Shown here piece by piece: positions 1-64,000 of a stretch of 64,000 nucleotides of DNA; the first letter of the stretch is position 1; every line of letters begins with the position of its first letter. This DNA comes from Leisingera aquaemixtae (GTDB lineage Bacteria; Pseudomonadota; Alphaproteobacteria; Rhodobacterales; Rhodobacteraceae): contig NZ_JAHVJQ010000006.1 of the NCBI RefSeq assembly GCF_019801145.1, positions 62,001 through 126,000 of the forward strand, read 5' to 3'. Below the pieces are notes generated by a model, which saw only the letters and a list, made by a program, of their open reading frames with translations, was not told where the DNA came from and did no database searches. The position numbers and the translations under genes were made by a program.

Positions 1-870
1 GCCGCCGAGGATCAGCGCCAGTGCGGCAAACAGCTGCGGCGGCAGGGTTTCCCCTAAAAGGGCCGCGCCGAAGATCACCGACCAGACCGGCACCTGGTAG
101 TTCACGGTGGACAGGAATGCCGGGCCTGCGCTGCGGGCCACCTGCACCAGAAGTACCTGGGCGAGGGCTGTCGGCAGCAGGCCGAGGTAGATAACGGCAC
201 CCAGCGGCAGGGCGGCGGGCAGGTCCGGCACGCCCTCGGCCCAGAGCGCTGCCGGGGTCATCATGGCGGCGCCGCAGAGGAGAGCGGCGGCAGAGAGCGA
301 CAGCATGTTCACCTGCGGGCAAAGCCGGGTGATGATCGAGCCGATGGCGTAGCACAGCGACGCGCCGAGGCAGGCGAGGCGGGCGAGGGATTCAAAATCC
401 GTTCCGACGGAGCGGAAAGCGTCGAGGCCGATCAGCACCACGACACCTGCAAAGCCGATCAGGAAGCTGATGGTGCGGCGCAGGGTCATATGCTCACCCG
501 GCACCAGCAGATGCGCCAGCGGCAGCACAAACAGCGGCACCACTGCCATGCAAACCCCGGCAAAGCCGCTGGCCACGTAAGTCTGCCCCCAGCTAAGCAG
601 GGTGAAGGGCAGCGCGTTGGTGAAGAACCCCATGCCGATGGCGCAGGCCCAGATGATGCGGCCCTCGCGGGAGCGCAAGGAGGGCAGGCCGATCCCCATC
701 GCATAGACTGCCCCCAGCAGGCAGACCGCGCCGATCGAGATCCTGAGCGCGGCAATGGTCATCGGCGGGTGTCCCCTGAGTGCCAGCGACACCGCCATGA
801 AGGAGGCGCCCCAGATCACGCCGAGGAACAGAAGCTTGGCCCAATTGGCAGCGCCGGGGGAAGTGGTCAT
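1..870 (-). CDS. EamA/DMT-family membrane exporter, C-terminus cut by window edge
   Basis: The reading frame starts at an ATG (complement of 868-870) and runs open to the left edge, so the last part is missing. The N-terminus has the EamA signature FLGVIWGASF (about residues 16-25) and at least eight hydrophobic segments arranged as two EamA repeats. Members of the drug/metabolite transporter superfamily export amino acids or other small metabolites across the inner membrane; the substrate cannot be read here. It lies downstream of ilvC on the same strand, separated by a terminator and a repeat element, so it is probably a separate transcription unit. Confidence 0.85.
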   Translation of the reverse strand, partial: MTTSPGAANWAKLLFLGVIWGASFMAVSLALRGHPPMTIAALRISIGAVCLLGAVYAMGIGLPSLRSREGRIIWACAIGMGFFTNALPFTLLSWGQTYVASGFAGVCMAVVPLFVLPLAHLLVPGEHMTLRRTISFLIGFAGVVVLIGLDAFRSVGTDFESLARLACLGASLCYAIGSIITRLCPQVNMLSLSAAALLCGAAMMTPAALWAEGVPDLPAALPLGAVIYLGLLPTALAQVLLVQVARSAGPAFLSTVNYQVPVWSVIFGAALLGETLPPQLFAALALILGG

Positions 871-921
871 TTCGCGTCCCTCATTCAAATTGCGGATCGT
901 TGCCGTTGCGCAAGCTGCTGA

Positions 922-996
922 GGGCAGCGGCCGACCCTGGGTGGGCGTGAAGCGCCCTCCCGTGGGGAGGGTCGGGCGCTGCCCGGCCTATCGGCC
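922..996 (+). repeat. Dispersed stem-loop repeat, copy 1
   Basis: This is nearly the reverse complement of copy 2 at 35833-35912 and shares its framework with copies at 59216 and 61782. It carries the outer arms GGGCAGCG and CGCTGCCC, an inner CCCTCCC/GGGAGGG hairpin and a terminal GGCC-TATC-GGCC hairpin. It lies downstream of the ilvC terminator and before the EamA gene. Confidence 0.85.
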
Positions 997-1030
997 GAGT
1001 GAAAGGGCATCTAACAAAACCGAATAATTG

Positions 1031-1057
1031 AAAAGGGCGCCCCAAATCGGAGCGCCC
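1031..1057 (-). terminator. Rho-independent terminator of ilvC
   Basis: On the minus strand a GC-rich stem (AGGGCGCTCC paired with GGGGCGCCCT) is followed by TTTTC, about 40 bases past the ilvC stop codon. Confidence 0.75.
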
Positions 1058-1094
1058 TGCAGAGGTAAGGTCAGCGGAGGGTTCCGCGGGCGCC

Positions 1095-2150
<1,056 letters not shown>

Positions 2151-2249
2151 TCATAGGCATGTGGGCAGGGAAGGCGATTGCTATTGCGCATGAATTTCGC
2201 AGTTTCTTTGCGGTAGTCATTCGTCATTTTGCCTGATAGTGATTAAATC

Positions 2250-2705
2250 ATGCTTGATGATCTCGACCGGCGCATTCTGCGCTATATGCAAAGCGACCCG
2301 GAGCAATCGATTCCGGATCTGGCCGAACGGCTGGGGCTTTCGGCTTCGCGCCTGTCGCGGCGGCTGGAGAAGCTGCGTGAAGGCGGCGTAATCCTCGGCC
2401 AGCGCGCGGTGATCGACTGGCGGGCCCTGGGGTATGAGGTCGAGGTCTCGCTGCGGGTTACGCTCGACAAGACCAATCCGCGCGCCTTTGACGAGTTTAT
2501 CGAGGCCGCCCGCGGTATTGCCGAGGTGATCGAGATCCAGACCTTTCTGGGGCAGGTGGATGTGCGGCTTTCGGTGATTGCGCGGGACATGCCGCACTAC
2601 CAGCAGATCTACCGCGCGGCCATTTTGAACCTGCCGCATATCACCGATATCGAAGCGCTGATGCATGTGGCGCGGATCAAGTCGGACGAGGTGCTGCCGG
2701 TATGA
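2250..2705 (+). CDS. Lrp/AsnC-family transcriptional regulator 1
   Basis: The 151-residue protein has the standard Lrp layout: an N-terminal winged helix-turn-helix (LDDLDRRILRYMQSDPEQS onward, about residues 2-60) and a C-terminal ligand-binding RAM domain (about 65-140). It is divergent from ilvC, so regulation of branched-chain amino-acid synthesis is a reasonable inference, not something the sequence proves. The stop codon overlaps the next start in ATGA, which indicates translational coupling to the hypothetical gene downstream. A second, clearly different Lrp paralogue follows in the same operon. Confidence 0.93.
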   Translation: MLDDLDRRILRYMQSDPEQSIPDLAERLGLSASRLSRRLEKLREGGVILGQRAVIDWRALGYEVEVSLRVTLDKTNPRAFDEFIEAARGIAEVIEIQTFLGQVDVRLSVIARDMPHYQQIYRAAILNLPHITDIEALMHVARIKSDEVLPV

Positions 2706-3277
2706 TTGGAGAAAGTTTCCGCGACGATTGGAAAATGATCTATCCGGACGTCCCTCCGCTCGGCCATATGCTTCGCGCCTTTCGCTTGGAAATGTGGACA
2801 AGGTTTCACGCGCTTCCTGAGTCCAAGCGCTATGCCGAGACGCAAGCCGAAGGCCAGACCATCCTGGATCGAGCAAATGCAATTGCCGGGTTTCTGTTTG
2901 AGCCGGGGCAGGAAGTTTGGTTGGCGAATTGCGACATACATTATGAGGATGAGCCAAGGCGCACCTCGAAAGCCCTACCGGGAATAGCCTCCCCATTGCG
3001 TTTTGAGTTCTCCAGCGATGAAAGCGTGTATTTCGAAGAGCAAACAAGAGTCGAAGTATTCGCTGCTAAAACAGTATGGAAGCCTGGCCGATTTGATGAG
3101 CTTCTGAGCGAAATTGCAGAAGACAGGGAAAGGGCGGTTTGGTTCGACCCCGTTTCCGGGCGCGTATTTGCGCCCTACGATGGCGGCTTTGACATTGTTT
3201 TAGAAGACAGCCGTTTGGTGCCTGAAGTCGAAGCAGAGTTTAGGCAATGGATGTCGGCATCGGACAGTAAGTTATGA
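2702..3277 (+). CDS. Hypothetical protein, possibly DUF3885-like, between two lrp genes
   Basis: This 191-residue soluble protein has no signal peptide or membrane segment. Two stretches, WTRFHALPESKRYAETQAE (about residues 31-49) and AVWFDPVSGRVFAPYDGG near the C-terminus, recall DUF3885 proteins, but that assignment is from memory and uncertain. It overlaps the upstream lrp by four bases and the downstream lrp by four bases (ATGA at both ends), so it is part of a tightly coupled operon. The gene is visibly richer in A and T than its neighbours, which hints at later acquisition. Function is unknown. Confidence 0.8.
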   Translation: MIGESFRDDWKMIYPDVPPLGHMLRAFRLEMWTRFHALPESKRYAETQAEGQTILDRANAIAGFLFEPGQEVWLANCDIHYEDEPRRTSKALPGIASPLRFEFSSDESVYFEEQTRVEVFAAKTVWKPGRFDELLSEIAEDRERAVWFDPVSGRVFAPYDGGFDIVLEDSRLVPEVEAEFRQWMSASDSKL

Positions 3278-3732
3278 GCGCGCTGGACGAACTGGACTTT
3301 GCCATCCTGGGGGCGCTGTCGGAGGATGCCACCCTGTCAGCGGGGGCGCTGGGGCGGCAGCTGGGCCTTAGCCAGCCTGCCACCTGGCGGCGGATCAAGA
3401 GGCTGCAGGAGACGGGCATCATTGCGGGTCGCAAGCTTGAACTCGACAAGGAGAAGCTGGGGTTTGGCGTCACTGTCTTTCTGGGGGTGAAGCTGGCCAC
3501 CAAGGGGCGGGTGTCCTTGGAGGATTTCGAGCGCGCGGTTTCCGCCATTCCCGAGGTGCAAACGGTGGAGCATGTGCTGGGCATGTATGACTACCGCCTG
3601 CGGGTGACGGCGCGGGACATTTCCGACTTTGAGCGCGTCTTGCGCCGCCGGGTGATGACCCTGCCGGGGGTGGGGAATGTTGAGGCCAATGTGCTCTTGA
3701 GCGAGGAGCGGCGGCCGGGGCCGCTGGGGTGA
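3274..3732 (+). CDS. Lrp/AsnC-family transcriptional regulator 2
   Basis: The 152-residue protein has an N-terminal winged helix-turn-helix (LDELDFAILGALSEDATLS, then GLSQPATWRRIKRLQETGII) and a C-terminal AsnC/RAM ligand domain with the typical VEHVLGMYDYRLRVTARD segment. It is only distantly similar to the first Lrp of the operon, so it is not a recent tandem duplicate. It begins inside the preceding stop codon and its own stop overlaps the next start. The effector and targets are unknown; two different Lrp subunits in one operon could form mixed oligomers. Confidence 0.92.
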   Translation: MSALDELDFAILGALSEDATLSAGALGRQLGLSQPATWRRIKRLQETGIIAGRKLELDKEKLGFGVTVFLGVKLATKGRVSLEDFERAVSAIPEVQTVEHVLGMYDYRLRVTARDISDFERVLRRRVMTLPGVGNVEANVLLSEERRPGPLG

Positions 3733-4508
3733 TGGGGAGACCGGACCTGCATGGCAAGAACGGAAAGCCGGTGAAGGCAAAGCTTCCGGAGGATCATGAG
3801 TTCGCGGAGCTGATTGCGGAGGCCTACAGGGTTTTTACAGCGCCCAAGCCTGCGGAGACAGGCGTCTGCAAAGGCTGCTGCATGGAACCGGCCATCGAGG
3901 CGGATTTCCTTGTGCCGGATATTGAGGGTCTGCCACTTCACTACCTGCATGACTGGTATTTTGCAGCTGTTTCCGATGCCTTCGATCAGAACATCTGGCG
4001 GTATCTCCTGCCGCGCGTTTTGGAGGTGCTCGCTAGCGGAGAGGAGCTGGCCTATGTCGGGCTTGAGGTCAGCCTGAGCCGTTTTCCAACCGGAGATGCC
4101 GCGCGCTGGAAGGCAGAGGAGTGGGCGGTGCTCGACCGGTTTCAACGGATGTATCTGGACCGGGTTGTCCGGCAGGGCGAGGACTGCCTGGATGATGTGC
4201 TGTGCATGTTTGGGATCGCCGGATGGCAGCTAGAGGATTTGTTTGAGCAGGTGCTGGACGTTCCGGCAGATACGCTTGCGGAGATGCTGTGGCGGGACTG
4301 GTGCATCGGGCGCGGGTCGATCTGGATCACCGCTTTCTGGGACAACGGCGGCAATTCTGAAGTCTTTGCCTTTTACACTTCGCCGGAGCTTTACAAGCGC
4401 ATGGCGGATCTGGCCTTGGATGGCCAAACCCCGCCAGAGATCGCTGAAAAGGCGCTGGCGGTGGCCGGGGTGATCGAGCAGGCGGTCGCCTGGGACGCTG
4501 GGAACTGA
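3732..4508 (+). CDS. Hypothetical protein with a Cys cluster
   Basis: I do not recognise this family. The ATG at 3732 overlaps the upstream TGA by one base (TGATG) and is preferred to the GTG one codon earlier. The product has about 258 residues, no signal peptide and no membrane segment. Near residue 50 it has CKGCCMEP, a compact cysteine group that could bind metal, and tryptophan- and acid-rich helices follow. It is the last gene of the lrp-hyp-lrp-hyp operon; its link to the regulators rests only on coupling. Confidence 0.75.
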   Translation: MGRPDLHGKNGKPVKAKLPEDHEFAELIAEAYRVFTAPKPAETGVCKGCCMEPAIEADFLVPDIEGLPLHYLHDWYFAAVSDAFDQNIWRYLLPRVLEVLASGEELAYVGLEVSLSRFPTGDAARWKAEEWAVLDRFQRMYLDRVVRQGEDCLDDVLCMFGIAGWQLEDLFEQVLDVPADTLAEMLWRDWCIGRGSIWITAFWDNGGNSEVFAFYTSPELYKRMADLALDGQTPPEIAEKALAVAGVIEQAVAWDAGN

Positions 4509-4733
4509 TGCCTGGGCGGCCGGTGGTAGGGTCGCAGCAGGGTGTTTGTTGCCGATCCGAAACCCGCTTGGCGCAAATCCGGGTGTTTTCTGTCGTGCTT
4601 GGGCTGTCTTTTCCCCTCCGTTCCGCCAGTATCACCCTTCGGAGAACGGCGGCGGCACTGTATGCCAAGGTAGGCTTTGCCAAAGCCTGCGGCACCGGCT
4701 AGCCGTTTTATGAGGAATACAAGGGAGGCCCAG

Positions 4734-5858
4734 ATGGCACTGCTCGACACCGTGGACCCGCAGGGTCTGGATGAATTCTCGGTGGTTTTCACCGACCGCT
4801 CGCTCAATCACATGTCCAAGGCCTTTCAGCAGGTGATGCTGGACATCAACGCGATGCTGAAAGAGGTCTATAACGCCGAAGCGGTGGCGCTGGTGCCCGG
4901 CGGCGGGACCTATGCGATGGAGGCGGTGGCGCGCCAGTATGCCCGCGGGGCAAATGCGCTGGTGGTGCGCAACGGCTGGTTCTCCTACCGCTGGAGCCAG
5001 ATCTTTGAGGCGGGCGGCTTCACCGCGTCCTCCAACGTGATGAAGGCGCGCCGCACCGGCAATGAATCGGCGTCGCCGTTTGAGCCCGCGCCGATTGCGG
5101 ATGTGGTGGCTGCGATCAAGGAGCAGAAGCCGGACATCGTCTTTGCCCCGCATGTGGAAACCGCTGCCGGTGTGATCTTGCCGGATGATTATGTGACCGC
5201 CATGGCCGCAGCCGCGCATGAGGTCGGCGCGCTGATGGTTCTGGACTGCATCGCTTCCGGCTGCGCCTGGGTTGATATGAAGGCGACCGGCGTCGACGTG
5301 CTGATTTCCGCCCCGCAAAAGGGCTGGAGCGCCTCGCCCTCGGCTGGTCTGGTGATGTTCTCAGAGCGTGCGCTGGCGCGGCTGGAAGAGACAACTTCGG
5401 ACAGCTTTGCCATCAACCTGAAGCAGTGGCGCACCATCATGAAGGCCTATGAGGACGGCGGTCATGCCTATCACGCCACCATGCCCACCGATGCGCTGAA
5501 GGCTTTCCGCGACACCATGCTGGAGACCAAGGAATATGGGTTCGAGAAACTGCGCGATGCGCAATGGGCGTTGGGCAACGGCGTGCGGGCAATGCTGAAG
5601 GAAAAGGGCATCACTTCGGTTGCTGCTGACGGTTTCGGCGCGCCGGGCGTGGTGGTGAGCTATACCAGCGATCCGGACGTGCAGAACGGCAAGAAGTTCC
5701 TGGCGCTGGGCACGCAGATCGCGGCCGGCGTGCCGCTGCAGTGCGACGAGCCTGCGGATTTCCGCACCTTCCGCCTGGGCCTGTTCGGCCTCGATAAGCT
5801 TTATGACGTGGACGCCACCATCGCGCGGCTGAAAACCGTCGCGGACCAGGTGCTTTAA
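4734..5858 (+). CDS. Class V aminotransferase (alanine/serine-glyoxylate type)
   Basis: This is a PLP-dependent fold-type I enzyme of about 374 residues. In SAPQKGWSASPSAG the lysine (about residue 196) is the expected Schiff-base residue, and the aspartate of MVLDCIASG (about 171) should hold the pyridine nitrogen. The family transfers amino groups from alanine, serine or similar donors to glyoxylate or pyruvate; the exact substrate is not resolved. I chose the ATG at 4734 because GGGAGG lies seven bases upstream, although an in-frame ATG 57 bases earlier exists. The stop overlaps the convergent M50 gene by a few bases. Confidence 0.9.
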   Translation: MALLDTVDPQGLDEFSVVFTDRSLNHMSKAFQQVMLDINAMLKEVYNAEAVALVPGGGTYAMEAVARQYARGANALVVRNGWFSYRWSQIFEAGGFTASSNVMKARRTGNESASPFEPAPIADVVAAIKEQKPDIVFAPHVETAAGVILPDDYVTAMAAAAHEVGALMVLDCIASGCAWVDMKATGVDVLISAPQKGWSASPSAGLVMFSERALARLEETTSDSFAINLKQWRTIMKAYEDGGHAYHATMPTDALKAFRDTMLETKEYGFEKLRDAQWALGNGVRAMLKEKGITSVAADGFGAPGVVVSYTSDPDVQNGKKFLALGTQIAAGVPLQCDEPADFRTFRLGLFGLDKLYDVDATIARLKTVADQVL

Positions 5859-6559
5859 CGCAAAATCCGGATTGGGCTGCGCAAGGGGATATTGCTTGTG
5901 CGGCCCAGCCCGTGGCGCAGGGTGAGCCAGATCACCCCGAGGCTGATTGCCAGCCATATCCCGCCCCACAGCATGGTCGCGCCGCCGAATTCCTCGGCCA
6001 TCATCCGCGCATCGGAGCGCAGGTAAGAACGCGCAATGGTGTCGTCCCAGATGTCTATGGGCGCATAGATTATGCTGCTGACCCCAATCATCCGCAGGAT
6101 CATGTCGTTGATATTGAGGCTGAGGTAGCGGGACGCGGCGAGCATCAACGCGCCGGTGGCAAGGGTGAAGCCAAGCGCGAAGAGGTCGCGGACATAGAAG
6201 GCGGCAACGGCCAGGGTGAGAACGCCAAAGACGGCAAGAACCCTGCGGTCCCAGTCGGTGCGCAGGGCAATCACGAACAGGGCGGACCCGATCAGCAGCG
6301 AGCCGGTGTAGCCTGCCGTGAGCGTCAGGAACCGGCTGCCGCCGCGCGAGACCACCATGCCGCCCTCATAGGGGTCGACGGTGAGGCTGACCACATCGCC
6401 GCCGGTCAGCAAGGTCATGGCAGCATGGGATAACTCATGCAGGAACACGGTCAGGATCCGCAAGGGCAGCAGCGCCGGGGTCTGCCAGAGGGCGGCAATC
6501 AGCAGGGTCAGGCAGAGGAGCTGCCAGTGGCCTTTGAGGAAGCGTCCGGCAGCCCGCAT
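5855..6559 (-). CDS. M50-type membrane metalloprotease family protein
   Basis: The 234-residue polytopic membrane protein has about six hydrophobic segments. Near the N-terminus, FLHELSHAAMTLLTGG (residues 40-55) holds HELSH, the zinc-binding HExxH motif of site-2-protease-like M50 enzymes. The family cleaves peptide bonds within or next to the membrane; some M50B relatives are uncharacterised and may not be active proteases. It lies 15 bases downstream of the UbiH-family gene on the same strand and overlaps the convergent aminotransferase at its 3' end. Confidence 0.8.
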   Translation of the reverse strand: MRAAGRFLKGHWQLLCLTLLIAALWQTPALLPLRILTVFLHELSHAAMTLLTGGDVVSLTVDPYEGGMVVSRGGSRFLTLTAGYTGSLLIGSALFVIALRTDWDRRVLAVFGVLTLAVAAFYVRDLFALGFTLATGALMLAASRYLSLNINDMILRMIGVSSIIYAPIDIWDDTIARSYLRSDARMMAEEFGGATMLWGGIWLAISLGVIWLTLRHGLGRTSNIPLRSPIRILR

Positions 6560-6574
6560 GTTATTTCACGCCCA

Positions 6575-7771
6575 TCATTTGACACCCAATCCCATCTGCA
6601 TCAGCGTCTTGCGCACCGGCGCCAGGGAATACAGCGCATTGAGGCCGAAGGCGCGCAGGTCGCGCAGCGGGCGCGGCGCCAGCATGGAAGTGCGATTGAG
6701 CAGGTCGATTCCCTTCACACGCAGCAAAATCTCATTATGGCGGGCCTTGTGATAGGCGGTCAGCATCTGGGCATCACCCAGGCCTTCGGGGCGGGCTTCG
6801 GCCAGTTCCAGCAGGCTGCGCAGATCGCCCAAGGACATGTTAAGGCCTTGCGCGCCGATCGGCGGCACCACATGGGCGGCTTCGGCCATCAGCGCCAGCC
6901 GCTCGCCGTTCAGCCGCTCCGCCGACTGGCTGATGATCGGCCAGATGGTGCGGCGCGAGGCCAGTTTCAGATCGCCGAACAATCCGCAGCTGCGCTCGGT
7001 CATCGCGGCCTCAAAGGCTTCGGGCGCCAGGTTCTGCAGTTCCTGTGCCCTGGGGCCGCGCTCCATCCAGACAATCGCGGAGGACGGCTGGCCCTGGTAG
7101 TCGGGCAGCGGCACCAGCGTGAACGGCCCGCCGGAGCGGTGGATCTCGGTGGAGACGTTGTCATGCGGCACCGGGTGTGTAACGGCAAAGGCCAGCGCCT
7201 TTTGCCCGTAGCGGGTGGTTTTCACCGGAATATTCGCGGCCTCCCGCATCGGCGAATTGCGGCCGTCGCAGGCGACCACTAGTTTTGCGGTGACCTGGCT
7301 GCCGTCGCTGAGGCTGACGCGCGCCTCATCCGTGCGGGTGAACAGGCCTGTGGTGCCGGTGCCAAAGCGCAGGTCGACGTTCGGCAGTTTCGCCAGCCGG
7401 GCAATCATCTCGCGCCGCAACAGCCAGTTGGGCAGGTTCCAGCCAAACGGCTGGTTGGAGATGTCTGCGGCGTTGAAGTCCTTCACCACCCGCGGTTCGG
7501 GCCGGGCGCCGCCCGCATCGACAATGCGCATGATCTGCAAGGGGGCGGCGTGGTCCGCCAGCCGCGCCCATATCCCGCAGCGCTCCAGCAGGGCTTGTGC
7601 GGGTTGCAGAAAGGCGGTGGTGCGCAGGTCGGAGCCTTCGGCGTCGCGTTCGGTGACCGGCGGGGCGGGGTCGGCGCAGATCACGCGGAAGCCGCTGGAC
7701 GCAAACGCGGCGGCTGCGGTCAGTCCCGCAATGCCGCCGCCGGAAATCAGGATGTCGCAGGTCTCGGCCAT
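6575..7771 (-). CDS. UbiH/UbiF/COQ6-family FAD monooxygenase
   Basis: This 398-residue flavoprotein belongs to the hydroxylases that add hydroxyl groups to the ubiquinone ring. The N-terminal dinucleotide-binding motif is ILISGGGIAGLTAAAAFA (about residues 8-25). The family motifs VVACDGRNS (about 170) and ALMAEAAHVVPPIGAQGLNM (about 290-310, the second FAD contact) are both intact. Which ring position it hydroxylates cannot be told from sequence alone. It is the first gene of a two-gene unit with the M50 protein. Confidence 0.92.
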   Translation of the reverse strand: MAETCDILISGGGIAGLTAAAAFASSGFRVICADPAPPVTERDAEGSDLRTTAFLQPAQALLERCGIWARLADHAAPLQIMRIVDAGGARPEPRVVKDFNAADISNQPFGWNLPNWLLRREMIARLAKLPNVDLRFGTGTTGLFTRTDEARVSLSDGSQVTAKLVVACDGRNSPMREAANIPVKTTRYGQKALAFAVTHPVPHDNVSTEIHRSGGPFTLVPLPDYQGQPSSAIVWMERGPRAQELQNLAPEAFEAAMTERSCGLFGDLKLASRRTIWPIISQSAERLNGERLALMAEAAHVVPPIGAQGLNMSLGDLRSLLELAEARPEGLGDAQMLTAYHKARHNEILLRVKGIDLLNRTSMLAPRPLRDLRAFGLNALYSLAPVRKTLMQMGLGVK

Positions 7772-7849
7772 GGTCTCAGCCCTCCGTTGTTGCCCTGAAA
7801 TAGGCCCGGACGGAGGGGGAAGACAAGCGGCAACCTGCTGCGCGGGGAA

Positions 7850-8098
7850 TTAGCCGCGGGTGATGGAGAGCAGAACCAGAAACATCACCGGCACCATGCA
7901 CAGCGCCGGGATATAGAGGCCCGGAATGCCGAACAGCATGATCGAGCAGCCCCACAGGCTGACGAAGGTTGCGAGAGCGTAATAAATGTTTTCCTCGGGG
8001 CCATAGACGACCTCCTTGATCAACCGCCCCAGGATCGGCAGGGCAAACAGGATTCGCTGCCACAGGGTCAGGCGGGCGGGAAGGGCATATGCGCTCAT
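7850..8098 (-). CDS. Small conserved membrane protein
   Basis: This 82-residue protein has two hydrophobic segments: a weaker one at about residues 14-26 and a strong one at about 42-80, which may cross twice. Between them is a charged stretch, GRLIKEVVYGPEENIYYAL. The reading frame has roseobacter-like codon use and a credible start (complement of 8096-8098). No function is known to me. It is flanked by the UbiH-family gene downstream and the nucleotidase upstream on the same strand. Confidence 0.65.
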   Translation of the reverse strand: MSAYALPARLTLWQRILFALPILGRLIKEVVYGPEENIYYALATFVSLWGCSIMLFGIPGLYIPALCMVPVMFLVLLSITRG

Positions 8099-8221
8099 CG
8101 GTCGGGCTCCTTAAGGTCGTTTCGCGGCGCATATAAGGAGGAAAAGATGCGGCAAACAGGTATATTTTGCCGCAGTTGCAAAGAATTGCCGGAATGCCGT
8201 TGTACACAGTCTGTTATGCGG

Positions 8222-8246
8222 CAAAGGGCGCTCGATTGCGCCTTTC
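8222..8246 (-). terminator. Terminator of the HAD nucleotidase gene
   Basis: An inverted repeat (AAAGGGCGC and GCGCCTTTC arms around a short loop) lies 15 bases past the stop codon at 8261 and, read on the minus strand, ends in CCCTTTGCC. The T-run is short, so strength is uncertain. Confidence 0.45.
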
Positions 8247-8260
8247 GCAGCGGGAGGAAA

Positions 8261-8905
8261 TTAGTTCAAAGCGGCCAGAAAACCCGCCAGATCATCGGAA
8301 TGATGATGGATATGCGCGGCGCTGACCGGCTCCGGCGCCACATGCACAGTGCGCATGCCCATCTCATGCGGGGCCGCCAGGTTTCGCGCGTCATCCTCGA
8401 ACATCGCAGCCTGCTGCGGCACCACACCCGCGCGGGCAAACACGCGGTCAAAGGCGCGGCGTTCCGGCTTGGGGTGGTAGTCGGCGTGTTCGACGCCGTA
8501 GACCGCGTCAAACAGCCCCGACAGCCCGCGCGCGGCCAGAACCCGTTCTGCATAGGGGGCGGAGCCGTTGGTGTAGACGATCTTCTTTCCCGGCAGGTTG
8601 CGGATCGCAGCTGCCAGCGGCGCGTCCTCCTCCAGATGGTCCATCGAGATGTCGTGCACCGCCACCAGATAGGGTTCCGGGTCCAGGTCATGCTCGCGCA
8701 TCAGACCGGCCAGGGTGGTGCCATGCTCGCGCCAGTAATGGCTGCGCAGGCGGTCGGCCTCTGCCTTGTCCACCTTGAGCGCGTCCATAACATAGGCTGT
8801 CATCTTGACCTCGATCTGGTCGAACAGCCGCGCGGACGGATGATAGAGGGTGTTGTCCAGATCGAACACCCATTGGCAGACGTGGGAAAAGGCTTGTTTG
8901 GGCAT
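8261..8905 (-). CDS. HAD-superfamily pyrimidine 5'-nucleotidase-like phosphatase
   Basis: The 214-residue protein starts at the ATG complementary to 8903-8905, because the HAD motif I (VFDLDNTLY, nucleophile Asp15) must lie near the N-terminus; an upstream in-frame ATG adds 23 unrelated residues. Motif II is KKIVYTNGS, and motif III/IV includes KPERRAF and MFEDDARNL. This arrangement is that of the SDT1/pyrimidine 5'-nucleotidase group, which dephosphorylates UMP- or CMP-like nucleotides. Substrate is inferred from family only. Confidence 0.88.
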   Translation of the reverse strand: MPKQAFSHVCQWVFDLDNTLYHPSARLFDQIEVKMTAYVMDALKVDKAEADRLRSHYWREHGTTLAGLMREHDLDPEPYLVAVHDISMDHLEEDAPLAAAIRNLPGKKIVYTNGSAPYAERVLAARGLSGLFDAVYGVEHADYHPKPERRAFDRVFARAGVVPQQAAMFEDDARNLAAPHEMGMRTVHVAPEPVSAAHIHHHSDDLAGFLAALN

Positions 8906-9048
8906 GACGCCCAAGTAGGCGCCCTTTGCCGCTTTTGCAATGAAAAGCGCATTTTGCCTGCGGGTTTTCAGCACATTAGCGCCATCAGGGTTGATTGCTG
9001 AGGGATGCGCTGTAGAGATTGTCGGATCGGAACAGACGAGGGGCGACC

Positions 9049-9693
9049 ATGAGCCAGAGCCGCAGCAACCAGAAAGATGCCTATGCGCTGATCCTCGAGG
9101 CGATCGACTCCGGGATCTACAAGCCGGGCGACCGGCTGGTGGAAAGCGATCTGGCGGAACGCTTTGGCGTCTCGCGCACCCCGATCCGCGAAGCGCTGCA
9201 GCGGCTGGAAACGCAGTCCCTGCTGGAACGCGACGGGCGGTCGCTGATCGTGGCCTCGCTGGATCACAACCAGATGGCGGAGCTGTACGTGGTGCGGCGC
9301 GAACTGGAGGGGCTGGCGGCGCAGCTAGCGGCGCGCCACGCCACCGAAGAAGAGATCAAGGTGCTGAAGGAGATGGTGGAGTCCGACGACAAACTGGTCG
9401 GTGATCCGGCAGCATTGTCCAAGGCTAACCGCCGGTTCCATGAGCAGATCCATCTGGCCTCGCACAACCGCTATCTGGTGCAGCAGCTTGACCTGGTGCA
9501 CCGCACCATGGCGCTGATGGCGACCACCTCGCTGGCGGCGGAGGGCCGCAGCGAGATTGCACAGTCGGAGCACAAGGGCATTGTTGATGCCATCAGCCGC
9601 CGCGACGAGGCGGCGGCGGGCGCAGCGCTGAAGGAGCACATCTCGATTGCCTTCATGACCCGGCTGAAGCAGGACGCCAGCGGGCGGGGATAA
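9049..9693 (+). CDS. GntR/FadR-family transcriptional regulator
   Basis: The protein has about 214 residues when started at the ATG at 9049; a TTG 30 bases upstream is less likely. The winged helix-turn-helix (RLVESDLAERFGVSRTPIRE) lies at about residues 28-47, followed by an all-helical FCD ligand domain with the typical RRELEGLAAQLAA and HEQIHLASHN metal-site helices. Such regulators usually sense a small carboxylate. The effector and target are unknown, since the neighbours on both sides face other ways. The 3' end overlaps the convergent glycosyltransferase by 41 bases. Confidence 0.92.
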   Translation: MSQSRSNQKDAYALILEAIDSGIYKPGDRLVESDLAERFGVSRTPIREALQRLETQSLLERDGRSLIVASLDHNQMAELYVVRRELEGLAAQLAARHATEEEIKVLKEMVESDDKLVGDPAALSKANRRFHEQIHLASHNRYLVQQLDLVHRTMALMATTSLAAEGRSEIAQSEHKGIVDAISRRDEAAAGAALKEHISIAFMTRLKQDASGRG

Positions 9694-11581
9694 CCCGCCA
9701 GCGGCGGCGCTTGGCGGCGGGTTTGATGCCATGCGCCGTCTTGTCCCAGAAGAAAGGGCAGGCAAGCAGCTCATAAGCCGCCTTGGCCACGGCTATGCCC
9801 CCCATCGGGAAGTAGAGGATCATGGCGGGCGCCCAGACTGCCAGCCAGGGCCGTCCCATGGCGCGGGCCGCGGTCGCGCTGATGACAAGGCCGAGCAGTT
9901 CGAAGAACACCAGTGCCGCCGCCGCCAGGGTCAGCAGCGGAGACGGCACAATCCCCGCGCTGGGATGCGCAAGGCCCAGGGTGAACAGCCAGAACGACCA
10001 CAGCACCGGGGCAAACAGGAATTGCCCGATGGTGCCCAGAAAGAATGCCTGAAAACCCAGGAAGCGCTTCCAGCCCAGCTCTGCCCGCAGCCGCAGCGGC
10101 TGCCGCATGTGCACCAGATAGGTGACCATGAAGCCCTTGAGCCAGCGCGAGCGCTGCTTGATCCAGGGCCAGGGGCGCCAGTTCGCCTCCTCATAGGTGG
10201 TGCTGGGCAGCATTTGCGTGCGGTAGCCCGCGCGGTAGAGCCTGACGCCCAGATCGGCGTCTTCAGTGACGTTGTGGGCATCCCAGCCGCCCAGTTCCTC
10301 CAGCACCTCGCGGCGGATAAACATGGTGGTGCCGCCCAGGGGCACCACCAGGCCAAGCCGTGCGATCCCGTTCAGGACAACGCGAAACCAGCTTGCATAT
10401 TCCAGCGTGAAGCAGCGGGAAATCCAGTTGGTGCCCGGGTTGTAATAGTCGAGCACCCCCTGAAAACACGCCGTGCGGGCGTCTGCCCCGGCAAAGGCTC
10501 GCGCCGCCTGATCGAGCTGATCCGCCTGCGGAGCGTCCTCGGCGTCCCAGACACCGATGATGCTGCCGCGGCAAAAGTTCAGAGCATAGTTCATCGCCCG
10601 CGGTTTTGTGGTTAGCCCGCCAAAGGCCGGAGCTTCAATCACCCGGACCCAGGGTGGAAGGCGGGTCCTGGCAAGGGCGGCACGGGTGACGCTGTCATGC
10701 TCCTCCAGCACCAGCAGCACATCGGTGAGCGCCCGGGGATAGCTGAGCTTGCGGATGCGGGTGAGCAGCGCGCGGCTGATCTCCGCCTCCTTGTAGAGCG
10801 GCACCAGCACCGAAATGACCGGCCGCTCGCGCGGGTTTTCCTGGCCGGGCGGCGGCGCTTGGCGGCCCTGGCGGGCGCGGCCGCTCCAATAGGCGGCGAG
10901 GCCGCAGAGTTTCAGGGCGGAGAACAGCAGCACCGAGAGCAGTGCCATCAGGCTGAGGGTGGTGAACACCGCCGCGGGCGCTGTCCAGAACAAGTACAGA
11001 GCAGGCAGCGCACAAGCGCTGAGCAGGGCGCGGCCCCGGGCGGGCTGCAGTGTGCGGCAACTGTGCTGCGGAGCAACGCTGCAGCTGGCCTGGCGCGCCA
11101 AGGCGGGGCGGAAATGAGAGGCCAGCAATGCGGTAATCTGCGCCTCGCTGGCCAGAACCGGGGTCACGCTCTCGAAGCTGTCCTGCAGTTCGCGCTGCAG
11201 CGCCTCGAACCGGTCGGGATGGGCAATGGCGATGGTGACGGTCTGGCCCAGCTGCATCCAGGGGGCTGCGCAATGGCGCAGCCAGAACCGGGCGGGTTTG
11301 CGCGCGAGCAGCCGGGCGCTGGGCGTTTGTCCGGACAGATCGGCCCTGGGCATCCGGTACTGCCGGGACAGGGTGTCCTGCACTTGGTCTTCGCTGACCA
11401 GCCCTTCGGCCACCAGCACCCGCCCCAGCGCCGCCTTCTGATGCTGGCGCAGCACCAGCGCCTTCATCATGCTGCGGCCGTCCGCTGGCGGCGGCCCTGC
11501 CGCGGGCTGGCCGCGGCGCGGCGGTGCTCCGTTCTGCGGCGGCCGGAACTGCCGCAGCGGCTGTGACACTATACCCATCAT
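9653..11581 (-). CDS. Membrane GT2 glycosyltransferase with N-terminal MshEN/GspE-N-like domain
   Basis: The 642-residue protein has two parts. Residues about 45-155 resemble the N-terminal domain of type II secretion ATPases (MshEN/GspE-N): LGRVLVAEGLVSEDQVQDTL fits the pattern LGxxLvxxGlixxxqlxxaL. Two membrane segments (about 188-225) precede a cellulose-synthase-like GT2 domain with DAEDA (346-350), TED (439-441) and QRSRW (476-480), the D,D,D,QxxRW set of processive transferases. More membrane segments follow at about 500-620. It probably polymerises or exports a surface glycan. The start could instead be the ATG near 11470, which removes a proline-rich lead. Confidence 0.87.
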   Translation of the reverse strand: MMGIVSQPLRQFRPPQNGAPPRRGQPAAGPPPADGRSMMKALVLRQHQKAALGRVLVAEGLVSEDQVQDTLSRQYRMPRADLSGQTPSARLLARKPARFWLRHCAAPWMQLGQTVTIAIAHPDRFEALQRELQDSFESVTPVLASEAQITALLASHFRPALARQASCSVAPQHSCRTLQPARGRALLSACALPALYLFWTAPAAVFTTLSLMALLSVLLFSALKLCGLAAYWSGRARQGRQAPPPGQENPRERPVISVLVPLYKEAEISRALLTRIRKLSYPRALTDVLLVLEEHDSVTRAALARTRLPPWVRVIEAPAFGGLTTKPRAMNYALNFCRGSIIGVWDAEDAPQADQLDQAARAFAGADARTACFQGVLDYYNPGTNWISRCFTLEYASWFRVVLNGIARLGLVVPLGGTTMFIRREVLEELGGWDAHNVTEDADLGVRLYRAGYRTQMLPSTTYEEANWRPWPWIKQRSRWLKGFMVTYLVHMRQPLRLRAELGWKRFLGFQAFFLGTIGQFLFAPVLWSFWLFTLGLAHPSAGIVPSPLLTLAAAALVFFELLGLVISATAARAMGRPWLAVWAPAMILYFPMGGIAVAKAAYELLACPFFWDKTAHGIKPAAKRRRWRVIPARWRPASAGS

Positions 11582-11650
11582 ACGCCTGCAACACTGAAAC
11601 CAGAGGCGCTCAGGCTGGCGGCGGGGGTTTAAGAATTGGTAAACGCGGCA

Positions 11651-11679
11651 TTAACCATGCCGCCGGGCGGCATGGTTAA
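11651..11679. repeat. Perfect 29-nt inverted repeat between glycosyltransferase and carA
   Basis: TTAACCATGCCGCC and its exact complement flank a single G. The site is 10 bases past the carA stop and 70 bases upstream of the glycosyltransferase start. Neither side has a U-run, so it is either a weak terminator or a protein-binding palindrome. Confidence 0.7.
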
Positions 11680-11688
11680 CCGGATATT

Positions 11689-12849
11689 TTACGCAGATTT
11701 GCGCTCGGCCATTGCTTCGGCAAAACGTTCGAACAGGTAGTAGCTGTCCTGCGGGCCGGGGCTGGCCTCGGGGTGGTGCTGCACCGAATAGACCGGGCGG
11801 CCGGAAATGCGGATGCCGCAGTTGGAGCCGTCAAACAGCGACACATGGGTCTCTTCCACACCTTCCGGCAGGGTTTGCGCATCCACCGCAAAGCCGTGGT
11901 TCATCGAGGTGATCTCCACCTTGCCGGTGGAATGCTCCTTGACCGGGTGGTTGGCGCCGTGGTGGCCGTGGTTCATCTTGACGGTCTTGGCGCCCAGCGC
12001 CAGCGCCAGCATCTGGTGGCCCAGGCAGATGCCGAACACCGGCAGGTCGGCCTTCAGCACTTGCTGGATCATCGGCACCGCGTATTCGCCGGTGGCAGCC
12101 GGGTCGCCGGGGCCGTTGGACAGGAAAACGCCGTCGGGATTGTGCGCCAGCACTTCCTCGGCGGTGGCGGTGGCGGGCAGCACGGTGACGTCGCAGCCGG
12201 CAGAGGCGAGGCAGCGCAGGATGTTGCGCTTGGCTCCGTAATCAACGGCCACAACCTTGTGCTTGGGCGCTTCCTGGCGGGCATAGCCGTCGGGCCAGGC
12301 CCAGCGCATCTCGTCCCAGCGGTAGCTTTGCGCGCAGGTGACGTCCTTGGCCAGGTCCAGGCCGACCAGGCCGGACCAGCCGCGCGCCTTGGCGACCAGC
12401 GCCTCGACGTCGAAGTTGCCTTCGGGGTCGTGGGCAAGCGCCACATGCGGCGCGCCCTGCTGGCGGATCGCGCGGGTCAGGCGGCGGGTGTCGACACCGC
12501 CGATGGCGATGCGGCCGGTGCGGGTGAGCCAGTCCTTCAGCTCTTCTGTCGCGCGCCAGTTGGATGCCAGGGTCGGGTCCCATTTCACGACCATCCCGGC
12601 CGCAACCGGATCGCCGGTTTCGTCATCCTCGGGGGTGACGCCGGTGTTGCCGATATGCGGGAAGGTGAAGGTCACGATCTGGCCGGCATAGGAGGGGTCG
12701 GTCATGATCTCCTGGTAGCCGGTCATCGCGGTGTTGAAGCAGAGCTCGGCCACGGTGTCGCCGGTGGCGCCGAAGCCGGTGCCGTAAAAGACGGTGCCAT
12801 CAGCGAGCGCCAGGCATGCGGTGGGCTTGGTCGGGGCGGAAGCGGCCAT
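11689..12849 (-). CDS. carA: Carbamoyl-phosphate synthase small (glutaminase) subunit
   Basis: CarA hydrolyses glutamine and channels ammonia to CarB for carbamoyl phosphate, used in arginine and pyrimidine synthesis. The N-terminal small-subunit domain (ACLALADGTVFYGTGFGA) is followed by a class I amidotransferase domain with nucleophile Cys in FGICLGHQMLAL and the His-Glu pair in QHHPEASPGP. I chose the ATG complementary to 12847-12849 (386 residues) because GGAG lies eight bases upstream; two in-frame ATGs further upstream are less well placed. carB is not in the window. The divergent neighbour is a GatB/YqeY protein. Confidence 0.97.
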   Translation of the reverse strand: MAASAPTKPTACLALADGTVFYGTGFGATGDTVAELCFNTAMTGYQEIMTDPSYAGQIVTFTFPHIGNTGVTPEDDETGDPVAAGMVVKWDPTLASNWRATEELKDWLTRTGRIAIGGVDTRRLTRAIRQQGAPHVALAHDPEGNFDVEALVAKARGWSGLVGLDLAKDVTCAQSYRWDEMRWAWPDGYARQEAPKHKVVAVDYGAKRNILRCLASAGCDVTVLPATATAEEVLAHNPDGVFLSNGPGDPAATGEYAVPMIQQVLKADLPVFGICLGHQMLALALGAKTVKMNHGHHGANHPVKEHSTGKVEITSMNHGFAVDAQTLPEGVEETHVSLFDGSNCGIRISGRPVYSVQHHPEASPGPQDSYYLFERFAEAMAERKSA

Positions 12850-13031
12850 TGCGCGAGTCTCCATGCGGGTGAAATTCATGGGCTTGTAAGGGGGGCGCGG
12901 CAGCGGGTCAAGCCTGCAAGGGGCGGGCAGGCTGACGCGGGGTCCGGAATTGAAAGTTTACTGTAAACTTGCACAGAAGCACCAGAATGGATAACCATCG
13001 GTGTCCGGCAACCATGGGGATGCTTTTGAAT

Positions 13032-13505
13032 ATGGATACGCGCACACGGGTCAATCAGGCCCTGAAGCAGGCGATGAAAGACAAGGCCGCCGACCGGCTG
13101 GCCACGCTGCGGCTGATCAATGCTGCCATCAAGGACCGCGAGATCGCTGCCCGCGCCGATGGCGAGGAAACCAGCATCGGCGACGGCGAAATCCTTGCCA
13201 TCCTGGGCAAGATGACCAAGCAGCGCAAAGAAAGCGCCCGCGCCTACGAGGAAGGCGGGCGGCTGGATCTGGCGGAGCGGGAACTGGGCGAAATCAGTGT
13301 CATCGAAGAATTCCTGCCGCAGCAGCTGAGCGACGAGGAAGCCGCTGATGCTGTGAAGGCCGCGGTGGCTGAAACCGGCGCCGAATCGATTCGCGACATG
13401 GGCAAGGTGATGGCCGCGCTGAAGGCGAAGTACACCGGCCAGATGGATTTCGGCAAAGCCGGCCCGATGGTCAAGGATCAGCTCTGCAGCAAGGGCGACT
13501 GCTGA
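13032..13505 (+). CDS. GatB/YqeY domain protein
   Basis: The 157-residue protein matches the YqeY family, related to the C-terminal tRNA-binding region of the GatB subunit of tRNA amidotransferase. Diagnostic stretches are LRLINAAIKDREIAAR (about residues 25-40), KQRKESARAYEEGGR (about 62-76) and EFLPQQLSDEE. The internal ATG at 13032 gives the usual family start (MDTRTRVNQAL); the longer frame adds an unlikely leader. A standalone YqeY is thought to act on tRNA or tRNA-dependent amidation, but its role is not settled. Confidence 0.92.
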   Translation: MDTRTRVNQALKQAMKDKAADRLATLRLINAAIKDREIAARADGEETSIGDGEILAILGKMTKQRKESARAYEEGGRLDLAERELGEISVIEEFLPQQLSDEEAADAVKAAVAETGAESIRDMGKVMAALKAKYTGQMDFGKAGPMVKDQLCSKGDC

Positions 13506-13581
13506 TCTGCAGCAGCCGGGCTGATACCGCGCTGGCGCGCGGTGCCTGCGGCGCGGGTATTTGGCCAAGGAAGAAGTGGAG

Positions 13582-13606
13582 AGGCCCGCATTGCGGGCCT
13601 TTTTCA
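13582..13606 (+). terminator. Terminator downstream of GatB/YqeY
   Basis: AGGCCCGCA and TGCGGGCCT arms form a tight hairpin followed by TTTTTC on the plus strand. It also sits just past the stop of the convergent DUF2244 gene, although the T-run favours the plus direction. Confidence 0.85.
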
Positions 13607-13613
13607 TGTTTGC

Positions 13614-14096
13614 TTAGCTAGACAAAGCGGATTTCAGATCGCCGTAGAGCGCTACCCGTTCCTCTTCCGACAGAAAGGCGCCGATCTCCACCTCGCGGCC
13701 GCCGCCCTGCAAGGTGACGTAATGGGGCACCGGGCCGTCATGGTCGTGCATCTCGACCCGGGCCCAGTAACGGTTGCAGTGCCAGCTTTGCCGCCTGCCA
13801 TCAGGGTTGATCCGCTCCAGATGGGCGTCGTCGCGGCTGATGGTCAGCACCTCCAGGATCTGGTGATCGCGGCGGCTGCGGTCCAATGCCCATTTCATGC
13901 CGAACAGTGCCAGCAGCAGGAAAGGCAGCAGCCCCCACAAGAGGACCGAGCCCAGCACCGGGATCAGCGGCACGCAGATCAGCACGGCAGTGAGGCCCAG
14001 GAACCGGACATAGCCCCGCGGCGGCAGCGATTGATGCGGCCAGAGGTGCAGCTCGCGCTCGGCGCCGGCGTGCGGTCGGGTCCAGTTGTAGGGCAT
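13614..14096 (-). CDS. DUF2244 membrane protein
   Basis: The 160-residue protein has two close membrane segments (about residues 33-66), then a soluble domain containing SWHCNRYWARVEMHDHDGPVPHYVTL, typical of DUF2244. In alphaproteobacteria such genes often lie near cytochrome c oxidase genes, as here beside ctaD, so a role in oxidase assembly is plausible but undemonstrated. A terminator separates it from ctaD, so it has its own promoter. Confidence 0.85.
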   Translation of the reverse strand: MPYNWTRPHAGAERELHLWPHQSLPPRGYVRFLGLTAVLICVPLIPVLGSVLLWGLLPFLLLALFGMKWALDRSRRDHQILEVLTISRDDAHLERINPDGRRQSWHCNRYWARVEMHDHDGPVPHYVTLQGGGREVEIGAFLSEEERVALYGDLKSALSS

Positions 14097-14192
14097 CTGC
14101 GGGTGCCTGCTGACGTGAAGGATTCTCTATTAAACATGTGCCGGAAAGGCAGAATTTCCACTGCGGTTTTGTACCGCAGCGCGGGCCCATGA

Positions 14193-14226
14193 AAAAGGCC
14201 CCGGAGCATCAGCGCCGGGGCCTTTT
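14193..14226 (-). terminator. Terminator of ctaD
   Basis: AAAAGGCCCCGG-type arms (AAAGGCCCCGG and CCGGGGCCTTTT) enclose a ten-base loop. On the minus strand, 20 bases past the ctaD stop, the stem runs into a T-run (TTTTTC). It is symmetrical enough to work in both directions. Confidence 0.88.
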
Positions 14227-14247
14227 GTATTTCGGGGTTTCAGCCGC

Positions 14248-15921
14248 TTAGTGCGAATGCGAGCGGTCCCATTCCTCCTGCTTGGGCAGGATTTCGAAGG
14301 TGTGCTCCGGCGGCGGGGAGGGCAGGGTCCACTCCAGGGTGTCCGCGTATTCGTTCCAGTAGTTGTTCTGGGTGACGCGGGCGCCGCGCAGCAGCGAGTA
14401 GATCACCACGCCGAAGAACAGGATGAACGAAGCAAAGGACAGGAACGCGCCATAGGACGAGATCTTGTTCCAGTAGGCGAACCCTTCCGGGTAGTCGATG
14501 TACCGGCGCGGCATGCCCTGACGGCCCAGGAAGTGCTGCGGGAAGAAGGTCAGGTTGGCGCCGATGAAGAACAGCCAGAAGTGGATCTGGGCGCCCAGCT
14601 CGTTGTACTGGCGGCCGGTCATCTTGCCGAAGTAGAAGTAGATGCCTGCGAAGATCGCGAACACCGCACCAAGCGACATCACGTAGTGGAAGTGTGCCAC
14701 CACATAGTAGGTGTCGTGATAGGCGCGGTCGACGGAAGCCTGCGACAGCACCACACCGGTCACACCGCCGACGGTGAACAGGAACAGGAAGCCGAAGGCG
14801 AACATCATCGGTGCCTTGAACTCGATGGAGCCGCCCCACATGGTGGCGATCCAGGAGAACACCTTCACGCCGGTCGGAACCGCGATCACCATGGTGGCCA
14901 GCATGAAGTAGGCCTGCTGGTTCAGCGACATGCCGACGGTGTACATGTGGTGCGCCCACACGACAAAGCCGAGGACGCCGATCGCGATGATCGCCCAGAC
15001 CATCGGCAGGTAGCCGAACACCGGCTTGCGCGCGAAGGTGGCGATGACGTGGGAGATGATGCCGAAGCCCGGCAGGATCACGATGTACACTTCCGGGTGG
15101 CCGAAGAACCAAAGGATGTGCTGGTACAGGATCGGGTCGCCGCCGCCTGCCGCGTCAAAGAAGGTGAAGCCGAAGTTGCGGTCCATCAGCAGCATGGTGA
15201 TGGCGCCTGCCAGAACCGGCAAGCTCAGCAGGATCAGCCAGGAGGTGACGAAAATCGACCAGGAGAACAGCGGCACCTTGAACAGGGTCATGCCCGGGGC
15301 GCGCATGTTCAGGAAGGTGGTGATCATGTTGATCGCACCAAGGATCGAGGAGGCGCCGGAGACGTGCACGGCAAAGATCGCCAGGTCCATCGAGTAGCCG
15401 CCTTCGTTCACGGACAGCGGCGGGTACAGAACCCAGCCCACACCGGAGCCCAGCTGGTCATTGCCGCCCGGGGAGACAACCGAGAGAACCGCCAGCGAGG
15501 TGCCTGCGACATACATCCAGAACGACAGGTTGTTCATCCGCGGGAACGCCATGTCCGGCGCGCCGATCTGCAGCGGCATGAAGTAGTTGCCGAAACCGCC
15601 GAACAGCGCCGGAATCACCACGAAGAACATCATCAGGATGCCGTGGGCGGTGATCATCACGTTCCAGAGGTGGCCGTTCGGAGTACATTCCGCAGAGGCG
15701 TCTGCGAACATGCGCGCACCCTCCAGGCACATGTACTGAACGCCGGGATCCATCAGCTCAAGCCGCATGTAGACGGTGAAGATGACAGAGATGAGACCTG
15801 CGATCGCCGAGACGATCAGGTAGAGAATGCCGATATCCTTATGGTTCGTGCTCATGAACCAGCGGGTGAAAAAGCTCCGCTCGTCCTCGTGGCCGTGACC
15901 ATGAATGGCTGCGTCTGCCAT
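14248..15921 (-). CDS. ctaD: Cytochrome c oxidase subunit I (aa3 type)
   Basis: This is the catalytic subunit of the aa3 terminal oxidase, with heme a and the heme a3-CuB centre. The 557 residues carry twelve hydrophobic segments. FFGHPEVYI contains the CuB histidine and the cross-linked tyrosine, AHHMYTVG gives the two further CuB histidines, and [14 protein letters not shown] provides the heme a3 and heme a axial histidines. The protein ends in a charged tail. A perfect FNR box lies about 110 bases upstream, suggesting oxygen control. Subunits II and III are not in the window. Confidence 0.98.
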
Positions 15922-16029
15922 TTAAGGTGCCTCCTGTTGCATAACGAAAGGCCCCCGGAGACGGACTCCGGGCGGCCTGGATTCCTTGCGAGTTTTAGTG
16001 TGGCCCGCCGGGGCCTTCAATGGCGGAGT

Positions 16030-16043
16030 TTGATCTGGATCAA
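16030..16043. promoter_or_regulatory. FNR/FnrL-type binding site
   Basis: TTGATCTGGATCAA is an exact match to the palindromic consensus TTGAT-N4-ATCAA. It lies in the divergent region, about 109 bases from the ctaD start and 113 from the HIT gene start, so either or both could be controlled. Confidence 0.8.
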
Positions 16044-16155
16044 GATTTATTGCCGCAGGGGCTTGAATGCACAACGGAATGCCCAGCCCCGCGGTGCTTG
16101 ACCTGGCTCGCGGGCGGGCGCACAACCAGAGCAGCAGAACAAGGAGGCCAGATGC

Positions 16156-16581
16156 ATGCCCGCTTATGATCCAGACAACATCTTTGCCAAGCTCCTGCGG
16201 GGCGAGATCCCCTCCACCCGCGTTTTCGAGGATGACGATACCCTGGCCTTCATGGATATCATGCCGCGCGCGGATGGCCATTTGCTGGTGATCCCCAAAA
16301 GCGCCTGCCGCAACATTCTGGATGCCAGCCCGGCGCAGCTGGCGGCGGTGATGCAGACCGTTCAGAAACTGTCGCAGGCGGTGATCAAGGCGCTTGGTGC
16401 GGATGGTGTGACCGTGCAGCAGTTCAACGAAGCAGCCGGCGGGCAGGAGGTGTTCCACCTGCACATGCATGTGCTGCCGCGCTTTGAAAGCGACCGGCTG
16501 CGGCCGCCGGGAAAAATGGGCGACATGGACCTGATCCAGGCCCAGGCGGAAAAGATCCGCGCGGCGTTGGCGGACAGCTGA
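16156..16581 (+). CDS. HIT-family nucleotide hydrolase/transferase
   Basis: The 141-residue protein has the histidine-triad motif as VFHLHMHVLPRF (about residues 95-106), where the central histidine forms the nucleotidyl intermediate. Upstream elements IFAKLLRGEIPSTRVFEDD and FMDIMPRADGHLLVIPK are typical of HinT-like hydrolases that act on purine nucleoside phosphoramidates or dinucleotides. AGGAGG lies about ten bases before the ATG. It is divergent from ctaD and is followed by its own terminator. Confidence 0.95.
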   Translation: MPAYDPDNIFAKLLRGEIPSTRVFEDDDTLAFMDIMPRADGHLLVIPKSACRNILDASPAQLAAVMQTVQKLSQAVIKALGADGVTVQQFNEAAGGQEVFHLHMHVLPRFESDRLRPPGKMGDMDLIQAQAEKIRAALADS

Positions 16582-16612
16582 CAATCTCCGCGGCCTTGCT
16601 TTTTGAAATACG

Positions 16613-16644
16613 AAAACACCGCGGCGGTTTCTGCGGTGTTTTTT
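16613..16644 (+). terminator. Terminator of the HIT gene
   Basis: AAACACCGC and GCGGTGTTT arms around a short loop are followed by a T-run (TTTTTT), about 30 bases past the stop. Confidence 0.88.
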
Positions 16645-16947
16645 GATGCAAATTTGTGCATTTGAAATAAATGTTGAATTTTAGTTGAATTTGATCATAG
16701 CTGTTTCGCAAATTGGTTGAAGGTCAGAGAGGGCGCACGCGCCCAGGCGTATGGGAACCCAAGAATTGGGGTAGGCCGGCGCGGTATGCCAGCCCCGCAC
16801 AGGGCGGCATCAGCCGGGCATTTTCAGTTTACAGGCAGGCTGCCTGAAACCTGCGGGCCAGAAGGCCTGCAGCCACTCGTGTGATTGCGGCATATTTGCC
16901 GGGCGCTGGGGCTCATTGACGCTGAAAGCTGTATTGGAGGGGCGGGG
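16645..16947. other. Gene-free stretch with AT-rich block and two inverted repeats
   Basis: No credible gene lies here. The first 70 bases are much richer in A and T than the surroundings. At 16832-16846 is CAGGCAG-G-CTGCCTG (perfect), and at 16851-16872 a second imperfect pair (CTGCGGGCC and GGCCTGCAG around AGAA). Both lie 75-115 bases upstream of the LuxR/hydrolase-like gene and are candidate operators. Confidence 0.5.
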
Positions 16948-18642
16948 GTGACGCTCTTGAGCCGTATTCAGGCCTTGTCGCAAGACCAGGTGGTGGCCGC
17001 AATTTATGAAACTATGATCCGGCCGGAGCAGTTCGACCGGTTTACTGCCGCGCCGCAGGACAGGGCGGGTGAAGCGGCGGTACAGGAGGGCTGGGGCCAG
17101 CGGGACCGGCTGCAGGCGGCACCGGTGTTTCAGGCGCATTTTTCCAGGGCCGCAGACATCCAGGAGCAGCAGTGGGTCCGCGCGGGGCGGCCGCATCCTG
17201 GCGGCTATTCCGGCGATTGCAGCCGGTTCTGGCTGCTGGCGGAAGCTGCGCCGGGCGGCAGCGTGCTGAATGCCTCGCAACGGGCGGCGCGCCAACTGAC
17301 CGGCGGCACGGGGCTGCCTGCCGCGATGGGCCTGACGGCAGCGGCGGCTGAACGCTGGCAATGCTATCTGGCGCAGGCGGGGGCGGGAGATTTCTCCTGG
17401 AGCGACGTGCTGCTTCTGGGCGCCTGTGCAGGCGGCGAGCAGTATCTTTGCCGCCCGGTCCCGATGAAGGGCGGCGGTGGAGCGCATGTGGCGGTGATGG
17501 CCGAACGTCTTGAAGGGGCATGGAACGGCGAGGCCGCGGGCCCTGTCGCGGCAGCCCTGGGCCTGCAGGAGCAGGATTTCGAGCCGTTGAAGGAGGCCAT
17601 GAATGGCGCTGGCGGCAAGGTGGATCGCAGCCTGCAGCAAATCGCCTGGAGGACAGGTGTGCCGGGCATCGCCGAACTTGTCCGGCTGACTTCCTTCCTG
17701 ATGAACGAGCACAGCCGCGATCTGGCGATTGCCCGCGGCGACCGGCTGCCCGCGTCAGAGACGTTTGAAGATGGCAGCGGCCAATGCAGCCAGTTCTTCC
17801 GGCTGGGGGCGGAAACCGGCCAGCCGGTGATATTCGTGCACGGGATGCTGGACGGGATAGCGCCGTTGCAGCGTCTTCAGCCGCAGCTGCGGACGCTGGG
17901 TTTCAGGGTCTATGCTCCGATGCGCCGCGGGTATGGCAGCTCCTCCGCGCTGCAGCGCGGCCAGGATCCGGCCGATGCCTTTGTGTGGCAGCTGGAGGCG
18001 CTGATGGCGCGTGAAAACCTGCAGCGGCCGGTGCTGCTGAGCCACCGCGGCGGGGCGCTGTACGGCCGTGTTGCGGCCAGCCGCCTTCAAAGCAAGATCG
18101 CTGGGTTGGTGTCGGTAGCCTCCAACTGCGCAATCAGCTCACCGCGGCAGTTTTCCGGCCTCAGCGGCTATGCCTGGCTGGTTGCGCTTGGCGCTGCGCG
18201 GGCCAACTGGATGCTGCCCGCGCTGATGCGGGGCTGGGCGGCGGCCCTGCACTGGTACGGCCACAAGACGCTGCTGCAGATGCAGACCCGCCGCGGCAGC
18301 AGGGAGCGGGCCATGCTGCACCAGCTGGAATTGCTGCCGCTGCTGCAGCAGAGCCAGATGCTGTTCCGGCAGCAGGGCGGGGCCGGTTTCCTGGCGGATG
18401 TGCAGATGCTGCGGCAAGGGGGGCAGGATGCGGCGCTGGCACGCAGCGCGCGGGTTGTGTTCGTGCATGGCGCCGAAGACCGCGTTGCGCCGCTCGAGAC
18501 TATCCGTGATGCGGCCGGCAGCGCGCCTGACGCCCGGCTCTGCGTCAGCCAGGAGGCAGGCGCGCTGCTGTTCTATATGTTCCCGGAGCTGGTGTTGACC
18601 GCGCTGCAGGATCTCGCAGGTACTGCGGATCCCTGGTCCTAG
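16948..18642 (+). CDS. LuxR/alpha-beta-hydrolase-like protein with both active parts degenerate
   Basis: The GTG at 16948 is chosen because GGAGG lies seven bases upstream. The protein has about 564 residues. The first 200 look like a sensory region. At about 208-245 a LuxR-type helix-turn-helix is recognisable in [20 protein letters not shown] but lacks roughly 12 residues that normally hold the first DNA-binding helix. From about 285 there is an alpha/beta-hydrolase fold: [10 protein letters not shown] and GAEDRVAP are kept, but the nucleophile elbow reads SHRGGA (Arg about 367 instead of Ser) and the usual catalytic His is Ala (about 539). It is probably a binding or scaffold protein, not an enzyme. 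Confidence 0.75.
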
Positions 18643-19289
18643 CCACTGAAAACCTGCTCAAAGCTGCGCCTGAGGGCGACATCCACATCCGCCAGCGTGA
18701 CCGGCAGGCCCAGGTCCACCAGGCTGGTCACCCCGTATTCGGTGATGCCGCAGGGCACGATGCCGGTGAAATGCTCCAGCTCCGGCTCGACGTTGATCGA
18801 AATGCCGTGGAAGCTTACCCATTTGCGCAGCCGGATGCCGATGGCAGCGATCTTGTCCTCGGCCATGGCGCCCGAGATGGTGCGAGGCTTGTCCGGCCGC
18901 TCGACCCAGACGCCGACCCGGCCGTCGCGGATGTGGCCCTTGATGTTGAATTCTTCCAGCGCCGCGATCACCCAGGTTTCCAGCTGCTGCACGAAGCGGC
19001 GCACGTCATGGCCGCGCTGGCCGACATTCAGCATCACATAGACCACCCGCTGGCCCGGCCCGTGGTAGGTGTACTGGCCGCCGCGCTTGCTTTCATAAAC
19101 TGGAAAGCGGTCCGGGTCGGTCAGGTCTTCGCGCCTGGCCGAAGTGCCGGCAGTGTAAAGCGGCGGATGTTCGACCAGCCAGATGCATTCCTCCGCCGAT
19201 CCGGCTGCAATCGCCGCCGCGCGCTCCTCCATGAAGGCAACCGCTTGATCGTAATCGACTAAACCGTCCGATGTGATCCACTCAACCAT
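18639..19289 (-). CDS. lipB: Lipoyl(octanoyl) transferase
   Basis: LipB moves octanoyl groups from acyl carrier protein to lipoyl domains of 2-oxoacid dehydrogenases and the glycine cleavage H protein. The 216-residue product has [19 protein letters not shown], the family stretch [29 protein letters not shown] with the lysine region, and [15 protein letters not shown] with the catalytic Cys. It is convergent with the LuxR/hydrolase-like gene and overlaps its stop by four bases. Confidence 0.97.
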
Positions 19290-19415
19290 GGCTGTAGCCG
19301 TCCTTTTCCATCACGTGCGCGGTTTCCAGGAAAATTTGACCTGAAAACCCTAGGTGCCAGCGCTCCCTGTGGAGTATCCTGATTCCGTAACCAGTATCCA
19401 TAGGGGGCGAGTATC

Positions 19416-21032
19416 ATGTTTACCAAGCCGCTCAAGCCGGCCCTGACAGCCGCTTTTCTGGCAACCTCCGCCACCGGTCCCGCAATTGCAGATGAGCTCG
19501 GCGCTGCAATTGCCGGCGCTGTGATCGGCGGCGTCATTGTCAATGAGGTTCATAAGAACAAGCAGCGCCAGCGCAATGCCGCGACCACCTACCGGCGTGC
19601 GCCCGTTTATTCCGCGGCGAGGGCGGAAAACCGCGAAACGCAGGTGGCTCTCAACTATTTCGGGTTCAACGCGGGTTCGCCGGACGGGGTGCTGGGGCGG
19701 CGGTCGCGGGCGGCCATCACCCAGTACCAGATCCACATGGGCTATCCGGCCACAGGCCACCTGACGCCGTATGAACGGAATTTCCTGGTCAGTTCCTACA
19801 ACCGCGCGCAAGTGGGCGGCCCGGAAGTGATCAGGGCGATGCAAGGGCCGAATGGCGTGCGCGCAGTGCTGCATACCTGGCGGGATGAGGCCGCGGGCAT
19901 CCGCTCGGCAGGCAGCAGCTATGCCGGCGGCGGCTACGGCGGGCTTCCGCCCGAGGTCAGCCATGCGGTGGACGAGATTGCGGCAAGCTCCGAGCCGACG
20001 GGCGAGCAGTTGCTGCAGCGCACCGGCTTCCTGCAGCTGGCAGACCTGAATGGCGACGGCCGCAACGACTATGTGCTGGATACATCGGTCTCCGGCAGTT
20101 CCTTCTGGTGCGGTGCATCGAATTGCTCGGTGATGGTCTTTGCCTCGACCCCGCAGGGTTATCAGCGCAATGATTTCCTGGCCCGCGGCGTGACCCCGGC
20201 CAGCTTTGCCTGCCATCAGGGCAACTGCCGGATGACGGATACCGGCGCAGAGGCCCCGGTTCAGGCGGCGCAGCAGACCCGCAGCACCGTCACGGCCTTT
20301 GCCGGGCAGGAAAATGCGTCGCTGGGCGGCATCACCCTGTTCGATGAGCCTGAGCAAAGCGCTTCTCTCACCAGCTATTGCAGCAAGGTGAGCCTGCTGA
20401 CCAGCTCCAACGGCGGCTTCACGACGGTGGACAGCATGAACGACCCGGAACTGGCGCTGGGCGAGCAGTTCTGCTTGGCGCGCACTTATGCCATCAACGC
20501 AGGCGAAGCCCGCGCGACCAAGGTCGCAGGGGCCTCGCAGGCGCAGATCGACAGCCAGTGCGACGCCTTCGGGCCTGCCTTGAAACCCTATCTTGCCAAG
20601 CTGGGCATCTCTGGCAGCGGCGAAGTGATGGGCGACGTGCAGAAATTTGTCCTGCAATCCGGCATGTCGCTGGAGCAGCTCTCCAATACCGCGGGGATCT
20701 GCCTGTTTTCCGGCTACCGGCGCGACGACATGGATGTTGCGCTGGGCGCGGCACTGATCCTGACCGGCACCGGCCAGCGGCCCTATGCGGAACTGATCGG
20801 CCATCATCTGGCGCTGGGCTTCGGCGCACCGAACGCGGTGAAGAAGGCGCAGGAATGGTACAGCATGGCGGTGATTGCGCTTGAAAGCGGCGCCGAACCC
20901 GTCTTTGCGCCGGGCCAGTCCGGGCGGGCCGAGCTGATCAAGACGGCGTCGAGAGAGCTGGCGGGCGGCCGGGTGCAGCCGGTGCAGGCCTCCGGCGGCG
21001 CAGCGTCGCTGCCGACCTTCGGCACCGACTGA
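19416..21032 (+). CDS. Secreted peptidoglycan-binding-domain protein
   Basis: The 538-residue product begins with a signal peptide (cleavage likely after AIA, about residue 26). A PG_binding_1-type domain follows at about residues 68-125 (TQVALNYFGFNAGSPDGVLGRR). A later segment, LADLNGDGRNDYVLD (about 208-222), resembles an FG-GAP or EF-hand-like calcium loop. The C-terminal half contains paired cysteines that may form disulfides, consistent with a periplasmic location. The binding domain suggests attachment to cell-wall glycan; no catalytic domain is seen. Confidence 0.82.
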   Translation: MFTKPLKPALTAAFLATSATGPAIADELGAAIAGAVIGGVIVNEVHKNKQRQRNAATTYRRAPVYSAARAENRETQVALNYFGFNAGSPDGVLGRRSRAAITQYQIHMGYPATGHLTPYERNFLVSSYNRAQVGGPEVIRAMQGPNGVRAVLHTWRDEAAGIRSAGSSYAGGGYGGLPPEVSHAVDEIAASSEPTGEQLLQRTGFLQLADLNGDGRNDYVLDTSVSGSSFWCGASNCSVMVFASTPQGYQRNDFLARGVTPASFACHQGNCRMTDTGAEAPVQAAQQTRSTVTAFAGQENASLGGITLFDEPEQSASLTSYCSKVSLLTSSNGGFTTVDSMNDPELALGEQFCLARTYAINAGEARATKVAGASQAQIDSQCDAFGPALKPYLAKLGISGSGEVMGDVQKFVLQSGMSLEQLSNTAGICLFSGYRRDDMDVALGAALILTGTGQRPYAELIGHHLALGFGAPNAVKKAQEWYSMAVIALESGAEPVFAPGQSGRAELIKTASRELAGGRVQPVQASGGAASLPTFGTD

Positions 21033-21060
21033 AGCTTTCGCGGAAGCAGCAGAAATCAGG

Positions 21061-21088
21061 CGGCCGGCAGCATTGCCGGCCGTTTTCC
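21061..21088 (+). terminator. Terminator of the peptidoglycan-binding protein gene
   Basis: CGGCCGGCA and TGCCGGCCG arms with a four-base loop are followed by TTTTCC, about 28 bases past the stop codon. Confidence 0.85.
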
Positions 21089-21217
21089 ACAGCGTATCTC
21101 AGCGCTGGACCGGACCTGACAGCAAGTGCCTCAGCCGGAATCCCCCTCTGTTTTCCTGCGCTTAGAAGCGGGCGGGCGGCAGCCGGAACATTCTGCGCAA
21201 AAAAGATGATTTTCGGC

Positions 21218-21246
21218 TTCACATCGCAACCGCGCTGGTCTATACG
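21218..21246 (+). promoter_or_regulatory. Predicted sigma-70 promoter of tRNA-Leu
   Basis: TTCACA and TATACG are separated by exactly 17 bases and end 24 bases before the mature tRNA 5' end. Confidence 0.55.
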
Positions 21247-21270
21247 CCGCTACACCAAGCCTAAGACAGT

Positions 21271-21357
21271 GCGGTCGTGGCGGAATTGGTAGACGCGCAG
21301 CGTTGAGGTCGCTGTTCCTTAACCGGAGTGGAAGTTCGAGTCTTCTCGACCGCACCA
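21271..21357 (+). tRNA. tRNA-Leu (anticodon GAG)
   Basis: The 87-base gene has a 7-bp acceptor stem (GCGGTCG with CGACCGC), discriminator A and an encoded CCA. The anticodon stem CAGCG/CGCTG frames the loop TTGAGGT, giving anticodon GAG at 21305-21307. A long variable arm and the T-loop GTTCGAGTC fit leucine tRNA. It decodes CUC and CUU. Confidence 0.97.
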
Positions 21358-21560
21358 ACTTTTCCCAAAATCACCCGAAGATCTGTGCACCGTATCCTCC
21401 AGGGCGATGCCGTTCCTGTTGCGGGAATATCAACTGGCAGCGGCCTTGCGGGTCGTCTGCGGCGTTTCCCGGTTTCTGCAAGTACAGGCGTCAGCTATAA
21501 GGTTGCTGCTCCAGGTTTCAGCAGGCCCGGGGCCAAAAATGCCTAACGTGATGCAGCAGT

Positions 21561-23834
21561 ATGCCGACTTCAGACCCCGGGGCTTGCAGCAGCAGGATCC
21601 TTGAACGCGAACTGAGCGCGCTGACCCTGGCGGGGAGGCGCCTGCTCGACGCCGTGGAGATGACCGCGCCGGAAGGCCGGTTTGCCCGGCTGTTCTTCCG
21701 GTCCGGCACCGCGCCTGCGGGCATCAGTGTCCCCAAGGGCAGCAAGGCGGTTCTGCACAATTTCGGCGGGGCGCCAGTCCTGGATACCGGGATCGGGACG
21801 GCAGGCGCGCCGGCCGCGGTGGTGTTGGATGGCACCTTGCACAAGGTTGCAGTGCATCTGGATGAAACGGCGCTTTTTGCCGGGCTGAATGTTCTGGCCG
21901 CGGTCCGCAATGGCGAGACGGCGGAAACTGCGGCTGACTGGCTGCGCTTTCACGTTCAGCAGCACGGCATGCAGGGGGCAGTCATCTTTGACCGGGCGCC
22001 GCCGGAAGACAGCCGCAGCTTCATCCGAAGCTTGCGGGCGCAGGCTGAAAACTTGGACGGTCTGGAACGTGTAGTGGTGGTGCACGCCGGGCTGCCTCTG
22101 GGCAAGGAGGGGCTGCCGGAGGAAGCGCATCCTTTCAACGTGCCGGGCGCGCCGGGCAAGGACCGGATGGAGATCCCGCCCGCCGATCCCTGGCGGGCGC
22201 CGCTGGGCGAGGTTCTGATCTACGAGATCCTGCGCGCCCGCTTCCTGGCGCGCGCGCGTGCGGCGGCCAATATCGACCTGTTCGATCTGCTGGCCCCGGG
22301 GGAGGGGCCGAATGTATTTGACCGCGCGGTCGCCGCGCCCTCGGGCTGCGTCCGCCTCGGCGGGGTGCAGGCCTATCCCTGGCGGGTGCGCAAGGGCGAT
22401 ACGCCAGCCTTTGCGGATCACATTTGCACCCAGTTCGACGCATCTGGCGAGCGCCCGCGCTGGTGCCTTGCGCCTGCCAAGGCCGGGCCGGACTGCATCT
22501 GGCGGCTGATCCGGGTGGTGGGCGCGGAGCCTGATCCCGGCCAGGACGTGCGCTTTTACCGCTGCATGGCGCTGCGGCATCCGGCCGATACCGTTTCCAA
22601 GCTGGTGCCGAAAACCAGCCTGGTGGAAACCCCGGAGCTGCTGAAACTGGCCACCGGCCACTTCAACGCCAAGCCCGTGCGCATTCCCGAGGAGAAGGCC
22701 GTCAAGCCCGGCTGCGACAAACAAAAAACCACCGTGGTTACCACGATGAAGAACGAAGGCCCCTTTATCCTGGAATGGCTGGCCTATCACCGGATGATCG
22801 GGGTGGATGACTTTCTGGTCTACACCAACGACTGCACCGATGGCACCGACACCATGCTGCAACTGCTGCAGCGCAAGGGACTGGTGCAGCACCGCGAAAA
22901 CCCCTTTCGCAATACCGGTCTGAAGCCGCAGCACGCGGCGCTGCAGGCGGCTGATAACGAACCGGTCATCCAGAATGCCGACTGGGTGGTCTGCATGGAC
23001 GTGGATGAGTTCATCAACATCAAATGCGGCGAAGGACGGCTGGCGGATCTGTTCGAGGCTGTAGGCGACGCCAACATGATCTCAATGACCTGGCGGCTGT
23101 TCGGCAATAACGATGTGCGCGACTTCAGCGGCGATCTGATCCTGCGCGACTTCACCCGCTGCGCCCACGAAGTCACCCGCAAGCCGCATCAGGCCTGGGG
23201 CTTCAAGACGCTGTACCGCAACACCGGCATCTTCAAGAAGCTGGGGGTGCACCGCCCCAAAGGGCTTAAGCCGCAGCTGTGGGAGGACATCCGCTGGGTC
23301 AACGGCTCCGGCCGGGACATGCCGCGGGAGATGTTTCGCAACGGCTGGCGCTCGTCGATGAGCACCTACGGCTATGACTTGGTGCAGCTCAACCATTACG
23401 CCGTGCGCAGCGCCGAAAGCTTCCTGGTCAAGCGCGACCGGGGGCGGGTCAACCATGTCGACCGCGACCAGGGCCTGTCCTACTGGTTCCGGATGAACAA
23501 CAACGCCGAGGAGGAGCGCTCGATCCAGCGCATGATCCCGGCGCTGGAGGCCGAGATGGCGCAGTTGCTGGCGGACCCGGACATCGCTGCCGCGCATGAA
23601 CATTCCTGCCGCAAGCACCGGGAAAAGATCGAAGAGCTGAAGACCCGCGATGACATGATTGCGCTATTCAGCGAACTGACCAGCGGCAAACTGAGAAAGC
23701 TGTCCCGGATGCACGCGCATTTCGGCGCCAACGTGTTCCTCAGCGGCCCGGGCGTGGTCCCGGACGAGATCGCCGAAAAGGAGCCAGGCGACGATTTCTG
23801 GTTCACGGTGGCGCGCGGCGAAACCACACATTGA
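21561..23834 (+). CDS. Large protein with tandem GT-A-like domains (GT2/GT92-like glycosyltransferase)
   Basis: This 757-residue soluble protein has a recognisable glycosyltransferase domain in its second half: TTVVTTMKNEGPFILEWL (about residue 390), then CMDVDEF with the metal-binding DxD at about 480-482, then a domain of the Glyco_tranf_2_4/GT92 kind. The first half repeats the same order in weaker form: VLAAVRNGETAETAADWL (about 110) and NIDLFDLLAPGEG (about 238). I infer an internal duplication with a diverged N-terminal copy. It opens an accessory cluster of five genes and probably acts on a surface glycan. Confidence 0.82.
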   Translation: MPTSDPGACSSRILERELSALTLAGRRLLDAVEMTAPEGRFARLFFRSGTAPAGISVPKGSKAVLHNFGGAPVLDTGIGTAGAPAAVVLDGTLHKVAVHLDETALFAGLNVLAAVRNGETAETAADWLRFHVQQHGMQGAVIFDRAPPEDSRSFIRSLRAQAENLDGLERVVVVHAGLPLGKEGLPEEAHPFNVPGAPGKDRMEIPPADPWRAPLGEVLIYEILRARFLARARAAANIDLFDLLAPGEGPNVFDRAVAAPSGCVRLGGVQAYPWRVRKGDTPAFADHICTQFDASGERPRWCLAPAKAGPDCIWRLIRVVGAEPDPGQDVRFYRCMALRHPADTVSKLVPKTSLVETPELLKLATGHFNAKPVRIPEEKAVKPGCDKQKTTVVTTMKNEGPFILEWLAYHRMIGVDDFLVYTNDCTDGTDTMLQLLQRKGLVQHRENPFRNTGLKPQHAALQAADNEPVIQNADWVVCMDVDEFINIKCGEGRLADLFEAVGDANMISMTWRLFGNNDVRDFSGDLILRDFTRCAHEVTRKPHQAWGFKTLYRNTGIFKKLGVHRPKGLKPQLWEDIRWVNGSGRDMPREMFRNGWRSSMSTYGYDLVQLNHYAVRSAESFLVKRDRGRVNHVDRDQGLSYWFRMNNNAEEERSIQRMIPALEAEMAQLLADPDIAAAHEHSCRKHREKIEELKTRDDMIALFSELTSGKLRKLSRMHAHFGANVFLSGPGVVPDEIAEKEPGDDFWFTVARGETTH

Positions 23835-23893
23835 GCCTTCCAATCCTGGGCAGATTGACAGGCTTTCTGACGGCGGGCTAAATTTCGGTAACA

Positions 23894-23915
23894 AAAAGGC
23901 CGCTTAAGCGGCTTC
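23894..23915 (+). terminator. Possible terminator after the tandem glycosyltransferase gene
   Basis: The perfect palindrome GCCGCTTAAGCGGC (23899-23912) is preceded by AAAAA and followed by TTCTGT. Its T-run on the plus strand is poor, so partial termination or a bidirectional role is possible. Confidence 0.45.
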
Positions 23916-23944
23916 TGTATTGAGTGCAACAAGGGGCAGAAATC

Positions 23945-25513
23945 ATGGCGCTTCCGGCCATTGCGTCACTATGGGTGGGCGCCGAACTCAGCTGGCTGGA
24001 ACAGCTCTGCCTGAAGTCCTTTCTCGACAACGGACACGAGGTGGTCCTGTTTACCTACGGCGAGGTCAAGGGCGTGCCCGATGGCGTGCAAGTGGCTGAT
24101 GCCAATGAGATCCTGCCTGCCGACAACATCATCCGCCATGCCAAAACCGGCAGTCCGGCCTATCATGCGGATGTGTTCCGCCTCCATATGCTGCGCCAGA
24201 CCAATTATGTCTGGGCCGATACCGATGCTTATTGCTGCCAGCCCTGGGACATCCGGGGCAAACACTTCCATGGCTGGATCTCGGACGACAAGCCGATGGT
24301 CAACAACGGGGTGCTGCGGCTGCCCAAGACTTCCAGGACGCTGAAGGCGATGCTGCGGTTCACCAGCGATGAATACCCCATCCCGCCGTGGTACTCTGCA
24401 GAGAAGCAGGCGGAGCTTCAGGCGCTGAAGGACCGGGGCGAAGGGGTGCATGTCTCGCTGCTGCCCTGGGGGGTGTGGGGGCCTGATGCGCTGACGTGGT
24501 TCCTGCAGGAAACCGGCGAGATATCCCGCTCGCAGCCCGGCCATGTGATTTACCCTGTGCCGTTTAAGAACGCAGGCGTTGTGCTCAACCCGAACCGGCC
24601 TGTTCAGGCGGCCAGGCTGATCCGCGACGACACTTTGTCGATCCACTTCTGGGGCCGCCGCTTTCGCAATATCGCCGCCAAATACGGCGGCGTACCGGCC
24701 GAAGGCTGCTATGTCCACGGACTGCTGGCCAAACATGGCATCGATGCGGAAAAGACCCGGCACCTGCTGGCGCCGCCGCCGCAAGCGGAACCTGCGACAG
24801 CAGACCCGGTCGATCCGGCCTCGCTGGATTTCTCGATGTTCACGGATCAGGACGTGGCCAATATCCTGCTGCAGCGCTCTGAACTGGCAAGCTCCGGCCA
24901 GACCATCAGGGACTGGCTGGCGGGCGATGAACAGCTTCTGCTGGATGAAGCCCGCGGGCAGCGGGAACATATTCTTCGCGGGGCGGTGGGCATCGCCGGG
25001 CGGGAATGCGGTTTCTTCCTGAATTCCACGGACAGCATCGCCCCCGAACGGGCCGCAGATATCGGTTGCGGATATGCTTTTGCCAGCCTGCTGCTGCACC
25101 GCCGCTACGGCTGCAGCATCTTGCTGATTGATATCGAAGAGGGCAACGAACGCCATTTCGGCTTTGAGGGGGAGGGCGCGGGTTACAGCAGCCTGAAAAC
25201 CGCCCGCGCCTTTCTGGAGCAGAACGGCGTGCCGTCCGAGAAAATCACGACGGTCAATCCGAAGACGGACGATACCGCCGCGCTGGGCGCCTTTGACCTG
25301 GTCATCAGCCTGGCGTCCTGCGGCTTCCATTACCCGGTCAGCACTTACGAGGATCTGTTCCGCAGCCAGATCAGCGGCGGCGGCGGCATTGTCCTGGACA
25401 TCCGCAAGGGGTCGGGCGGTATCGGCGCCATGAAGAGTTTTGGCACTGTCGAAGTCCTGGCCAAGCATGGCAAATACTCCACCGTTCTAACCCGCAAGGG
25501 ACAGCAGAAATGA
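23945..25513 (+). CDS. Fusion of DXD-type glycosyltransferase and methyltransferase-like domain
   Basis: The ATG at 23945 is preceded by GGGGCAGAAATC; the product has about 522 residues. Residues 1-280 look like the sugar-binding DXD glycosyltransferase family (capsular or GT32-like): SPAYHADVFRLHML, then YVWADTDAYC with the DxD at about 90-92, and MVNNGVLRLP. Residues about 365-510 form a SAM-methyltransferase-like Rossmann domain with ADIGCGYAFASLLLHRRYGC and LLIDIEE. The stop overlaps the FkbM gene start (ATGA). It probably attaches and methylates a sugar on a surface polymer; substrates are unknown. Confidence 0.82.
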   Translation: MALPAIASLWVGAELSWLEQLCLKSFLDNGHEVVLFTYGEVKGVPDGVQVADANEILPADNIIRHAKTGSPAYHADVFRLHMLRQTNYVWADTDAYCCQPWDIRGKHFHGWISDDKPMVNNGVLRLPKTSRTLKAMLRFTSDEYPIPPWYSAEKQAELQALKDRGEGVHVSLLPWGVWGPDALTWFLQETGEISRSQPGHVIYPVPFKNAGVVLNPNRPVQAARLIRDDTLSIHFWGRRFRNIAAKYGGVPAEGCYVHGLLAKHGIDAEKTRHLLAPPPQAEPATADPVDPASLDFSMFTDQDVANILLQRSELASSGQTIRDWLAGDEQLLLDEARGQREHILRGAVGIAGRECGFFLNSTDSIAPERAADIGCGYAFASLLLHRRYGCSILLIDIEEGNERHFGFEGEGAGYSSLKTARAFLEQNGVPSEKITTVNPKTDDTAALGAFDLVISLASCGFHYPVSTYEDLFRSQISGGGGIVLDIRKGSGGIGAMKSFGTVEVLAKHGKYSTVLTRKGQQK

Positions 25514-26211
25514 CGGAAATCCTCGAAACCCACGGGGTGAAGATCCCGCTGAACCCGGATGTCATCACCTCTAAGATCGAACGCGCAATCCGCAAGGACC
25601 GCTATGAGCTGGACGAGGTCTCCGGCACGCCGAAGTTTCTCGAAAAAGACGACCGGGTGATCGAGCTGGGAGCCGGGATCGGGTTCATTTCCTCGTTTCT
25701 GGGCGTCAATCTGGGGGTCGAAAACGTGCTGTGCGTCGAGGCAGACCCATCGCTCTGCGCTTTCATCCGGAATGTCCACGAATTGAACGGCTTGTCCGCG
25801 GCACAGGTGCGCAATTGCGTCGCCCTGAATGATGCCGGGTCCGAAGGCCCGGTTTCATTCTATGTCCGCGAGCAGTTTTGGTCTTCTTCCCTTGATGGGG
25901 AGGAGCCTTTTGAAAAAGCCATCGAAGTGCCGGGCGTCCGTCTGTCGAAAATGATCCGGGATTTCAACGCCAACACCCTGATCGTGGACATCGAGGGCGG
26001 AGAGCGCGATCTGTTCGCGCCTGCGGATCTGAGCGGGATCGACAAGATCTTCTTGGAGATCCATACGCGAAAAATTAAGAAAATTGGGATAAAACAATGT
26101 TTTGACGCGCTGTCACAGAGCGGCTTTTGCTACGACCAGCAAGTCAGCCGCGGCGGATCTGTTCTGTTCCGGCGCATCCCAAGATGGCAGCTAAAGCAAT
26201 ATGCTGGGTAA
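25510..26211 (+). CDS. FkbM-family methyltransferase
   Basis: The 233-residue protein has the SAM-binding motif VIELGAGIGFISSFLG (about residues 50-65), followed by VLCVEADPSLCAFIRNVHELNG, a signature of FkbM O-methyltransferases. LIVDIEGGERDLF (about 157-169) is the family's conserved acidic motif IDIEGxE. Such enzymes often methylate sugars of surface glycans or glycosylated lipids. It is translationally coupled to the preceding GT-methyltransferase fusion and overlaps the next gene by 11 bases. Confidence 0.9.
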   Translation: MTEILETHGVKIPLNPDVITSKIERAIRKDRYELDEVSGTPKFLEKDDRVIELGAGIGFISSFLGVNLGVENVLCVEADPSLCAFIRNVHELNGLSAAQVRNCVALNDAGSEGPVSFYVREQFWSSSLDGEEPFEKAIEVPGVRLSKMIRDFNANTLIVDIEGGERDLFAPADLSGIDKIFLEIHTRKIKKIGIKQCFDALSQSGFCYDQQVSRGGSVLFRRIPRWQLKQYAG

Positions 26212-27574
26212 CAGCTTCGACTTCCAAACGGTTCTGCCCGCACTGGATGCGGATGAGGTCAGCACTATTGCGGATGTGAACGGCCAGGCACCCGGGCTGG
26301 CGGCGCTGCTGCACCAGCGCTACGGCTGCGGGATCGACGTTATCTGCCTGGACAGCACGGGGGGCTTCGCGCCCTTGCCGGAGGCGCAGCTGGCGGAATA
26401 CATGTCAGCGCTGGACCGCGGCGGGGTCGACCGGGAGGCCGTCCGCGTGGTGGCCCGTCCGCGCCGCCTTGGCCAATATGATGTGCTGATTTCGCTGAAC
26501 GGCTTTGGCGCCGTTCACAAGCCCCAGAACCTCAAATACGTGCTGGACCGTGCGCTGCATCCGCTCAGCCGGGCGGTAATCGAGATCCGCAAGGGCTCCG
26601 GCAGCTATCCGTTTCTGAAATCCTACGGCGGCTGCAACACGCTGAAGCTGCCGGAGGAAGGCGCCAACGGGCTTGCGGTGCTTTCTGTCGAGCCGCAGGA
26701 GGATGCAAAGCCGGCTGAGGGCTGGGCGCAGACGGCACAGGCGCTGGCGGGCGAGGAGGGGTTCTTTTCCGAGCTCAGCGAGCATTCCTTCCTGTTCGTT
26801 CCCCGCGGCGGCACCCTTGTCGTGACCTTTGACAACCTCGACATCGCAATGACCAAGCGCGCGGAGCGGCGGCCCTGGGGGTATGGCTTCATCGAGGCGC
26901 AAGGCTGGTCGATGCTAGGGGTCATGGCCAACGGCTGGACCTGGTTCCGCCACCAGGAGGTTATCCGCAAGTTCGAGGAGCTGCGCGACAGCGGATTCTT
27001 CGCGCAGTTTTCCCGGGTGGTGTTCTACGGCGCGTCGATGGGCGGCTATGCGGCGGCGGCCTTTGCCGCGGCGGCGCCAGGGTCAACGGTGTTCGCGATC
27101 AGCCCGCAATCCACCCTCGACAAATCTCTGGTGCCCTGGGAAACGCGCTACAGAAAAGTCTGGGAGCGGGATTTTTCCGGCCCCTTCGGCAATGCGGCGC
27201 TGGCCAGCCGCGGGGCTGGGGATGTGCATATCATGTACGATCCTTATGTGGCGCTGGACGCTGCCCATGCGGCCCGGTTCACCGGCGCCAATGTCACCTT
27301 GTGGCGCTGCCCGCTGCTGGGGCACCGGCTTGGGTCCTCGCTGCAGCAGATGGGGGTTCTGCAGGAAATCGCCTGCGGCGCCATCGCCGGCGATCTGACG
27401 CCGCAGCGTTTCCACCAGTTGCTGCGCAAGCGCCGCGGCTTTCCCCGGTTCCAGCGGGAGCTGGCGAACCTGGCACTGGACCGCGGCCATCCGGGGCTTG
27501 CGAAACAGGTCTGCACGTATATTTTGCGCCAGCGGGACGACCGGTTCTTCCGCCGGTTGAAGGACCGTCTGTGA
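26201..27574 (+). CDS. Degenerate methyltransferase-like domain fused to an alpha/beta hydrolase
   Basis: The 457-residue protein has two parts. Residues about 15-150 mirror the C-terminal methyltransferase-like domain two genes upstream (IADVNGQAPGLAALLHQRYGC; VLISLNGFG; VIEIRKGSG), but the glycine-rich SAM loop has become IADVNGQAPG, so binding is doubtful. Residues about 190-400 look like an alpha/beta hydrolase: FYGASMGGYAAAAF holds the nucleophile Ser (about 279), and LLGHRLGSSL offers a histidine. It may remove or transfer an acyl group on a glycan. Some databases may label homologues PAPS reductase; nothing here supports that. Confidence 0.75.
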   Translation: MLGNSFDFQTVLPALDADEVSTIADVNGQAPGLAALLHQRYGCGIDVICLDSTGGFAPLPEAQLAEYMSALDRGGVDREAVRVVARPRRLGQYDVLISLNGFGAVHKPQNLKYVLDRALHPLSRAVIEIRKGSGSYPFLKSYGGCNTLKLPEEGANGLAVLSVEPQEDAKPAEGWAQTAQALAGEEGFFSELSEHSFLFVPRGGTLVVTFDNLDIAMTKRAERRPWGYGFIEAQGWSMLGVMANGWTWFRHQEVIRKFEELRDSGFFAQFSRVVFYGASMGGYAAAAFAAAAPGSTVFAISPQSTLDKSLVPWETRYRKVWERDFSGPFGNAALASRGAGDVHIMYDPYVALDAAHAARFTGANVTLWRCPLLGHRLGSSLQQMGVLQEIACGAIAGDLTPQRFHQLLRKRRGFPRFQRELANLALDRGHPGLAKQVCTYILRQRDDRFFRRLKDRL

Positions 27575-27647
27575 TCTGTGCAGAGGGCCGCGCGGCAGGC
27601 TGCGATCACGCCGCCAGGATTAACCCGGACAGGGGCTGGACAGAACG

Positions 27648-28550
27648 ATGAGCCAGGCAGGCACTGACATGCAGGACATCACGCTCGCCTTTCACGTCGG
27701 GGCGCCCAATACCGACAACGGCCAGCTGACATGGTCGCTGCGCAAGGACGCGCAGCAACTGCTGGAGCGCGGCGTCATGATCCGGCGCCCGGGCACCTAC
27801 ATGGGGGCGCTTACCCAGGCGCTGCGCAAGCAGGACCAGGAATTCGTGACGGAGCAGGAGCGCGAGATGCTGCTGGCGGGCCTCGTCAAGGATCAGGCCG
27901 TCTCACGCATCATTCTGACCAACTCAAGCTTTCTGGGGGTGCCGGGCTGGATGCTGAGCGGCGGGCGGTTGTATCGCAACGCCGGTAAGAACACCGCGGC
28001 CTTGCGGGGCCTGTTTCCCGGCAATCCTTGCGAGTTCTTCCTTGGCCTGCGAAACCCGGCCACCCTGATCGGGCCGGTGTTCAAATCGCAGACTGGCCGG
28101 GCCTGGGAACAGTTCGCCGCGGATACGGATTTTCTGAGCCTGCGCTGGTCCGAGGTGGTGGAAGACATTCAGGTCCGAAACCCCGGCTGCCGCATCACCG
28201 TCTGGTGCAACGAGGAAACACCGGTGATCTGGCCCAGCATCCTGGGTCATGTATCCGGCCTTGGGGACAGCTTCCGGTTCAGCGGTGAGCTGGACATCAC
28301 CCGCGGCATCATTTCGGAGGCAGGTTATGAGCGGCTGGAGTCCTATCTGGCAGGTCGCCCCGGGCTGTCCGAGGACCAGCGGGAGCGGGTGCGAGCCCTG
28401 TTCCTGAGCTACTTCCACGACGAGGAGGAGATCGAGGAGGAGATCGATCTTCCCGGCTGGTCGCAGGCGCTGGTGGACGACATGAGCGAAACATACATGG
28501 CCGACGCCGAGCTGATCCGGCATATGCCGGGTGTCACCTTCCTGTCCTGA
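27648..28550 (+). CDS. Sulfotransferase-like protein with altered PAPS loop
   Basis: The 300-residue protein resembles the roseobacter sulfotransferase-like families. FHVGAPNTDNGQL (about residues 15-27) lines up with the 5'-phosphosulfate loop usually seen as HIGxHKTGTT, but the key Lys and following Gly-Thr-Thr are replaced. FLGLRNPATLIGPVFKSQ (about 131-148) matches the 3'-phosphate motif RNPxxxxxS/Y. It lies 73 bases after the hydrolase fusion and ends the accessory cluster, overlapping the convergent carrier gene by 17 bases. It may bind PAPS poorly or use another donor. A start at 27669 is also possible. Confidence 0.7.
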   Translation: MSQAGTDMQDITLAFHVGAPNTDNGQLTWSLRKDAQQLLERGVMIRRPGTYMGALTQALRKQDQEFVTEQEREMLLAGLVKDQAVSRIILTNSSFLGVPGWMLSGGRLYRNAGKNTAALRGLFPGNPCEFFLGLRNPATLIGPVFKSQTGRAWEQFAADTDFLSLRWSEVVEDIQVRNPGCRITVWCNEETPVIWPSILGHVSGLGDSFRFSGELDITRGIISEAGYERLESYLAGRPGLSEDQRERVRALFLSYFHDEEEIEEEIDLPGWSQALVDDMSETYMADAELIRHMPGVTFLS

Positions 28551-29472
28551 GCGTCGCGCGGCTAAAAAGCGGCTTCATCAGGATGGCGGTCAGATACATC
28601 GGGATTTGGTAGCAGCCGAGGAAGATCAGCAGCGGGTCGGTGGTGGCCGCGGGCAGGGCGATCAGGAAAAGCGCGAAGTTCCGGTTTCCGGCGACCACGG
28701 ATACGGGCACCACGCCGCTGCCCGCGCGGTGGCGCAATACTGTGAACACCATCACCTGCAGGCCCAGGTTGGCAGCCAGCGCAAATCCCAGCCATTGCAG
28801 AACCAGCACTGGGTCGGTCCGCAGCGCAGGCCCCAGCGCGGCCATCAGCCCCACCACAATCACCGCCAGCGCAATCACGGTCAGCCCGTCTATGGCCCTG
28901 GCCTGGTCGTCCCGCATCTGCGGCAGGGTCAGGCGGCGCAGCAGGAAGGCTGCCACCACGGTGAGGCCGATCGCGCCTATCAGCCGCCCGGCGGCGCGCA
29001 GCACCTCGCCCAGATCACCCAGGCTGGGTGCCAGCAGGAACACCGGGATCACCGTCAGCGGCATCAGCGCAGTCCCGGTGATCAGCAGGCGGAAGGCAGG
29101 TTCCGGCGCGTGCCCCATAAGCGCGGTGATATTGGGGCTGCCGGTCACCGAGGGCGCGCTCAGCATCAGGATCAGTGCGATGGCGGCCGGGGTCTGCGCA
29201 ACGCCGAACAGCGCGGCGATCCCCAGCGCCAGCAGCGGCAAGGCGACTTGCAGGAGGGCGATGGCCTTCAGTGTGCCGATGCCATCTGCCAGCCCGCCTG
29301 CGGCTTTGCGGAGGCCGATCCGGTAGGCGTTCAAAAACAAAAGCCCGGCCACCATCTGAGGCAGCCAGGGCTGAAGGGAAGCGGCGAGGCCGGGCAGCAA
29401 AAGCCCGGCCGCAAGCCCCAGGACCAAAGCGGCCCGCCCATGCCGGGCGGCAAAGGCGAGCGCGCGAAGCAT
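28534..29472 (-). CDS. Bile acid:sodium symporter-like membrane carrier
   Basis: The 312-residue protein has about nine to ten hydrophobic segments and the layout of the BASS/ACR3-like fold. SAPSVTGSPNITALMGH (about residues 105-121) and SVVAGNRNFALFLIALPA (about 259-276) are the two crossover regions that form the ion sites in this fold. The substrate is unknown. It lies four bases downstream of the TRAP large permease gene, so it may be the last gene of that operon and carry a related organic acid, or simply be co-oriented. Confidence 0.75.
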   Translation of the reverse strand: MLRALAFAARHGRAALVLGLAAGLLLPGLAASLQPWLPQMVAGLLFLNAYRIGLRKAAGGLADGIGTLKAIALLQVALPLLALGIAALFGVAQTPAAIALILMLSAPSVTGSPNITALMGHAPEPAFRLLITGTALMPLTVIPVFLLAPSLGDLGEVLRAAGRLIGAIGLTVVAAFLLRRLTLPQMRDDQARAIDGLTVIALAVIVVGLMAALGPALRTDPVLVLQWLGFALAANLGLQVMVFTVLRHRAGSGVVPVSVVAGNRNFALFLIALPAATTDPLLIFLGCYQIPMYLTAILMKPLFSRATLRTGR

Positions 29473-29476
29473 AGGT

Positions 29477-30787
29477 CTAGACCGGCCCCGGCCTGAGGTT
29501 ATTGGGCAGGTAAGTTGCCAGTTCCGGGAAGGCGATCAGCACAAACACCATCAACACCATGATCAGGAACATCGGGATCGCGGCACGGGCGATATAGCTC
29601 ATCTCGTGGTGGGTCATGCCCTGCATCACAAACAGGTTGAAGCCGATCGGCGGGGTGATCTGCGCCATCTCGACAACCACTACGATGAAGATGCCGAACC
29701 AGATCAGGTCAATGCCTGCCTGGCGGATCATTGGCTCCACCACCGCCATCGTCAGCACCACCGAGGAAATACCGTCGAGGAAGCAGCCGAGCACGACGTA
29801 GAAGACCAGCAGCACCATCAGCAGCTCGAACCGGCTCAGCTCCCATCCCGCAATCAGATCTGCCAGCCCGCGCGGCAGGCCGGTGAAGCCCATCGACAGG
29901 GACAGAAAGGCGGCGCCCGCCAGGATCAGCGCAATCATCGCGCTGGTGCGGGTGGCGCCCATCAGGCTTTCGGTGAAGGTTTTCCAATTCAGCGAACCTT
30001 GCGACAGCGCCAGCAGCAGCGAGCCGATGACGCCGAACGCCGCCGCTTCGGTTGCGGTGGCAAAGCCCAGGTACATCGAGCCGATCACCACGATAATCAG
30101 CGCAATCACCGGCGCCAGGAAGCGGGAGTTCTTCACTTTCTCGGCAAAGCTAAGCTTGGCCTCCGGCGACGGGTTCCAATCCTTGCCGACCTTGGAATAG
30201 ATCGCCACGTAGCCCATGAACATTGCCGCCAGCACCAGGCCGGGGAGAATGCCCGCAAAGAACAGCTTGGTGATCGATTCATTGATGGTGACGCCATAGA
30301 CGATCAGTGTCAGCGACGGCGGGATCATCAGGCCCAGGGTGGCCGCTCCGGTCAGGGTGCCGATCACCATCCGCTCCGGGTAGTTGCGCTTGCGCAGTTC
30401 CGGGATCGACATCTTGCCCACCGTGGTCAGCGTCGCGGCGGAGGAGCCGGAGACCGCGGCAAACACCGTGCAGCCGACGATATTGGTGTGCACCAGCCCA
30501 CCGGGCAGGGGCGCCATCCAGGGGCTGAGGCCCTTGAACATGTCCTCCGATAATCGCGTCCGGTAAAGGATTTCGCCCATCCAGATGAACATCGGCAGCG
30601 CCGTCAGGGTCCAGCTGGAGGATGCTGACCAGACCGTGGTCAGCATCACATCGCCCACTGGCCTTGTGGTGAACAGCTCCATGCCGACCCAGGCCACACC
30701 CATCAGCGCCAGGCCGACCCAGACGCCGGTGCCCAGAAGGGTGAACAGCACGAAGAGGAAGAGGATGATGACTGAGATGTTTTCCAT
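29477..30787 (-). CDS. dctM: TRAP transporter large permease subunit (DctM)
   Basis: The 436-residue protein has about a dozen hydrophobic segments and is the ion-coupled channel part of a tripartite ATP-independent periplasmic transporter. Characteristic stretches are GLALMGVAWVGMEL near the N-terminus, the SGSSAATLTTVGKMSIPELRK substrate/ion-site region (about 135-155) and PPIGFNLFVMQGM near the C-terminus. It works with DctQ (next upstream) and the DctP binding protein. Substrate is not readable from this subunit. Confidence 0.95.
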   Translation of the reverse strand: MENISVIILFLFVLFTLLGTGVWVGLALMGVAWVGMELFTTRPVGDVMLTTVWSASSSWTLTALPMFIWMGEILYRTRLSEDMFKGLSPWMAPLPGGLVHTNIVGCTVFAAVSGSSAATLTTVGKMSIPELRKRNYPERMVIGTLTGAATLGLMIPPSLTLIVYGVTINESITKLFFAGILPGLVLAAMFMGYVAIYSKVGKDWNPSPEAKLSFAEKVKNSRFLAPVIALIIVVIGSMYLGFATATEAAAFGVIGSLLLALSQGSLNWKTFTESLMGATRTSAMIALILAGAAFLSLSMGFTGLPRGLADLIAGWELSRFELLMVLLVFYVVLGCFLDGISSVVLTMAVVEPMIRQAGIDLIWFGIFIVVVVEMAQITPPIGFNLFVMQGMTHHEMSYIARAAIPMFLIMVLMVFVLIAFPELATYLPNNLRPGPV

Positions 30788-30793
30788 GGGCCC

Positions 30794-31327
30794 TTACTCC
30801 GCGTGGCTCTGATCTTCGAGATCCCGGGTGATGCGGTGGTCGCCGCGGAAAATCACGTGGATCAGGTGGTCGGTGAGGGCGATGGCCAGGATGACCGCGC
30901 CGATCAGCATGGCGCTTTGCGGCATCCACAGCGGTGTGCGGTCTTGGCCCTGGCTCACGTCGTTGAACTTCCAACTCCAGTAGACAAAGCGGTAGGCGTA
31001 AAAGCAGAAATACCACATCACCGCGGTGCCGATGCCAAAGCACCAGATCTCCAGCACCCGGCGGAAACCTTCGGGCACGACGTTCAGCAGGATCGACACC
31101 CGGATATGGCTGCCGCGGTTCAGCGCATTGGCGAAGGCCAGGAATGACGCCGCCGCCATCGCATAGCCTGCGTAATCCGGCGCGCCGGGGAAGACTTCAC
31201 CGGTCCAGCGGGCCAGCATCTGGACAACGATCAGCCCCAGAATGGCAATCAGGCAGAGGGCGGCCAGCACCCCTGCCGCAAGGTATAGAAAATCCAGTCC
31301 GGAGCGCAGCCCCCTGAGCACAGTCAT
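30794..31327 (-). CDS. dctQ: TRAP transporter small permease subunit (DctQ)
   Basis: The 177-residue protein has four hydrophobic segments and the DctQ signature AMAAASFLAFANALNRGSHIRV (about residues 52-73; charged loop before the third helix). It anchors the large permease and is required for transport. It lies six bases upstream of dctM, and 73 bases with two stem-loops separate it from dctP. Confidence 0.93.
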   Translation of the reverse strand: MTVLRGLRSGLDFLYLAAGVLAALCLIAILGLIVVQMLARWTGEVFPGAPDYAGYAMAAASFLAFANALNRGSHIRVSILLNVVPEGFRRVLEIWCFGIGTAVMWYFCFYAYRFVYWSWKFNDVSQGQDRTPLWMPQSAMLIGAVILAIALTDHLIHVIFRGDHRITRDLEDQSHAE

Positions 31328-31344
31328 AGCATCCCCATCGGCAT

Positions 31345-31385
31345 TATTCTTATGAGAATACGGGCGGCACCAGCCGCGCCGCCCG
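31345..31385 (-). promoter_or_regulatory. Two stem-loops between dctP and dctQ
   Basis: TATTCTTATGAGAATA (31345-31360) and a GC-rich hairpin with arms CGGGCGGC and GCCGCCCG (31361-31385) lie back to back just after the dctP stop. Such hairpins commonly stabilise or attenuate TRAP mRNAs so that the binding protein exceeds the permeases. Confidence 0.6.
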
Positions 31386-31400
31386 CATCACCTTGTCTGA

Positions 31401-32375
31401 TTACTCGGCGCGGAAGGCTTCGACGATGGCCTTGCCTTCTTCGCCGGCCGCTTCCAGCCACTCATTGGTCATGGTGACGCCGATTTCCTTCAGCTCGCCC
31501 ACCATCTGATCGGACGCCGGACCAACGGTCATGCCGCCATCGCGCAGGCCCTGCAGGGTGAAACCGGTGTATTCCTTGGCGCGCCAGTTGCCCGCGTATT
31601 CGGCCAGCTTGGCGCAGCCCTTGATCACGTTCTGGTTGGCCTCGGAGGTGCCGTTCCAGACATCGGAGTTCACGAACACATAGTTGCGCGGCAGCCAGGC
31701 ATCCACTTCGTAGAAATAGTTCAGGCTTTCCCAGACCTTGCGGTCATACCCGGTGGAGCCGGAGGAGACCATCGACTCCGCCACGCCGGTGGCAAAGGCC
31801 TGGCTGATCTCGGCCGCCTCGATGGTCACCGGCAGCATGCCGGTCAGCTCCGCCAGGCGGGATGTGGCGTTGTTGTAGGAGCGGAACTTGATGCCCTTCA
31901 TCTCGGCCACCGAGTTCACCTCGTTCTTGAAATACAGGCCCTGCGGCGGCCACGGCACCGCATAAAGCAGGGTCAGGTTCTGTTCCGCCAGCAGCTTCTC
32001 AATCGCGGGCTTGGCCGCCTTCCACAGCTTGTCGCTGTCGTCAAAAGAGGTCGCCAGGAACGGGATCGAGTCAAATCCGAACAGGGCGTTTTCGTTCTGG
32101 TGGCCGGACAGCAGGCGCTCGCCGATCGGCGCCTGGCCGGTCTGCACCGCGCGCTTGATGTCGGCGCCCTTGAAAAGCGAGCCCGACGGATGCGTCTTGA
32201 CCTCGATCTCGCCGCCGGTGCCGGTGGTCACGCATTCGGCAAACTCCGCGCCGGTGGCGGAGTGGAAGTTAGACGCCGAATAGGCCATCGGCATGTCCCA
32301 GGTCTCCGCTGCAGCCGGCAGGGCGGCAGCCGCGGTCAGCGCGGTGGCAGCCAGCAGTCTGGTCAGTTTCTTCAT
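31401..32375 (-). CDS. dctP: TRAP transporter periplasmic substrate-binding protein (DctP)
   Basis: The 324-residue protein has a signal peptide (about residues 1-23, ending AAA-ETW). The DctP-family motif KFRSYNNATSRLAELTGMLPV (about 156-176) carries the arginine that normally binds the substrate carboxylate. It captures an organic acid, perhaps an amino-acid derivative given the neighbouring enzymes, and delivers it to DctQM. It is preceded by a 49-base gap with a small hairpin after the oxidoreductase gene. Confidence 0.95.
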   Translation of the reverse strand: MKKLTRLLAATALTAAAALPAAAETWDMPMAYSASNFHSATGAEFAECVTTGTGGEIEVKTHPSGSLFKGADIKRAVQTGQAPIGERLLSGHQNENALFGFDSIPFLATSFDDSDKLWKAAKPAIEKLLAEQNLTLLYAVPWPPQGLYFKNEVNSVAEMKGIKFRSYNNATSRLAELTGMLPVTIEAAEISQAFATGVAESMVSSGSTGYDRKVWESLNYFYEVDAWLPRNYVFVNSDVWNGTSEANQNVIKGCAKLAEYAGNWRAKEYTGFTLQGLRDGGMTVGPASDQMVGELKEIGVTMTNEWLEAAGEEGKAIVEAFRAE

Positions 32376-32424
32376 GGTCTTCTCCCTGTTTTGTTAGCGG
32401 CCCCTTCAGGGGCACTGGTTGGTT

Positions 32425-33678
32425 TCAAATCGCATAGCGCGCCGGGTCATAGGCGCTCATGTCCATGTTCGGGGTGCGGCCCGAAATCATCTGCGCCAGC
32501 AGGCGCCCTGTCTTCGGCCCGCCGGTGAGGCCGATGTGATGGTGGCCAAAGCCGGTATAGGCGCCGCTGAGGCCCGGCACTTCGCCAATGACCGGGATCG
32601 AATCCGCCGGGGCAGGCCGGGAACCCTGCCAGTCCTCCTCGTGCTTCCAGGTGACACCGGGCAGGATGCGCCGCGCGTTCTTGCGCAGCAGCTCAAGCGG
32701 CCCCTTTGACGGCCCGGCCTCCAGCCCGCCGAATTCCACAATGCCCGCAATCCGGATCCGTCCCTCCATCGGGGTCACCACGCACTTGGCTGCTGCCACC
32801 ATGACAGGCGCCTTGGGCATCGCCGAAGGCTCCCATAATTCAAGATGATAGCCGCGTTCTGCTTCCAGTGGTACGGAAATTCCCAGTTTCTCAGCCAGCG
32901 GCTTGGACCAGACACCGGTGGCCGCCAAAACGGCGTCGCAAGGGATGGTCTCGCCGCCGGCCCTGACACCGGTCACCTTGCCGTTTTCGCGCGCCACATC
33001 CTCCGCAAAGGCCTGGATCAGCCGGCCGCCATTTGCAACCACATGGGCCGCCAGGTCCTTCACGTATTGGCCGGGGTCGGTAATGATCCCGTGGTCTCTC
33101 AGCCGGGCGGCAAAGCCGAATTCTTTGGCATAGATATCGTCATAGGCCCGGAAATCCGCGCCCTCCAGTTCATCCCAGCGGAAGCCGTGCTTGCGGCGCA
33201 GGCCCCAGCCGAATGCGTCCTCGCCGAAATGCGCACGGTCATTGTAGAGGAACAGGTAGTCCGAGGGCCTCAGGTGCCGCTCCGCTCCGGTCCCGGCCGC
33301 CAGCGCCTGATGATCCGCCAGAGAATCCCCAACAATGGGCGCCAGCGCAGCGGCAATGCGGGCGGTATCCGCTGCATTGGCATGGCCCATGTATTTCATC
33401 AGCCAGGGCGCCAGTTTCGGCAGGTACCCCCAGCGCATGAACAGCGGCTGCTCCGGGTCCAGCAGCATCTTCGGCGCCCTCTTCCACAGCCCCGGCCCTG
33501 TGACGGGCACGATGGAGCAGGAGGCCAGAATGCCGCCGTTGCCGTGGCTGGTGCCTTCACCCGGCCCCTTGCCGTCAATCAGGATCACCTGATGCCCGTC
33601 GCGCTGCAGCTCAACCGCTGCCGAGACACCGACAATGCCGGCGCCGATAATGGCAACGGTTTTCTTCCCTGCCGTCAT
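32425..33678 (-). CDS. DadA-like FAD-dependent D-amino-acid dehydrogenase
   Basis: The 417-residue protein has the N-terminal FAD motif [21 protein letters not shown] (about residues 8-28) and then SHGNGGILA, typical of the DadA/D-amino-acid dehydrogenase branch of the DAO family. The C-terminus has the second FAD contact [22 protein letters not shown]. It should oxidise a D-amino or imino acid to the imine. Its start overlaps the stop of the enolase-superfamily gene by four bases, so the two are co-translated; together with the TRAP genes this looks like one catabolic operon. The substrate could be a D-hydroxyproline-type compound, which is inference. Confidence 0.88.
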
Positions 33679-34859
33679 GCCGCAACCTTTTTGGACATCG
33701 CGTAACGGTCCAGCTTTTCAACATCCGGCTTGATCCCCAGCCCCGGCCCGTCCGGCACCACCACTTGGCCGTCCCTGACCTGGAAGGGCGTCTCCAGGAT
33801 GTCCTCCTTCAGGAAGTAGCTCGCCTGGTAGAACTCGCAGCCCAGCCGGATCTCGGGCGTTGCCGCAATCATATGGGTGCCCGCCAGATGCGCCACCCCG
33901 GCCTCGAACATGTCGCCGCCATAGGCCGACAGCCCGTTGGCCGCAGCAATGCGCGCCACTGTCTGACCGCGGCTGAGGCCGCCGGATTTCATGATCTTGA
34001 CCGAAACGCCATCGCAGATGCCCTCGCGCGCGGCGCGCACCATGTCCTCCGGGCCAAAGACGCTTTCGTCTGCCAAGAGCGGCACATCAATCATCTGGCG
34101 CAGCCTGGCCATCATGCCAAAGTGATGGAACCGCACCGGCTGTTCTATGAAATCCGGCTTGAATTCCGCCGCATCGCGCACCTGCGCGGGCGCGTCCTCG
34201 ATGCTCAGGCCCTGATTATAATCCACCCGCACCCGGAACTCGGGGAAGTCCTTGGCGATCCGCTCCAGCCGCATGATGTCAAAGGCATGATCCTTGAACC
34301 CGGTCTTCAGCTTAATCAGCCCCACCTTGTCGGCGCGCAACCGGTGCAGGAGGTCCACGTCCTTCTCGAAATCCGGATCGGCAATCGAACAGCTGAGCGG
34401 GATGGTATCGCGGCATTTGCCGCCCAGCAGCGCCCAGACAGGAACCCCGGTGATGCGCCCGGTCAGATCCAGCAGGGCGGTTTCCAGTGCGGCCTTGGCC
34501 TCGGTGCAATGGGCCACCGCCTTGGCCGCATCTTCCATGATCGCTGCCCTGTCCGCCACCCGGCGGCCTTCCACCAGCGGGCGGATGTAGCGGTCCAAGG
34601 CCGCCAGACTGGCTTCAGGCGTGCCGGTGAACACCGACCAGGTCGAAGCCTCGCCAAACCCTTCGGCGCCGCCTTCGCTGCTCAGCCGGACAATCACAAC
34701 TTCGCAGGAGCCCTCAACAGACCCGATCCCGTGGTCGCGGCGCGACAAGACGGGCAGCGCGAGATGCCAAAGGTCCATCCCGGCAATCTTTTGTTCCAGC
34801 ACTTCGATCTTCCTCCCAGGTGCGGGAAAAGCCTGCCTTGACTGGATCATCATTGCCAA
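33675..34859 (-). CDS. Enolase-superfamily enzyme, muconate-cycloisomerase subgroup (epimerase/dehydratase candidate)
   Basis: The 394-residue protein has the enolase-superfamily capping domain followed by a barrel. Catalytic features are intact: KLKTGF gives the KxK pair, RVDYNQG, FIEQPVR and LADESVF supply the Asp, Glu and Asp metal ligands, and [10 protein letters not shown] the opposite lysine. Relatives include muconate cycloisomerases, amino-acid epimerases, hydroxyproline-betaine epimerase and cis-3-hydroxyproline dehydratase. Next to a D-amino-acid dehydrogenase, a 2-epimerase of an amino or imino acid is the best guess. It is divergent from a LysR gene. Confidence 0.88.
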
Positions 34860-34902
34860 TACAAAGAATTGGGCAAGGTATCATGAAAAGTGATGATCTG
34901 AC

Positions 34903-35811
34903 ATGTCTCTCCGCTTCCGCCAGCTGCAAGCCTTCCACGCTATTGTCGAAACCGGCACCGTCACCGGCGCGGCAGAGCAGCTCGGCATCTCCCAGCCCGG
35001 CATCTCCAATCTGCTCTACCAGCTGGAGCGCCAGACCCGCCTCAAGCTGTTCGAGCGCAGCAAGGGCCGGCTGATCCCGACACCGGAGGCAGGGGTGCTG
35101 TTTCAGGAGGTCGACACGGTGGTGCGCGGTCTAGACCACGTGGCGCAGGCGGTGACGGATCTGCAGAACAAGCAGGCGGGCCAGTTGCAAGTTGCGTCTC
35201 AGCACTCCATGTCCTTTGGCTTCATGCCCGCCCTGATCGCCCGTTTCGCCCGCACGCGCCCGGACATGTCGATATCATTCCAGGCGCAGTATTCGCTGAA
35301 GATCCAGGAATGGGTGATCGCAGGCCTGTTTGAGATCGGCGTCTGCGAGATGCCGCTGATCCACGACGGGCTGGAGGTATATCCGGTCAGCGTCGAAACA
35401 CGGCTGGCGATGCCTGCGGACAGTCCGCTGGCGGAACACAAGGTGCTGACACCGGAGCTGCTGGAGGGTGTGCCCTTCATCGTCATGGGGCCGGAGCACA
35501 TGACCCACCGCCGCACTCGTGAAGTCTTTCAGCAGGCAGGGATCCCGCTGAAAACCCGCGTGCATTCGCATATGTTCAAGAACCTCCTGAGTTTTGTGCA
35601 GGAGGGAATGGGTGTTTCGCTCCTCGACCCCTTCGTACTGGGTTTCGAGAGCGGCGGCGGGTTTGTTTCCCGCCCGTTCCGGCCGCGGATTATGATGGAT
35701 ATGGCGGTGATCACTTCCAAGTCGCGGCCGCTGTCAGCGGTAGGACAGGAGTTTCTGGCGCTGCTAAAACAGGAGCTGGCACCTTATTCCGTATCTGTAG
35801 AGGCGTCCTGA
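34903..35811 (+). CDS. LysR-family regulator of the TRAP/epimerase operon
   Basis: The 302-residue protein has the N-terminal winged helix (LRFRQLQAFHAIVETGTVTG and SQPGISNLLYQLERQTRLKLFER) and a C-terminal periplasmic-binding-type effector domain. It is divergent from the enolase-superfamily gene with only 43 bases between starts, the usual LysR arrangement for controlling the adjacent operon, probably with the imported compound as inducer. A stem-loop repeat follows its stop by 21 bases. Confidence 0.93.
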   Translation: MSLRFRQLQAFHAIVETGTVTGAAEQLGISQPGISNLLYQLERQTRLKLFERSKGRLIPTPEAGVLFQEVDTVVRGLDHVAQAVTDLQNKQAGQLQVASQHSMSFGFMPALIARFARTRPDMSISFQAQYSLKIQEWVIAGLFEIGVCEMPLIHDGLEVYPVSVETRLAMPADSPLAEHKVLTPELLEGVPFIVMGPEHMTHRRTREVFQQAGIPLKTRVHSHMFKNLLSFVQEGMGVSLLDPFVLGFESGGGFVSRPFRPRIMMDMAVITSKSRPLSAVGQEFLALLKQELAPYSVSVEAS

Positions 35812-35832
35812 AATTCTTGCCGGAACTGTATT

Positions 35833-35912
35833 GCCCGGCCGATAGGCCGGGCAGCGCCCGACCCTCCCCACGGGAGGGCGCTTGTGCGCCCACCCAGGGT
35901 CAGGCGCTGCCC
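35833..35912 (-). repeat. Dispersed stem-loop repeat, copy 2
   Basis: Read along LysR, it starts with GCCCGGCC-GATA-GGCCGGGC, then the outer arms GGGCAGCGCC and GGCGCTGCCC enclosing CCCTCCC-GGGAGGG and GGGCGC-GCGCCC hairpins. It is nearly the reverse complement of copy 1. It lies 21 bases after the LysR stop. Confidence 0.88.
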
Positions 35913-36062
35913 TTTGCATCTTGGGACCAATTGGTCATGGGGCAGGGAGCTGAAGAGGTGCCCTCGGCGGCCTTGGAATATTGTATGCAGTTTCGAATTC
36001 AATCTTGTCAAGAACCGGGCGCGGCCGTAACGTGCACCGCGGATTGAACGATCGGCGGGAAC

Positions 36063-36755
36063 ATGGCCAAACGTGAAAGCAATGTGGACAGGGTTTATGA
36101 GGCGCTGCGCCGGATGGCGGCGGATTTTGCCTTCAAACCCGACCAGCGGATCAACGAAAGCGCTCTGTCCGAGGTGCTTGGCGCCAGCCGCACGCCGCTG
36201 CGCGAAGCGCTGAACCGGCTGGTGGCCGAGGGGTTCCTGACCTTCCAGAACAACCGCGGCTTCTTCTGCCGCCCGCTGACGCCCAGCTACATCATGGACC
36301 TTTACGAGGCCAGGGTTGCGGTGGAATGCGAAGCCGTGCGGCTGGCCTGCACCCGCGCCGCAGATGAGGACATCGCAGCGCTGGCGGATTACCTGAACCG
36401 GATGGAACCGGAATACGAAAGCGCCACCGACCCGGAAGAACTGCTGGCGATGGACGAAAGCTTTCACGCCCGGCTTGCGCAGCTGTCGGGCAACAGCGAA
36501 TTGCAGCGCATCCTGAACAACCTCAACGGCCGGATCCGCTATATCCGGCTCATTGACCTCAAACGGATGCGCGACCGGGCAGGGGGCAAGGCGCCGGGCG
36601 ACATCTCGGCCCACCGCCAGATCGTCGAAGGCATTGCCGCCCGCAACACGGAGGCTGCCGTATCGGCCATGCGCAGCCATATCGAGAAACGCCGGGAGGA
36701 GGCGACCGAGGCGGTCCGCATTGCCTTTTCCCAGCTCTACGTTCCTGACGAGTAG
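36063..36755 (+). CDS. GntR/FadR-family transcriptional regulator
   Basis: The 230-residue protein has a winged helix-turn-helix (RINESALSEVLGASRTPLRE, about residues 29-48) and an FCD effector domain with the metal-site helices (MDLYEARVAVECEAVRLA and MDESFHARLAQLSGN). It lies nine bases upstream of the racemase-family gene, probably its operon partner. The gap before it holds a repeat copy and its promoter region. Confidence 0.92.
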   Translation: MAKRESNVDRVYEALRRMAADFAFKPDQRINESALSEVLGASRTPLREALNRLVAEGFLTFQNNRGFFCRPLTPSYIMDLYEARVAVECEAVRLACTRAADEDIAALADYLNRMEPEYESATDPEELLAMDESFHARLAQLSGNSELQRILNNLNGRIRYIRLIDLKRMRDRAGGKAPGDISAHRQIVEGIAARNTEAAVSAMRSHIEKRREEATEAVRIAFSQLYVPDE

Positions 36756-36764
36756 GGGAGTCTC

Positions 36765-37499
36765 ATGGAACACGGCGGCAAGACAGTCTTTGGCGCGGCG
36801 GTTGGCATCCTGATGTTGGAAACGCGCTTTCCCCGCATTTATGGCGATATGGGCAACGCGATGACCTGGGACTTCCCGGTTCACTACAAGGTGGTGCGCG
36901 GGGCCAACCCTGAAAACGTGGTTCGCGGCAACCCCAAGGAACTGGTGGACCTGTTTGTCGAGGCCGGCCGCGATCTGGTCGCCATGGGGGCGGATGGCAT
37001 CACCACCAACTGCGGCTTCCTTGCGCTCATTCAGGATGAGGTGAAGCAGGCGCTGGGCGTGCCAGTGGCGACGTCCTCGCTGATGCAGGTGCCGATGGTG
37101 CAAAACCTGCTGCCCGCGGGCAAGCGTTGCGGCATCCTGACGATCTCCAAGGCGACGCTGACGCCCGCGCATCTTGCGGCCGCAGGTGTTGCGCCGGATT
37201 CGCCCATTGCCGGCACCGACGGCGGCCGCGCCTTTACCCGCGACATCCTGGGCGACGCACCCTCGATCGACTTCGAGGCCTGCCGTCTGGACATGATCGA
37301 CGCCGCCCGCGCGATGGTTGCGGATATCCCGGACCTTGGCGCCATCGTGCTGGAATGCACCAATATGGTGCCCTACGCCCGTGACGTGCGGAAGGTGACC
37401 GGGCTGCCGGTGTTCTCGATCTACTCCTTCATCAACTGGTTTCAGGCCGGTCTGCTGCCCAAGGGGTTTCCGCTGGAATTGGATGATCCCCGGCTTTGA
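36765..37499 (+). CDS. Aspartate/glutamate racemase-family protein
   Basis: The 244-residue protein shows two cysteine motifs, GITTNCGFLA (about residues 76-85) and VLECTNMVPY (about 202-211), which are the two catalytic cysteines of the Asp/Glu/hydantoin racemase family. A GGGGAG ribosome site lies just before the ATG. The family interconverts amino-acid or related enantiomers or acts as a decarboxylase-like relative; the substrate is unresolved. Its operon partner is the GntR gene, and the neighbouring D-amino-acid dehydrogenase and enolase-superfamily genes suggest a related amino-acid theme. Confidence 0.85.
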   Translation: MEHGGKTVFGAAVGILMLETRFPRIYGDMGNAMTWDFPVHYKVVRGANPENVVRGNPKELVDLFVEAGRDLVAMGADGITTNCGFLALIQDEVKQALGVPVATSSLMQVPMVQNLLPAGKRCGILTISKATLTPAHLAAAGVAPDSPIAGTDGGRAFTRDILGDAPSIDFEACRLDMIDAARAMVADIPDLGAIVLECTNMVPYARDVRKVTGLPVFSIYSFINWFQAGLLPKGFPLELDDPRL

Positions 37500-37612
37500 C
37501 GGCGGTAACCATCTGGTGGAAAATTGCTAATAAAATATGAAGGATAAGGCCACGCCCGCTGTCCAAATGTATCCTGTGCGAAACATTGCGGCAGAAGCGC
37601 TGACCCTTTTCT

Positions 37613-38545
37613 TCAGCTCAAAACCAGCAGCCAGAACCACACGGTCAGGATGCTTGACCCGGTGGCGATCAGCACCGACGACGCCGCCACCCGTTTGGCC
37701 CGCCCGTACATATTGGCAAAAATATAGCCGTTGAACCCGGTCGCCATCGCGGCGTTCAGAACGCCGGAGCGGAACAGGTCCTGCGGCAACTCCAGCGCCG
37801 ATCCCAAGGTCCAGACAATCGCCGGATGGATCATCAGCGAGGTAAAGCAGACAAACAGGATCGCCCGCATATCGCCTTCGGGGCGGTACTTCACCAGCAC
37901 ACCACCGAGGGCAAACAGCGCCGCAGGCAGCGCCGCGCGGATCAGCAGCGACAGCGCCTCATTTATCACCAGCGGAATTGCGAGCCCCGACAGGTTGACC
38001 GCAAACCCCAGTGTAATCCCAAGGATCAGCACATTACGGAACATCGCGTTCAGAACGGATGTGACAGTCTTGATGCCGCCCGCCCCGCGGTTGCGCACGA
38101 TCTCCATCGCGGTGATGCCGACGCCGTAGCAGAACGGCGAATGGAAGGCGATGATCGCATAGTTGCCGGTCAGGTTGTCCGGGCCAAAGGCGCGTTCGGT
38201 GATCGGCAGCCCCAGCAGGACCGAGTTGGAGAACAGGCAGCAGAAGCCGATGGCGATGCAGTCTTCCCACTCCCGCTTGAACAGCAGCCGGGCGCCAAAC
38301 AGTCCGATCAGAAAGCAGGTGAAGGCGCCGGTGTAGAAGCTTGCCAGCAGCTGCGGGTTGAAACTGGCGGAGAGATCCAGTTCCGCCATCGCCTTGAACA
38401 GCAGGCAGGGGATCGCGAACCCTTGGGAGAACTTCATCACGCCGTCGACATGCGCCTGATCCAGCACGCCCCGCGCGGTGGCGGCATAGCCCGCGCCGAC
38501 AACCAGGAACACCGGCAGGATGACGTCAATCAGGCTCTGAAACAA
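37613..38545 (-). CDS. AEC-family auxin-efflux-like transporter
   Basis: The 310-residue membrane protein has about ten hydrophobic segments and the AEC layout, with SNSVLLGLPITERAFG (about residues 107-122) as the first crossover and ALGGVLVKYRPEGDMR (about 216-231) in the second half. Relatives export malonate, malate or other organic acids. It is convergent with the racemase gene, so no shared operon is implied. Confidence 0.88.
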   Translation of the reverse strand: MFQSLIDVILPVFLVVGAGYAATARGVLDQAHVDGVMKFSQGFAIPCLLFKAMAELDLSASFNPQLLASFYTGAFTCFLIGLFGARLLFKREWEDCIAIGFCCLFSNSVLLGLPITERAFGPDNLTGNYAIIAFHSPFCYGVGITAMEIVRNRGAGGIKTVTSVLNAMFRNVLILGITLGFAVNLSGLAIPLVINEALSLLIRAALPAALFALGGVLVKYRPEGDMRAILFVCFTSLMIHPAIVWTLGSALELPQDLFRSGVLNAAMATGFNGYIFANMYGRAKRVAASSVLIATGSSILTVWFWLLVLS

Positions 38546-38570
38546 ATTCCGTCCTCAAACCGCGCGAATG

Positions 38571-38593
38571 AAAAAGGGCGCTAATGCGCGCCC
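38571..38593 (-). terminator. Terminator of the MBL-tatD operon
   Basis: GGGCGC and GCGCCC arms around TAATGC, followed on the minus strand by TTTTTC, directly past the stop of the MBL-fold gene. Confidence 0.8.
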
Positions 38594-38594
38594 C

Positions 38595-39392
38595 TCAGAT
38601 CTCCATCCGGATCACCATCCCGTCATAGGCCGGGGTGATGTGGTCCGGTGTCTCAGCCTCGATCGTGGCGTAATCCATGTCGATGTGCATGTTGGTGATG
38701 ATGCCGCGTTTGGGGGCCATCTTTTCGAACCACTCCAGCGCGTCCTGATAGCTGAAATGGGTCGGGTGCGGCGTCCGGCGCAGACCATCCAGGATCCAGA
38801 TGTCCAGCCCCTCCAGTTCCGGCAATGCGGCGTCCGGGATTTCCTTCACGTCCGGCAGATAGGCCAGCCCGCCGATACGGAAGCCAAGCGCGTCGATGGA
38901 GCCGTGGTTCACCTCAAACGGACGGAAGCTGATACCGCCGCCGGGGCCGCTGATGGTGAACGGCCCGCCAATGGTCTTCAGGTCCAGGATCGGCGGGTAG
39001 GGGGAGCCTTCGGGCTGGGCAAAGGCATAGCCGAAGCGGTTCAGCAGGGCGTCCTGGGTGGCGCCGTCAGCGTAGACCGGAATGCGCTGGCGCATGTTGA
39101 AATAGACCATGCGCAGGTCGTCGATCCCGTGCAGGTGATCGGCATGTGAATGTGTGTAGACTACTGCGTCCAGCCGCGTGACTTCGGCATCCAGCAGCTG
39201 GTTGCGCATGTCCGGCGGGGTGTCGATCAGCACCGAAGTGGTGCCGCCCTCATCCACGCGCTCCACCAGCATCGAGCAGCGGCCGCGGCGATTCTTCGGG
39301 TTCGCCGGGTCGCAGTCGCCCCAATAGCCGCCAATCCGCGGCACGCCGCCGGACGAGCCCGAGCCGAGAATGGTAAAGCGCATCTCAGCCAT
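38595..39392 (-). CDS. MBL-fold phosphodiesterase-like hydrolase (PhnP-like)
   Basis: The 265-residue protein opens with FTILGSGSSGGVPRIGGYWG, typical of the PhnP/cyclic phosphodiesterase branch, and has the metal motif THSHADHLHGIDDLR (about residues 77-91). Later histidines (PTHFSYQD, NMHIDM) complete the di-metal site. It should cleave phosphodiester bonds of a cyclic nucleotide- or RNA-like substrate. It overlaps the tatD stop by one base (TGATG) and is the last gene of the operon. Confidence 0.9.
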   Translation of the reverse strand: MAEMRFTILGSGSSGGVPRIGGYWGDCDPANPKNRRGRCSMLVERVDEGGTTSVLIDTPPDMRNQLLDAEVTRLDAVVYTHSHADHLHGIDDLRMVYFNMRQRIPVYADGATQDALLNRFGYAFAQPEGSPYPPILDLKTIGGPFTISGPGGGISFRPFEVNHGSIDALGFRIGGLAYLPDVKEIPDAALPELEGLDIWILDGLRRTPHPTHFSYQDALEWFEKMAPKRGIITNMHIDMDYATIEAETPDHITPAYDGMVIRMEI

Positions 39393-40201
39393 CAGGCGGC
39401 GGCCTCATACTGCGCGGCCTTCCAGAACAGCCGGTCGAAATTTGCCTGGGTCTGGGCCGCGAAACCGGCGTAGTCCATGCCGAACACTTCTGCGCCCACC
39501 TTGGCGGTAAAGGCGGTGTAGGCCGGCTCGTTGCGCTTGCCGCGGTAGGGCGGCGGCGCCAGGTAGGGGGCGTCGGTCTCGACCAGGATGCGCTCCACCG
39601 GGGCGGCGGCGAAAATGTCGCGCAGCTCCTGGCTCTTGGGGAAGGCGGCTATGCCGGACATCGACAGGTAGAACCCCAGATCCAGGGCAGCCTTGGCCAG
39701 CTCTGCGGAAGACGAGAAGCAGTGCATCACGCAGGAATAGGCGCCGTTCTTCATCTCCTCGCCCAGGATGCGCGCCATATCGTCGTCCGCAGCGCGGGCA
39801 TGGATGATCAACGGCAGGCCGGTTTCGCGTGCAGCGGCGATGTGGATGCGCAGGGATTCCTTCTGCACCGCGGCGCTGTCGGCAGTGTAGTGGTAGTCCA
39901 GCCCGGTCTCGCCGATGCCGACAAACTTCGGGTGCTTTGCCAGCGCCACCAGTTCGTCAACGCTGACCAGCGGCTCGTCCGCGGCGCTCATCGGGTGGGT
40001 GCCTGCGGCGTAGAACACCGGCGCGTGGGCCTCGGCGATGGCGCGCACGGCGGGTTCGTTCTTCATCTTGGTGCAGATCGTCACCATCCGGGTCACGCCG
40101 GCCTCCGCCGCGCTGGCGATCACCTCGTCCAAGCGGCCTTCGAAGTCCGGAAAGTCCAGGTGGCAGTGGCTGTCCGTAATCTGGGGGGGCGTCTCGGTCA
40201 T
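39392..40201 (-). CDS. tatD: TatD-family metal-dependent DNase
   Basis: The 269-residue barrel hydrolase has the first metal motif DSHCHLDF (residues 9-16), GIGETGLDYHY (about 97-107) and FLVETDAPYLAPPPYRG-type metal motif near the C-terminus (VETDAPYLAPPPYRGK). TatD enzymes remove nucleotides from DNA 3' ends and may act in repair. It lies between holB and the MBL gene in the housekeeping operon, the usual order in this order of bacteria. Confidence 0.95.
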   Translation of the reverse strand: MTETPPQITDSHCHLDFPDFEGRLDEVIASAAEAGVTRMVTICTKMKNEPAVRAIAEAHAPVFYAAGTHPMSAADEPLVSVDELVALAKHPKFVGIGETGLDYHYTADSAAVQKESLRIHIAAARETGLPLIIHARAADDDMARILGEEMKNGAYSCVMHCFSSSAELAKAALDLGFYLSMSGIAAFPKSQELRDIFAAAPVERILVETDAPYLAPPPYRGKRNEPAYTAFTAKVGAEVFGMDYAGFAAQTQANFDRLFWKAAQYEAAA

Positions 40202-40236
40202 GAATCCTCTGGTGCCGCTTGCGCCGCGCCAAAACC

Positions 40237-41355
40237 CTAGCGCGACGCGGTTTCCTGCATCTTGAAAACCGTATCTAGGACAAGCGCGGCGGGGTCAAGG
40301 TTCACCGCCTGCCCGTGGCGGGTCCGGGCGGTCACTTCTGCCGCGAGGTCGGCCCAGGCGCGCGCCTTGCGCGGATCGGGCGACAGGCGCTGCAGCATCG
40401 CCGCTTCCTGCGGCGCCGCTTCCGGCGCTGGCGGAGCGCCGGTGGCGCCGGTGCGCGCCAGCCGGGCCAGCGCCATCTCGGTCAGCGACAAAAGCAGCTC
40501 AAAACGCTCCGCCGCACCGCGCTGGGCGGCGGCCTCGGCCAGGGCCATCGCCCGCTGCCGGTCCAGCCGCGGCATCGAATCGAGGATCTGCACCAGCTCG
40601 GCATAAATCTTGAGCCCGCCCAGATTGATCAGCCGCAAAGCGGCGCCGACGGAGCCGCCTGCCAGGGCCGCGAGATTGTCCATGTTCTGGGGCAGCTCGA
40701 CACCCGACTGCGCCAGCGCCGCTTCCATGTCCGGCGCGCTGAGCGGCCCCAGCCGCAAGGTGCGGCAGCGCGAGCGGATGGTCGGCAAGAGGCGCGATGG
40801 CTGGTGCGAGATCAAGAGGATCGTGGTGCGCGCAGGCGGCTCCTCCAGCATCTTCAGGAGCGCATTGGCGGCGCTCACGTTCATGTCGTCGGCGGCGTCC
40901 ACGATCACCACCCGCCGCCCGCCGTCGGTGGCAGACAGGCCAAAGAAGCGGTTGAGCTTGCGGATGTCGTCGACCACGATCTGGCTGCGCAACTTGCCCT
41001 TGTCGTCGTAGGAGCGGGTGATCGGTGCCAGACCAGGTTCGGCCAGCGCCTGAATGCGGTGTGAGACCGGGTGCTCCGGGTCAATGTCCAGCGTCTGCGG
41101 CGGGGGCGGGGCACCAAACAGGCCGTCCTCGGCCGGAGGGGTGGCCAGCAGGAAACGGGCGATCCGCCAGGCCAGCGTTGCCTTGCCCACGCCCTGCGGG
41201 CCGGTCAGCAGCCAGCCGTGGTGCAAACGGTCGGAATTGTAGGCGGTCAGGAAATCCTGCTCTGCCGCGTCCTGGCCGATGAGGCGCAGGGTTTCGCGCG
41301 GGTGCGGCGCGCCCTCGGCCTGATCGGCGCGGGGCAGCTCGTCGTCAGCGCTCAT
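40237..41355 (-). CDS. holB: DNA polymerase III subunit delta'
   Basis: The 372-residue AAA+ clamp-loader subunit has GPQGVGKATLAWRIARFLL (about residues 53-71, P-loop) and the family block ANALLKMLEEPPARTTILLIS (about 160-180). Delta' helps load the sliding clamp. Its start overlaps the tmk stop by four bases, and it is translated with tmk and dacC. Confidence 0.95.
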   Translation of the reverse strand: MSADDELPRADQAEGAPHPRETLRLIGQDAAEQDFLTAYNSDRLHHGWLLTGPQGVGKATLAWRIARFLLATPPAEDGLFGAPPPPQTLDIDPEHPVSHRIQALAEPGLAPITRSYDDKGKLRSQIVVDDIRKLNRFFGLSATDGGRRVVIVDAADDMNVSAANALLKMLEEPPARTTILLISHQPSRLLPTIRSRCRTLRLGPLSAPDMEAALAQSGVELPQNMDNLAALAGGSVGAALRLINLGGLKIYAELVQILDSMPRLDRQRAMALAEAAAQRGAAERFELLLSLTEMALARLARTGATGAPPAPEAAPQEAAMLQRLSPDPRKARAWADLAAEVTARTRHGQAVNLDPAALVLDTVFKMQETASR

Positions 41356-41999
41356 ACCCCGGTTCCTTTCAGGGCCGTTTCCGCCAGTTCCCGGACATCT
41401 GCGGCGACCTCCTCCACCGGGCGGGCGCCATCGACCACGCGGAAGCGGTTTGCAAATTCCTGCGCCAGAGCCAGGAAACCCGCGCGCATCTTCTCTTGCA
41501 GCTCGACGCCGAAATCCTCGAAACGCTCTTCCTTGCCCTGCCGCCCCTTGGCGCGGGCCAGGCCCTCTGCCGGGTCCATGTCAATGAGCAGGGTCAGATC
41601 CGGCTCGCGGCCGATCATCAGCTTGTGCATCTGGTCCACTGCGGCGCGCAGATCGCCGCGCGACAGCCCCTGGTACATCCGGGTGCTGTCGGCGAACCGG
41701 TCGCAAATCACCACCTTGCCGGCCGCCAGGGCAGGCTCGATGGTGCGTTCCAGGTGGTCGCGCCGCGCTGCCATGAACAAGAGCAGCTCTGTCTCAGCCG
41801 ACCAGCGGTCGGGATCGCCCTCCAGCACCAGGCGGCGGATCTCCTCGGCGCCGGGGGAGCCGCCCGGCTCCCGCGTCAGCACCACATCGCGGCCCTCTGC
41901 CTGCAGCGCTTCGGCCAACAGGCGGCATTGGGTGGACTTGCCGGACCCGTCGATGCCTTCAAAGGTGATGAACAGGCCGCGCCCCGTGCCAGCTGTCAC
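41352..41999 (-). CDS. tmk: Thymidylate kinase
   Basis: The 215-residue protein has the P-loop FEGIDGSGKSTQ (about residues 12-23), the DRF motif (ICDRFADSTRMYQG) and the LID region. It phosphorylates dTMP to dTDP. Overlapping starts and stops on both sides (holB and dacC) place it in one transcript. Confidence 0.97.
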   Translation of the reverse strand: MTAGTGRGLFITFEGIDGSGKSTQCRLLAEALQAEGRDVVLTREPGGSPGAEEIRRLVLEGDPDRWSAETELLLFMAARRDHLERTIEPALAAGKVVICDRFADSTRMYQGLSRGDLRAAVDQMHKLMIGREPDLTLLIDMDPAEGLARAKGRQGKEERFEDFGVELQEKMRAGFLALAQEFANRFRVVDGARPVEEVAADVRELAETALKGTGV

Positions 42000-43216
42000 A
42001 GCGCCCCCTCGGGACCGGTCAGGAATTGCTTGATCAGCACCTGCGCCGCGGTTTTCACGCGCACCACAAAGCCGCCCGCAGGCACATCGCTTTCCGCCAC
42101 CAGCGGCAGCCGCACCTCCGGCAATTCCTCCGGCTGCAGCACCAGCTCCGCCAGGCGCTGGCCCTGTTTGACCGGTGCTTCAATCGGGCCGCTGTAGACA
42201 ACTTCGCCCTCGATGGTGCCGCCCGACAGCGACGGCAGCAGGATTTCCAGATCCTCGGCCGGCACCAGGCCTACCGATCGCTCGGCCCCCCGCCAGATTT
42301 CGGCTTCGGCGATGGGGATGCCCTCCTTGGCAACGGTTTTCTTGGTAAATTGGCGAAACGACCAGTTAACGAGGGCTTCTGCCTCCTCTGCGCGCGCACG
42401 CTCGCTGTCGAGGCCCGAGACCACGAAAATCACCCGCCGGTCGCCCTGCTTGGCAGAGCCGACCAGCCCATAGCCCGCTTCCTCAGTGTGGCCGGTCTTC
42501 AGCCCGTCAGCACCAATGCCCAGCTTCAGCAGCGGGTTGCGGTTGCGGACATTGGAGGGCGCGCGGCCGTCGAATTCGAACTTGGTCTCGGCAAACAGCG
42601 GGTAGTATTCCGGGAAATCCTCGATCAGCCGCTCGGCCAGGACCGCCAGGTCATGCACCGACATCCGGTGACCGGCGGCGGGCCAGCCGTTGGAATTGGC
42701 AAAGGTGGAGGCGGTCATGCCCAGCTCTTGGCCGCGCTTGGTCATGTAGCGGGCAAACCCTGCCTCGGTCCCATCCGGACTCAGCGCTTCGGCGAGCACC
42801 ACGCAGGCGTCGTTGCCCGACAACACGATGATGCCGCGCAGCAGATCCTCAACCCGCACCCGGTCCAGCGTGTCCAGGAACATGGTCGAGCCCTTGTAGC
42901 TCATCGCGTGCTCGCTGACTGGCAGTTCCTCGTCCAGGGTCAGCCGACCGTCGCGCAGGGCCTCGAACGCGACATACAGCGTCATCAGCTTGGACATCGA
43001 GGCCGGCGGCAGCGGCACATCGGCGTTCTTGGACAACAGCACGGTGTCAGTGCCCGAATCCAGCACATAGGCTGCGCGCGCCTTGGTATCAAAGGCGGCG
43101 GCGGACAGCGCCGAAAGGCTGACCGCCAGCCCGGCAGCCAGGCCCATGCGCAGCGATGATTTCAGGGCACGCGCCAGGCGTGCGGTTCGGGGGTCAGTTT
43201 GAGACTGCATAGGCAT
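41996..43216 (-). CDS. dacC: D-alanyl-D-alanine carboxypeptidase (PBP5/6 type)
   Basis: The 406-residue protein has an N-terminal export signal (about residues 20-41), the SxxK motif in PPASMSKLMT (Ser73-Lys76), the SGN motif (VLSGNDACVVL) and KTG (LKTGHTEEAG). These are the three penicillin-binding motifs. It trims the terminal D-alanine of peptidoglycan stem peptides in the periplasm. The C-terminal PBP5-type beta-domain (from about residue 290) is present. It overlaps the SPOR gene stop by about 20 bases. Confidence 0.95.
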   Translation of the reverse strand: MPMQSQTDPRTARLARALKSSLRMGLAAGLAVSLSALSAAAFDTKARAAYVLDSGTDTVLLSKNADVPLPPASMSKLMTLYVAFEALRDGRLTLDEELPVSEHAMSYKGSTMFLDTLDRVRVEDLLRGIIVLSGNDACVVLAEALSPDGTEAGFARYMTKRGQELGMTASTFANSNGWPAAGHRMSVHDLAVLAERLIEDFPEYYPLFAETKFEFDGRAPSNVRNRNPLLKLGIGADGLKTGHTEEAGYGLVGSAKQGDRRVIFVVSGLDSERARAEEAEALVNWSFRQFTKKTVAKEGIPIAEAEIWRGAERSVGLVPAEDLEILLPSLSGGTIEGEVVYSGPIEAPVKQGQRLAELVLQPEELPEVRLPLVAESDVPAGGFVVRVKTAAQVLIKQFLTGPEGAL

Positions 43217-44114
43217 CCGCGAATCCGGTTTCCTTCACGCTCTGCAGCAGTTGGCTGCGTTCGGATTTGTTCTGTGCGGGGCCGACCAGCACGCGCCAGA
43301 AGGTCTTGCCGCTGGCCGACTGCTCGCGCAGTTCCGGAACCATGCCGGCACTGCGCATCATGTTGGCGGTGCGTTTGGCGTTGGCCTCGACGCTGAAGAT
43401 GCCGATCTGGATGAACGGCTTGCTCAGCGAAGATTTCTGCGGTTTGGGCGCAGGGGCGGCGGCAGGTTCAGCCTTGGCGGGTTCTGCTGCGGGTGGTGCG
43501 GACGGGGCAGAGGCCTCAATTGCGGCAGCAGCACCGGCAATCGGGTCCAGCGGGGTTTCAGAAATCTCGCTGGCTGCCAGGGCGGTTTCGGTGGCTTCCG
43601 TGCTGTCCGGCGGGGCACCGTCTTCGGCGGCTGCCTCTTCCGGCTGCGGCGCCGGATCAACTTCCTCGCGCCGCAGGGCGGTCACGTTCAGCTCCGCCGG
43701 GGCGCCTGCCAGCAACCCGAGGGCCGCCGCCGCGTCAGAGGAGACCTGCAGCCGCGGTCCCGGGATCTCGCGCTCGCGCCGGAACAGGGCGCCGATCACG
43801 AACTGGCCGTTGGCATTGTTGCGGATGATCACCCGTTCGGGATCCTTGGTATCGGGGTGCGCCACCCAGACGCCGCCGATCGAGGGGCGGCCGTCCCACA
43901 GGCCCGCTTCGGTCACCTGGAACACATCCGGCGCTTCCACGTCCCGTTCGACCAGTTTGGTGCTGCTGGAGGCCTTGACCTCTCCCTCGGCCTTCGGTTT
44001 CGGCGCCAGAAATCCCAGTTTCTGCCCGTCCTCGCACGCCGCCAGAACCAGCAGGCCCAAGGCCGCCACGGCGATCCGCGGGGCCTTTCTTGCTCTCGCC
44101 AGGGTATCTTTCAT
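43194..44114 (-). CDS. SPOR-domain lipoprotein
   Basis: The start at the ATG complementary to 44112-44114 gives a lipoprotein signal: ALGLLVLAACEDGQ, with the lipobox Cys at about residue 27. The long middle part is rich in Ala, Pro and Glu and is probably disordered. The C-terminal SPOR domain (FIQIGIFSVEANAKRTANMM, about residue 228 onward) binds glycan strands lacking stem peptides at division sites. Its place before the carboxypeptidase gene fits a cell-wall role. An upstream ATG would bury the lipobox. Confidence 0.88.
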   Translation of the reverse strand: MKDTLARARKAPRIAVAALGLLVLAACEDGQKLGFLAPKPKAEGEVKASSSTKLVERDVEAPDVFQVTEAGLWDGRPSIGGVWVAHPDTKDPERVIIRNNANGQFVIGALFRREREIPGPRLQVSSDAAAALGLLAGAPAELNVTALRREEVDPAPQPEEAAAEDGAPPDSTEATETALAASEISETPLDPIAGAAAAIEASAPSAPPAAEPAKAEPAAAPAPKPQKSSLSKPFIQIGIFSVEANAKRTANMMRSAGMVPELREQSASGKTFWRVLVGPAQNKSERSQLLQSVKETGFADAYAVSN

Positions 44115-44314
44115 GCTCTCATCCTTGCCTGTGCCCGCGGCGCTTCTGCGCCCCCGCCGGAATGCCCGGTCTTCTTGATTTGGCGGCATGATAGCCTGCG
44201 CTTCCGGCCATGAAAACCCTGCCGGTCCGCGGCACAAGGGAAAGCCGCAGCGGCGGCGTAATTCCGCGCGTTTGGCGCAGGCCTGCGCTTTTCTCTTGCC
44301 GCACGGATTTCCCC

Positions 44315-44343
44315 TTGCCTCGCACCGCGTTGCATCCTAAACC
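44315..44343 (+). promoter_or_regulatory. Predicted promoter of tRNA-Ser
   Basis: TTGCCT and TAAACC are spaced by 17 bases and end 12 bases before the mature tRNA. The -10 is imperfect. Confidence 0.4.
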
Positions 44344-44354
44344 GCTGACGGACC

Positions 44355-44444
44355 GGGGAGGTGGCAGAGTGGTCGAATGCGGCGGTCTTGAAAACCGTTG
44401 AACGTGAGAGCGTTCCCAGGGTTCGAATCCCTGTCTCCCCGCCA
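44355..44444 (+). tRNA. tRNA-Ser (anticodon TGA)
   Basis: The 90-base gene has acceptor GGGGAGG paired with TCTCCCC (a terminal G-T), discriminator G and encoded CCA. The anticodon loop CTTGAAA gives TGA at 44389-44391. A long variable arm (CGTGAGAGCG) and GGGTTCGAATCCC T-arm fit serine tRNA. It decodes UCA and probably other UCN codons. Confidence 0.97.
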
Positions 44445-44497
44445 CTCAATCACCCCGCAGGCTGCAACGACCGGACGTGCCGAGGGCAGGCTTGCCC

Positions 44498-45250
44498 TCA
44501 GCCCTTGCGCAGCAGATAGATATCCATGATCCAGCCATGTTCCGCGCGCGCCTTGGCGCGGGTTGCGATGATCTGCTCCGTGACCTCTGCCAGCGGGCCG
44601 GACAGGGAAATCTGGTTTTCCATCCCCGCGTAAGCGGTCCAGAAGATTTCCACCCCCTCTGGCTCGACGGACTGAAAGGAACACTCCCCGTCCAGCATGA
44701 TCACCAGCGTATCGGCGCTGTCCGGCCAGCCGTTCTCGCGCAGCTGCCGCCCGGTGGTGATGGTGAAGGGGGCGCCGATCTCGTTGACCGGAATGCCGTG
44801 CGCCGCGGTCAGCGCCTGGATCGAAGTGATGCCGGGGATCACCGTCAGCCTGATCTCGGCCAGCGTCTTCAGCCGCTCGGCAATCCGCATGGTGCTGTCG
44901 TAAAGCGACGGATCGCCCCAGACCAGGAACCCGGCCTTGCCGCCCTCTGGCAGGTTCTCGGTGATGTTTTGCCACCAGATTTCCGCGATGGCGTCGTGCC
45001 AGTCGTCGACCCGCTTGCGGTAGCTCTTGGTGGCCTCGTCGCGCACCGGCAGGGCAAATTCCACGATCTTCGGGCCGTCGTCCCGGATCGCCCGATTGCA
45101 GATCTCGCGCCTGAGTCCCGCCAGGTCGTCCTTGCCCGCCCCCTTGTTGGGGATCAGGATCAGATCCTGCGCGTTCAGCGCCTCGATCGCCTGCAGCGTC
45201 ATGTGCTGCGGGTTGCCGGTGCCGATTCCGATCAGGGAAAGCTCAATCAT
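44498..45250 (-). CDS. cobF: Precorrin-6A synthase (deacetylating), CobF
   Basis: CobF methylates C1 of precorrin-5 and removes the acetyl group, a step particular to the oxygen-dependent cobalamin route. The protein (about 250 residues) opens with IELSLIGIGTGNPQHMTLQAI, the methyltransferase nucleotide motif, and contains FLVWGDPSLYDSTMRIA and VIPGITSIQALTAAHG. I prefer the ATG complementary to 45248-45250, with AAAGG upstream. It stands apart from the main cob operon, behind the His-rich protein, so it may be read from the CbtBA riboswitch transcript. Confidence 0.92.
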   Translation of the reverse strand: MIELSLIGIGTGNPQHMTLQAIEALNAQDLILIPNKGAGKDDLAGLRREICNRAIRDDGPKIVEFALPVRDEATKSYRKRVDDWHDAIAEIWWQNITENLPEGGKAGFLVWGDPSLYDSTMRIAERLKTLAEIRLTVIPGITSIQALTAAHGIPVNEIGAPFTITTGRQLRENGWPDSADTLVIMLDGECSFQSVEPEGVEIFWTAYAGMENQISLSGPLAEVTEQIIATRAKARAEHGWIMDIYLLRKG

Positions 45251-45272
45251 GACGGGGCCTTTCACATGAAAA

Positions 45273-45294
45273 CACGGCCCCCTATGGGGCCGTG
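45273..45294 (-). terminator. Terminator after the His-rich protein gene
   Basis: CACGGCCC and GGGCCGTG arms form a hairpin; on the minus strand it ends in GTGTTTTC. It lies about 30 bases past the stop at 45324 and just upstream of cobF, so cobF may need its own promoter or read-through. Confidence 0.7.
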
Positions 45295-45323
45295 CCGAGG
45301 GTCTTGCAAGGGGGCTGTTGCGC

Positions 45324-45827
45324 TCAGGAGCCTTCGCCGCCTGCCGGCACGGTGAGTTTTGCCTCCACCGGCTGGCCTTCCACCAGCAGCGCGCTGTGGC
45401 TGTTGGCGTTGAGCGAGACCTTGACCTCAGCTCCTTCGGGCAGGGCAGGGATATGCATCCAGTTGGCGTAGAGCCGGGCGAGTTTCTCGCCGTTCACATA
45501 GACATGCGCATGACCTTCGCCTTCCACGTCTGCGGCAGAGGCGTGCTGCGGGGCAAAGCGGAAATTCTGCGGTGTCACCTGCAGGTTCCAGCCCGCCATC
45601 GGGTCCTCGTGCAGCTGGATGGCGACGCTGGGCGCATCGGGGCCTGCTGCCAGGCTGACGGCCTGGGAGTGATCATGGGCGGCCATTTCGCCGTGACCGC
45701 CGCCGTGGTGCGCCGGGTCGCCATGATCATGGCCTTCGAAGGTGACGCCGTTGCCGGCCGCAATCACGAAACCGGCACCGCCGCCGAACACCAGGCCGAT
45801 CGCAAACAGGGCAAGAGAGCGGGACAT
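45324..45827 (-). CDS. Membrane-anchored His-rich protein next to CbtA
   Basis: The 167-residue protein has one N-terminal membrane segment or signal (about residues 4-24), then a block with seven histidines within 21 residues (33-53, GHDHGDPAHHGGGHGEM onward). The rest is predicted periplasmic and has no recognised domain. Coming after the CbtBA cobalt carriers, it is a plausible periplasmic cobalt or nickel binding or delivery protein. The family and function are not known to me. Confidence 0.7.
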   Translation of the reverse strand: MSRSLALFAIGLVFGGGAGFVIAAGNGVTFEGHDHGDPAHHGGGHGEMAAHDHSQAVSLAAGPDAPSVAIQLHEDPMAGWNLQVTPQNFRFAPQHASAADVEGEGHAHVYVNGEKLARLYANWMHIPALPEGAEVKVSLNANSHSALLVEGQPVEAKLTVPAGGEGS

Positions 45828-45842
45828 CTGTTCATCCTCTGA

Positions 45843-45878
45843 AAAAAGAAATTCCCCGCCGGATGCGGCCGGCGGGGA
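45843..45878 (-). terminator. Hairpin terminator after cbtA
   Basis: CCCCGCCGG-type arms around a short loop, then on the minus strand TTTCTTTTTTC, between the cbtA stop (45895) and the start of the His-rich gene. Confidence 0.75.
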
Positions 45879-45894
45879 GGGTCAGGGAGCCGGA

Positions 45895-46593
45895 TCAGGC
45901 TGCGGCTTCCGCGCGCTTGCCTTCGGCCTGCCAGAAGTATCCGGCAAAGCTGCCGAGAAGCACCCAGGCCGCCATGCCGATGCCGAACGCACGGGCGGCA
46001 AACAGCGCGCCGATCTCGGTCGGCACCGGTCCGGAGAAGCTCTCCGGTTCAGGCGCGCCGACGATATGCGGGGCCAACAGCAAGAGGGCCGCGATCAGGA
46101 TACTCACCAGGTTGCCGCCAAAAGCGATCAGCCACATGGCAACGCCTGCGGCGGCCACGGTGATGGTCCACCAGATCTGGCGCGCGCCCACGTCGGCGGC
46201 AGCAACACCCGGCACCTCGGGCGCCAGCGACAGGCCGGGCGCGAAGTGGAAGGTGATGAAACCCGCCAGGCCCCACAACAGCCCAGTGCGCGCGTTGATC
46301 TCATGGCCCTGGCGTTCGGCCACCGACATCAGCGCCGCCATCACCAGCGCATAACCGGTGTAGGTCAGCATGGTGAAGATGATGCTGAGGCCATCGCGCA
46401 TCGGCTCGGCGAACATGCCGGGCAGGTCGGGGTGCGCGGTTACGGGATCAGCGCCGAAATGCACCAGCTCGCCGCCCTCGTAAAGTTCGGCGTGGAGCAG
46501 CACGGGCTGCACGAAATACAGCTGCAGCAGGGCGGTAATCAGCCCTGCTGCAGCGCCAGCGAACAGGCCGCTGGTCAGAATGCGACTGAACAT
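45895..46593 (-). CDS. cbtA: Cobalt transporter subunit CbtA
   Basis: CbtA is the predicted membrane cobalt carrier found under cobalamin riboswitches. The protein (about 232 residues, start at complement of 46591-46593) has about five to six hydrophobic segments. Characteristic stretches are MFSRILTSGLFAGAAAGL, LHAELYEGGELVHFG with a conserved histidine, and WGLAGFITFHFAPGLSLAPEVPG. It follows cbtB by four bases. Transport of cobalt is inferred from family and riboswitch control, not shown here. Confidence 0.88.
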   Translation of the reverse strand: MFSRILTSGLFAGAAAGLITALLQLYFVQPVLLHAELYEGGELVHFGADPVTAHPDLPGMFAEPMRDGLSIIFTMLTYTGYALVMAALMSVAERQGHEINARTGLLWGLAGFITFHFAPGLSLAPEVPGVAAADVGARQIWWTITVAAAGVAMWLIAFGGNLVSILIAALLLLAPHIVGAPEPESFSGPVPTEIGALFAARAFGIGMAAWVLLGSFAGYFWQAEGKRAEAAA

Positions 46594-46597
46594 GGCC

Positions 46598-46768
46598 TTA
46601 GTGGCAGGGGAAGCCGGTTGCGTGGCGCACGTCATGAGCAGCGTCGTGCAGGGCAGATGCCTGAACATGGCCAGTCAGCGTGATGATCCCCAGCCCCAGA
46701 ACCACTGCAAACAGTGCCGGAAGAACACTGGTGCCAGCGGCGGAAGCCTTAAGCGTCTTGGTCGTCAT
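46598..46768 (-). CDS. cbtB: Cobalt transporter subunit CbtB (short)
   Basis: The 56-residue protein has one membrane segment (about residues 15-32) and a histidine-rich tail GHVQ...LHDAAHDVRHATGFPCH, typical of CbtB, which partners CbtA. It is the first gene after the cobalamin riboswitch and lies four bases before cbtA. Confidence 0.9.
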   Translation of the reverse strand: MTTKTLKASAAGTSVLPALFAVVLGLGIITLTGHVQASALHDAAHDVRHATGFPCH

Positions 46769-46818
46769 TTCTAGTCCTCCTAACCGTCACACCCGACGGC
46801 ATAAGTTGCGTTTCCACA

Positions 46819-46990
46819 CGGCCGGTCTCCTGACTCGCGGGTCGCTGCTGCCTTCCTCCTTCCCGGCTCGCGCCAGTGGTTTTTGGAAGGCCGCTCGCCG
46901 CTCACAGTCGCGGGGGCGGTTGAGGCTTCGGTGCCGCGATTTGGTCCACCGTCCTCATTCCCGTTTCAGTCCCAGTGCTTAGGCACCATC
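46819..46990 (-). promoter_or_regulatory. Cobalamin riboswitch upstream of cbtB
   Basis: Read on the minus strand, the leader shows the B12-box context CCACTGG, the CCCCCGCGACTGTGA region, the core CGGGAAGG and the 3' end GAGTCAGGAGACCGGCC. These are the conserved parts of adenosylcobalamin riboswitches. It probably turns off cbtBA when cobalamin is plentiful. Confidence 0.92.
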
Positions 46991-47179
46991 AGACACCGTA
47001 TCAGACGGTAATGCCCCGCGCGGCTGAGTCCGGTCAAGGAAGAATCCGCCAATCTGGAGCGCTTCAGCGTCATGGGGATAGCTAATGCAAGTCAGGCGGC
47101 TGCGATCAGGGAAGCCTGAGAGTTGCAAAATTTGCCCGAAAATACGCGCGGAAATTCGCGACTACCTGCCGCAGGCTGA
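46991..47179. other. Gene-free stretch upstream of the cbtB riboswitch
   Basis: No gene fits here. It lies between the riboswitch 5' end and the stop of the DUF1636 gene, and should hold the cbtB promoter, but no clear -35/-10 pair was found. No terminator for the cob operon is evident either. Confidence 0.4.
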
Positions 47180-47515
47180 TCACGCCGGATCAGCCGGGAT
47201 GCGGGCAATCGCCTTGAACCGCAGCTGGCCCAAGGGCCGGGCATCGGCGAAATCGCCGTTGGCGCTGTCTTGGTACATGCGCAGAAAGGTGAGGATGTCC
47301 GGCAGATCCTTGGCAGTGATTTCCCCGAACAGATAGGCGGTCTTGCCGCTTTGCCGCACCGCCAGCGTCTGCGGCCGCTTGCAGCCGGACATGCAGTCCA
47401 CCTGCTGCAGTCGCGCCGCCACCCCGGCCTCCTCCAGCGCCGCGGCGACCTGCCCGAACAGGGCAGGGTCCGCGTCGCGGCAGGTGCGGCACAGGGTGAG
47501 GGTCGGCAGGCTCAT
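47180..47515 (-). CDS. DUF1636 family protein, operon distal copy
   Basis: The 111-residue protein has cysteine motifs LTLCRTCRD (about residues 7-15) and VDCMSGCKRP (about 39-48), the CxxC...CxxxC arrangement of the DUF1636 group, related to thioredoxin-like ferredoxins. Genes of this family often sit in cobalamin clusters. Its stop ends the main cob operon and its start overlaps the cobA stop by four bases. A second DUF1636 gene heads the same operon at 60376-60786. Function is unknown. Confidence 0.85.
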   Translation of the reverse strand: MSLPTLTLCRTCRDADPALFGQVAAALEEAGVAARLQQVDCMSGCKRPQTLAVRQSGKTAYLFGEITAKDLPDILTFLRMYQDSANGDFADARPLGQLRFKAIARIPADPA

Positions 47516-48246
47516 GCGTTCGGCAGGTCTTGATCGGCCAGCGGCCCGTAAAGGATCAGCACCGGCGCCTTGGTCTCCATCGCGCGCAGAACTGCGGGCA
47601 GCTCGCCCACGTTGTGGCAGAACAGTTTCTGTTCCGGGGTGGAGACGCCAAGCGCCACCAGCGCGTGGGTGTCCGCGGGCAGGCCCGCTTCCATCAGCTT
47701 CTCCGCCAAGTCGGCAAAGGTGCGCTTGCCCATATAGACCACGGTGGTGGCATGCGGGTCGGCCAGCGCCGCCATGTTCAGGTCGTCCGGCAGCCCGCCG
47801 GTCACGTCGTGGCCGGTGATGAACTGCAGCCGCCGCGCCGTCAGTCGCCGGGTCAGCGGAATGTTGGCTGCCGCCGCCGCAGCCGAGGCCGCGGTGACGC
47901 CGGGCACGATCTCAAACCCGATGCCCGCCTCGCGCAGTGCGGTCATCTCTTCTTCCAGCCGTCCAAAGACGCCGGAATCCCCGGACTTCAGCCGCACCAC
48001 GTTGAGGCCGCTCTGGGCGTAGTCGACCAGCAGCTGGCTCACATGGTCCTGCTTGGGCGAGGGGCGGCCGGCGCGTTTGCCCACCCCCACCAGGTCGGCA
48101 TCGGCGCGGGCATGGCTCAGGATCGGGCCGGAGGACAGGTCGTCGAACAGGATCGCATCCGCCGCTTCCAGCCGTTTCACCGCCTTGACGGTCAACAGCT
48201 CCGGATCGCCGGGGCCGGAGGAGACAAAGCTCACAAAACCGCTCAT
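47512..48246 (-). CDS. cobA: Uroporphyrinogen-III C-methyltransferase
   Basis: CobA adds methyl groups to C2 and C7 of uroporphyrinogen III to give precorrin-2. The 244-residue product has the SAM-binding start FVSSGPGDPELLTVKAVKRL, then RLKSGDSGVFGRLEEE and FEIVPGVTAASAAAAA, all SUMT motifs. It overlaps cobB and the DUF1636 gene by four bases on each side. Confidence 0.95.
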   Translation of the reverse strand: MSGFVSFVSSGPGDPELLTVKAVKRLEAADAILFDDLSSGPILSHARADADLVGVGKRAGRPSPKQDHVSQLLVDYAQSGLNVVRLKSGDSGVFGRLEEEMTALREAGIGFEIVPGVTAASAAAAAANIPLTRRLTARRLQFITGHDVTGGLPDDLNMAALADPHATTVVYMGKRTFADLAEKLMEAGLPADTHALVALGVSTPEQKLFCHNVGELPAVLRAMETKAPVLILYGPLADQDLPNA

Positions 48247-49562
48247 GCCTGTTCTCCCGTGATCAGGTGGAAGAAGGTGCCAGTGACGTGGCCCTTGATG
48301 GAGCCGGTCTCCGGCACCGGGCCGCCGTCGGCGTCCATCACTTGCGCCAGCGGCGCGTCGGGTTCTTCCAGAATGGTGGAGTAGTGGAACTCATGCCCGC
48401 GCAGCGCAGTGCCTGCGTCAAAGCCAGGCATCCCTGCCTGCAGAATGGCGCGGCGGTAGCCGAGGTGGAACTTGCGTTTCTCGTAAGACGTCACAAGGCC
48501 CAAGAGGCCCAGCATTTGGTGGCGGTTGCCCTCCTTGTCGATCAGCGCCTCGCCCAGGGCCATGTAGCCGCCGCATTCGCCATGCACCGGCTTGGTCTCG
48601 GCGTGCTTCCGGACACCGGCGCGGAAGGTCTCCGCCGCCGCCAGCGTGCCGCCATGCAGCTCCGGGTAGCCGCCGGGCAACCAGACCAGATCGGCATCTG
48701 CCGCCGGGGCTTCATCGGCCAGCGGCGAGAACGGCAGGATTTCTGCCCCCGCCGCGCGCCAGCCGGTCAGCAGATGCGGGTAGGTAAAGGAAAACGCCGC
48801 ATCCCGGGCCAGCGCAATCCGCTGCGCAGGCGGCTTGGGCAGGCTGGCCGGGGCGGGTGCCTGGCCCGCCAGTGCCGCGGCCTTGATTGCCTCCAGATCC
48901 ACATGCTCGCGCAGGAAGGCGGCATAGCCTGCAATGGCGGCTTCCAGATCGGGATGCTCCACCGCCTGGATCAGGCCCAGATGCCGCTCCGGCAGGGTCA
49001 GGTCGCCGCGCCGCGGCAGGGAGCCCAGCACCTTGATGCCTGCCTTCTCCATTCCCAACCGGGTCAGCCGCTCATGCCGCGGGCTGGCAACCCGGTTCAG
49101 GATGACGCCTGCAAAGGGTAGCTCAGGGTCATAATTCTTGAACCCCAGCGCGGTGGCCGCCGCCGATTGCGCCTGGCCGCCGACATCAACCACCAACACC
49201 ACCGGCCAGCCCATCCGCTTGGCGGTCTCGGCGGAGGAGCCGAAGCCCGACTGCCCGCGTGTCGCCACGCCATCGTACAGTCCCATCGAGCCTTCGCCGA
49301 CGCAGATTTCCGCGCCCACCGACTGGCCCGCGACCGCATCCAGCAGACCGCCGTCCATTGCCCAGGTGTCCAGGTTGAAGGATGCACGTCCAGCCGCCGC
49401 CAGGTGGAAGGCCGGGTCGATGTAATCCGGCCCGCTCTTGTAGGGCTGCACGGTCAGCCCGTCCTCGGCCAGCGCCCGCAAAAGGCCCAGCATCACGGTG
49501 GTTTTGCCGGTGCCCGAGGAAGGCGCCGAGATCATCAGTCCGGGAGGGTTCATGCTTGTCAT
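48243..49562 (-). CDS. cobB: Cobyrinic acid a,c-diamide synthase
   Basis: CobB amidates the a and c side chains of hydrogenobyrinic acid with glutamine and ATP. The protein (about 439 residues) begins with an ATP-binding ISAPSSGTGKTTVMLGL motif and ends with a glutamine amidotransferase domain, with the nucleophile Cys in PVHGECGGYMALGEAL (about 325-340). The longer frame to 49664 would overlap cobM and adds a low-complexity leader, so the ATG near 49562 is preferred. Confidence 0.93.
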   Translation of the reverse strand: MTSMNPPGLMISAPSSGTGKTTVMLGLLRALAEDGLTVQPYKSGPDYIDPAFHLAAAGRASFNLDTWAMDGGLLDAVAGQSVGAEICVGEGSMGLYDGVATRGQSGFGSSAETAKRMGWPVVLVVDVGGQAQSAAATALGFKNYDPELPFAGVILNRVASPRHERLTRLGMEKAGIKVLGSLPRRGDLTLPERHLGLIQAVEHPDLEAAIAGYAAFLREHVDLEAIKAAALAGQAPAPASLPKPPAQRIALARDAAFSFTYPHLLTGWRAAGAEILPFSPLADEAPAADADLVWLPGGYPELHGGTLAAAETFRAGVRKHAETKPVHGECGGYMALGEALIDKEGNRHQMLGLLGLVTSYEKRKFHLGYRRAILQAGMPGFDAGTALRGHEFHYSTILEEPDAPLAQVMDADGGPVPETGSIKGHVTGTFFHLITGEQA

Positions 49563-49566
49563 GGCC

Positions 49567-50361
49567 TTAGTCGTCCCCATGGCTCCAGCTCGACCACGGG
49601 CTGTCGGCGCTTTGCGGCCGGTAGCGGCGGTCGTAGTCGGTGGAATAGAGGCAGCTTTCGTCAAAGCCTTCGCCCTTCAGCACCGGCCCCACCAGGATCA
49701 GCGCAGTGCGGGAGATCTTCTCGTCCAGCGACTCTTTCAGCGTTTCCAAAGTGGCGCGGATGATCTGCTGGTCCGGCCAGCTGGCGCGGTAGACCACCGC
49801 CACCGGGCAGTCCGCGCCGTAATGCGGCGTCAGGCTGTCGACCACATGGTCCAGATTGCCGATCGACAGGTGGATCGCCAGCGTGGTGCCGGTTTTGGCG
49901 AAATTCTCCAGCGACTCGCCTGCAGGCATCGAGGACGCGCGGCCCGGGGTGCGGGTCAGCACCACCGACTGGCCAAGGCCCGGCAGGGTCAGCTCGGTCC
50001 CCAGCGCGGCAGCGGCAGCGGCAAAGGACGGCACGCCCGGGGTGACGCTCACCGGGATGCCCTCGGCCTTCAGGCGGCGGATCTGCTCGCCCATCGCCGA
50101 CCACACCGACAGGTCGCCGGAATGCAGCCGCGCCACGTCCTGGCCTGCCTCATGCGCCGCCTTGATCTCTGTCACGATGGCATCCAGGTCCATCGCCGCG
50201 GTGTTCACGATCTTTGCATCTGCCGGGCAATGGCTCAGGATTTCCTCCGGCACCAGCGAGCCCGCGTAGAGGCACACCGGACAGGATGCGATGATGTCGC
50301 GCCCGCGCAGGGTCAGAAGATCGGCAGCGCCCGGTCCGGCGCCAATGAAGTGAACGGTCAT
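49567..50361 (-). CDS. cobM: Precorrin-4 C11-methyltransferase
   Basis: CobM methylates C11 of precorrin-4. The 264-residue protein has the methyltransferase start [21 protein letters not shown], then [20 protein letters not shown] and [16 protein letters not shown]. It overlaps cobE by four bases and lies four bases before cobB. Confidence 0.95.
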
Positions 50362-50735
50362 GGCTCAAGTCTTTCTGCTATGGCCGCGGTGGCAAGCCCA
50401 TCCGCGGTGACAACTCTGGGGGCGAGAAGGCGCGCCCTGGCGCCCGGCACCCCGTGGCGCGCCCCAGCCAGCGCCGCGGCTTCCGCCAGCGACCCGGTGC
50501 CGAACCGCGCCTTGATCCGGGGTGAACAGGTCAAAGTCTGCTCCCCGGCAATATCCTGATTTTCAAGCGCAATCACCGGCAGGCCGATGCTGCGCGCAAA
50601 CTCCTGCATGGCGGACGCCCCGGCCTTCTCCGCGATGGAAGCAACGGCATCCACCCTTTCGCCGGTCAGCGCCAGCGCCGCCTGCAAATCTGCCACCGTG
50701 GCAGCGCTGCGAAATCCGATGCCCGCCACCTTCAT
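50358..50735 (-). CDS. cobE: Cobalamin biosynthesis protein CobE
   Basis: The start is the ATG complementary to 50733-50735, overlapping the cobL stop (ATGA); the longer frame runs antiparallel through cobL. The 125-residue product begins [19 protein letters not shown], matching the CobE/C-terminal CbiG family, which is needed in the pathway but whose reaction is not settled. It sits between cobL and cobM. Confidence 0.88.
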
Positions 50736-51919
50736 CGCGTGACGCTCCACTGGATTACGGGTCGCGCCCGGCGCCAGTCGCGCATGGAGCCCAGCGGCCC
50801 GGCCTCGGCAATTTCCGCTTTCAACAGATGCCCACCGCGGTCCGAATGGGCCTGCATCAGCAGGGTCTCGGTTTCCAGCGTGACGCCATTGGCTACCAGC
50901 CGGGTGCCTGCGGGCAGGATGTCCCACAGGTGGTCCAAAAGCTCTTGCGAGCCGCCGCCGCCGATGAAGACGCAATCGGGCAGGGGCTGGCCGTCCAGCA
51001 CTGCCGGCGCCTTGCCGAGCACCGCTGTCATCCGGTGGTCCAGGCCAAACGCCGCCGCGTTGGCGCGGATGTTCTCCAGCCGGCTCTCGCGCGGCTCAAA
51101 GGTAATGGCCTGTGCGCCGGGGGCGGCCAGGCACCATTCTACCGAGACCGAGCCGGAGCCGCCGCCGATATCCCACAGCAGCTCACCTGTGCGCGGTGCC
51201 AGGGCCGACAGGGTCAACGCCCGGATCGGCCGCTTGGTGATCTGCCCGTCGCTTGAAAAGAGATCATCCGCGAGGCCGGAGGCTTGCGGCAGGCCCTTGT
51301 GGCCTGCGGCCTCAACGGCCACCGCCACAGGGGCCTGAACATCCTGCAGTTCAAACCCTTCAGCGGCGGCAGAGCGCACCCGCTGCCGCGGCCCGCCCAG
51401 GCACTCCATCACCGTGAGGTGCGAGGCGCCGAATCCCTCTGCCGTCAGCCATCCCGCCAGCTCTGCAGGCGCCGCGCCGTCGCGCATGGTGCAGATCACA
51501 CGGGCACCAGACCCCAGCAACGGCCGCAGCCGCGCATAAGGCGCCGCATGCAGGCCGATGCACAGCACCTCTTCCAGCTTCCACGCCAGATGGTTGGCCG
51601 CCAGCGCAAAGGTGGATGGCACAGGGCAGGAGACCCATTCGCCATCTTCCAGATGCCGCGCCAAGGAGCCGCCGGCGCCATGCCAGAACGGATCGCCGGA
51701 GGCCAGGACAACAACGCGCTGCCCCCGCGCCGCCAGCACCGGCCCGATGGAGAACGGCACCGGCCAGGGCTGGCCCTTGCTGCCGGCCGCCGCCAGCTCC
51801 AGATGCCGCGGGCCGCCAAAGATCACCTCGGCCTGCTCCAGCGCCTTCCGGCTTGCATCGCTGAGGCCTTCCAGTCCATTTTCGCCCAGACCAACGATTG
51901 TGAGCCACGGATCAGACAT
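50732..51919 (-). CDS. cobL: Precorrin-6Y C5,15-methyltransferase (decarboxylating)
   Basis: CobL methylates C5 and C15 and decarboxylates the acetate side chain of dihydro-precorrin-6. The protein (about 395 residues) has two methyltransferase domains: LTIVGLGENGLEGLSDASR and CTMRDGAAPAEL in the first, and LLWDIGGGSGSVSVEW with FIGGGGSQELLDHLW in the second. I chose the ATG complementary to 51917-51919; AGGAG lies ten bases upstream, inside the antisense cobK gene. An earlier ATG (complement of 51928) is too close to that site. Confidence 0.93.
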   Translation of the reverse strand: MSDPWLTIVGLGENGLEGLSDASRKALEQAEVIFGGPRHLELAAAGSKGQPWPVPFSIGPVLAARGQRVVVLASGDPFWHGAGGSLARHLEDGEWVSCPVPSTFALAANHLAWKLEEVLCIGLHAAPYARLRPLLGSGARVICTMRDGAAPAELAGWLTAEGFGASHLTVMECLGGPRQRVRSAAAEGFELQDVQAPVAVAVEAAGHKGLPQASGLADDLFSSDGQITKRPIRALTLSALAPRTGELLWDIGGGSGSVSVEWCLAAPGAQAITFEPRESRLENIRANAAAFGLDHRMTAVLGKAPAVLDGQPLPDCVFIGGGGSQELLDHLWDILPAGTRLVANGVTLETETLLMQAHSDRGGHLLKAEIAEAGPLGSMRDWRRARPVIQWSVTR

Positions 51920-52658
51920 GACACGCATTCTCCTGCTGGGCGGCACCACCGAAGCCTCGACGCTGGCCAAGACCCTGGCCGAAACAGATATGGATGCGGT
52001 GTTTTCCTACGCGGGCCGCACGGCCAAACCGGTCAGCCAGCCGCTGCCCACACGCATTGGCGGCTTTGGCGGCGTGCAAGGGCTGGCGGCCTATCTGCAG
52101 GCTGAAGGCATCACCCATGTTGTCGATGCCACCCACCCGTTCGCAGCGCAGATGAGCCGCAATGCGGCGCACGCCTGCGAATTGGCGGATGTGCCGGTTT
52201 GCGCTTTTGAACGCCCGGTCTGGCAGGCGGGCGAAGGCGATCAATGGGTGCACGTGGACAGCATCGAAGAGGCTGTGGAAGTTCTTCCCAGCCCTCCGGT
52301 GCGGGTGTTTCTGGCGATCGGCAAGCAGAACCTCAGCCAATTCGCGGCCAAGCCGCAGCACCACTACCTGCTGCGCCTTGTGGACGAACCCGAGGCGCCC
52401 CTGCCGCTGCCGCACACAACGGTCGAAATCGCCCGCGGGCCGTTTGATGCGGCGGGCGACACCGCGCTTATGCAGCGCCACGGCATCACCCATGTGGTCG
52501 CCAAGAACGCAGGCGGCGCGGGGGCCGCGGCCAAGCTCTCTGCCGCGCGCGACCTTGGCCTGCCGGTCATCATGATCGGCAGACCGCAGGTGCCCGAACG
52601 GCCCGTCCTGGGCAGCGTGGCAGAGGTTATGGCCTGGCTGTCCCATTCCCCGGCTTAG
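51918..52658 (+). CDS. cobK: Precorrin-6A reductase, inverted within the cob operon
   Basis: CobK reduces precorrin-6A with NADPH. The 246-residue product has the Rossmann start ILLLGGTTEASTLAKTLAE and family motifs GGFGG and VDATHPFAAQMSRNA, plus IGKQNLSQF and VVAKNAGG near the C-terminus. It is the only cob gene between cobW and cobA on the plus strand. Its start codon shares CATG with the cobL start, and its stop overlaps the cobJ stop by three bases, so it lies fully opposite the operon transcript. A promoter for it would have to lie inside cobL; none is clear. Confidence 0.93.
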   Translation: MTRILLLGGTTEASTLAKTLAETDMDAVFSYAGRTAKPVSQPLPTRIGGFGGVQGLAAYLQAEGITHVVDATHPFAAQMSRNAAHACELADVPVCAFERPVWQAGEGDQWVHVDSIEEAVEVLPSPPVRVFLAIGKQNLSQFAAKPQHHYLLRLVDEPEAPLPLPHTTVEIARGPFDAAGDTALMQRHGITHVVAKNAGGAGAAAKLSAARDLGLPVIMIGRPQVPERPVLGSVAEVMAWLSHSPA

Positions 52659-53419
52659 GCCTCGGCTGCGTAGCGGGGCGTGTAGACGTAATTGCCCACC
52701 CGGCGGGTGTCGTGGTTGCCAACGATCACCACTGTGCGCATGTCCGCCATCTCGGGCGTTGCGTCCTTCAGCGGCACGGTCAGCAGTTCCTGCCCGGGCT
52801 TGGTCACGTCGCGGGCAAAGGTGATCAGCGTGTCCGCGCCGCAGGCCTCGCGCAGGATATCAAGCGCGCGGGCAAACTGATGCGGCCGCGACTTGGAGCG
52901 CGGGTTGTAGAACGCCATCGCCAAGCCGGCCTCGCCGACCAGCTGCAGGCGCTTTTCGATCAGGCTCCAGGGCTTCAGGTTGTCGCTGAGGTTGATGGCC
53001 GCGAAATCATGCCCCAGCGGCGCGCCGATGGCGGCAGCGGCGGCCAGCATCGCGGTGATGCCGGGCAGCACCCTGATGTCCAGATCCAGCCAGTCCGGGC
53101 GGTTTTCCGCGTTGGTTTCCAGCGCTTCGAACACGGCAGAGGCCATCGCGAACACACCTGGATCGCCGGAGGACACCACGACAACCCGTTTGCCCTCGGC
53201 GGCCATTTCCAGCGCATGGGTGGCGCGGTCCACTTCGACCCGGTTGTCGGTGGCGTGCAGGGTCAGGCCCTCGCGCGGCTCGATGCGCTTTACATAGGGG
53301 ATATAGCCAACGATATCAGTTGCTTCTCCGATGGCGTCACGCACTTCCTGCGTCACCAGAGCCTCATTGCCGGGGCCAAGCCCGGCGATCACCACCCAGC
53401 CGTTTTGCGATGGTTTCAT
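52655..53419 (-). CDS. cobJ: Precorrin-3B C17-methyltransferase
   Basis: CobJ methylates C17 and drives ring contraction of precorrin-3B. The protein (about 254 residues) has the start VVIAGLGPGNEALVTQEVRDA and motifs VVVSSGDPGVFAMASAVFEAL and LPGITAMLAAAAAIGAPL. The ATG complementary to 53417-53419 overlaps the cobI stop (ATGA). Confidence 0.95.
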   Translation of the reverse strand: MKPSQNGWVVIAGLGPGNEALVTQEVRDAIGEATDIVGYIPYVKRIEPREGLTLHATDNRVEVDRATHALEMAAEGKRVVVVSSGDPGVFAMASAVFEALETNAENRPDWLDLDIRVLPGITAMLAAAAAIGAPLGHDFAAINLSDNLKPWSLIEKRLQLVGEAGLAMAFYNPRSKSRPHQFARALDILREACGADTLITFARDVTKPGQELLTVPLKDATPEMADMRTVVIVGNHDTRRVGNYVYTPRYAAEA

Positions 53420-54132
53420 GGCCGGCGCCCCTGTCCGTGGATCAGCACGATGGAGAAATACGGGACCTCGCCGTCGATTTCGGTCAGTTTCTGAACCGTT
53501 TGCCGGGGCATGGTGCCGCGCTCGACCAGCCAAGCGTCTTCCAGCCGGCCGGCGCGTTCCAGCGCGCGCAGCAGTTTCGGCAGGTTGCGGCCGATCTTCA
53601 TCACCACCAGCGCGTCCGTGTTGGCGGCGCGGGCGGCCAATTCATCCTCGCTGAGGGTGGCCATGGCGACCGTCAGCACATCATCGCCCCATGTGATCGG
53701 CTGGCCGGAGGCATGCCAGCAGCCGGACATGCCGGTGATGCCGGGCACGATCTCCTGCTCGGCGCGGCCCTGCAGACGGGTGTAGAGATGCATGTAGGAG
53801 CCGTAGAAGAACGGATCGCCTTCGCAGAGCACAACCACATCTTCGCTTTGGGCGATTTCCGCCAGCGTGTTGGCCCAGCGTTCATAAAATTCCGCAAGGA
53901 TCCGGTTGTATTCGGGATCCGACAACGGAATTTCGGTCGTGACCGGATATTCCATCGCGTGCTCGGTCACACCCTCGGCCAGCATGCCTTCCACGATCGA
54001 GCGGGCCTGCCCCTTGCGGCCGGCCTTGCGGAAATAGGCCACATGGCGTGCTTTCGAGATCAGCCGGTGCGAGCGGACGCTCATCAGGTCGGGATCGCCG
54101 GGGCCAAGCCCTGTGCAGATGACTTTACCCAT
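53416..54132 (-). CDS. cobI: Precorrin-2 C20-methyltransferase
   Basis: CobI methylates C20 of precorrin-2. The protein (about 238 residues) opens with VICTGLGPGDPDLMSVRSHRL, contains VVLCEGDPFFYGSYMHLYTRL and VPGITGMSGCWHASGQPI. The start complementary to 54130-54132 lies two bases past the cobH stop; the longer frame has no similarity to the family. Confidence 0.95.
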   Translation of the reverse strand: MGKVICTGLGPGDPDLMSVRSHRLISKARHVAYFRKAGRKGQARSIVEGMLAEGVTEHAMEYPVTTEIPLSDPEYNRILAEFYERWANTLAEIAQSEDVVVLCEGDPFFYGSYMHLYTRLQGRAEQEIVPGITGMSGCWHASGQPITWGDDVLTVAMATLSEDELAARAANTDALVVMKIGRNLPKLLRALERAGRLEDAWLVERGTMPRQTVQKLTEIDGEVPYFSIVLIHGQGRRP

Positions 54133-54134
54133 GG

Positions 54135-54764
54135 TTACTCTTTCCAGCTCGCCAGCGCGTTCACCGCCGCAACGGTGATGGCGGAGCCGCCCAGGCGGCC
54201 TTTCACGATCATTGACGGCACCGGCAGGTCTTCCATCAGCGCTTCCTTCGATTCCATCGCGCCGACAAAACCCACCGGGCAGCCGATGATGGCGGCGGGG
54301 CGGGGGCAGGACGGGTCTTTCAGCATGTTCAACAGGTGGAACAGCGCGGTGGGCGCGTTGCCGATGGCGACCACGGCGCCCTCCAGTTTCGGGCGCCACA
54401 GTTCCAGCGCGGCGGCAGAGCGGGTGTTGGACATTTCCTTGGCCATCTCCGGCACCTTCGGGTCGCGCAGGGTGCAGATCACCTCGTTGTCCGCAGGCAG
54501 GCGCGGGCGGGTGATGCCTTCGGACACCATATAGGCGTCGCAGAGGATCGGCGCGCCGTTTGCAAGCGCTGCGCGGGCGGTTTCGGCCATGCCCTCGGAA
54601 AAGCGCACGTGCTCTTCCAGCCCCACCATGCCGGCGGCATGGATCATGCGGACGACGACGCTTTCCTCGTCCTTATTGAAGCGCGCCAGGTCGGCCTCGC
54701 GGCGGATGGTGGCAAAGCTTTCGGCGTAGATCGCGGCGCCGTCGGTTTCATAGGTGTGGAGCAT
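54135..54764 (-). CDS. cobH: Precorrin-8X methylmutase
   Basis: CobH moves a methyl group from C11 to C12 to give hydrogenobyrinic acid. The 209-residue protein has RMIHAAGMVGLEEHVRFS with the catalytic histidine (about residue 43), and ALLxxLP-type family stretches IIGCPVGFVGAMESKEAL. It lies one base after cobG and two before cobI. Confidence 0.95.
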   Translation of the reverse strand: MLHTYETDGAAIYAESFATIRREADLARFNKDEESVVVRMIHAAGMVGLEEHVRFSEGMAETARAALANGAPILCDAYMVSEGITRPRLPADNEVICTLRDPKVPEMAKEMSNTRSAAALELWRPKLEGAVVAIGNAPTALFHLLNMLKDPSCPRPAAIIGCPVGFVGAMESKEALMEDLPVPSMIVKGRLGGSAITVAAVNALASWKE

Positions 54765-54765
54765 G

Positions 54766-55932
54766 TCAGCTGCCCTCTGTCAGAAGTTCGGGAGCGGCGC
54801 GCAACGCGTCGGCGCTCAGGTGGGTCTTTAGCGGCTGATCCGCGGCAGTGCCATTGCGGATCAGGGAGAATTCATCGTCGCCGGTCGCGGTCAGGGTCAG
54901 GGGTGCGGCGCCCGGGCAGGCGCAGCCCTTGGCGCAGCCGGAAACATGCAGGCGGGTTCCCGCGGGGACATGCGGCGCCAATTGCCTTGCCAGGTCGCGG
55001 GTGGCGGAAAGCGCCTGCAGGCAGCCGGGGGCTCCGGTGCAGGCGACCACTTGCAGGCGCGGATCCGCGGCGTCCAGGATCAGGCCGGGCAGGGGCGGCA
55101 GGCTTTCAGCACCTTCCACCAGCAGCATGCGCCACGGGGTGAGGCGGATGTCTCCGCAGTCTGCCAGCTGCGCGAGCGCAGCGGCGGGCATCTGGCCGAA
55201 CTCCAAGGCGGCGAGTGTCCCCGCGGGGACAGGTCCAGGTTTTGCGGTGAAGTTGGCGCTTATTGTTAGGGTTGTGTGGTGCGCGGGCAGCGGGATGCCT
55301 TTTGCAACATGCGGCTTCATCCGGCCGCGGCCATTGGCGGCACCGCCGGTTTCTACGAACCAGCGGGCGAGGGCGAGGGCTTCGGGCACGGCGGATTCAC
55401 GTGTGACGGGCTTGCCGGTCTCAGAACCGTCCGCGCGCAGGATCAGGCTGCTGCCAGAGCGTTCGATGCGGATATCGGCAGCAATGTCCTGCAGCACCGG
55501 AGCCGCGCCGCAGTCGACGGCGAAGCCGAATTTCCCGGGCAGGGTGAGGTCCGTTGCCGCCGTCAGCGCGGCGCTCAGGTCGGTGGCGATCGTGTGGGTG
55601 TCATCGCCCTCAGCCCAGAACGGGGCGAGCAGGACATTGCGGCGGGCTTCGGCGTTTGCGTCCGGGTCGATCAGCCCCAGTTCGCGCAGGCCTGCAATCA
55701 GGTCCTCATGCGCGTCTTCTCGGATGCCGCGCATCTGCAGGTTGGCACGGGCGGAGATATCCAGCAGGCCATTGCCGAATTCCTGCGAAAGTCTTGCAAC
55801 ACCGCGCGCTTGGTTAACGGACAGTTTACCAAGCGGCGCGCGCACGCGGACAACCAGCCCGTCGCCGGACATCATCGGGCGCAAAGCACCCGGACACCAG
55901 CCGTAGACCTTGGGTTCAGCGGCGCTGCTCAT
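54766..55932 (-). CDS. cobG: Precorrin-3B synthase (CobG)
   Basis: CobG is the oxygen-dependent iron-sulfur enzyme that makes precorrin-3B, and it marks this as the aerobic pathway. The 388-residue product has a sulfite/nitrite-reductase-like fold with an iron-sulfur motif, CTGAPGC and SGCAKGCACPG (about residues 278-320), placed to bind a 4Fe-4S cluster. It overlaps the cobN stop by four bases. Confidence 0.93.
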   Translation of the reverse strand: MSSAAEPKVYGWCPGALRPMMSGDGLVVRVRAPLGKLSVNQARGVARLSQEFGNGLLDISARANLQMRGIREDAHEDLIAGLRELGLIDPDANAEARRNVLLAPFWAEGDDTHTIATDLSAALTAATDLTLPGKFGFAVDCGAAPVLQDIAADIRIERSGSSLILRADGSETGKPVTRESAVPEALALARWFVETGGAANGRGRMKPHVAKGIPLPAHHTTLTISANFTAKPGPVPAGTLAALEFGQMPAAALAQLADCGDIRLTPWRMLLVEGAESLPPLPGLILDAADPRLQVVACTGAPGCLQALSATRDLARQLAPHVPAGTRLHVSGCAKGCACPGAAPLTLTATGDDEFSLIRNGTAADQPLKTHLSADALRAAPELLTEGS

Positions 55933-58900
55933 GCCGCGCCCTCCAGCTCTGCCATGATCGAGTTGCGTCGGGTGCTCCAGAGGCCTGCATCGTACAAGGC
56001 GCGGAAGCGGTCGCGCATGGCCTGCAGCGCCTCCGGGTTTTCGCGCTCCATGAACTCCACCAGATCGTCGCGGCCCAGGGTGGCCTCAAAATAGAGGTCA
56101 AACAGATGCGGCTGCACCACCTGCGCCAGATGCGCAAAGGCAGCCATGTGATCGAGCGTGGCGGCGATCTCGGCTGCGCCGCGGAAACCGTGGGACATCA
56201 TCGAGGTGGCCCAGTCCGGATTGGCGGCGCGGGCGCGGGTGACGCGGGCGATCTCCTCGCCCAGGGAACGCGCCTGCGGCTTGTCGGGGCGGGTCGCGTC
56301 GAGGTGGTAGAGCACCGGTGCGGTCTGGCCGATGCGGGCCATGGCTGCGGCAAAGCCTGCCTCATGCGCGGCGTAATCGGACGCGATCAGCAGGTCGGTT
56401 TCAGGCAGGTCCTGCAGGTGGACAAAGCTGTCGGCCCCCTGCAGGCGGGATTCCAGTGCCTCGCGGGCGTCGCTGATAGTGCCCTTGGCGTCGATGGCAT
56501 GGGAGGAGGCGTTGAGCCAGGCCTCGCCCGCCGCCTGGCGCGCCGCGTCGGTGTAGTCGTCCAGATGCGGGTTCATCGAGAGACCGTACTGGCCCGGCTT
56601 GGGGCCGAAGACGCGCGGGGTCTCGGTGAGATAGGGGTTGTCGGCCTGGGTCTCCTCGCGGGTAGCCAGTGCGGCGGCGGCACTTTCAAACATCTGGGCA
56701 AGGCCCGGGAAGACATCGCGGAACAGGCCGGAGACGCGCAGGGTCACGTCGATGCGCGGGCGGTTCAGCATCGACAGCGGCAGCACCTCAAAGCCTGAAA
56801 CGCGTTCGGAGCCTTCGTCCCACTGAGGCGCGAGGCCTGCGAGGTGCAGCGCCATGGCAAATTCCTCGCCCGCGGTGCGCATGGTGGCGGAGCCCCAGAG
56901 GTCGATCACCAGCCCCTTGGGCCAGTCGCCGTGGTCCTGAAGGTGGCGGCGCAGCAGCTCTTCCGCCAGCTTGACCCCTTGCGCATGCGCCGCCCGCGAC
57001 GGCACCGCCCGCGGGTCGGTGGTAAAGAGGTTGCGGCCGGTGGGAATCACATCGGCGCGGCCGCGGAACGGCGAGCCGGAGGGGCCGGGGGGGACGATTT
57101 TCCCGTCCAGCGCGGCAATCAGCCCGGCGCGTTCCTCCGCTCCGCATTGGCCGGTGCCGAAGATATGCAGGCCTTCGCCGTACTGGCTTTCCTTGATGTC
57201 GCAGACAAAAGCGTCGATGCGGGTGATCGCCTCAGCCGGGGAGGTGTCGGGGGTGAGGCCGAGGTCGGCTTCGACGCCGGTGCCCTGCGCCTCGGCGCGG
57301 ATGTCATTGATCAGCCGGTCGCGGCGGGCGGGATCAAGGCCGTCGGCAGTGGAATATTCGTCGAGAAGGCTTTCGAGCCGCGCCATGCCCTCGGGCAGGT
57401 TTGTCTGCGCCAGCGGAGGGGGCAGGTGGCCGATGGTCACGGCACCGATGCGGCGCTTGGCCTGGGCGGCTTCGCCGGGGTCGTTGACGATGAAGGGGTA
57501 GGCGACCGGCAGCGGGCCGGTCAGAACTTCGGGCCAGCAGGCGCCGGAGAGCGCCACCGCCTTGCCCGGCAGCCATTCAAGGGTGCCGTGGGCGCCGATG
57601 TGGATGAGGGCGTCGTTTTGGCTGCGCAGCCACAGGTAAAAGGCCACATAGGCGTGGCGCGGGGTGCGGTCGAGGTCGTGGTAGTCATCGACCCGCGTTT
57701 TTACTTCGCCGCGTTCCGGCTGCAGCGCGACCAGGGCGTTGCCCGCGCGTAAGGCGCTGAAATGAAAAGCGCCATCGCGGCAGTCGGTGTCTTCTTCCGG
57801 GGCGCCCCAGGCCGCAGCCAGGGTGTCCTGCAGGTCTTGCGGCAGGGTGGCGAGGGCCTGGCGGTAGTCCTCCAGCGGGATGCTGAGCGTCTCTTCCATC
57901 AGCCGCAGGCCGGTGTTTTCCAGCGCTTCGACGGCGTAGCCTTGGGCGGAGAGTTCGCGCAGGATCTCGTCGCAGGAGGCCAGCGCGTCCAGCCCGACGG
58001 CATGGGCAAGGTTGTGGTCGCGGCCGGGGTAGGTGGAGAGGATCAGCGCCAGACGCTTGTCTGCATTCGGCAGCTTGGCGAGGCGCAGCCAGCCCTCCAC
58101 ACGGTCCACAGCAGCCTTGATGCGGTCCGTATCGGCGCGGTGGGCAAAGCGGGAGTACTGCAGATCCGGGTCCTTCTTGCCCGGCGATTTGAAGCTGACG
58201 ACACCGGCGAAGATGCGGCCGTCAACCTCCGGCAGGACGACGTGCATGGCGAGGTCGGCGGGCGACAGCCCGCGGTCGGCCTCACGCCAGTCTTTTTTGC
58301 GGGCTGTCGAGAGGGCGACCTGGAACACCGGACAGCCGGTGGAGCTAAGCGGCGAGGCGCTGCCGTCGGTGCCTTGGGCGGAAAACGCGGTGGCATTGAT
58401 GATGGCGGCCGGGGCCAGTTCCGGAAGCTTTTCGCGCAGCCAATCGGCGGCTGCAGGCGCCTTGAGGCTGGCGGCAAAGACGCCAAAGGCCGCGTAGCCG
58501 CGGGCGCGCAGCTCTTCGATCAGCGCATCCACCGGGGCGGTGTCGGCGGCGGTGAGGTAGGAGCGATAGAAGCTCACCAGCACCAGCGGTTTGTCCTGCG
58601 GCGGCAGGTCCGCGAGCACGCCCTTGGCCGGGTCGTAGAAGCCGTGCTCGGGCATCGTCTTGAGGCCGAGGACGGGGCCAGCGTAGAGGCCTGCTGCCAG
58701 CGACAGCTGCGCAAGCGCAGCCTGGGCCGCGACAGCGCCGCCGGCGTCGCACAGGGATTGCAGGCGGCGCAGGGTGGAGACGGGCAGGGTGGAGAGCTCA
58801 TCGAGCCGCGCATCCTCGCGCCCGTCGGCCGGCAGGATTGCCAGCGCGATGCCCTTGCGGCGGGCAAGGTCCTGCAGGGTGGCAAGGCCGTAGGACCAGT

Positions 58901-59174
58901 AGCTTTCGCCGCCGATCAGGCGGACGAGGACGCCTTTGGCGCCTTCCAGCGTCTGTTCCGCGTAGACGTCGACCGACAGCGGGTGCTTGAGCGCCACCAG
59001 GTTGGCGAGACGCAGGGAGGGCAGTTTGCCGTCCGCGCGGTGCCAGCCCGCCGCGAAGGCGCCGAGATCGCTGTCGGAGAACGACAGCACCACCAGATCG
59101 CCGGGCGTCTGCCCGAGGTCCTGCGGGGTGTCGGTCTCGTCAAGGCCGTGGCTTTCGCGGAAGACGACGTGCAT
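55929..59174 (-). CDS. cobN: Cobaltochelatase large subunit CobN
   Basis: CobN is the cobalt-binding subunit of the ATP-dependent CobNST chelatase. The 1081-residue product is somewhat shorter than the best-known CobN proteins but has family blocks throughout, such as WLRSQNDALIHIGAHGTLEWL (about 510-530) and IFGTGQCGAEERAGL and VIDLWGSATMRTAGEEFAMA. No frame break is evident. cobS and cobT are outside the window. The gap before it (to cobW) holds a stem-loop repeat. Confidence 0.95.
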   Translation of the reverse strand: MHVVFRESHGLDETDTPQDLGQTPGDLVVLSFSDSDLGAFAAGWHRADGKLPSLRLANLVALKHPLSVDVYAEQTLEGAKGVLVRLIGGESYWSYGLATLQDLARRKGIALAILPADGREDARLDELSTLPVSTLRRLQSLCDAGGAVAAQAALAQLSLAAGLYAGPVLGLKTMPEHGFYDPAKGVLADLPPQDKPLVLVSFYRSYLTAADTAPVDALIEELRARGYAAFGVFAASLKAPAAADWLREKLPELAPAAIINATAFSAQGTDGSASPLSSTGCPVFQVALSTARKKDWREADRGLSPADLAMHVVLPEVDGRIFAGVVSFKSPGKKDPDLQYSRFAHRADTDRIKAAVDRVEGWLRLAKLPNADKRLALILSTYPGRDHNLAHAVGLDALASCDEILRELSAQGYAVEALENTGLRLMEETLSIPLEDYRQALATLPQDLQDTLAAAWGAPEEDTDCRDGAFHFSALRAGNALVALQPERGEVKTRVDDYHDLDRTPRHAYVAFYLWLRSQNDALIHIGAHGTLEWLPGKAVALSGACWPEVLTGPLPVAYPFIVNDPGEAAQAKRRIGAVTIGHLPPPLAQTNLPEGMARLESLLDEYSTADGLDPARRDRLINDIRAEAQGTGVEADLGLTPDTSPAEAITRIDAFVCDIKESQYGEGLHIFGTGQCGAEERAGLIAALDGKIVPPGPSGSPFRGRADVIPTGRNLFTTDPRAVPSRAAHAQGVKLAEELLRRHLQDHGDWPKGLVIDLWGSATMRTAGEEFAMALHLAGLAPQWDEGSERVSGFEVLPLSMLNRPRIDVTLRVSGLFRDVFPGLAQMFESAAAALATREETQADNPYLTETPRVFGPKPGQYGLSMNPHLDDYTDAARQAAGEAWLNASSHAIDAKGTISDAREALESRLQGADSFVHLQDLPETDLLIASDYAAHEAGFAAAMARIGQTAPVLYHLDATRPDKPQARSLGEEIARVTRARAANPDWATSMMSHGFRGAAEIAATLDHMAAFAHLAQVVQPHLFDLYFEATLGRDDLVEFMERENPEALQAMRDRFRALYDAGLWSTRRNSIMAELEGAA

Positions 59175-59215
59175 GGGTCAGGCTCCTTGCCTGAAGGGGC
59201 GTATGGAAACGGGGA

Positions 59216-59296
59216 GGGCAGCGCCCGGCCCGGCGGGGCAGGAAGCGAAGCGCCCGCCCCGTGGGGGGCGGGACGGGCGCTGCCCGGCCTTCGGCC
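59216..59296 (+). repeat. Dispersed stem-loop repeat, copy 3, inside the cob operon
   Basis: Shares GGGCAGCGCC, GAAGCGCCCGCCCCGTGGGG, GGGCGCTGCCCGGCC and a TTCGGCC end with the other copies, but with a more diverged left arm. It lies about 42 bases past the cobW stop, between cobW and cobN. Confidence 0.8.
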
Positions 59297-59338
59297 AGGC
59301 GGTGCCGTCAAAAAATTGACGCTTCGCTACCATTGGCT

Positions 59339-60373
59339 TCAGGCCCCCAGCTCGGCGCGGATGGCCTGTTCGTCGATGTCGTCATGCTCCGCGATGACCA
59401 CCAGCGCGGTCTTGCGCGGCTGCGCGCCCCAGGGCTGATCATACTGGGCGCGCAGGCGCTCGCCCACGGCCTGAACCAGCATCCGCATCGGTTTCCCCTC
59501 CACCGCGACATAGCCTTTGACGCGCAGGATGTTGCGCTCGCGGGCGAGTTTCACGATGGCATTCTGCAGCGCTTCCGGGTCAGAGACTTCGCCCATTTCG
59601 ACAACGATGCTTTCAAAATCGTCATGCTCGTGGTCGTGGTGGCCGTCATGGTGGCTGGGACGGGCTTCCAGATCATCCTCGGCAGCGGCGTTCAGGCCCA
59701 GGATGATGCGCGGGTCGATGACCCCCTCGCTCATCGGCAGGATCGGCAGCTTGCGCGGCGCCTCGGCCTCGATCACCGCGCGGGCTTTCTCGACACCTGC
59801 ATCGCCGGCCAGGTCGGCCTTGGACAGCAGAACGATGTCGGCGCAGGAGATCTGATCCTCGAACACTTCGCTGAGCGGGGTTTCGTGGTCGATGCTGTCA
59901 TCGGCCTCGCGCTGGGCCTGCACGGCGTCCAGGTCGGGGGCGAACTGGCCCTTGGCGACCGCCTCGGCATCGGCCAGCGCAATCACGCCGTCGACGGTGA
60001 TGCGGGAGCGGATCGCCGGCCAGTCGAAGGCCTTCAGGAGCGGCTTGGGCAGCGCCAGGCCGGAGGTTTCGATCACGATGTGATCCGGCTTTTCCGGCAG
60101 CTCCATCAGCTGTTCGATGGTGGGGATGAAGTCATCGGCAACGGTGCAGCAGATGCAGCCATTTGCCAGCTCCATGATGTTCTCCGCCGGGCAATTCTCG
60201 TCCGCGCAGGACTTCAGGATGTCGCCGTCGACGCCGGCGGTGCCGAATTCATTGACCACTACCGCCAGCCGTTTGCCCTGCGGGTTCTGCATCAGGTGGC
60301 GGATCAGCGTGGTTTTGCCCGCACCGAGGAAGCCGGTGATGACGGTGACGGGGATCTTGTTGAGGTCGCTCAT
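59339..60373 (-). CDS. cobW: G3E GTPase metallochaperone CobW
   Basis: The protein (about 344 residues) has the P-loop TGFLGAGKTTLIRHL (about residues 14-28), the family CxCC motif as ELANGCICCTVADD (about 70-83) that binds the delivered metal, and VLLSKADLAG for guanine recognition. A histidine-rich loop HHDGHHDHEHDD (about 236-247) lies between the GTPase and C-terminal domains. CobW is thought to deliver cobalt to the chelatase. The start complementary to 60371-60373 lies two bases after the DUF1636 gene. Confidence 0.95.
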   Translation of the reverse strand: MSDLNKIPVTVITGFLGAGKTTLIRHLMQNPQGKRLAVVVNEFGTAGVDGDILKSCADENCPAENIMELANGCICCTVADDFIPTIEQLMELPEKPDHIVIETSGLALPKPLLKAFDWPAIRSRITVDGVIALADAEAVAKGQFAPDLDAVQAQREADDSIDHETPLSEVFEDQISCADIVLLSKADLAGDAGVEKARAVIEAEAPRKLPILPMSEGVIDPRIILGLNAAAEDDLEARPSHHDGHHDHEHDDFESIVVEMGEVSDPEALQNAIVKLARERNILRVKGYVAVEGKPMRMLVQAVGERLRAQYDQPWGAQPRKTALVVIAEHDDIDEQAIRAELGA

Positions 60374-60375
60374 GT

Positions 60376-60786
60376 TTACTCCTCGGAAAAGAACTTGGCC
60401 GGCGGGATGCGGGCAACGGATTGCTTGCGGAAAGTCTGCGGGCGCTCGCGCCAGGGCACGACGCCGTCCGCAGTGGCGGCATAGGCGGCAGCGCCTTCCA
60501 GGATCTCGGGGACATGCTGGTCCGGGTCGAGGTCGCCGTAGACATAGGTCCAGCGCTCCTCGCCGCCGACCAAGGCAACAGCACAGCCTCGTTTGCAGGA
60601 GGACAGGCATTCCACGCCCCGCAGGCGGACGCCTTCGGGCATCCCGGCCTCTGCCAGCGCGGCGTGCAGGATGGCGCCGGGGCGGGCACCTTCCGGGTCA
60701 GCGCCCTCGCGGCGGCAGGTGAGGCATACGGTCAGCGTGACCGGTCCTGGGGGGTTGGCAGCTTTGCCTACCAAATCGTCAGCCAT
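60376..60786 (-). CDS. DUF1636 family protein, first gene of the cob operon
   Basis: The protein (about 136 residues) has LTVCLTCRREG (about 18-28) and VECLSSCKRGCAVAL (about 58-72), a four- or five-cysteine arrangement like the DUF1636 protein at the far end of the operon, plus a longer C-terminal tail. It is the first gene behind the riboswitch and lies two bases before cobW. A small redox or metal-binding role is plausible. The longer frame runs back through the riboswitch. Confidence 0.88.
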   Translation of the reverse strand: MADDLVGKAANPPGPVTLTVCLTCRREGADPEGARPGAILHAALAEAGMPEGVRLRGVECLSSCKRGCAVALVGGEERWTYVYGDLDPDQHVPEILEGAAAYAATADGVVPWRERPQTFRKQSVARIPPAKFFSEE

Positions 60787-60896
60787 CGGCGCGTCTCCTG
60801 TCGCGGCAGGCTTGCGGGATGGCCAGACAGGGGCCAATCGTGCAAGCCCCTTACCCGGTCGCAGAACACCCCGTCTGCCCGTTGATCTCTCTCTCG

Positions 60897-61070
60897 CTGG
60901 CAGGTCTCCCGGCTTGCGGATGCCAAGGCCTGGGCCTTGCCGGCCATCCTGCCTTCCCGGGATCTCTCCCAGTGGCATGGCGGCCTCATCCGGTCACGGT
61001 CGCGGGGGCGGCTGTGCTTGAGCTTTTTGAAAGCCTTCACATTCCCTCTTCGCCTGTTTTCACAGGAACC
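60897..61070 (-). promoter_or_regulatory. Cobalamin riboswitch heading the cob operon
   Basis: On the minus strand it has CCCCCGCGACCGTGA, GCCACTGG, CCGGGAAGGCAGG and the 3' end AAGCCGGGAGACCTGCC, the conserved adenosylcobalamin riboswitch parts. About 110 bases separate it from the DUF1636-cobW-cobN gene string, which it should control. Confidence 0.92.
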
Positions 61071-61139
61071 AGCGGAACCCCCTTGCGCTATGGCGGGCTT
61101 CTTTGTCAAGACATGGGGTCAAACAGCTGGAGAGCCCCC

Positions 61140-61775
61140 ATGAGCGAAAAGTCCGAAACCGGCATTTCAGAAGAAGAAGCCGCCCGCCACGCGTCCAAAA
61201 TGGCCAAGAAGAAGGCGGCACGCGACCGGATGATGAAGACCAAGGAAGGCGAGAAAGGCCTGATCATCGTCCACACCGGTCCGGGCAAGGGCAAATCCTC
61301 CTCGGGGTTCGGCATGATCATGCGCTGCATCGCTCACAAGATGCCCTGCGCCGTGGTGCAGTTCATCAAGGGCGCTTGGCAGACCGGCGAGCGTACCCTG
61401 ATCGAGGAGAACTTCAGCGATCTGTGCCAGTTCTATGCGATGGGCGAGGGCTTTACCTGGGAGACCCAGGACAAGGCGCGCGATATCGCTGCCGCGCAGA
61501 AGGGCTGGGAGAAGGCCAAGGAGATGATCCTGGACGAGAAGAACACCATGGTGCTGCTCGACGAGATCAACATCGCGCTGCGTTATGAGTATCTGGATCT
61601 GGAGGAGGTGCTGGAGTTCCTGGTCGAGCAGAAGCCGCCGATGACCCATGTGGTGCTGACGGGCAGGAACGCCAAGGAAGAGCTGATCGAGATCGCCGAT
61701 CTGGTGACCGAGATGGGGCAGATCAAACACCCGTTCCGCGCCGGCGTGAAAGCGCAGAAGGGCGTCGAGTTTTAA
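61140..61775 (+). CDS. cobO: Cob(I)yrinic acid a,c-diamide adenosyltransferase
   Basis: CobO (BtuR/CobO type) adds the adenosyl group to cobalt. The protein (about 211 residues) has the P-loop VHTGPGKGKSSSGFGMIMR (about residues 45-63) and VLLDEINIALRYEYL (about 139-153). The ATG at 61140 has GGAG just upstream. It is divergent from the cob operon; its 5' end lies about 70 bases from the riboswitch on the other strand. Confidence 0.95.
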   Translation: MSEKSETGISEEEAARHASKMAKKKAARDRMMKTKEGEKGLIIVHTGPGKGKSSSGFGMIMRCIAHKMPCAVVQFIKGAWQTGERTLIEENFSDLCQFYAMGEGFTWETQDKARDIAAAQKGWEKAKEMILDEKNTMVLLDEINIALRYEYLDLEEVLEFLVEQKPPMTHVVLTGRNAKEELIEIADLVTEMGQIKHPFRAGVKAQKGVEF

Positions 61776-61781
61776 CGCTCA

Positions 61782-61888
61782 GGGCTGCGTCCGAGCCTGG
61801 GTGGGCGCAAAGCGCCCTCCCGTTTTGCTGAAAGCAAACCTCCGGTTTGACGGGGAGGGGCGGGCGCGGCCCGGCCTATCAGCCGGGC
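61782..61888 (+). repeat. Dispersed stem-loop repeat, copy 4, with loop insertion
   Basis: Same framework as the other copies (GCCTGGGTGGGCGCAAAGCG; CGGGGAGGGGCGGGCGCGGC; GCCCGGCCTATCAGCCGGGC), but at the central hairpin about 28 extra bases (61823-61850) are inserted. The insert itself can form TTTGCT-GAA-AGCAAA and AAACC-TCC-GGTTT. It lies between the convergent cobO and glpD genes, 17 bases past the glpD stop. Confidence 0.82.
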
Positions 61889-61904
61889 AAGGCGGTCAAG
61901 GCGG

Positions 61905-63482
61905 TCAAGCCGCGAGCTGAGCCGCTTTTCCCTGAATGTAGTCATCCACTGCGGCGCGCTGGGCTTCATCCAGACGCAAGCCCAGCTTGGTGCGCCGCCA
62001 CAGGTAATCCTCACCAGTGCGCGCCCATTCGCGGGCAATGGCCCAATCCAGCTCCTGCGCGGTGATCGTCGCGCCGAAGTCCTGGCCGAGGTCTTCTGCG
62101 GATTTGGCCTCGCCCAGCACCTCCCAGGCCTCGGTGCCGTAGGCGCGGATCAGGCGGCGGGTCCCGTAGGGCGATAGGAAGGGGTAGTCCGCCGCCAGTT
62201 TGGCGCGCAGCATTTCCACGTCCGCCACCGCGAAGTCACCGCCAGGCAGGGCAACGCCTGCGGTCCAGTCTGCGGGCAGCTGCGGAAATACTTCGCCGAT
62301 CTTGGCCAGCGCGGCCTCGGCCAGCTTGCGGTAAGTGGTGATCTTGCCGCCGAAGACATTCAAGAGCGGCGCCTGCGCCTGATCCAGCGTCAGCACGTAT
62401 TCGCGTGTGGCCGCGGTGGCAGAGCTGGCGCCGTCGTCATAAAGCGGGCGCACCCCGGAATAGGTCCAGACGATATCCTCGCGCTTGAGCGGCTGATTGA
62501 AGTACCCGGATGCGAAATCAATCAGATAGTCCTGCTCGGCCGCGGTGCATTCGGGCGCGGTCTCCGGGTTTGGGTGGTCGGCGTCTGTGGTGCCGATCAG
62601 GGTGAAATCCTCCTCGTAGGGGATGGCGAAGATGATCCGCCCGTCCGTTCCCTGGAAGAAATAGCAGCGGCCGTGATCAAACAGTTTCGGCACCACGATA
62701 TGGCTGCCGCGCACCAGGCGGACGTTTTCACGGCTGTTCTGGCCCAGCTTCTGGTGCAGCACGTCGGCAACCCAGGGGCCGCCCGCGTTGACCAGCATTT
62801 TTGCGCGGCGCTGATGGGTGTCGCCGGTGGCCTGGTCCTGCAGGGTGATCACCCAGTGGTCCGCGTGGCGTTCGGCGGCCAGCACCTTGGTCCGGGTCAG
62901 GATCTCGGCGCCGCGGGTCTCGGCGTCGCGGGCATTCAGCACCACTAGGCGGGCGTCCTCGATCCAGCAGTCGGAATACTCGAACGCGGTGTTGAACTTG
63001 TCCTTCAGGGGGCGGCCTGCCGGGTCGGCGGCCAGGTCCAGTTTCGCTGTGCCGGGCAGGATGCCGCGTTTGCCGAGCGAGTCGTACAGGAACAGCCCCA
63101 GCCGGATTAGCCAGGCCGGGCGGCGGCCCTTCATCCACGGCATGAAGGCAGTGAGCAGTTTCGATGTCGGCGTCTCGCTGTCGAACCGCATGTCCTTGTG
63201 GAACGGCAGCACAAATCGCATCGGCCAGGAAATATGCGGCATCGCCTTCAGCAGCACCTCGCGCTCGATCAGCGCCTCACGCACCAGCCGGAACTCGAAA
63301 TATTCGAGGTACCGCAGGCCGCCGTGGAACAGTTTGGTGGAGGCGGAGGAGGTGGCGGAAGCGAGGTCGTTCATCTCTGCCAGCGTCACCGACAAGCCGC
63401 GGCCGGCCGCATCGCGGGCGATGCCGCAGCCGTTGATGCCGCCGCCGATGATGAAAAGGTCCGTTACAGGCGTGTCAGTCAT
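61905..63482 (-). CDS. glpD: Aerobic glycerol-3-phosphate dehydrogenase
   Basis: GlpD oxidises glycerol 3-phosphate to dihydroxyacetone phosphate and feeds quinone. The 525-residue product has the FAD motif LFIIGGGINGCGIARDAAGRG (about residues 9-29), TKLFHGGLRYLE, and the C-terminal GKITTYRKLAEAAL and LGLRLDEAQ blocks. It overlaps the glpR stop by eight bases. Confidence 0.96.
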   Translation of the reverse strand: MTDTPVTDLFIIGGGINGCGIARDAAGRGLSVTLAEMNDLASATSSASTKLFHGGLRYLEYFEFRLVREALIEREVLLKAMPHISWPMRFVLPFHKDMRFDSETPTSKLLTAFMPWMKGRRPAWLIRLGLFLYDSLGKRGILPGTAKLDLAADPAGRPLKDKFNTAFEYSDCWIEDARLVVLNARDAETRGAEILTRTKVLAAERHADHWVITLQDQATGDTHQRRAKMLVNAGGPWVADVLHQKLGQNSRENVRLVRGSHIVVPKLFDHGRCYFFQGTDGRIIFAIPYEEDFTLIGTTDADHPNPETAPECTAAEQDYLIDFASGYFNQPLKREDIVWTYSGVRPLYDDGASSATAATREYVLTLDQAQAPLLNVFGGKITTYRKLAEAALAKIGEVFPQLPADWTAGVALPGGDFAVADVEMLRAKLAADYPFLSPYGTRRLIRAYGTEAWEVLGEAKSAEDLGQDFGATITAQELDWAIAREWARTGEDYLWRRTKLGLRLDEAQRAAVDDYIQGKAAQLAA

Positions 63483-64000
63483 TTTCGCTGCTTTCGTTTT
63501 GTCCTGCGGTCAGGATACGGGTGCCGGCGGCCTGCGCGGCCTCGGCAAATTCTGCGGGGACCGGGCGGTCAGTGATCACCACGTCCAGGTCTGCCACGTC
63601 GCAAATGCGAACCGGGGCGGAGCGGTCGAACTTGCTGCCGTCGCAGACCAGAACCTTCTGCCGGGCGTTTTTCAGGATGGCGCGGGCGACCGAAACCTCG
63701 CGGGCGTCGTGGTCCATCACCGCGCCGTCGGTGTCCAGCGCGGAGGCGCCAATGACGGCAAAATCCACCTTGTAGCGGGAAAAGAAGTCAACCGCGTCCT
63801 CGCCCACAATGGCGCCGTCGCTTTGCCGCACGGTGCCGCCTGCCAGGATCAGTTCCTTGGCCTGCCCGCCCATCATCATGTTGATAATGTTAATGTTGTT
63901 GGACATCACCGTCAGGCCGCTGTGGCCGGACAGCGCCCTGGCGACCTGTTCGGTGGAGGTGCCGATGTTAAGCGAAAGCGAGCAGTTGTCGGGGATCAGC
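63475..64000 (-). CDS. glpR: DeoR-family repressor GlpR, N-terminus cut by window edge
   Basis: The frame is open to the right edge, so the start and DNA-binding helix are outside. The visible part has the sensor-domain blocks LNIGTSTEQVARAL, LTVMSNNINIINMMMG, LAGGTVRQSDGAIVG and DHDAREVSVARAI, matching glycerol-3-phosphate repressors. Just before glpD on the same strand, it is probably the regulator of the glp operon, with glycerol 3-phosphate as inducer. Confidence 0.9.
   Translation of the reverse strand, partial: LIPDNCSLSLNIGTSTEQVARALSGHSGLTVMSNNINIINMMMGGQAKELILAGGTVRQSDGAIVGEDAVDFFSRYKVDFAVIGASALDTDGAVMDHDAREVSVARAILKNARQKVLVCDGSKFDRSAPVRICDVADLDVVITDRPVPAEFAEAAQAAGTRILTAGQNESSEND

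Follow-up and report, generated by a model that had tools for sequence, protein, structure and literature searches.

The five genes g1-g5 of Leisingera aquaemixtae (positions 21561-28550 of the window, the whole stretch of 64,000 nt that was analysed) kept the order g1-g2-(g3)-g4-g5 in 21 of 21 genomes of the genus, with g4 shortened in one of them. Within this frame g3 and the N-terminal part of g4 (g4N) vary together among close relatives, the rest of the cluster staying alike, which is a new observation. On balance we lean slightly towards a conserved operon whose soluble enzymes build and decorate a cell-surface glycan, with methylation that varies between lineages.

The cluster is a compact natural system in one genus, in which it can be asked why glycan enzymes without catalytic motifs are kept, and also if a pseudo-methyltransferase has to fit the active enzyme with which it is paired. 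As marine bacteria that grow in culture, Leisingera and Phaeobacter allow every step to be probed with deletion mutants. The results also correct a reading of islands by association: a gene cluster beside a tRNA is not necessarily cargo.

Gene content and domain architecture

An earlier note on this DNA had described a five-gene cluster; our ORF calls confirm five co-directional ORFs, and the note's reading of the domains in the five proteins proved largely right (Pfam, profiles and structure models). The frames of g2 and g3 overlap by 4 bases, those of g3 and g4 by 11 bases. Long hydrophobic stretches are absent from all five proteins (highest 19-residue mean 1.61). Base composition is ordinary across the cluster with the exception of g3 (GC 55.9%), and promoter-like and terminator-like sites were near chance level. 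Among the papers listed by literature searches, no title or abstract opening named the g1-g5 cluster.

Features of the cluster and its surroundings (positions in the window)
Feature	Position	Strand	Description
Left flank	18639-21032		Gene that we take to be lipB-like (-) and PG_binding_1 protein (+)
tRNA-Leu(gag)	21271-21357	+	ARAGORN
g1	21561-23834	+	g1N and g1C
g1N	21561-22700	+	GT92-like fold, usual DxD absent
g1C	22713-23834	+	Glycosyltransferase GT2_4/GT92 with DxD
g2	23924-25513	+	GTG 23924 in the ORF list; likely start ATG 23945, which fits homologues
g2N	23945-24778	+	Probable DxD glycosyltransferase of the alpha-1,4-GT/Gly_transf_sug kind
g2C	24794-25513	+	Class I methyltransferase-like, motif I kept
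g3	25510-26211	+	FkbM-family methyltransferase
Variable cassette (g3 and g4N)	25510-26730	+	Mosaic scan, trees, AU test, sister pairs
g4	26201-27574	+	g4N and g4C
g4N	26201-26695	+	Degenerate domain related to the g2C methyltransferase
g4C	26705-27574	+	Alpha/beta-hydrolase, Ser-Asp-His candidates (GASMGG)
g5	27648-28550	+	Sulfotransferase-fold protein
Right flank	28534-29472	-	Membrane transporter gene, presumably BASS; convergent with g5, overlapping its end by 17 bases

The C-terminal half of g1 passed the Pfam models Glyco_tranf_2_4 and Glyco_transf_92 (74.6 bits against a cut-off of 27.5), had DxD in 24/24 rows and a dN/dS of 0.08. The two halves of g2 look like the predicted fusion of a glycosyltransferase and a methyltransferase-like domain. 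DxD was present in 29/29 rows of g2N, whose profile matched a solved glycosyltransferase (E 3.6e-7). The family profiles considered were PF04572/PF04488; PF04572 was matched at E<=0.01 by 9 of the 29 aligned rows, and the window row had no Pfam match. The motif I sequence GCG was present in 15/15 rows of g2C, five of which matched Methyltransf_25 at E<=0.01 (window row 19.8 against a cut-off of 27).

The assignment of g3 to the FkbM methyltransferases was confirmed by both curated cut-offs (Methyltransf_21, 26.8 against 22.7; TIGR01444, 45.3 against 37.7). Unlike other members of this family, g3 has a frame that overlaps a degenerate methyltransferase, and its presence tracks the type of g4N. 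The protein encoded by g4 is the methyltransferase-like/hydrolase fusion that had been proposed. Its g4N domain is homologous to g2C (hhalign 99.2%, E 7e-20), and g4C has the nucleophile elbow, Asp and His of an alpha/beta-hydrolase (Ser in 26/28, Asp in 28/28 and His in 26/28 rows; dN/dS 0.08), with an Esterase score of 19 bits, below the curated Pfam cut-off of 22. Sequence searches of solved structures with the profiles of g1N, g4C and g5 gave no meaningful match.

Domains without the usual motifs

The reference motifs are DxD in glycosyltransferases, the motif I glycines in methyltransferases and the PAPS loop in sulfotransferases. In g1N, g4N and g5 the usual catalytic or cofactor motif was absent from every aligned row, which bears out the claim that several domains had kept their fold and lost key residues. 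The structure predictions suggested by the earlier note, run for g1N and g5, gave a GT92-like and a sulfotransferase fold, respectively.

The AlphaFold2 model of g1N (pLDDT 91.4) aligned over residues 24 to 369 with the plant GT92 enzyme GalS1, the closest solved fold (Z 17.0, rmsd 4.3, 288 residues aligned). Foldseek alone returned GT-A folds with TM 0.2-0.3, and the low TM-scores of the best matches of both models (0.2-0.4) count against the favoured overall reading. Unlike GT92 and Glyco_tranf_2_4 enzymes, g1 joins two glycosyltransferase units in a single chain, and the first of them has no DxD: at the expected strand end, placed from the model and not from a GalS1 alignment, DxD occurred in 0/31 rows, and a DxxD or Glu variant was found instead. 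The domain (dN/dS 0.19) is likely to be non-catalytic. The description of g1 as a tandem glycosyltransferase thus stood by fold and failed by sequence, g1N having zero Pfam matches. A tandem origin was also sought by comparing the profiles of the two halves, which had no resemblance (hhalign probability 4.6), so that the support comes from the fold.

The model of g5 (pLDDT 91.5) likewise showed a sulfotransferase fold (Foldseek E 9e-6, prob 1.00, TM 0.38), and its top structural matches were sulfotransferases (Z 11.5, rmsd 5.1, 223 residues aligned). The fold is that of the PAPS-dependent carbohydrate and tyrosylprotein sulfotransferases, from which g5 differs in having no Pfam match and in carrying a TDNxQ-like stretch in place of the PAPS loop. 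The 5′-phosphosulfate loop (Lys/Arg-Gly-Thr-Thr type) was found in 0/19 rows. The sulfotransferase likeness proposed for g5 therefore holds for the fold, and sulfation as proposed is unlikely because the PAPS loop is gone. The dN/dS of g5 was 0.16.

Since several conserved domains are without the usual catalytic residues, it is reasonable to regard g1N, g4N and g5 as pseudo-domains. Alternatively, they may be enzymes that have kept activity while their donors or chemistry changed. The unusual motifs are strongly conserved (RNGE and GKDRM in g1N, TDNxQLTWSL in most rows of g5), residues 239 and 242 of g1N are Asp or Glu in 31/31 rows, and the second loop of g5 is partly kept (Pro in 18/19, Arg in 11/19 rows). 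Against such activity stand the absence of the metal and cofactor motifs and the dN/dS of g4N, which at 0.26 was the highest among the domains tested; both motif I glycines occurred in 0/24 of its rows. We consider active enzymes the less probable choice, to be kept in mind for all three domains. PMC6619384 uses 'pseudo-methyltransferases' for truncated genes of a meningococcal capsule locus, a kind unrelated to g4N.

Conservation of the cluster

The genus set comprised 21 genomes (the genome of the window and 20 Leisingera relatives). Genes g1, g2 and g5 were present in 21/21, an intact g4 in 20/21, and g3 in 2/21. The term 'accessory', which had been applied to the whole cluster, was not borne out: g1, g2 and g5 are core to the genus, and g3 is the sole patchy gene. 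Decay was looked for among the 21 genomes and one case was found, an internal deletion of g4 in G009. Median dN/dS was 0.08-0.26 over the domains tested, indicating purifying selection (L162 left out for g2N, L159 for g4N and g4C).

The gene-neighbourhood comparison that had been proposed (best 80 of 365 confirmed loci) gave a divided answer. The conserved order within the genus, shared by 9 of 68 other named loci, speaks for a unit; homologues lie apart in some genomes. In Phaeobacter inhibens DSM 17395 homologues of g1 and g5 are on different plasmids, and the stretches listed have no further gene of the cluster annotated, and this separation counts against the operon reading. In the plasmid neighbourhoods of homologues sugar genes occurred in some records, and there was no constant partner.

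The tRNA-Leu site

Gene g1 starts 203 bases after tRNA-Leu(gag), as the earlier note had recognized. Inserts in relatives presumably attach at the 3′ end of the tRNA gene (21344-21357), a site that is empty in the window. This 14-mer has one exact copy in the window, and a stretch at 57662 resembles it with 2 mismatches, as chance would produce; allowing at most 1 mismatch gave no second tRNA end in the window, nor was there one just beyond g5. In relatives inserts sit between tRNA-Leu and the cluster, three of them with an integrase, and a copy of the tRNA end lies beside g1, on its upstream side, in four (L162, L163, L164 and L166). A 22-base search allowing up to 2 mismatches missed these copies, which have only about 14-18 bases in common with the tRNA end; inspection of the flanks revealed them. 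The claim that there is no integrase or duplicated tRNA end is thus true of the cluster ORFs and of the window, respectively, and incomplete, as relatives have both. The tRNA-Leu gene is an integration hotspot, whose inserts leave the operon intact.

These inserts resemble tRNA-borne islands in carrying a tyrosine integrase and in the duplication of the tRNA 3′ end; the window differs in its empty site and in having the glycan cluster outside the insert. That the cluster itself is a genomic island delivered at tRNA-Leu is improbable. The adjacency to the tRNA and the low GC of g3 alone would fit such a delivery, and so would the arrangement lipB-like gene - PG-binding gene - tRNA-Leu without adjoining cluster in three other genera (G036, G032 and G030). 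Against it are the presence of the cluster throughout the genus, its ordinary composition outside g3, the position of inserts between the tRNA and g1, and the lack of a tRNA-end copy just past g5. The suggestion of an acquired segment is not supported by these data, and a recent arrival at tRNA-Leu is refuted. An older move, in the ancestor of the genus, is possible because of the cluster-free arrangement in the three other genera.

The g3-g4N cassette

In four pairs of backbone sisters that differ in g3, g4N was 47-64% identical, whereas the backbone domains were 89-95% identical. Below about 85% backbone identity, g3-discordant pairs were no more different in g4N than concordant pairs, which weighs against the favoured reading. 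In this comparison g2C matches below 45% identity were dropped. Shuffling the g3-state labels, which ignores relatedness, gave 4/5000. In strains without g3, the spacer from g2 to g4 had only short matches to g3, at chance level, therefore the spacer cannot separate gain of g3 from its loss.

A mosaic scan of L161 and its sister L165 showed identities of 0.79-0.99 outside the cassette and 0.44-0.78 inside, where L161 and the window were 0.72-0.91 identical. The right edge of the cassette lies near the linker between g4N and g4C (about 100-base resolution). In the backbone tree L161 joined L165 (100/99), whereas in the g4N tree it joined the window (100/97), apart from the 18 g3-less rows of the genus (99/97). 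Holding L161 and L165 together on g4N was rejected by the AU test (p-AU 5.5e-8). The tests for L171/L206 and L205/L210 were not significant (p 0.076 and 0.054). The pairs were picked after both trees had been seen, and L159 was left out of the trees, the pair comparison and the AU tests. Recombination is thus firmly supported in one of the three pairs tested, and the co-variation of g3 and g4N in Leisingera requires it.

A less probable account is that g3 was lost and g4N then changed fast where it stood, without cassette exchange. It would fit L204 and L256, whose g4N domains are still sisters (97/91) though 64% identical and whose g2C also differs (60%), and it draws on the two non-significant AU tests. 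The identity between the window and L161, no higher in the cassette than elsewhere, counts against exchange, and their synonymous distance within the cassette is ordinary (0.56-0.69). Such change in place is opposed by the grouping of L161 with the window, away from its sister, and by the g4N domains of L206, L210 and L211, which cluster (99/96) against their backbone sisters.

Beyond exchange itself, a more specific and rather doubtful proposal is that g4N is the dedicated partner of g3, a catalytic and a pseudo-methyltransferase working as a pair to link methylation with the hydrolase of the same chain; the two would be exchanged only as a matched cassette, and lineages would thus acquire alternative types of surface-glycan methylation. 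O-antigen and capsule loci have conserved flanks and a variable middle. The cluster resembles them in its constant edges, variable centre and glycan genes, and differs in that what varies is a single gene together with half of the protein that follows, one edge falling close to a domain linker.

Proposed role

In the surface-glycan operon that we favour, g1C and g2N would add sugars, O-methyl groups would come from g2C and from g3 where it is present, and g4C would remove or transfer an ester group. The domains g1N, g4N and g5 may serve in binding, positioning or as partners, with glycosyltransferase, methyltransferase and sulfotransferase folds. Through the cassette, glycan methylation would differ from lineage to lineage, in the manner of the variable genes of O-antigen and capsule loci; phages or hosts probably exert the pressure behind this.

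The presence of flagellar genes around three Roseovarius loci counts against a surface glycan and suggests glycosylation of flagellin or another protein instead of a free polysaccharide. The FliP and FlgI genes of L234 enclose cluster homologues (Pfam), and flagellar neighbours were recognized by similarity in L253 and L270; moreover, flagellin glycosylation islands often carry FkbM and GT2 genes. We hold this explanation to be improbable: such neighbours occurred in only 3 of 121 sequences searched with these flagellar queries (L234, L253 and L270), and G039, a 91% complete genome, has g1 and g5 matches and no flagellin match. Flagellin was found in 81 of 101 genomes, so its co-occurrence with the cluster says little.

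For the surface-glycan reading, no export or polymerase genes were recognized among the flanking genes examined, and the sugar-nucleotide genes searched for had zero matches in the window and in the loci of the genus (tblastn); both count against it. The glycan would probably include a uronic acid or one of its sugar derivatives. Outside the genus a UDP-glucose dehydrogenase type gene is in the same locus of about 20 kb in L171, L206 and L210, and 19 of the 121 sequences have there an epimerase type with at least 60% identity to the one of L171 or L219 (tblastn); the sugar-nucleotide genes of L171 and L219 were typed by Pfam. In L216 a Sulfotransfer_2 gene lies between the g2N and g4C homologues, and it has relatives in 8 more loci.

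Gene content and order in the genus

In the 4.88 Mb genome that holds the window (G000:C6:62001-126000), the cluster consists of five open reading frames, g1 to g5, all in the same direction, and begins 203 bases downstream of the tRNA-Leu(gag) gene. The overlaps between g2 and g3 (4 bases) and between g3 and g4 (11 bases) are consistent with a single transcript. A hydrophobicity check found no strongly hydrophobic stretch in any of the five proteins, which suggests that they are probably cytosolic. Ten of the twelve best named matches of g1 were titled Leisingera (81-83% identical). A locus titled Nocardioides marinus (L202, JAHVJD010000004.1) carries a Leisingera-type cluster whose g1 is 74% identical; this label looks wrong.

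Positions of the features
Feature	Sequence	Positions	Remark
Five-gene cluster	window	21561-28550	g1 to g5
tRNA-Leu end	window	21344-21357	empty site
g2 start, GTG	window	23924	ORF list
g2 start, ATG	window	23945	start in homologues
Cassette	window	25510-26730	g3 and the N-terminal half of g4
g4 of G009	locus L159	7984-8532	middle missing
g4C homologue	locus L274, Thioclava plasmid	15887-16819	annotated phosphoadenosine phosphosulfate reductase

The presence survey covered 101 relatives, 21 of which represent the genus. Genes g1, g2 and g5 were each found in 21 of the 21 genus genomes, and so was g4, in G009 as a single 185-codon frame matching only the start and the end of the gene. At the cluster site g3 was present in just two, G000 and G011; the FkbM match in G020 was merely distant (30%). 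Gene order was unchanged in all 20 other genus loci read. With four of its genes universal, its order constant and only g3 patchy, the cluster is not accessory, contrary to the proposal of the earlier note. Most of what that note described stood, but the status it gave the cluster was wrong: this is a conserved operon beside an insertion hotspot.

Selection was estimated from 20-21 genus sequences (N and C denote the halves of a protein). Median dN/dS was 0.19 for g1N, 0.08 for g1C, 0.10 for g2N, 0.12 for g2C, 0.26 for g4N, 0.08 for g4C and 0.16 for g5; g3 offered a single pair (dN 0.05, dS 0.69). The degenerate domains thus evolve faster, yet are constrained. Decay of the cluster, which the earlier note had considered as a contrary outcome, is not what these medians (0.08-0.26) indicate; the g4 of G009 has lost its middle.

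The tRNA gene as an insertion site

The tRNA-Leu gene lies about 0.2-0.4 kb from g1 in 13 of the 21 genus genomes (L159 has it on the other strand relative to g1), and about 7-31 kb away in G012, G013, G016 and G020. The left flank is on a separate contig in G005, G014 and G017, and G008 had no tRNA within the 20 kb read. A tyrosine integrase with an arm-binding domain adjoins g1 in L162 (G012), L163 (G013) and L166 (G016). In these three loci and in L164 (G014) the tRNA end TCTCGACCGCACCA is duplicated directly upstream of g1, and a diverged copy is present in L167. Neither an integrase nor a copy of the tRNA end was seen in the 7 kb insert of G020. The integrases and duplicated ends beside g1 identify tRNA-Leu(gag) as a hotspot of insertion within the genus: incoming segments integrate at this tRNA gene and separate it from the cluster, which stays in place. 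In G036, G032 and G030 the left flank with the tRNA is present and the cluster is not adjacent, so the cluster probably arrived at its present site in an ancestor of the genus.

Intact and degenerate domains

Domains were scored for the DxD motif, methyltransferase motif I, the PAPS loop and the Ser/Asp/His residues, all general knowledge; the counts were computed here. g1C is a GT2_4/GT92 glycosyltransferase exceeding the Pfam cut-offs, and all 24 of its rows have DxD. g1N had no family match and no resemblance to g1C in a profile comparison. Its model (pLDDT 91.4) best matched the GT92 enzyme GalS1 (Z 17.0 and 16.7; next entry only 10.1), with Foldseek TM-scores of just 0.2-0.3. g2N has DxD (29/29) and is weakly linked to families of alpha-1,4-glycosyltransferases. 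g2C retains motif I (15/15), the window row being below the Pfam cut-off, and g3 is FkbM by family score. g4N is homologous to g2C. In g4C the alpha/beta-hydrolase residues were kept (Ser 26/28, Asp 28/28, His 26/28); the name given to the g4C homologue in L274 does not fit this fold. The g5 model (pLDDT 91.5) has a sulfotransferase fold (Foldseek E 9e-6, TM 0.38; Z 11.5), its 28 best rows all being sulfotransferases, taken to be Teg12 and Teg14.

The claim that several domains have lost key residues was confirmed, and the losses are conserved: none of the 31 g1N rows has DxD where it would be expected, no g4N row (0/24) has both motif-I glycines, and the PAPS loop is absent from all 19 g5 rows.

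A cassette varying inside the operon

The operon contains a new element, a sub-gene cassette of the FkbM gene g3 and the degenerate methyltransferase half g4N, two pieces that vary together while the operon around them is constant. Locus L161 and its backbone sister L165, which has an unrelated spacer where g3 would stand, are 0.79-0.99 identical over g2 and g4C-g5 (100-base steps) and 0.44-0.78 from the end of g2 to about 26.73 kb. In that stretch L161 is 0.72-0.91 identical to the window, the usual level for these two. The backbone tree (g1C+g2N+g4C) placed L161 with L165 (100/99), whereas the g4N tree joined L161 to the window (100/97) and set the 18 g3-less genus rows apart (99/97). The g3 labels require three changes on the g4N tree and six on the backbone tree. 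For pairs picked after both trees had been inspected, the AU test rejected a g4N tree constrained to keep L161 with L165 (p-AU 5.5e-8), but not the corresponding constraint for L171/L206 (p 0.076) or L205/L210 (p 0.054).

Among backbone sisters, four pairs are unlike in g3: L161/L165 (backbone 94%, g4N 61%), L171/L206 (89%, 47%), L205/L210 (90%, 58%) and L256/L204 (95%, 64%). Pairs alike in g3 with backbone identity of at least 95% had g4N identities of 89-98% (21 pairs). At 90-95%, g4N was 64-84% in g3-alike pairs (81) and 58-64% in g3-unlike pairs (4); at 85-90% the ranges were 64-81% (52) and 47-65% (34). Below 85% the two kinds of pair did not differ in g4N. Shuffling the labels, which ignores relatedness, reached the observed effect in 4 of 5000 trials. 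In L256/L204 g2C is also divergent (60%) and L206 is without g2C, thus the variable middle can reach g2C.

The GC content of g3 is 0.56 in the window, 0.55 in L161 and 0.48 in L171, against 0.65, 0.65 and 0.55 in the surroundings. The window-L161 synonymous distance in the cassette (0.56-0.69) is similar to that elsewhere, so the two have not exchanged it recently.

The cluster outside the genus

The cluster order, g3 included, is present in G023 (L171). It also occurs in nine of 68 other named loci, some of which end at contig edges (named loci being the best 80 of 365 confirmed): L203, L204, L205, L206, L210, L211, L213, L230 and L256. Five of the nine have g3, and L206 and L211 lack a separate g2C. 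The pieces are also re-assorted in other genera: several genomes have g2N, g4N and g4C in one long open frame, which in L206 and L211 runs for 734 residues with no stops. In the plasmid collection searched, the g1 and g5 homologues of Phaeobacter inhibens DSM 17395 lie apart, on different plasmids. L216 has a Sulfotransfer_2 gene within the cluster, with relatives of this gene in eight more loci.

Outside the genus, a UDP-glucose dehydrogenase type gene was found in L171, L206 and L210, and 19 of the 121 sequences searched carry epimerase-type genes; neither the window nor any genus locus gave a match to these sugar-nucleotide genes. These neighbours in some non-genus loci support a glycan that may contain uronic-acid or related sugars. 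In three Roseovarius loci (L234, L253, L270) homologues of g1, g2N and g4 stand within a flagellar locus, with the FliP gene on one side and the FlgI gene on the other, a setting that keeps protein glycosylation a live rival to the glycan reading.

Matches of g1C and g4C were otherwise mostly alphaproteobacterial; a Bacillus velezensis record of the plasmid collection (NZ_CP061939.1) matched g1C (31%) and g4C (42%), possibly a record mix-up. Other contigs of the window's own genome carry g1C-like and g4C-like genes side by side (L186), a lone g1C-like gene (L187) and a lone g2N-like gene (L188), all surrounded by what we take to be housekeeping genes.
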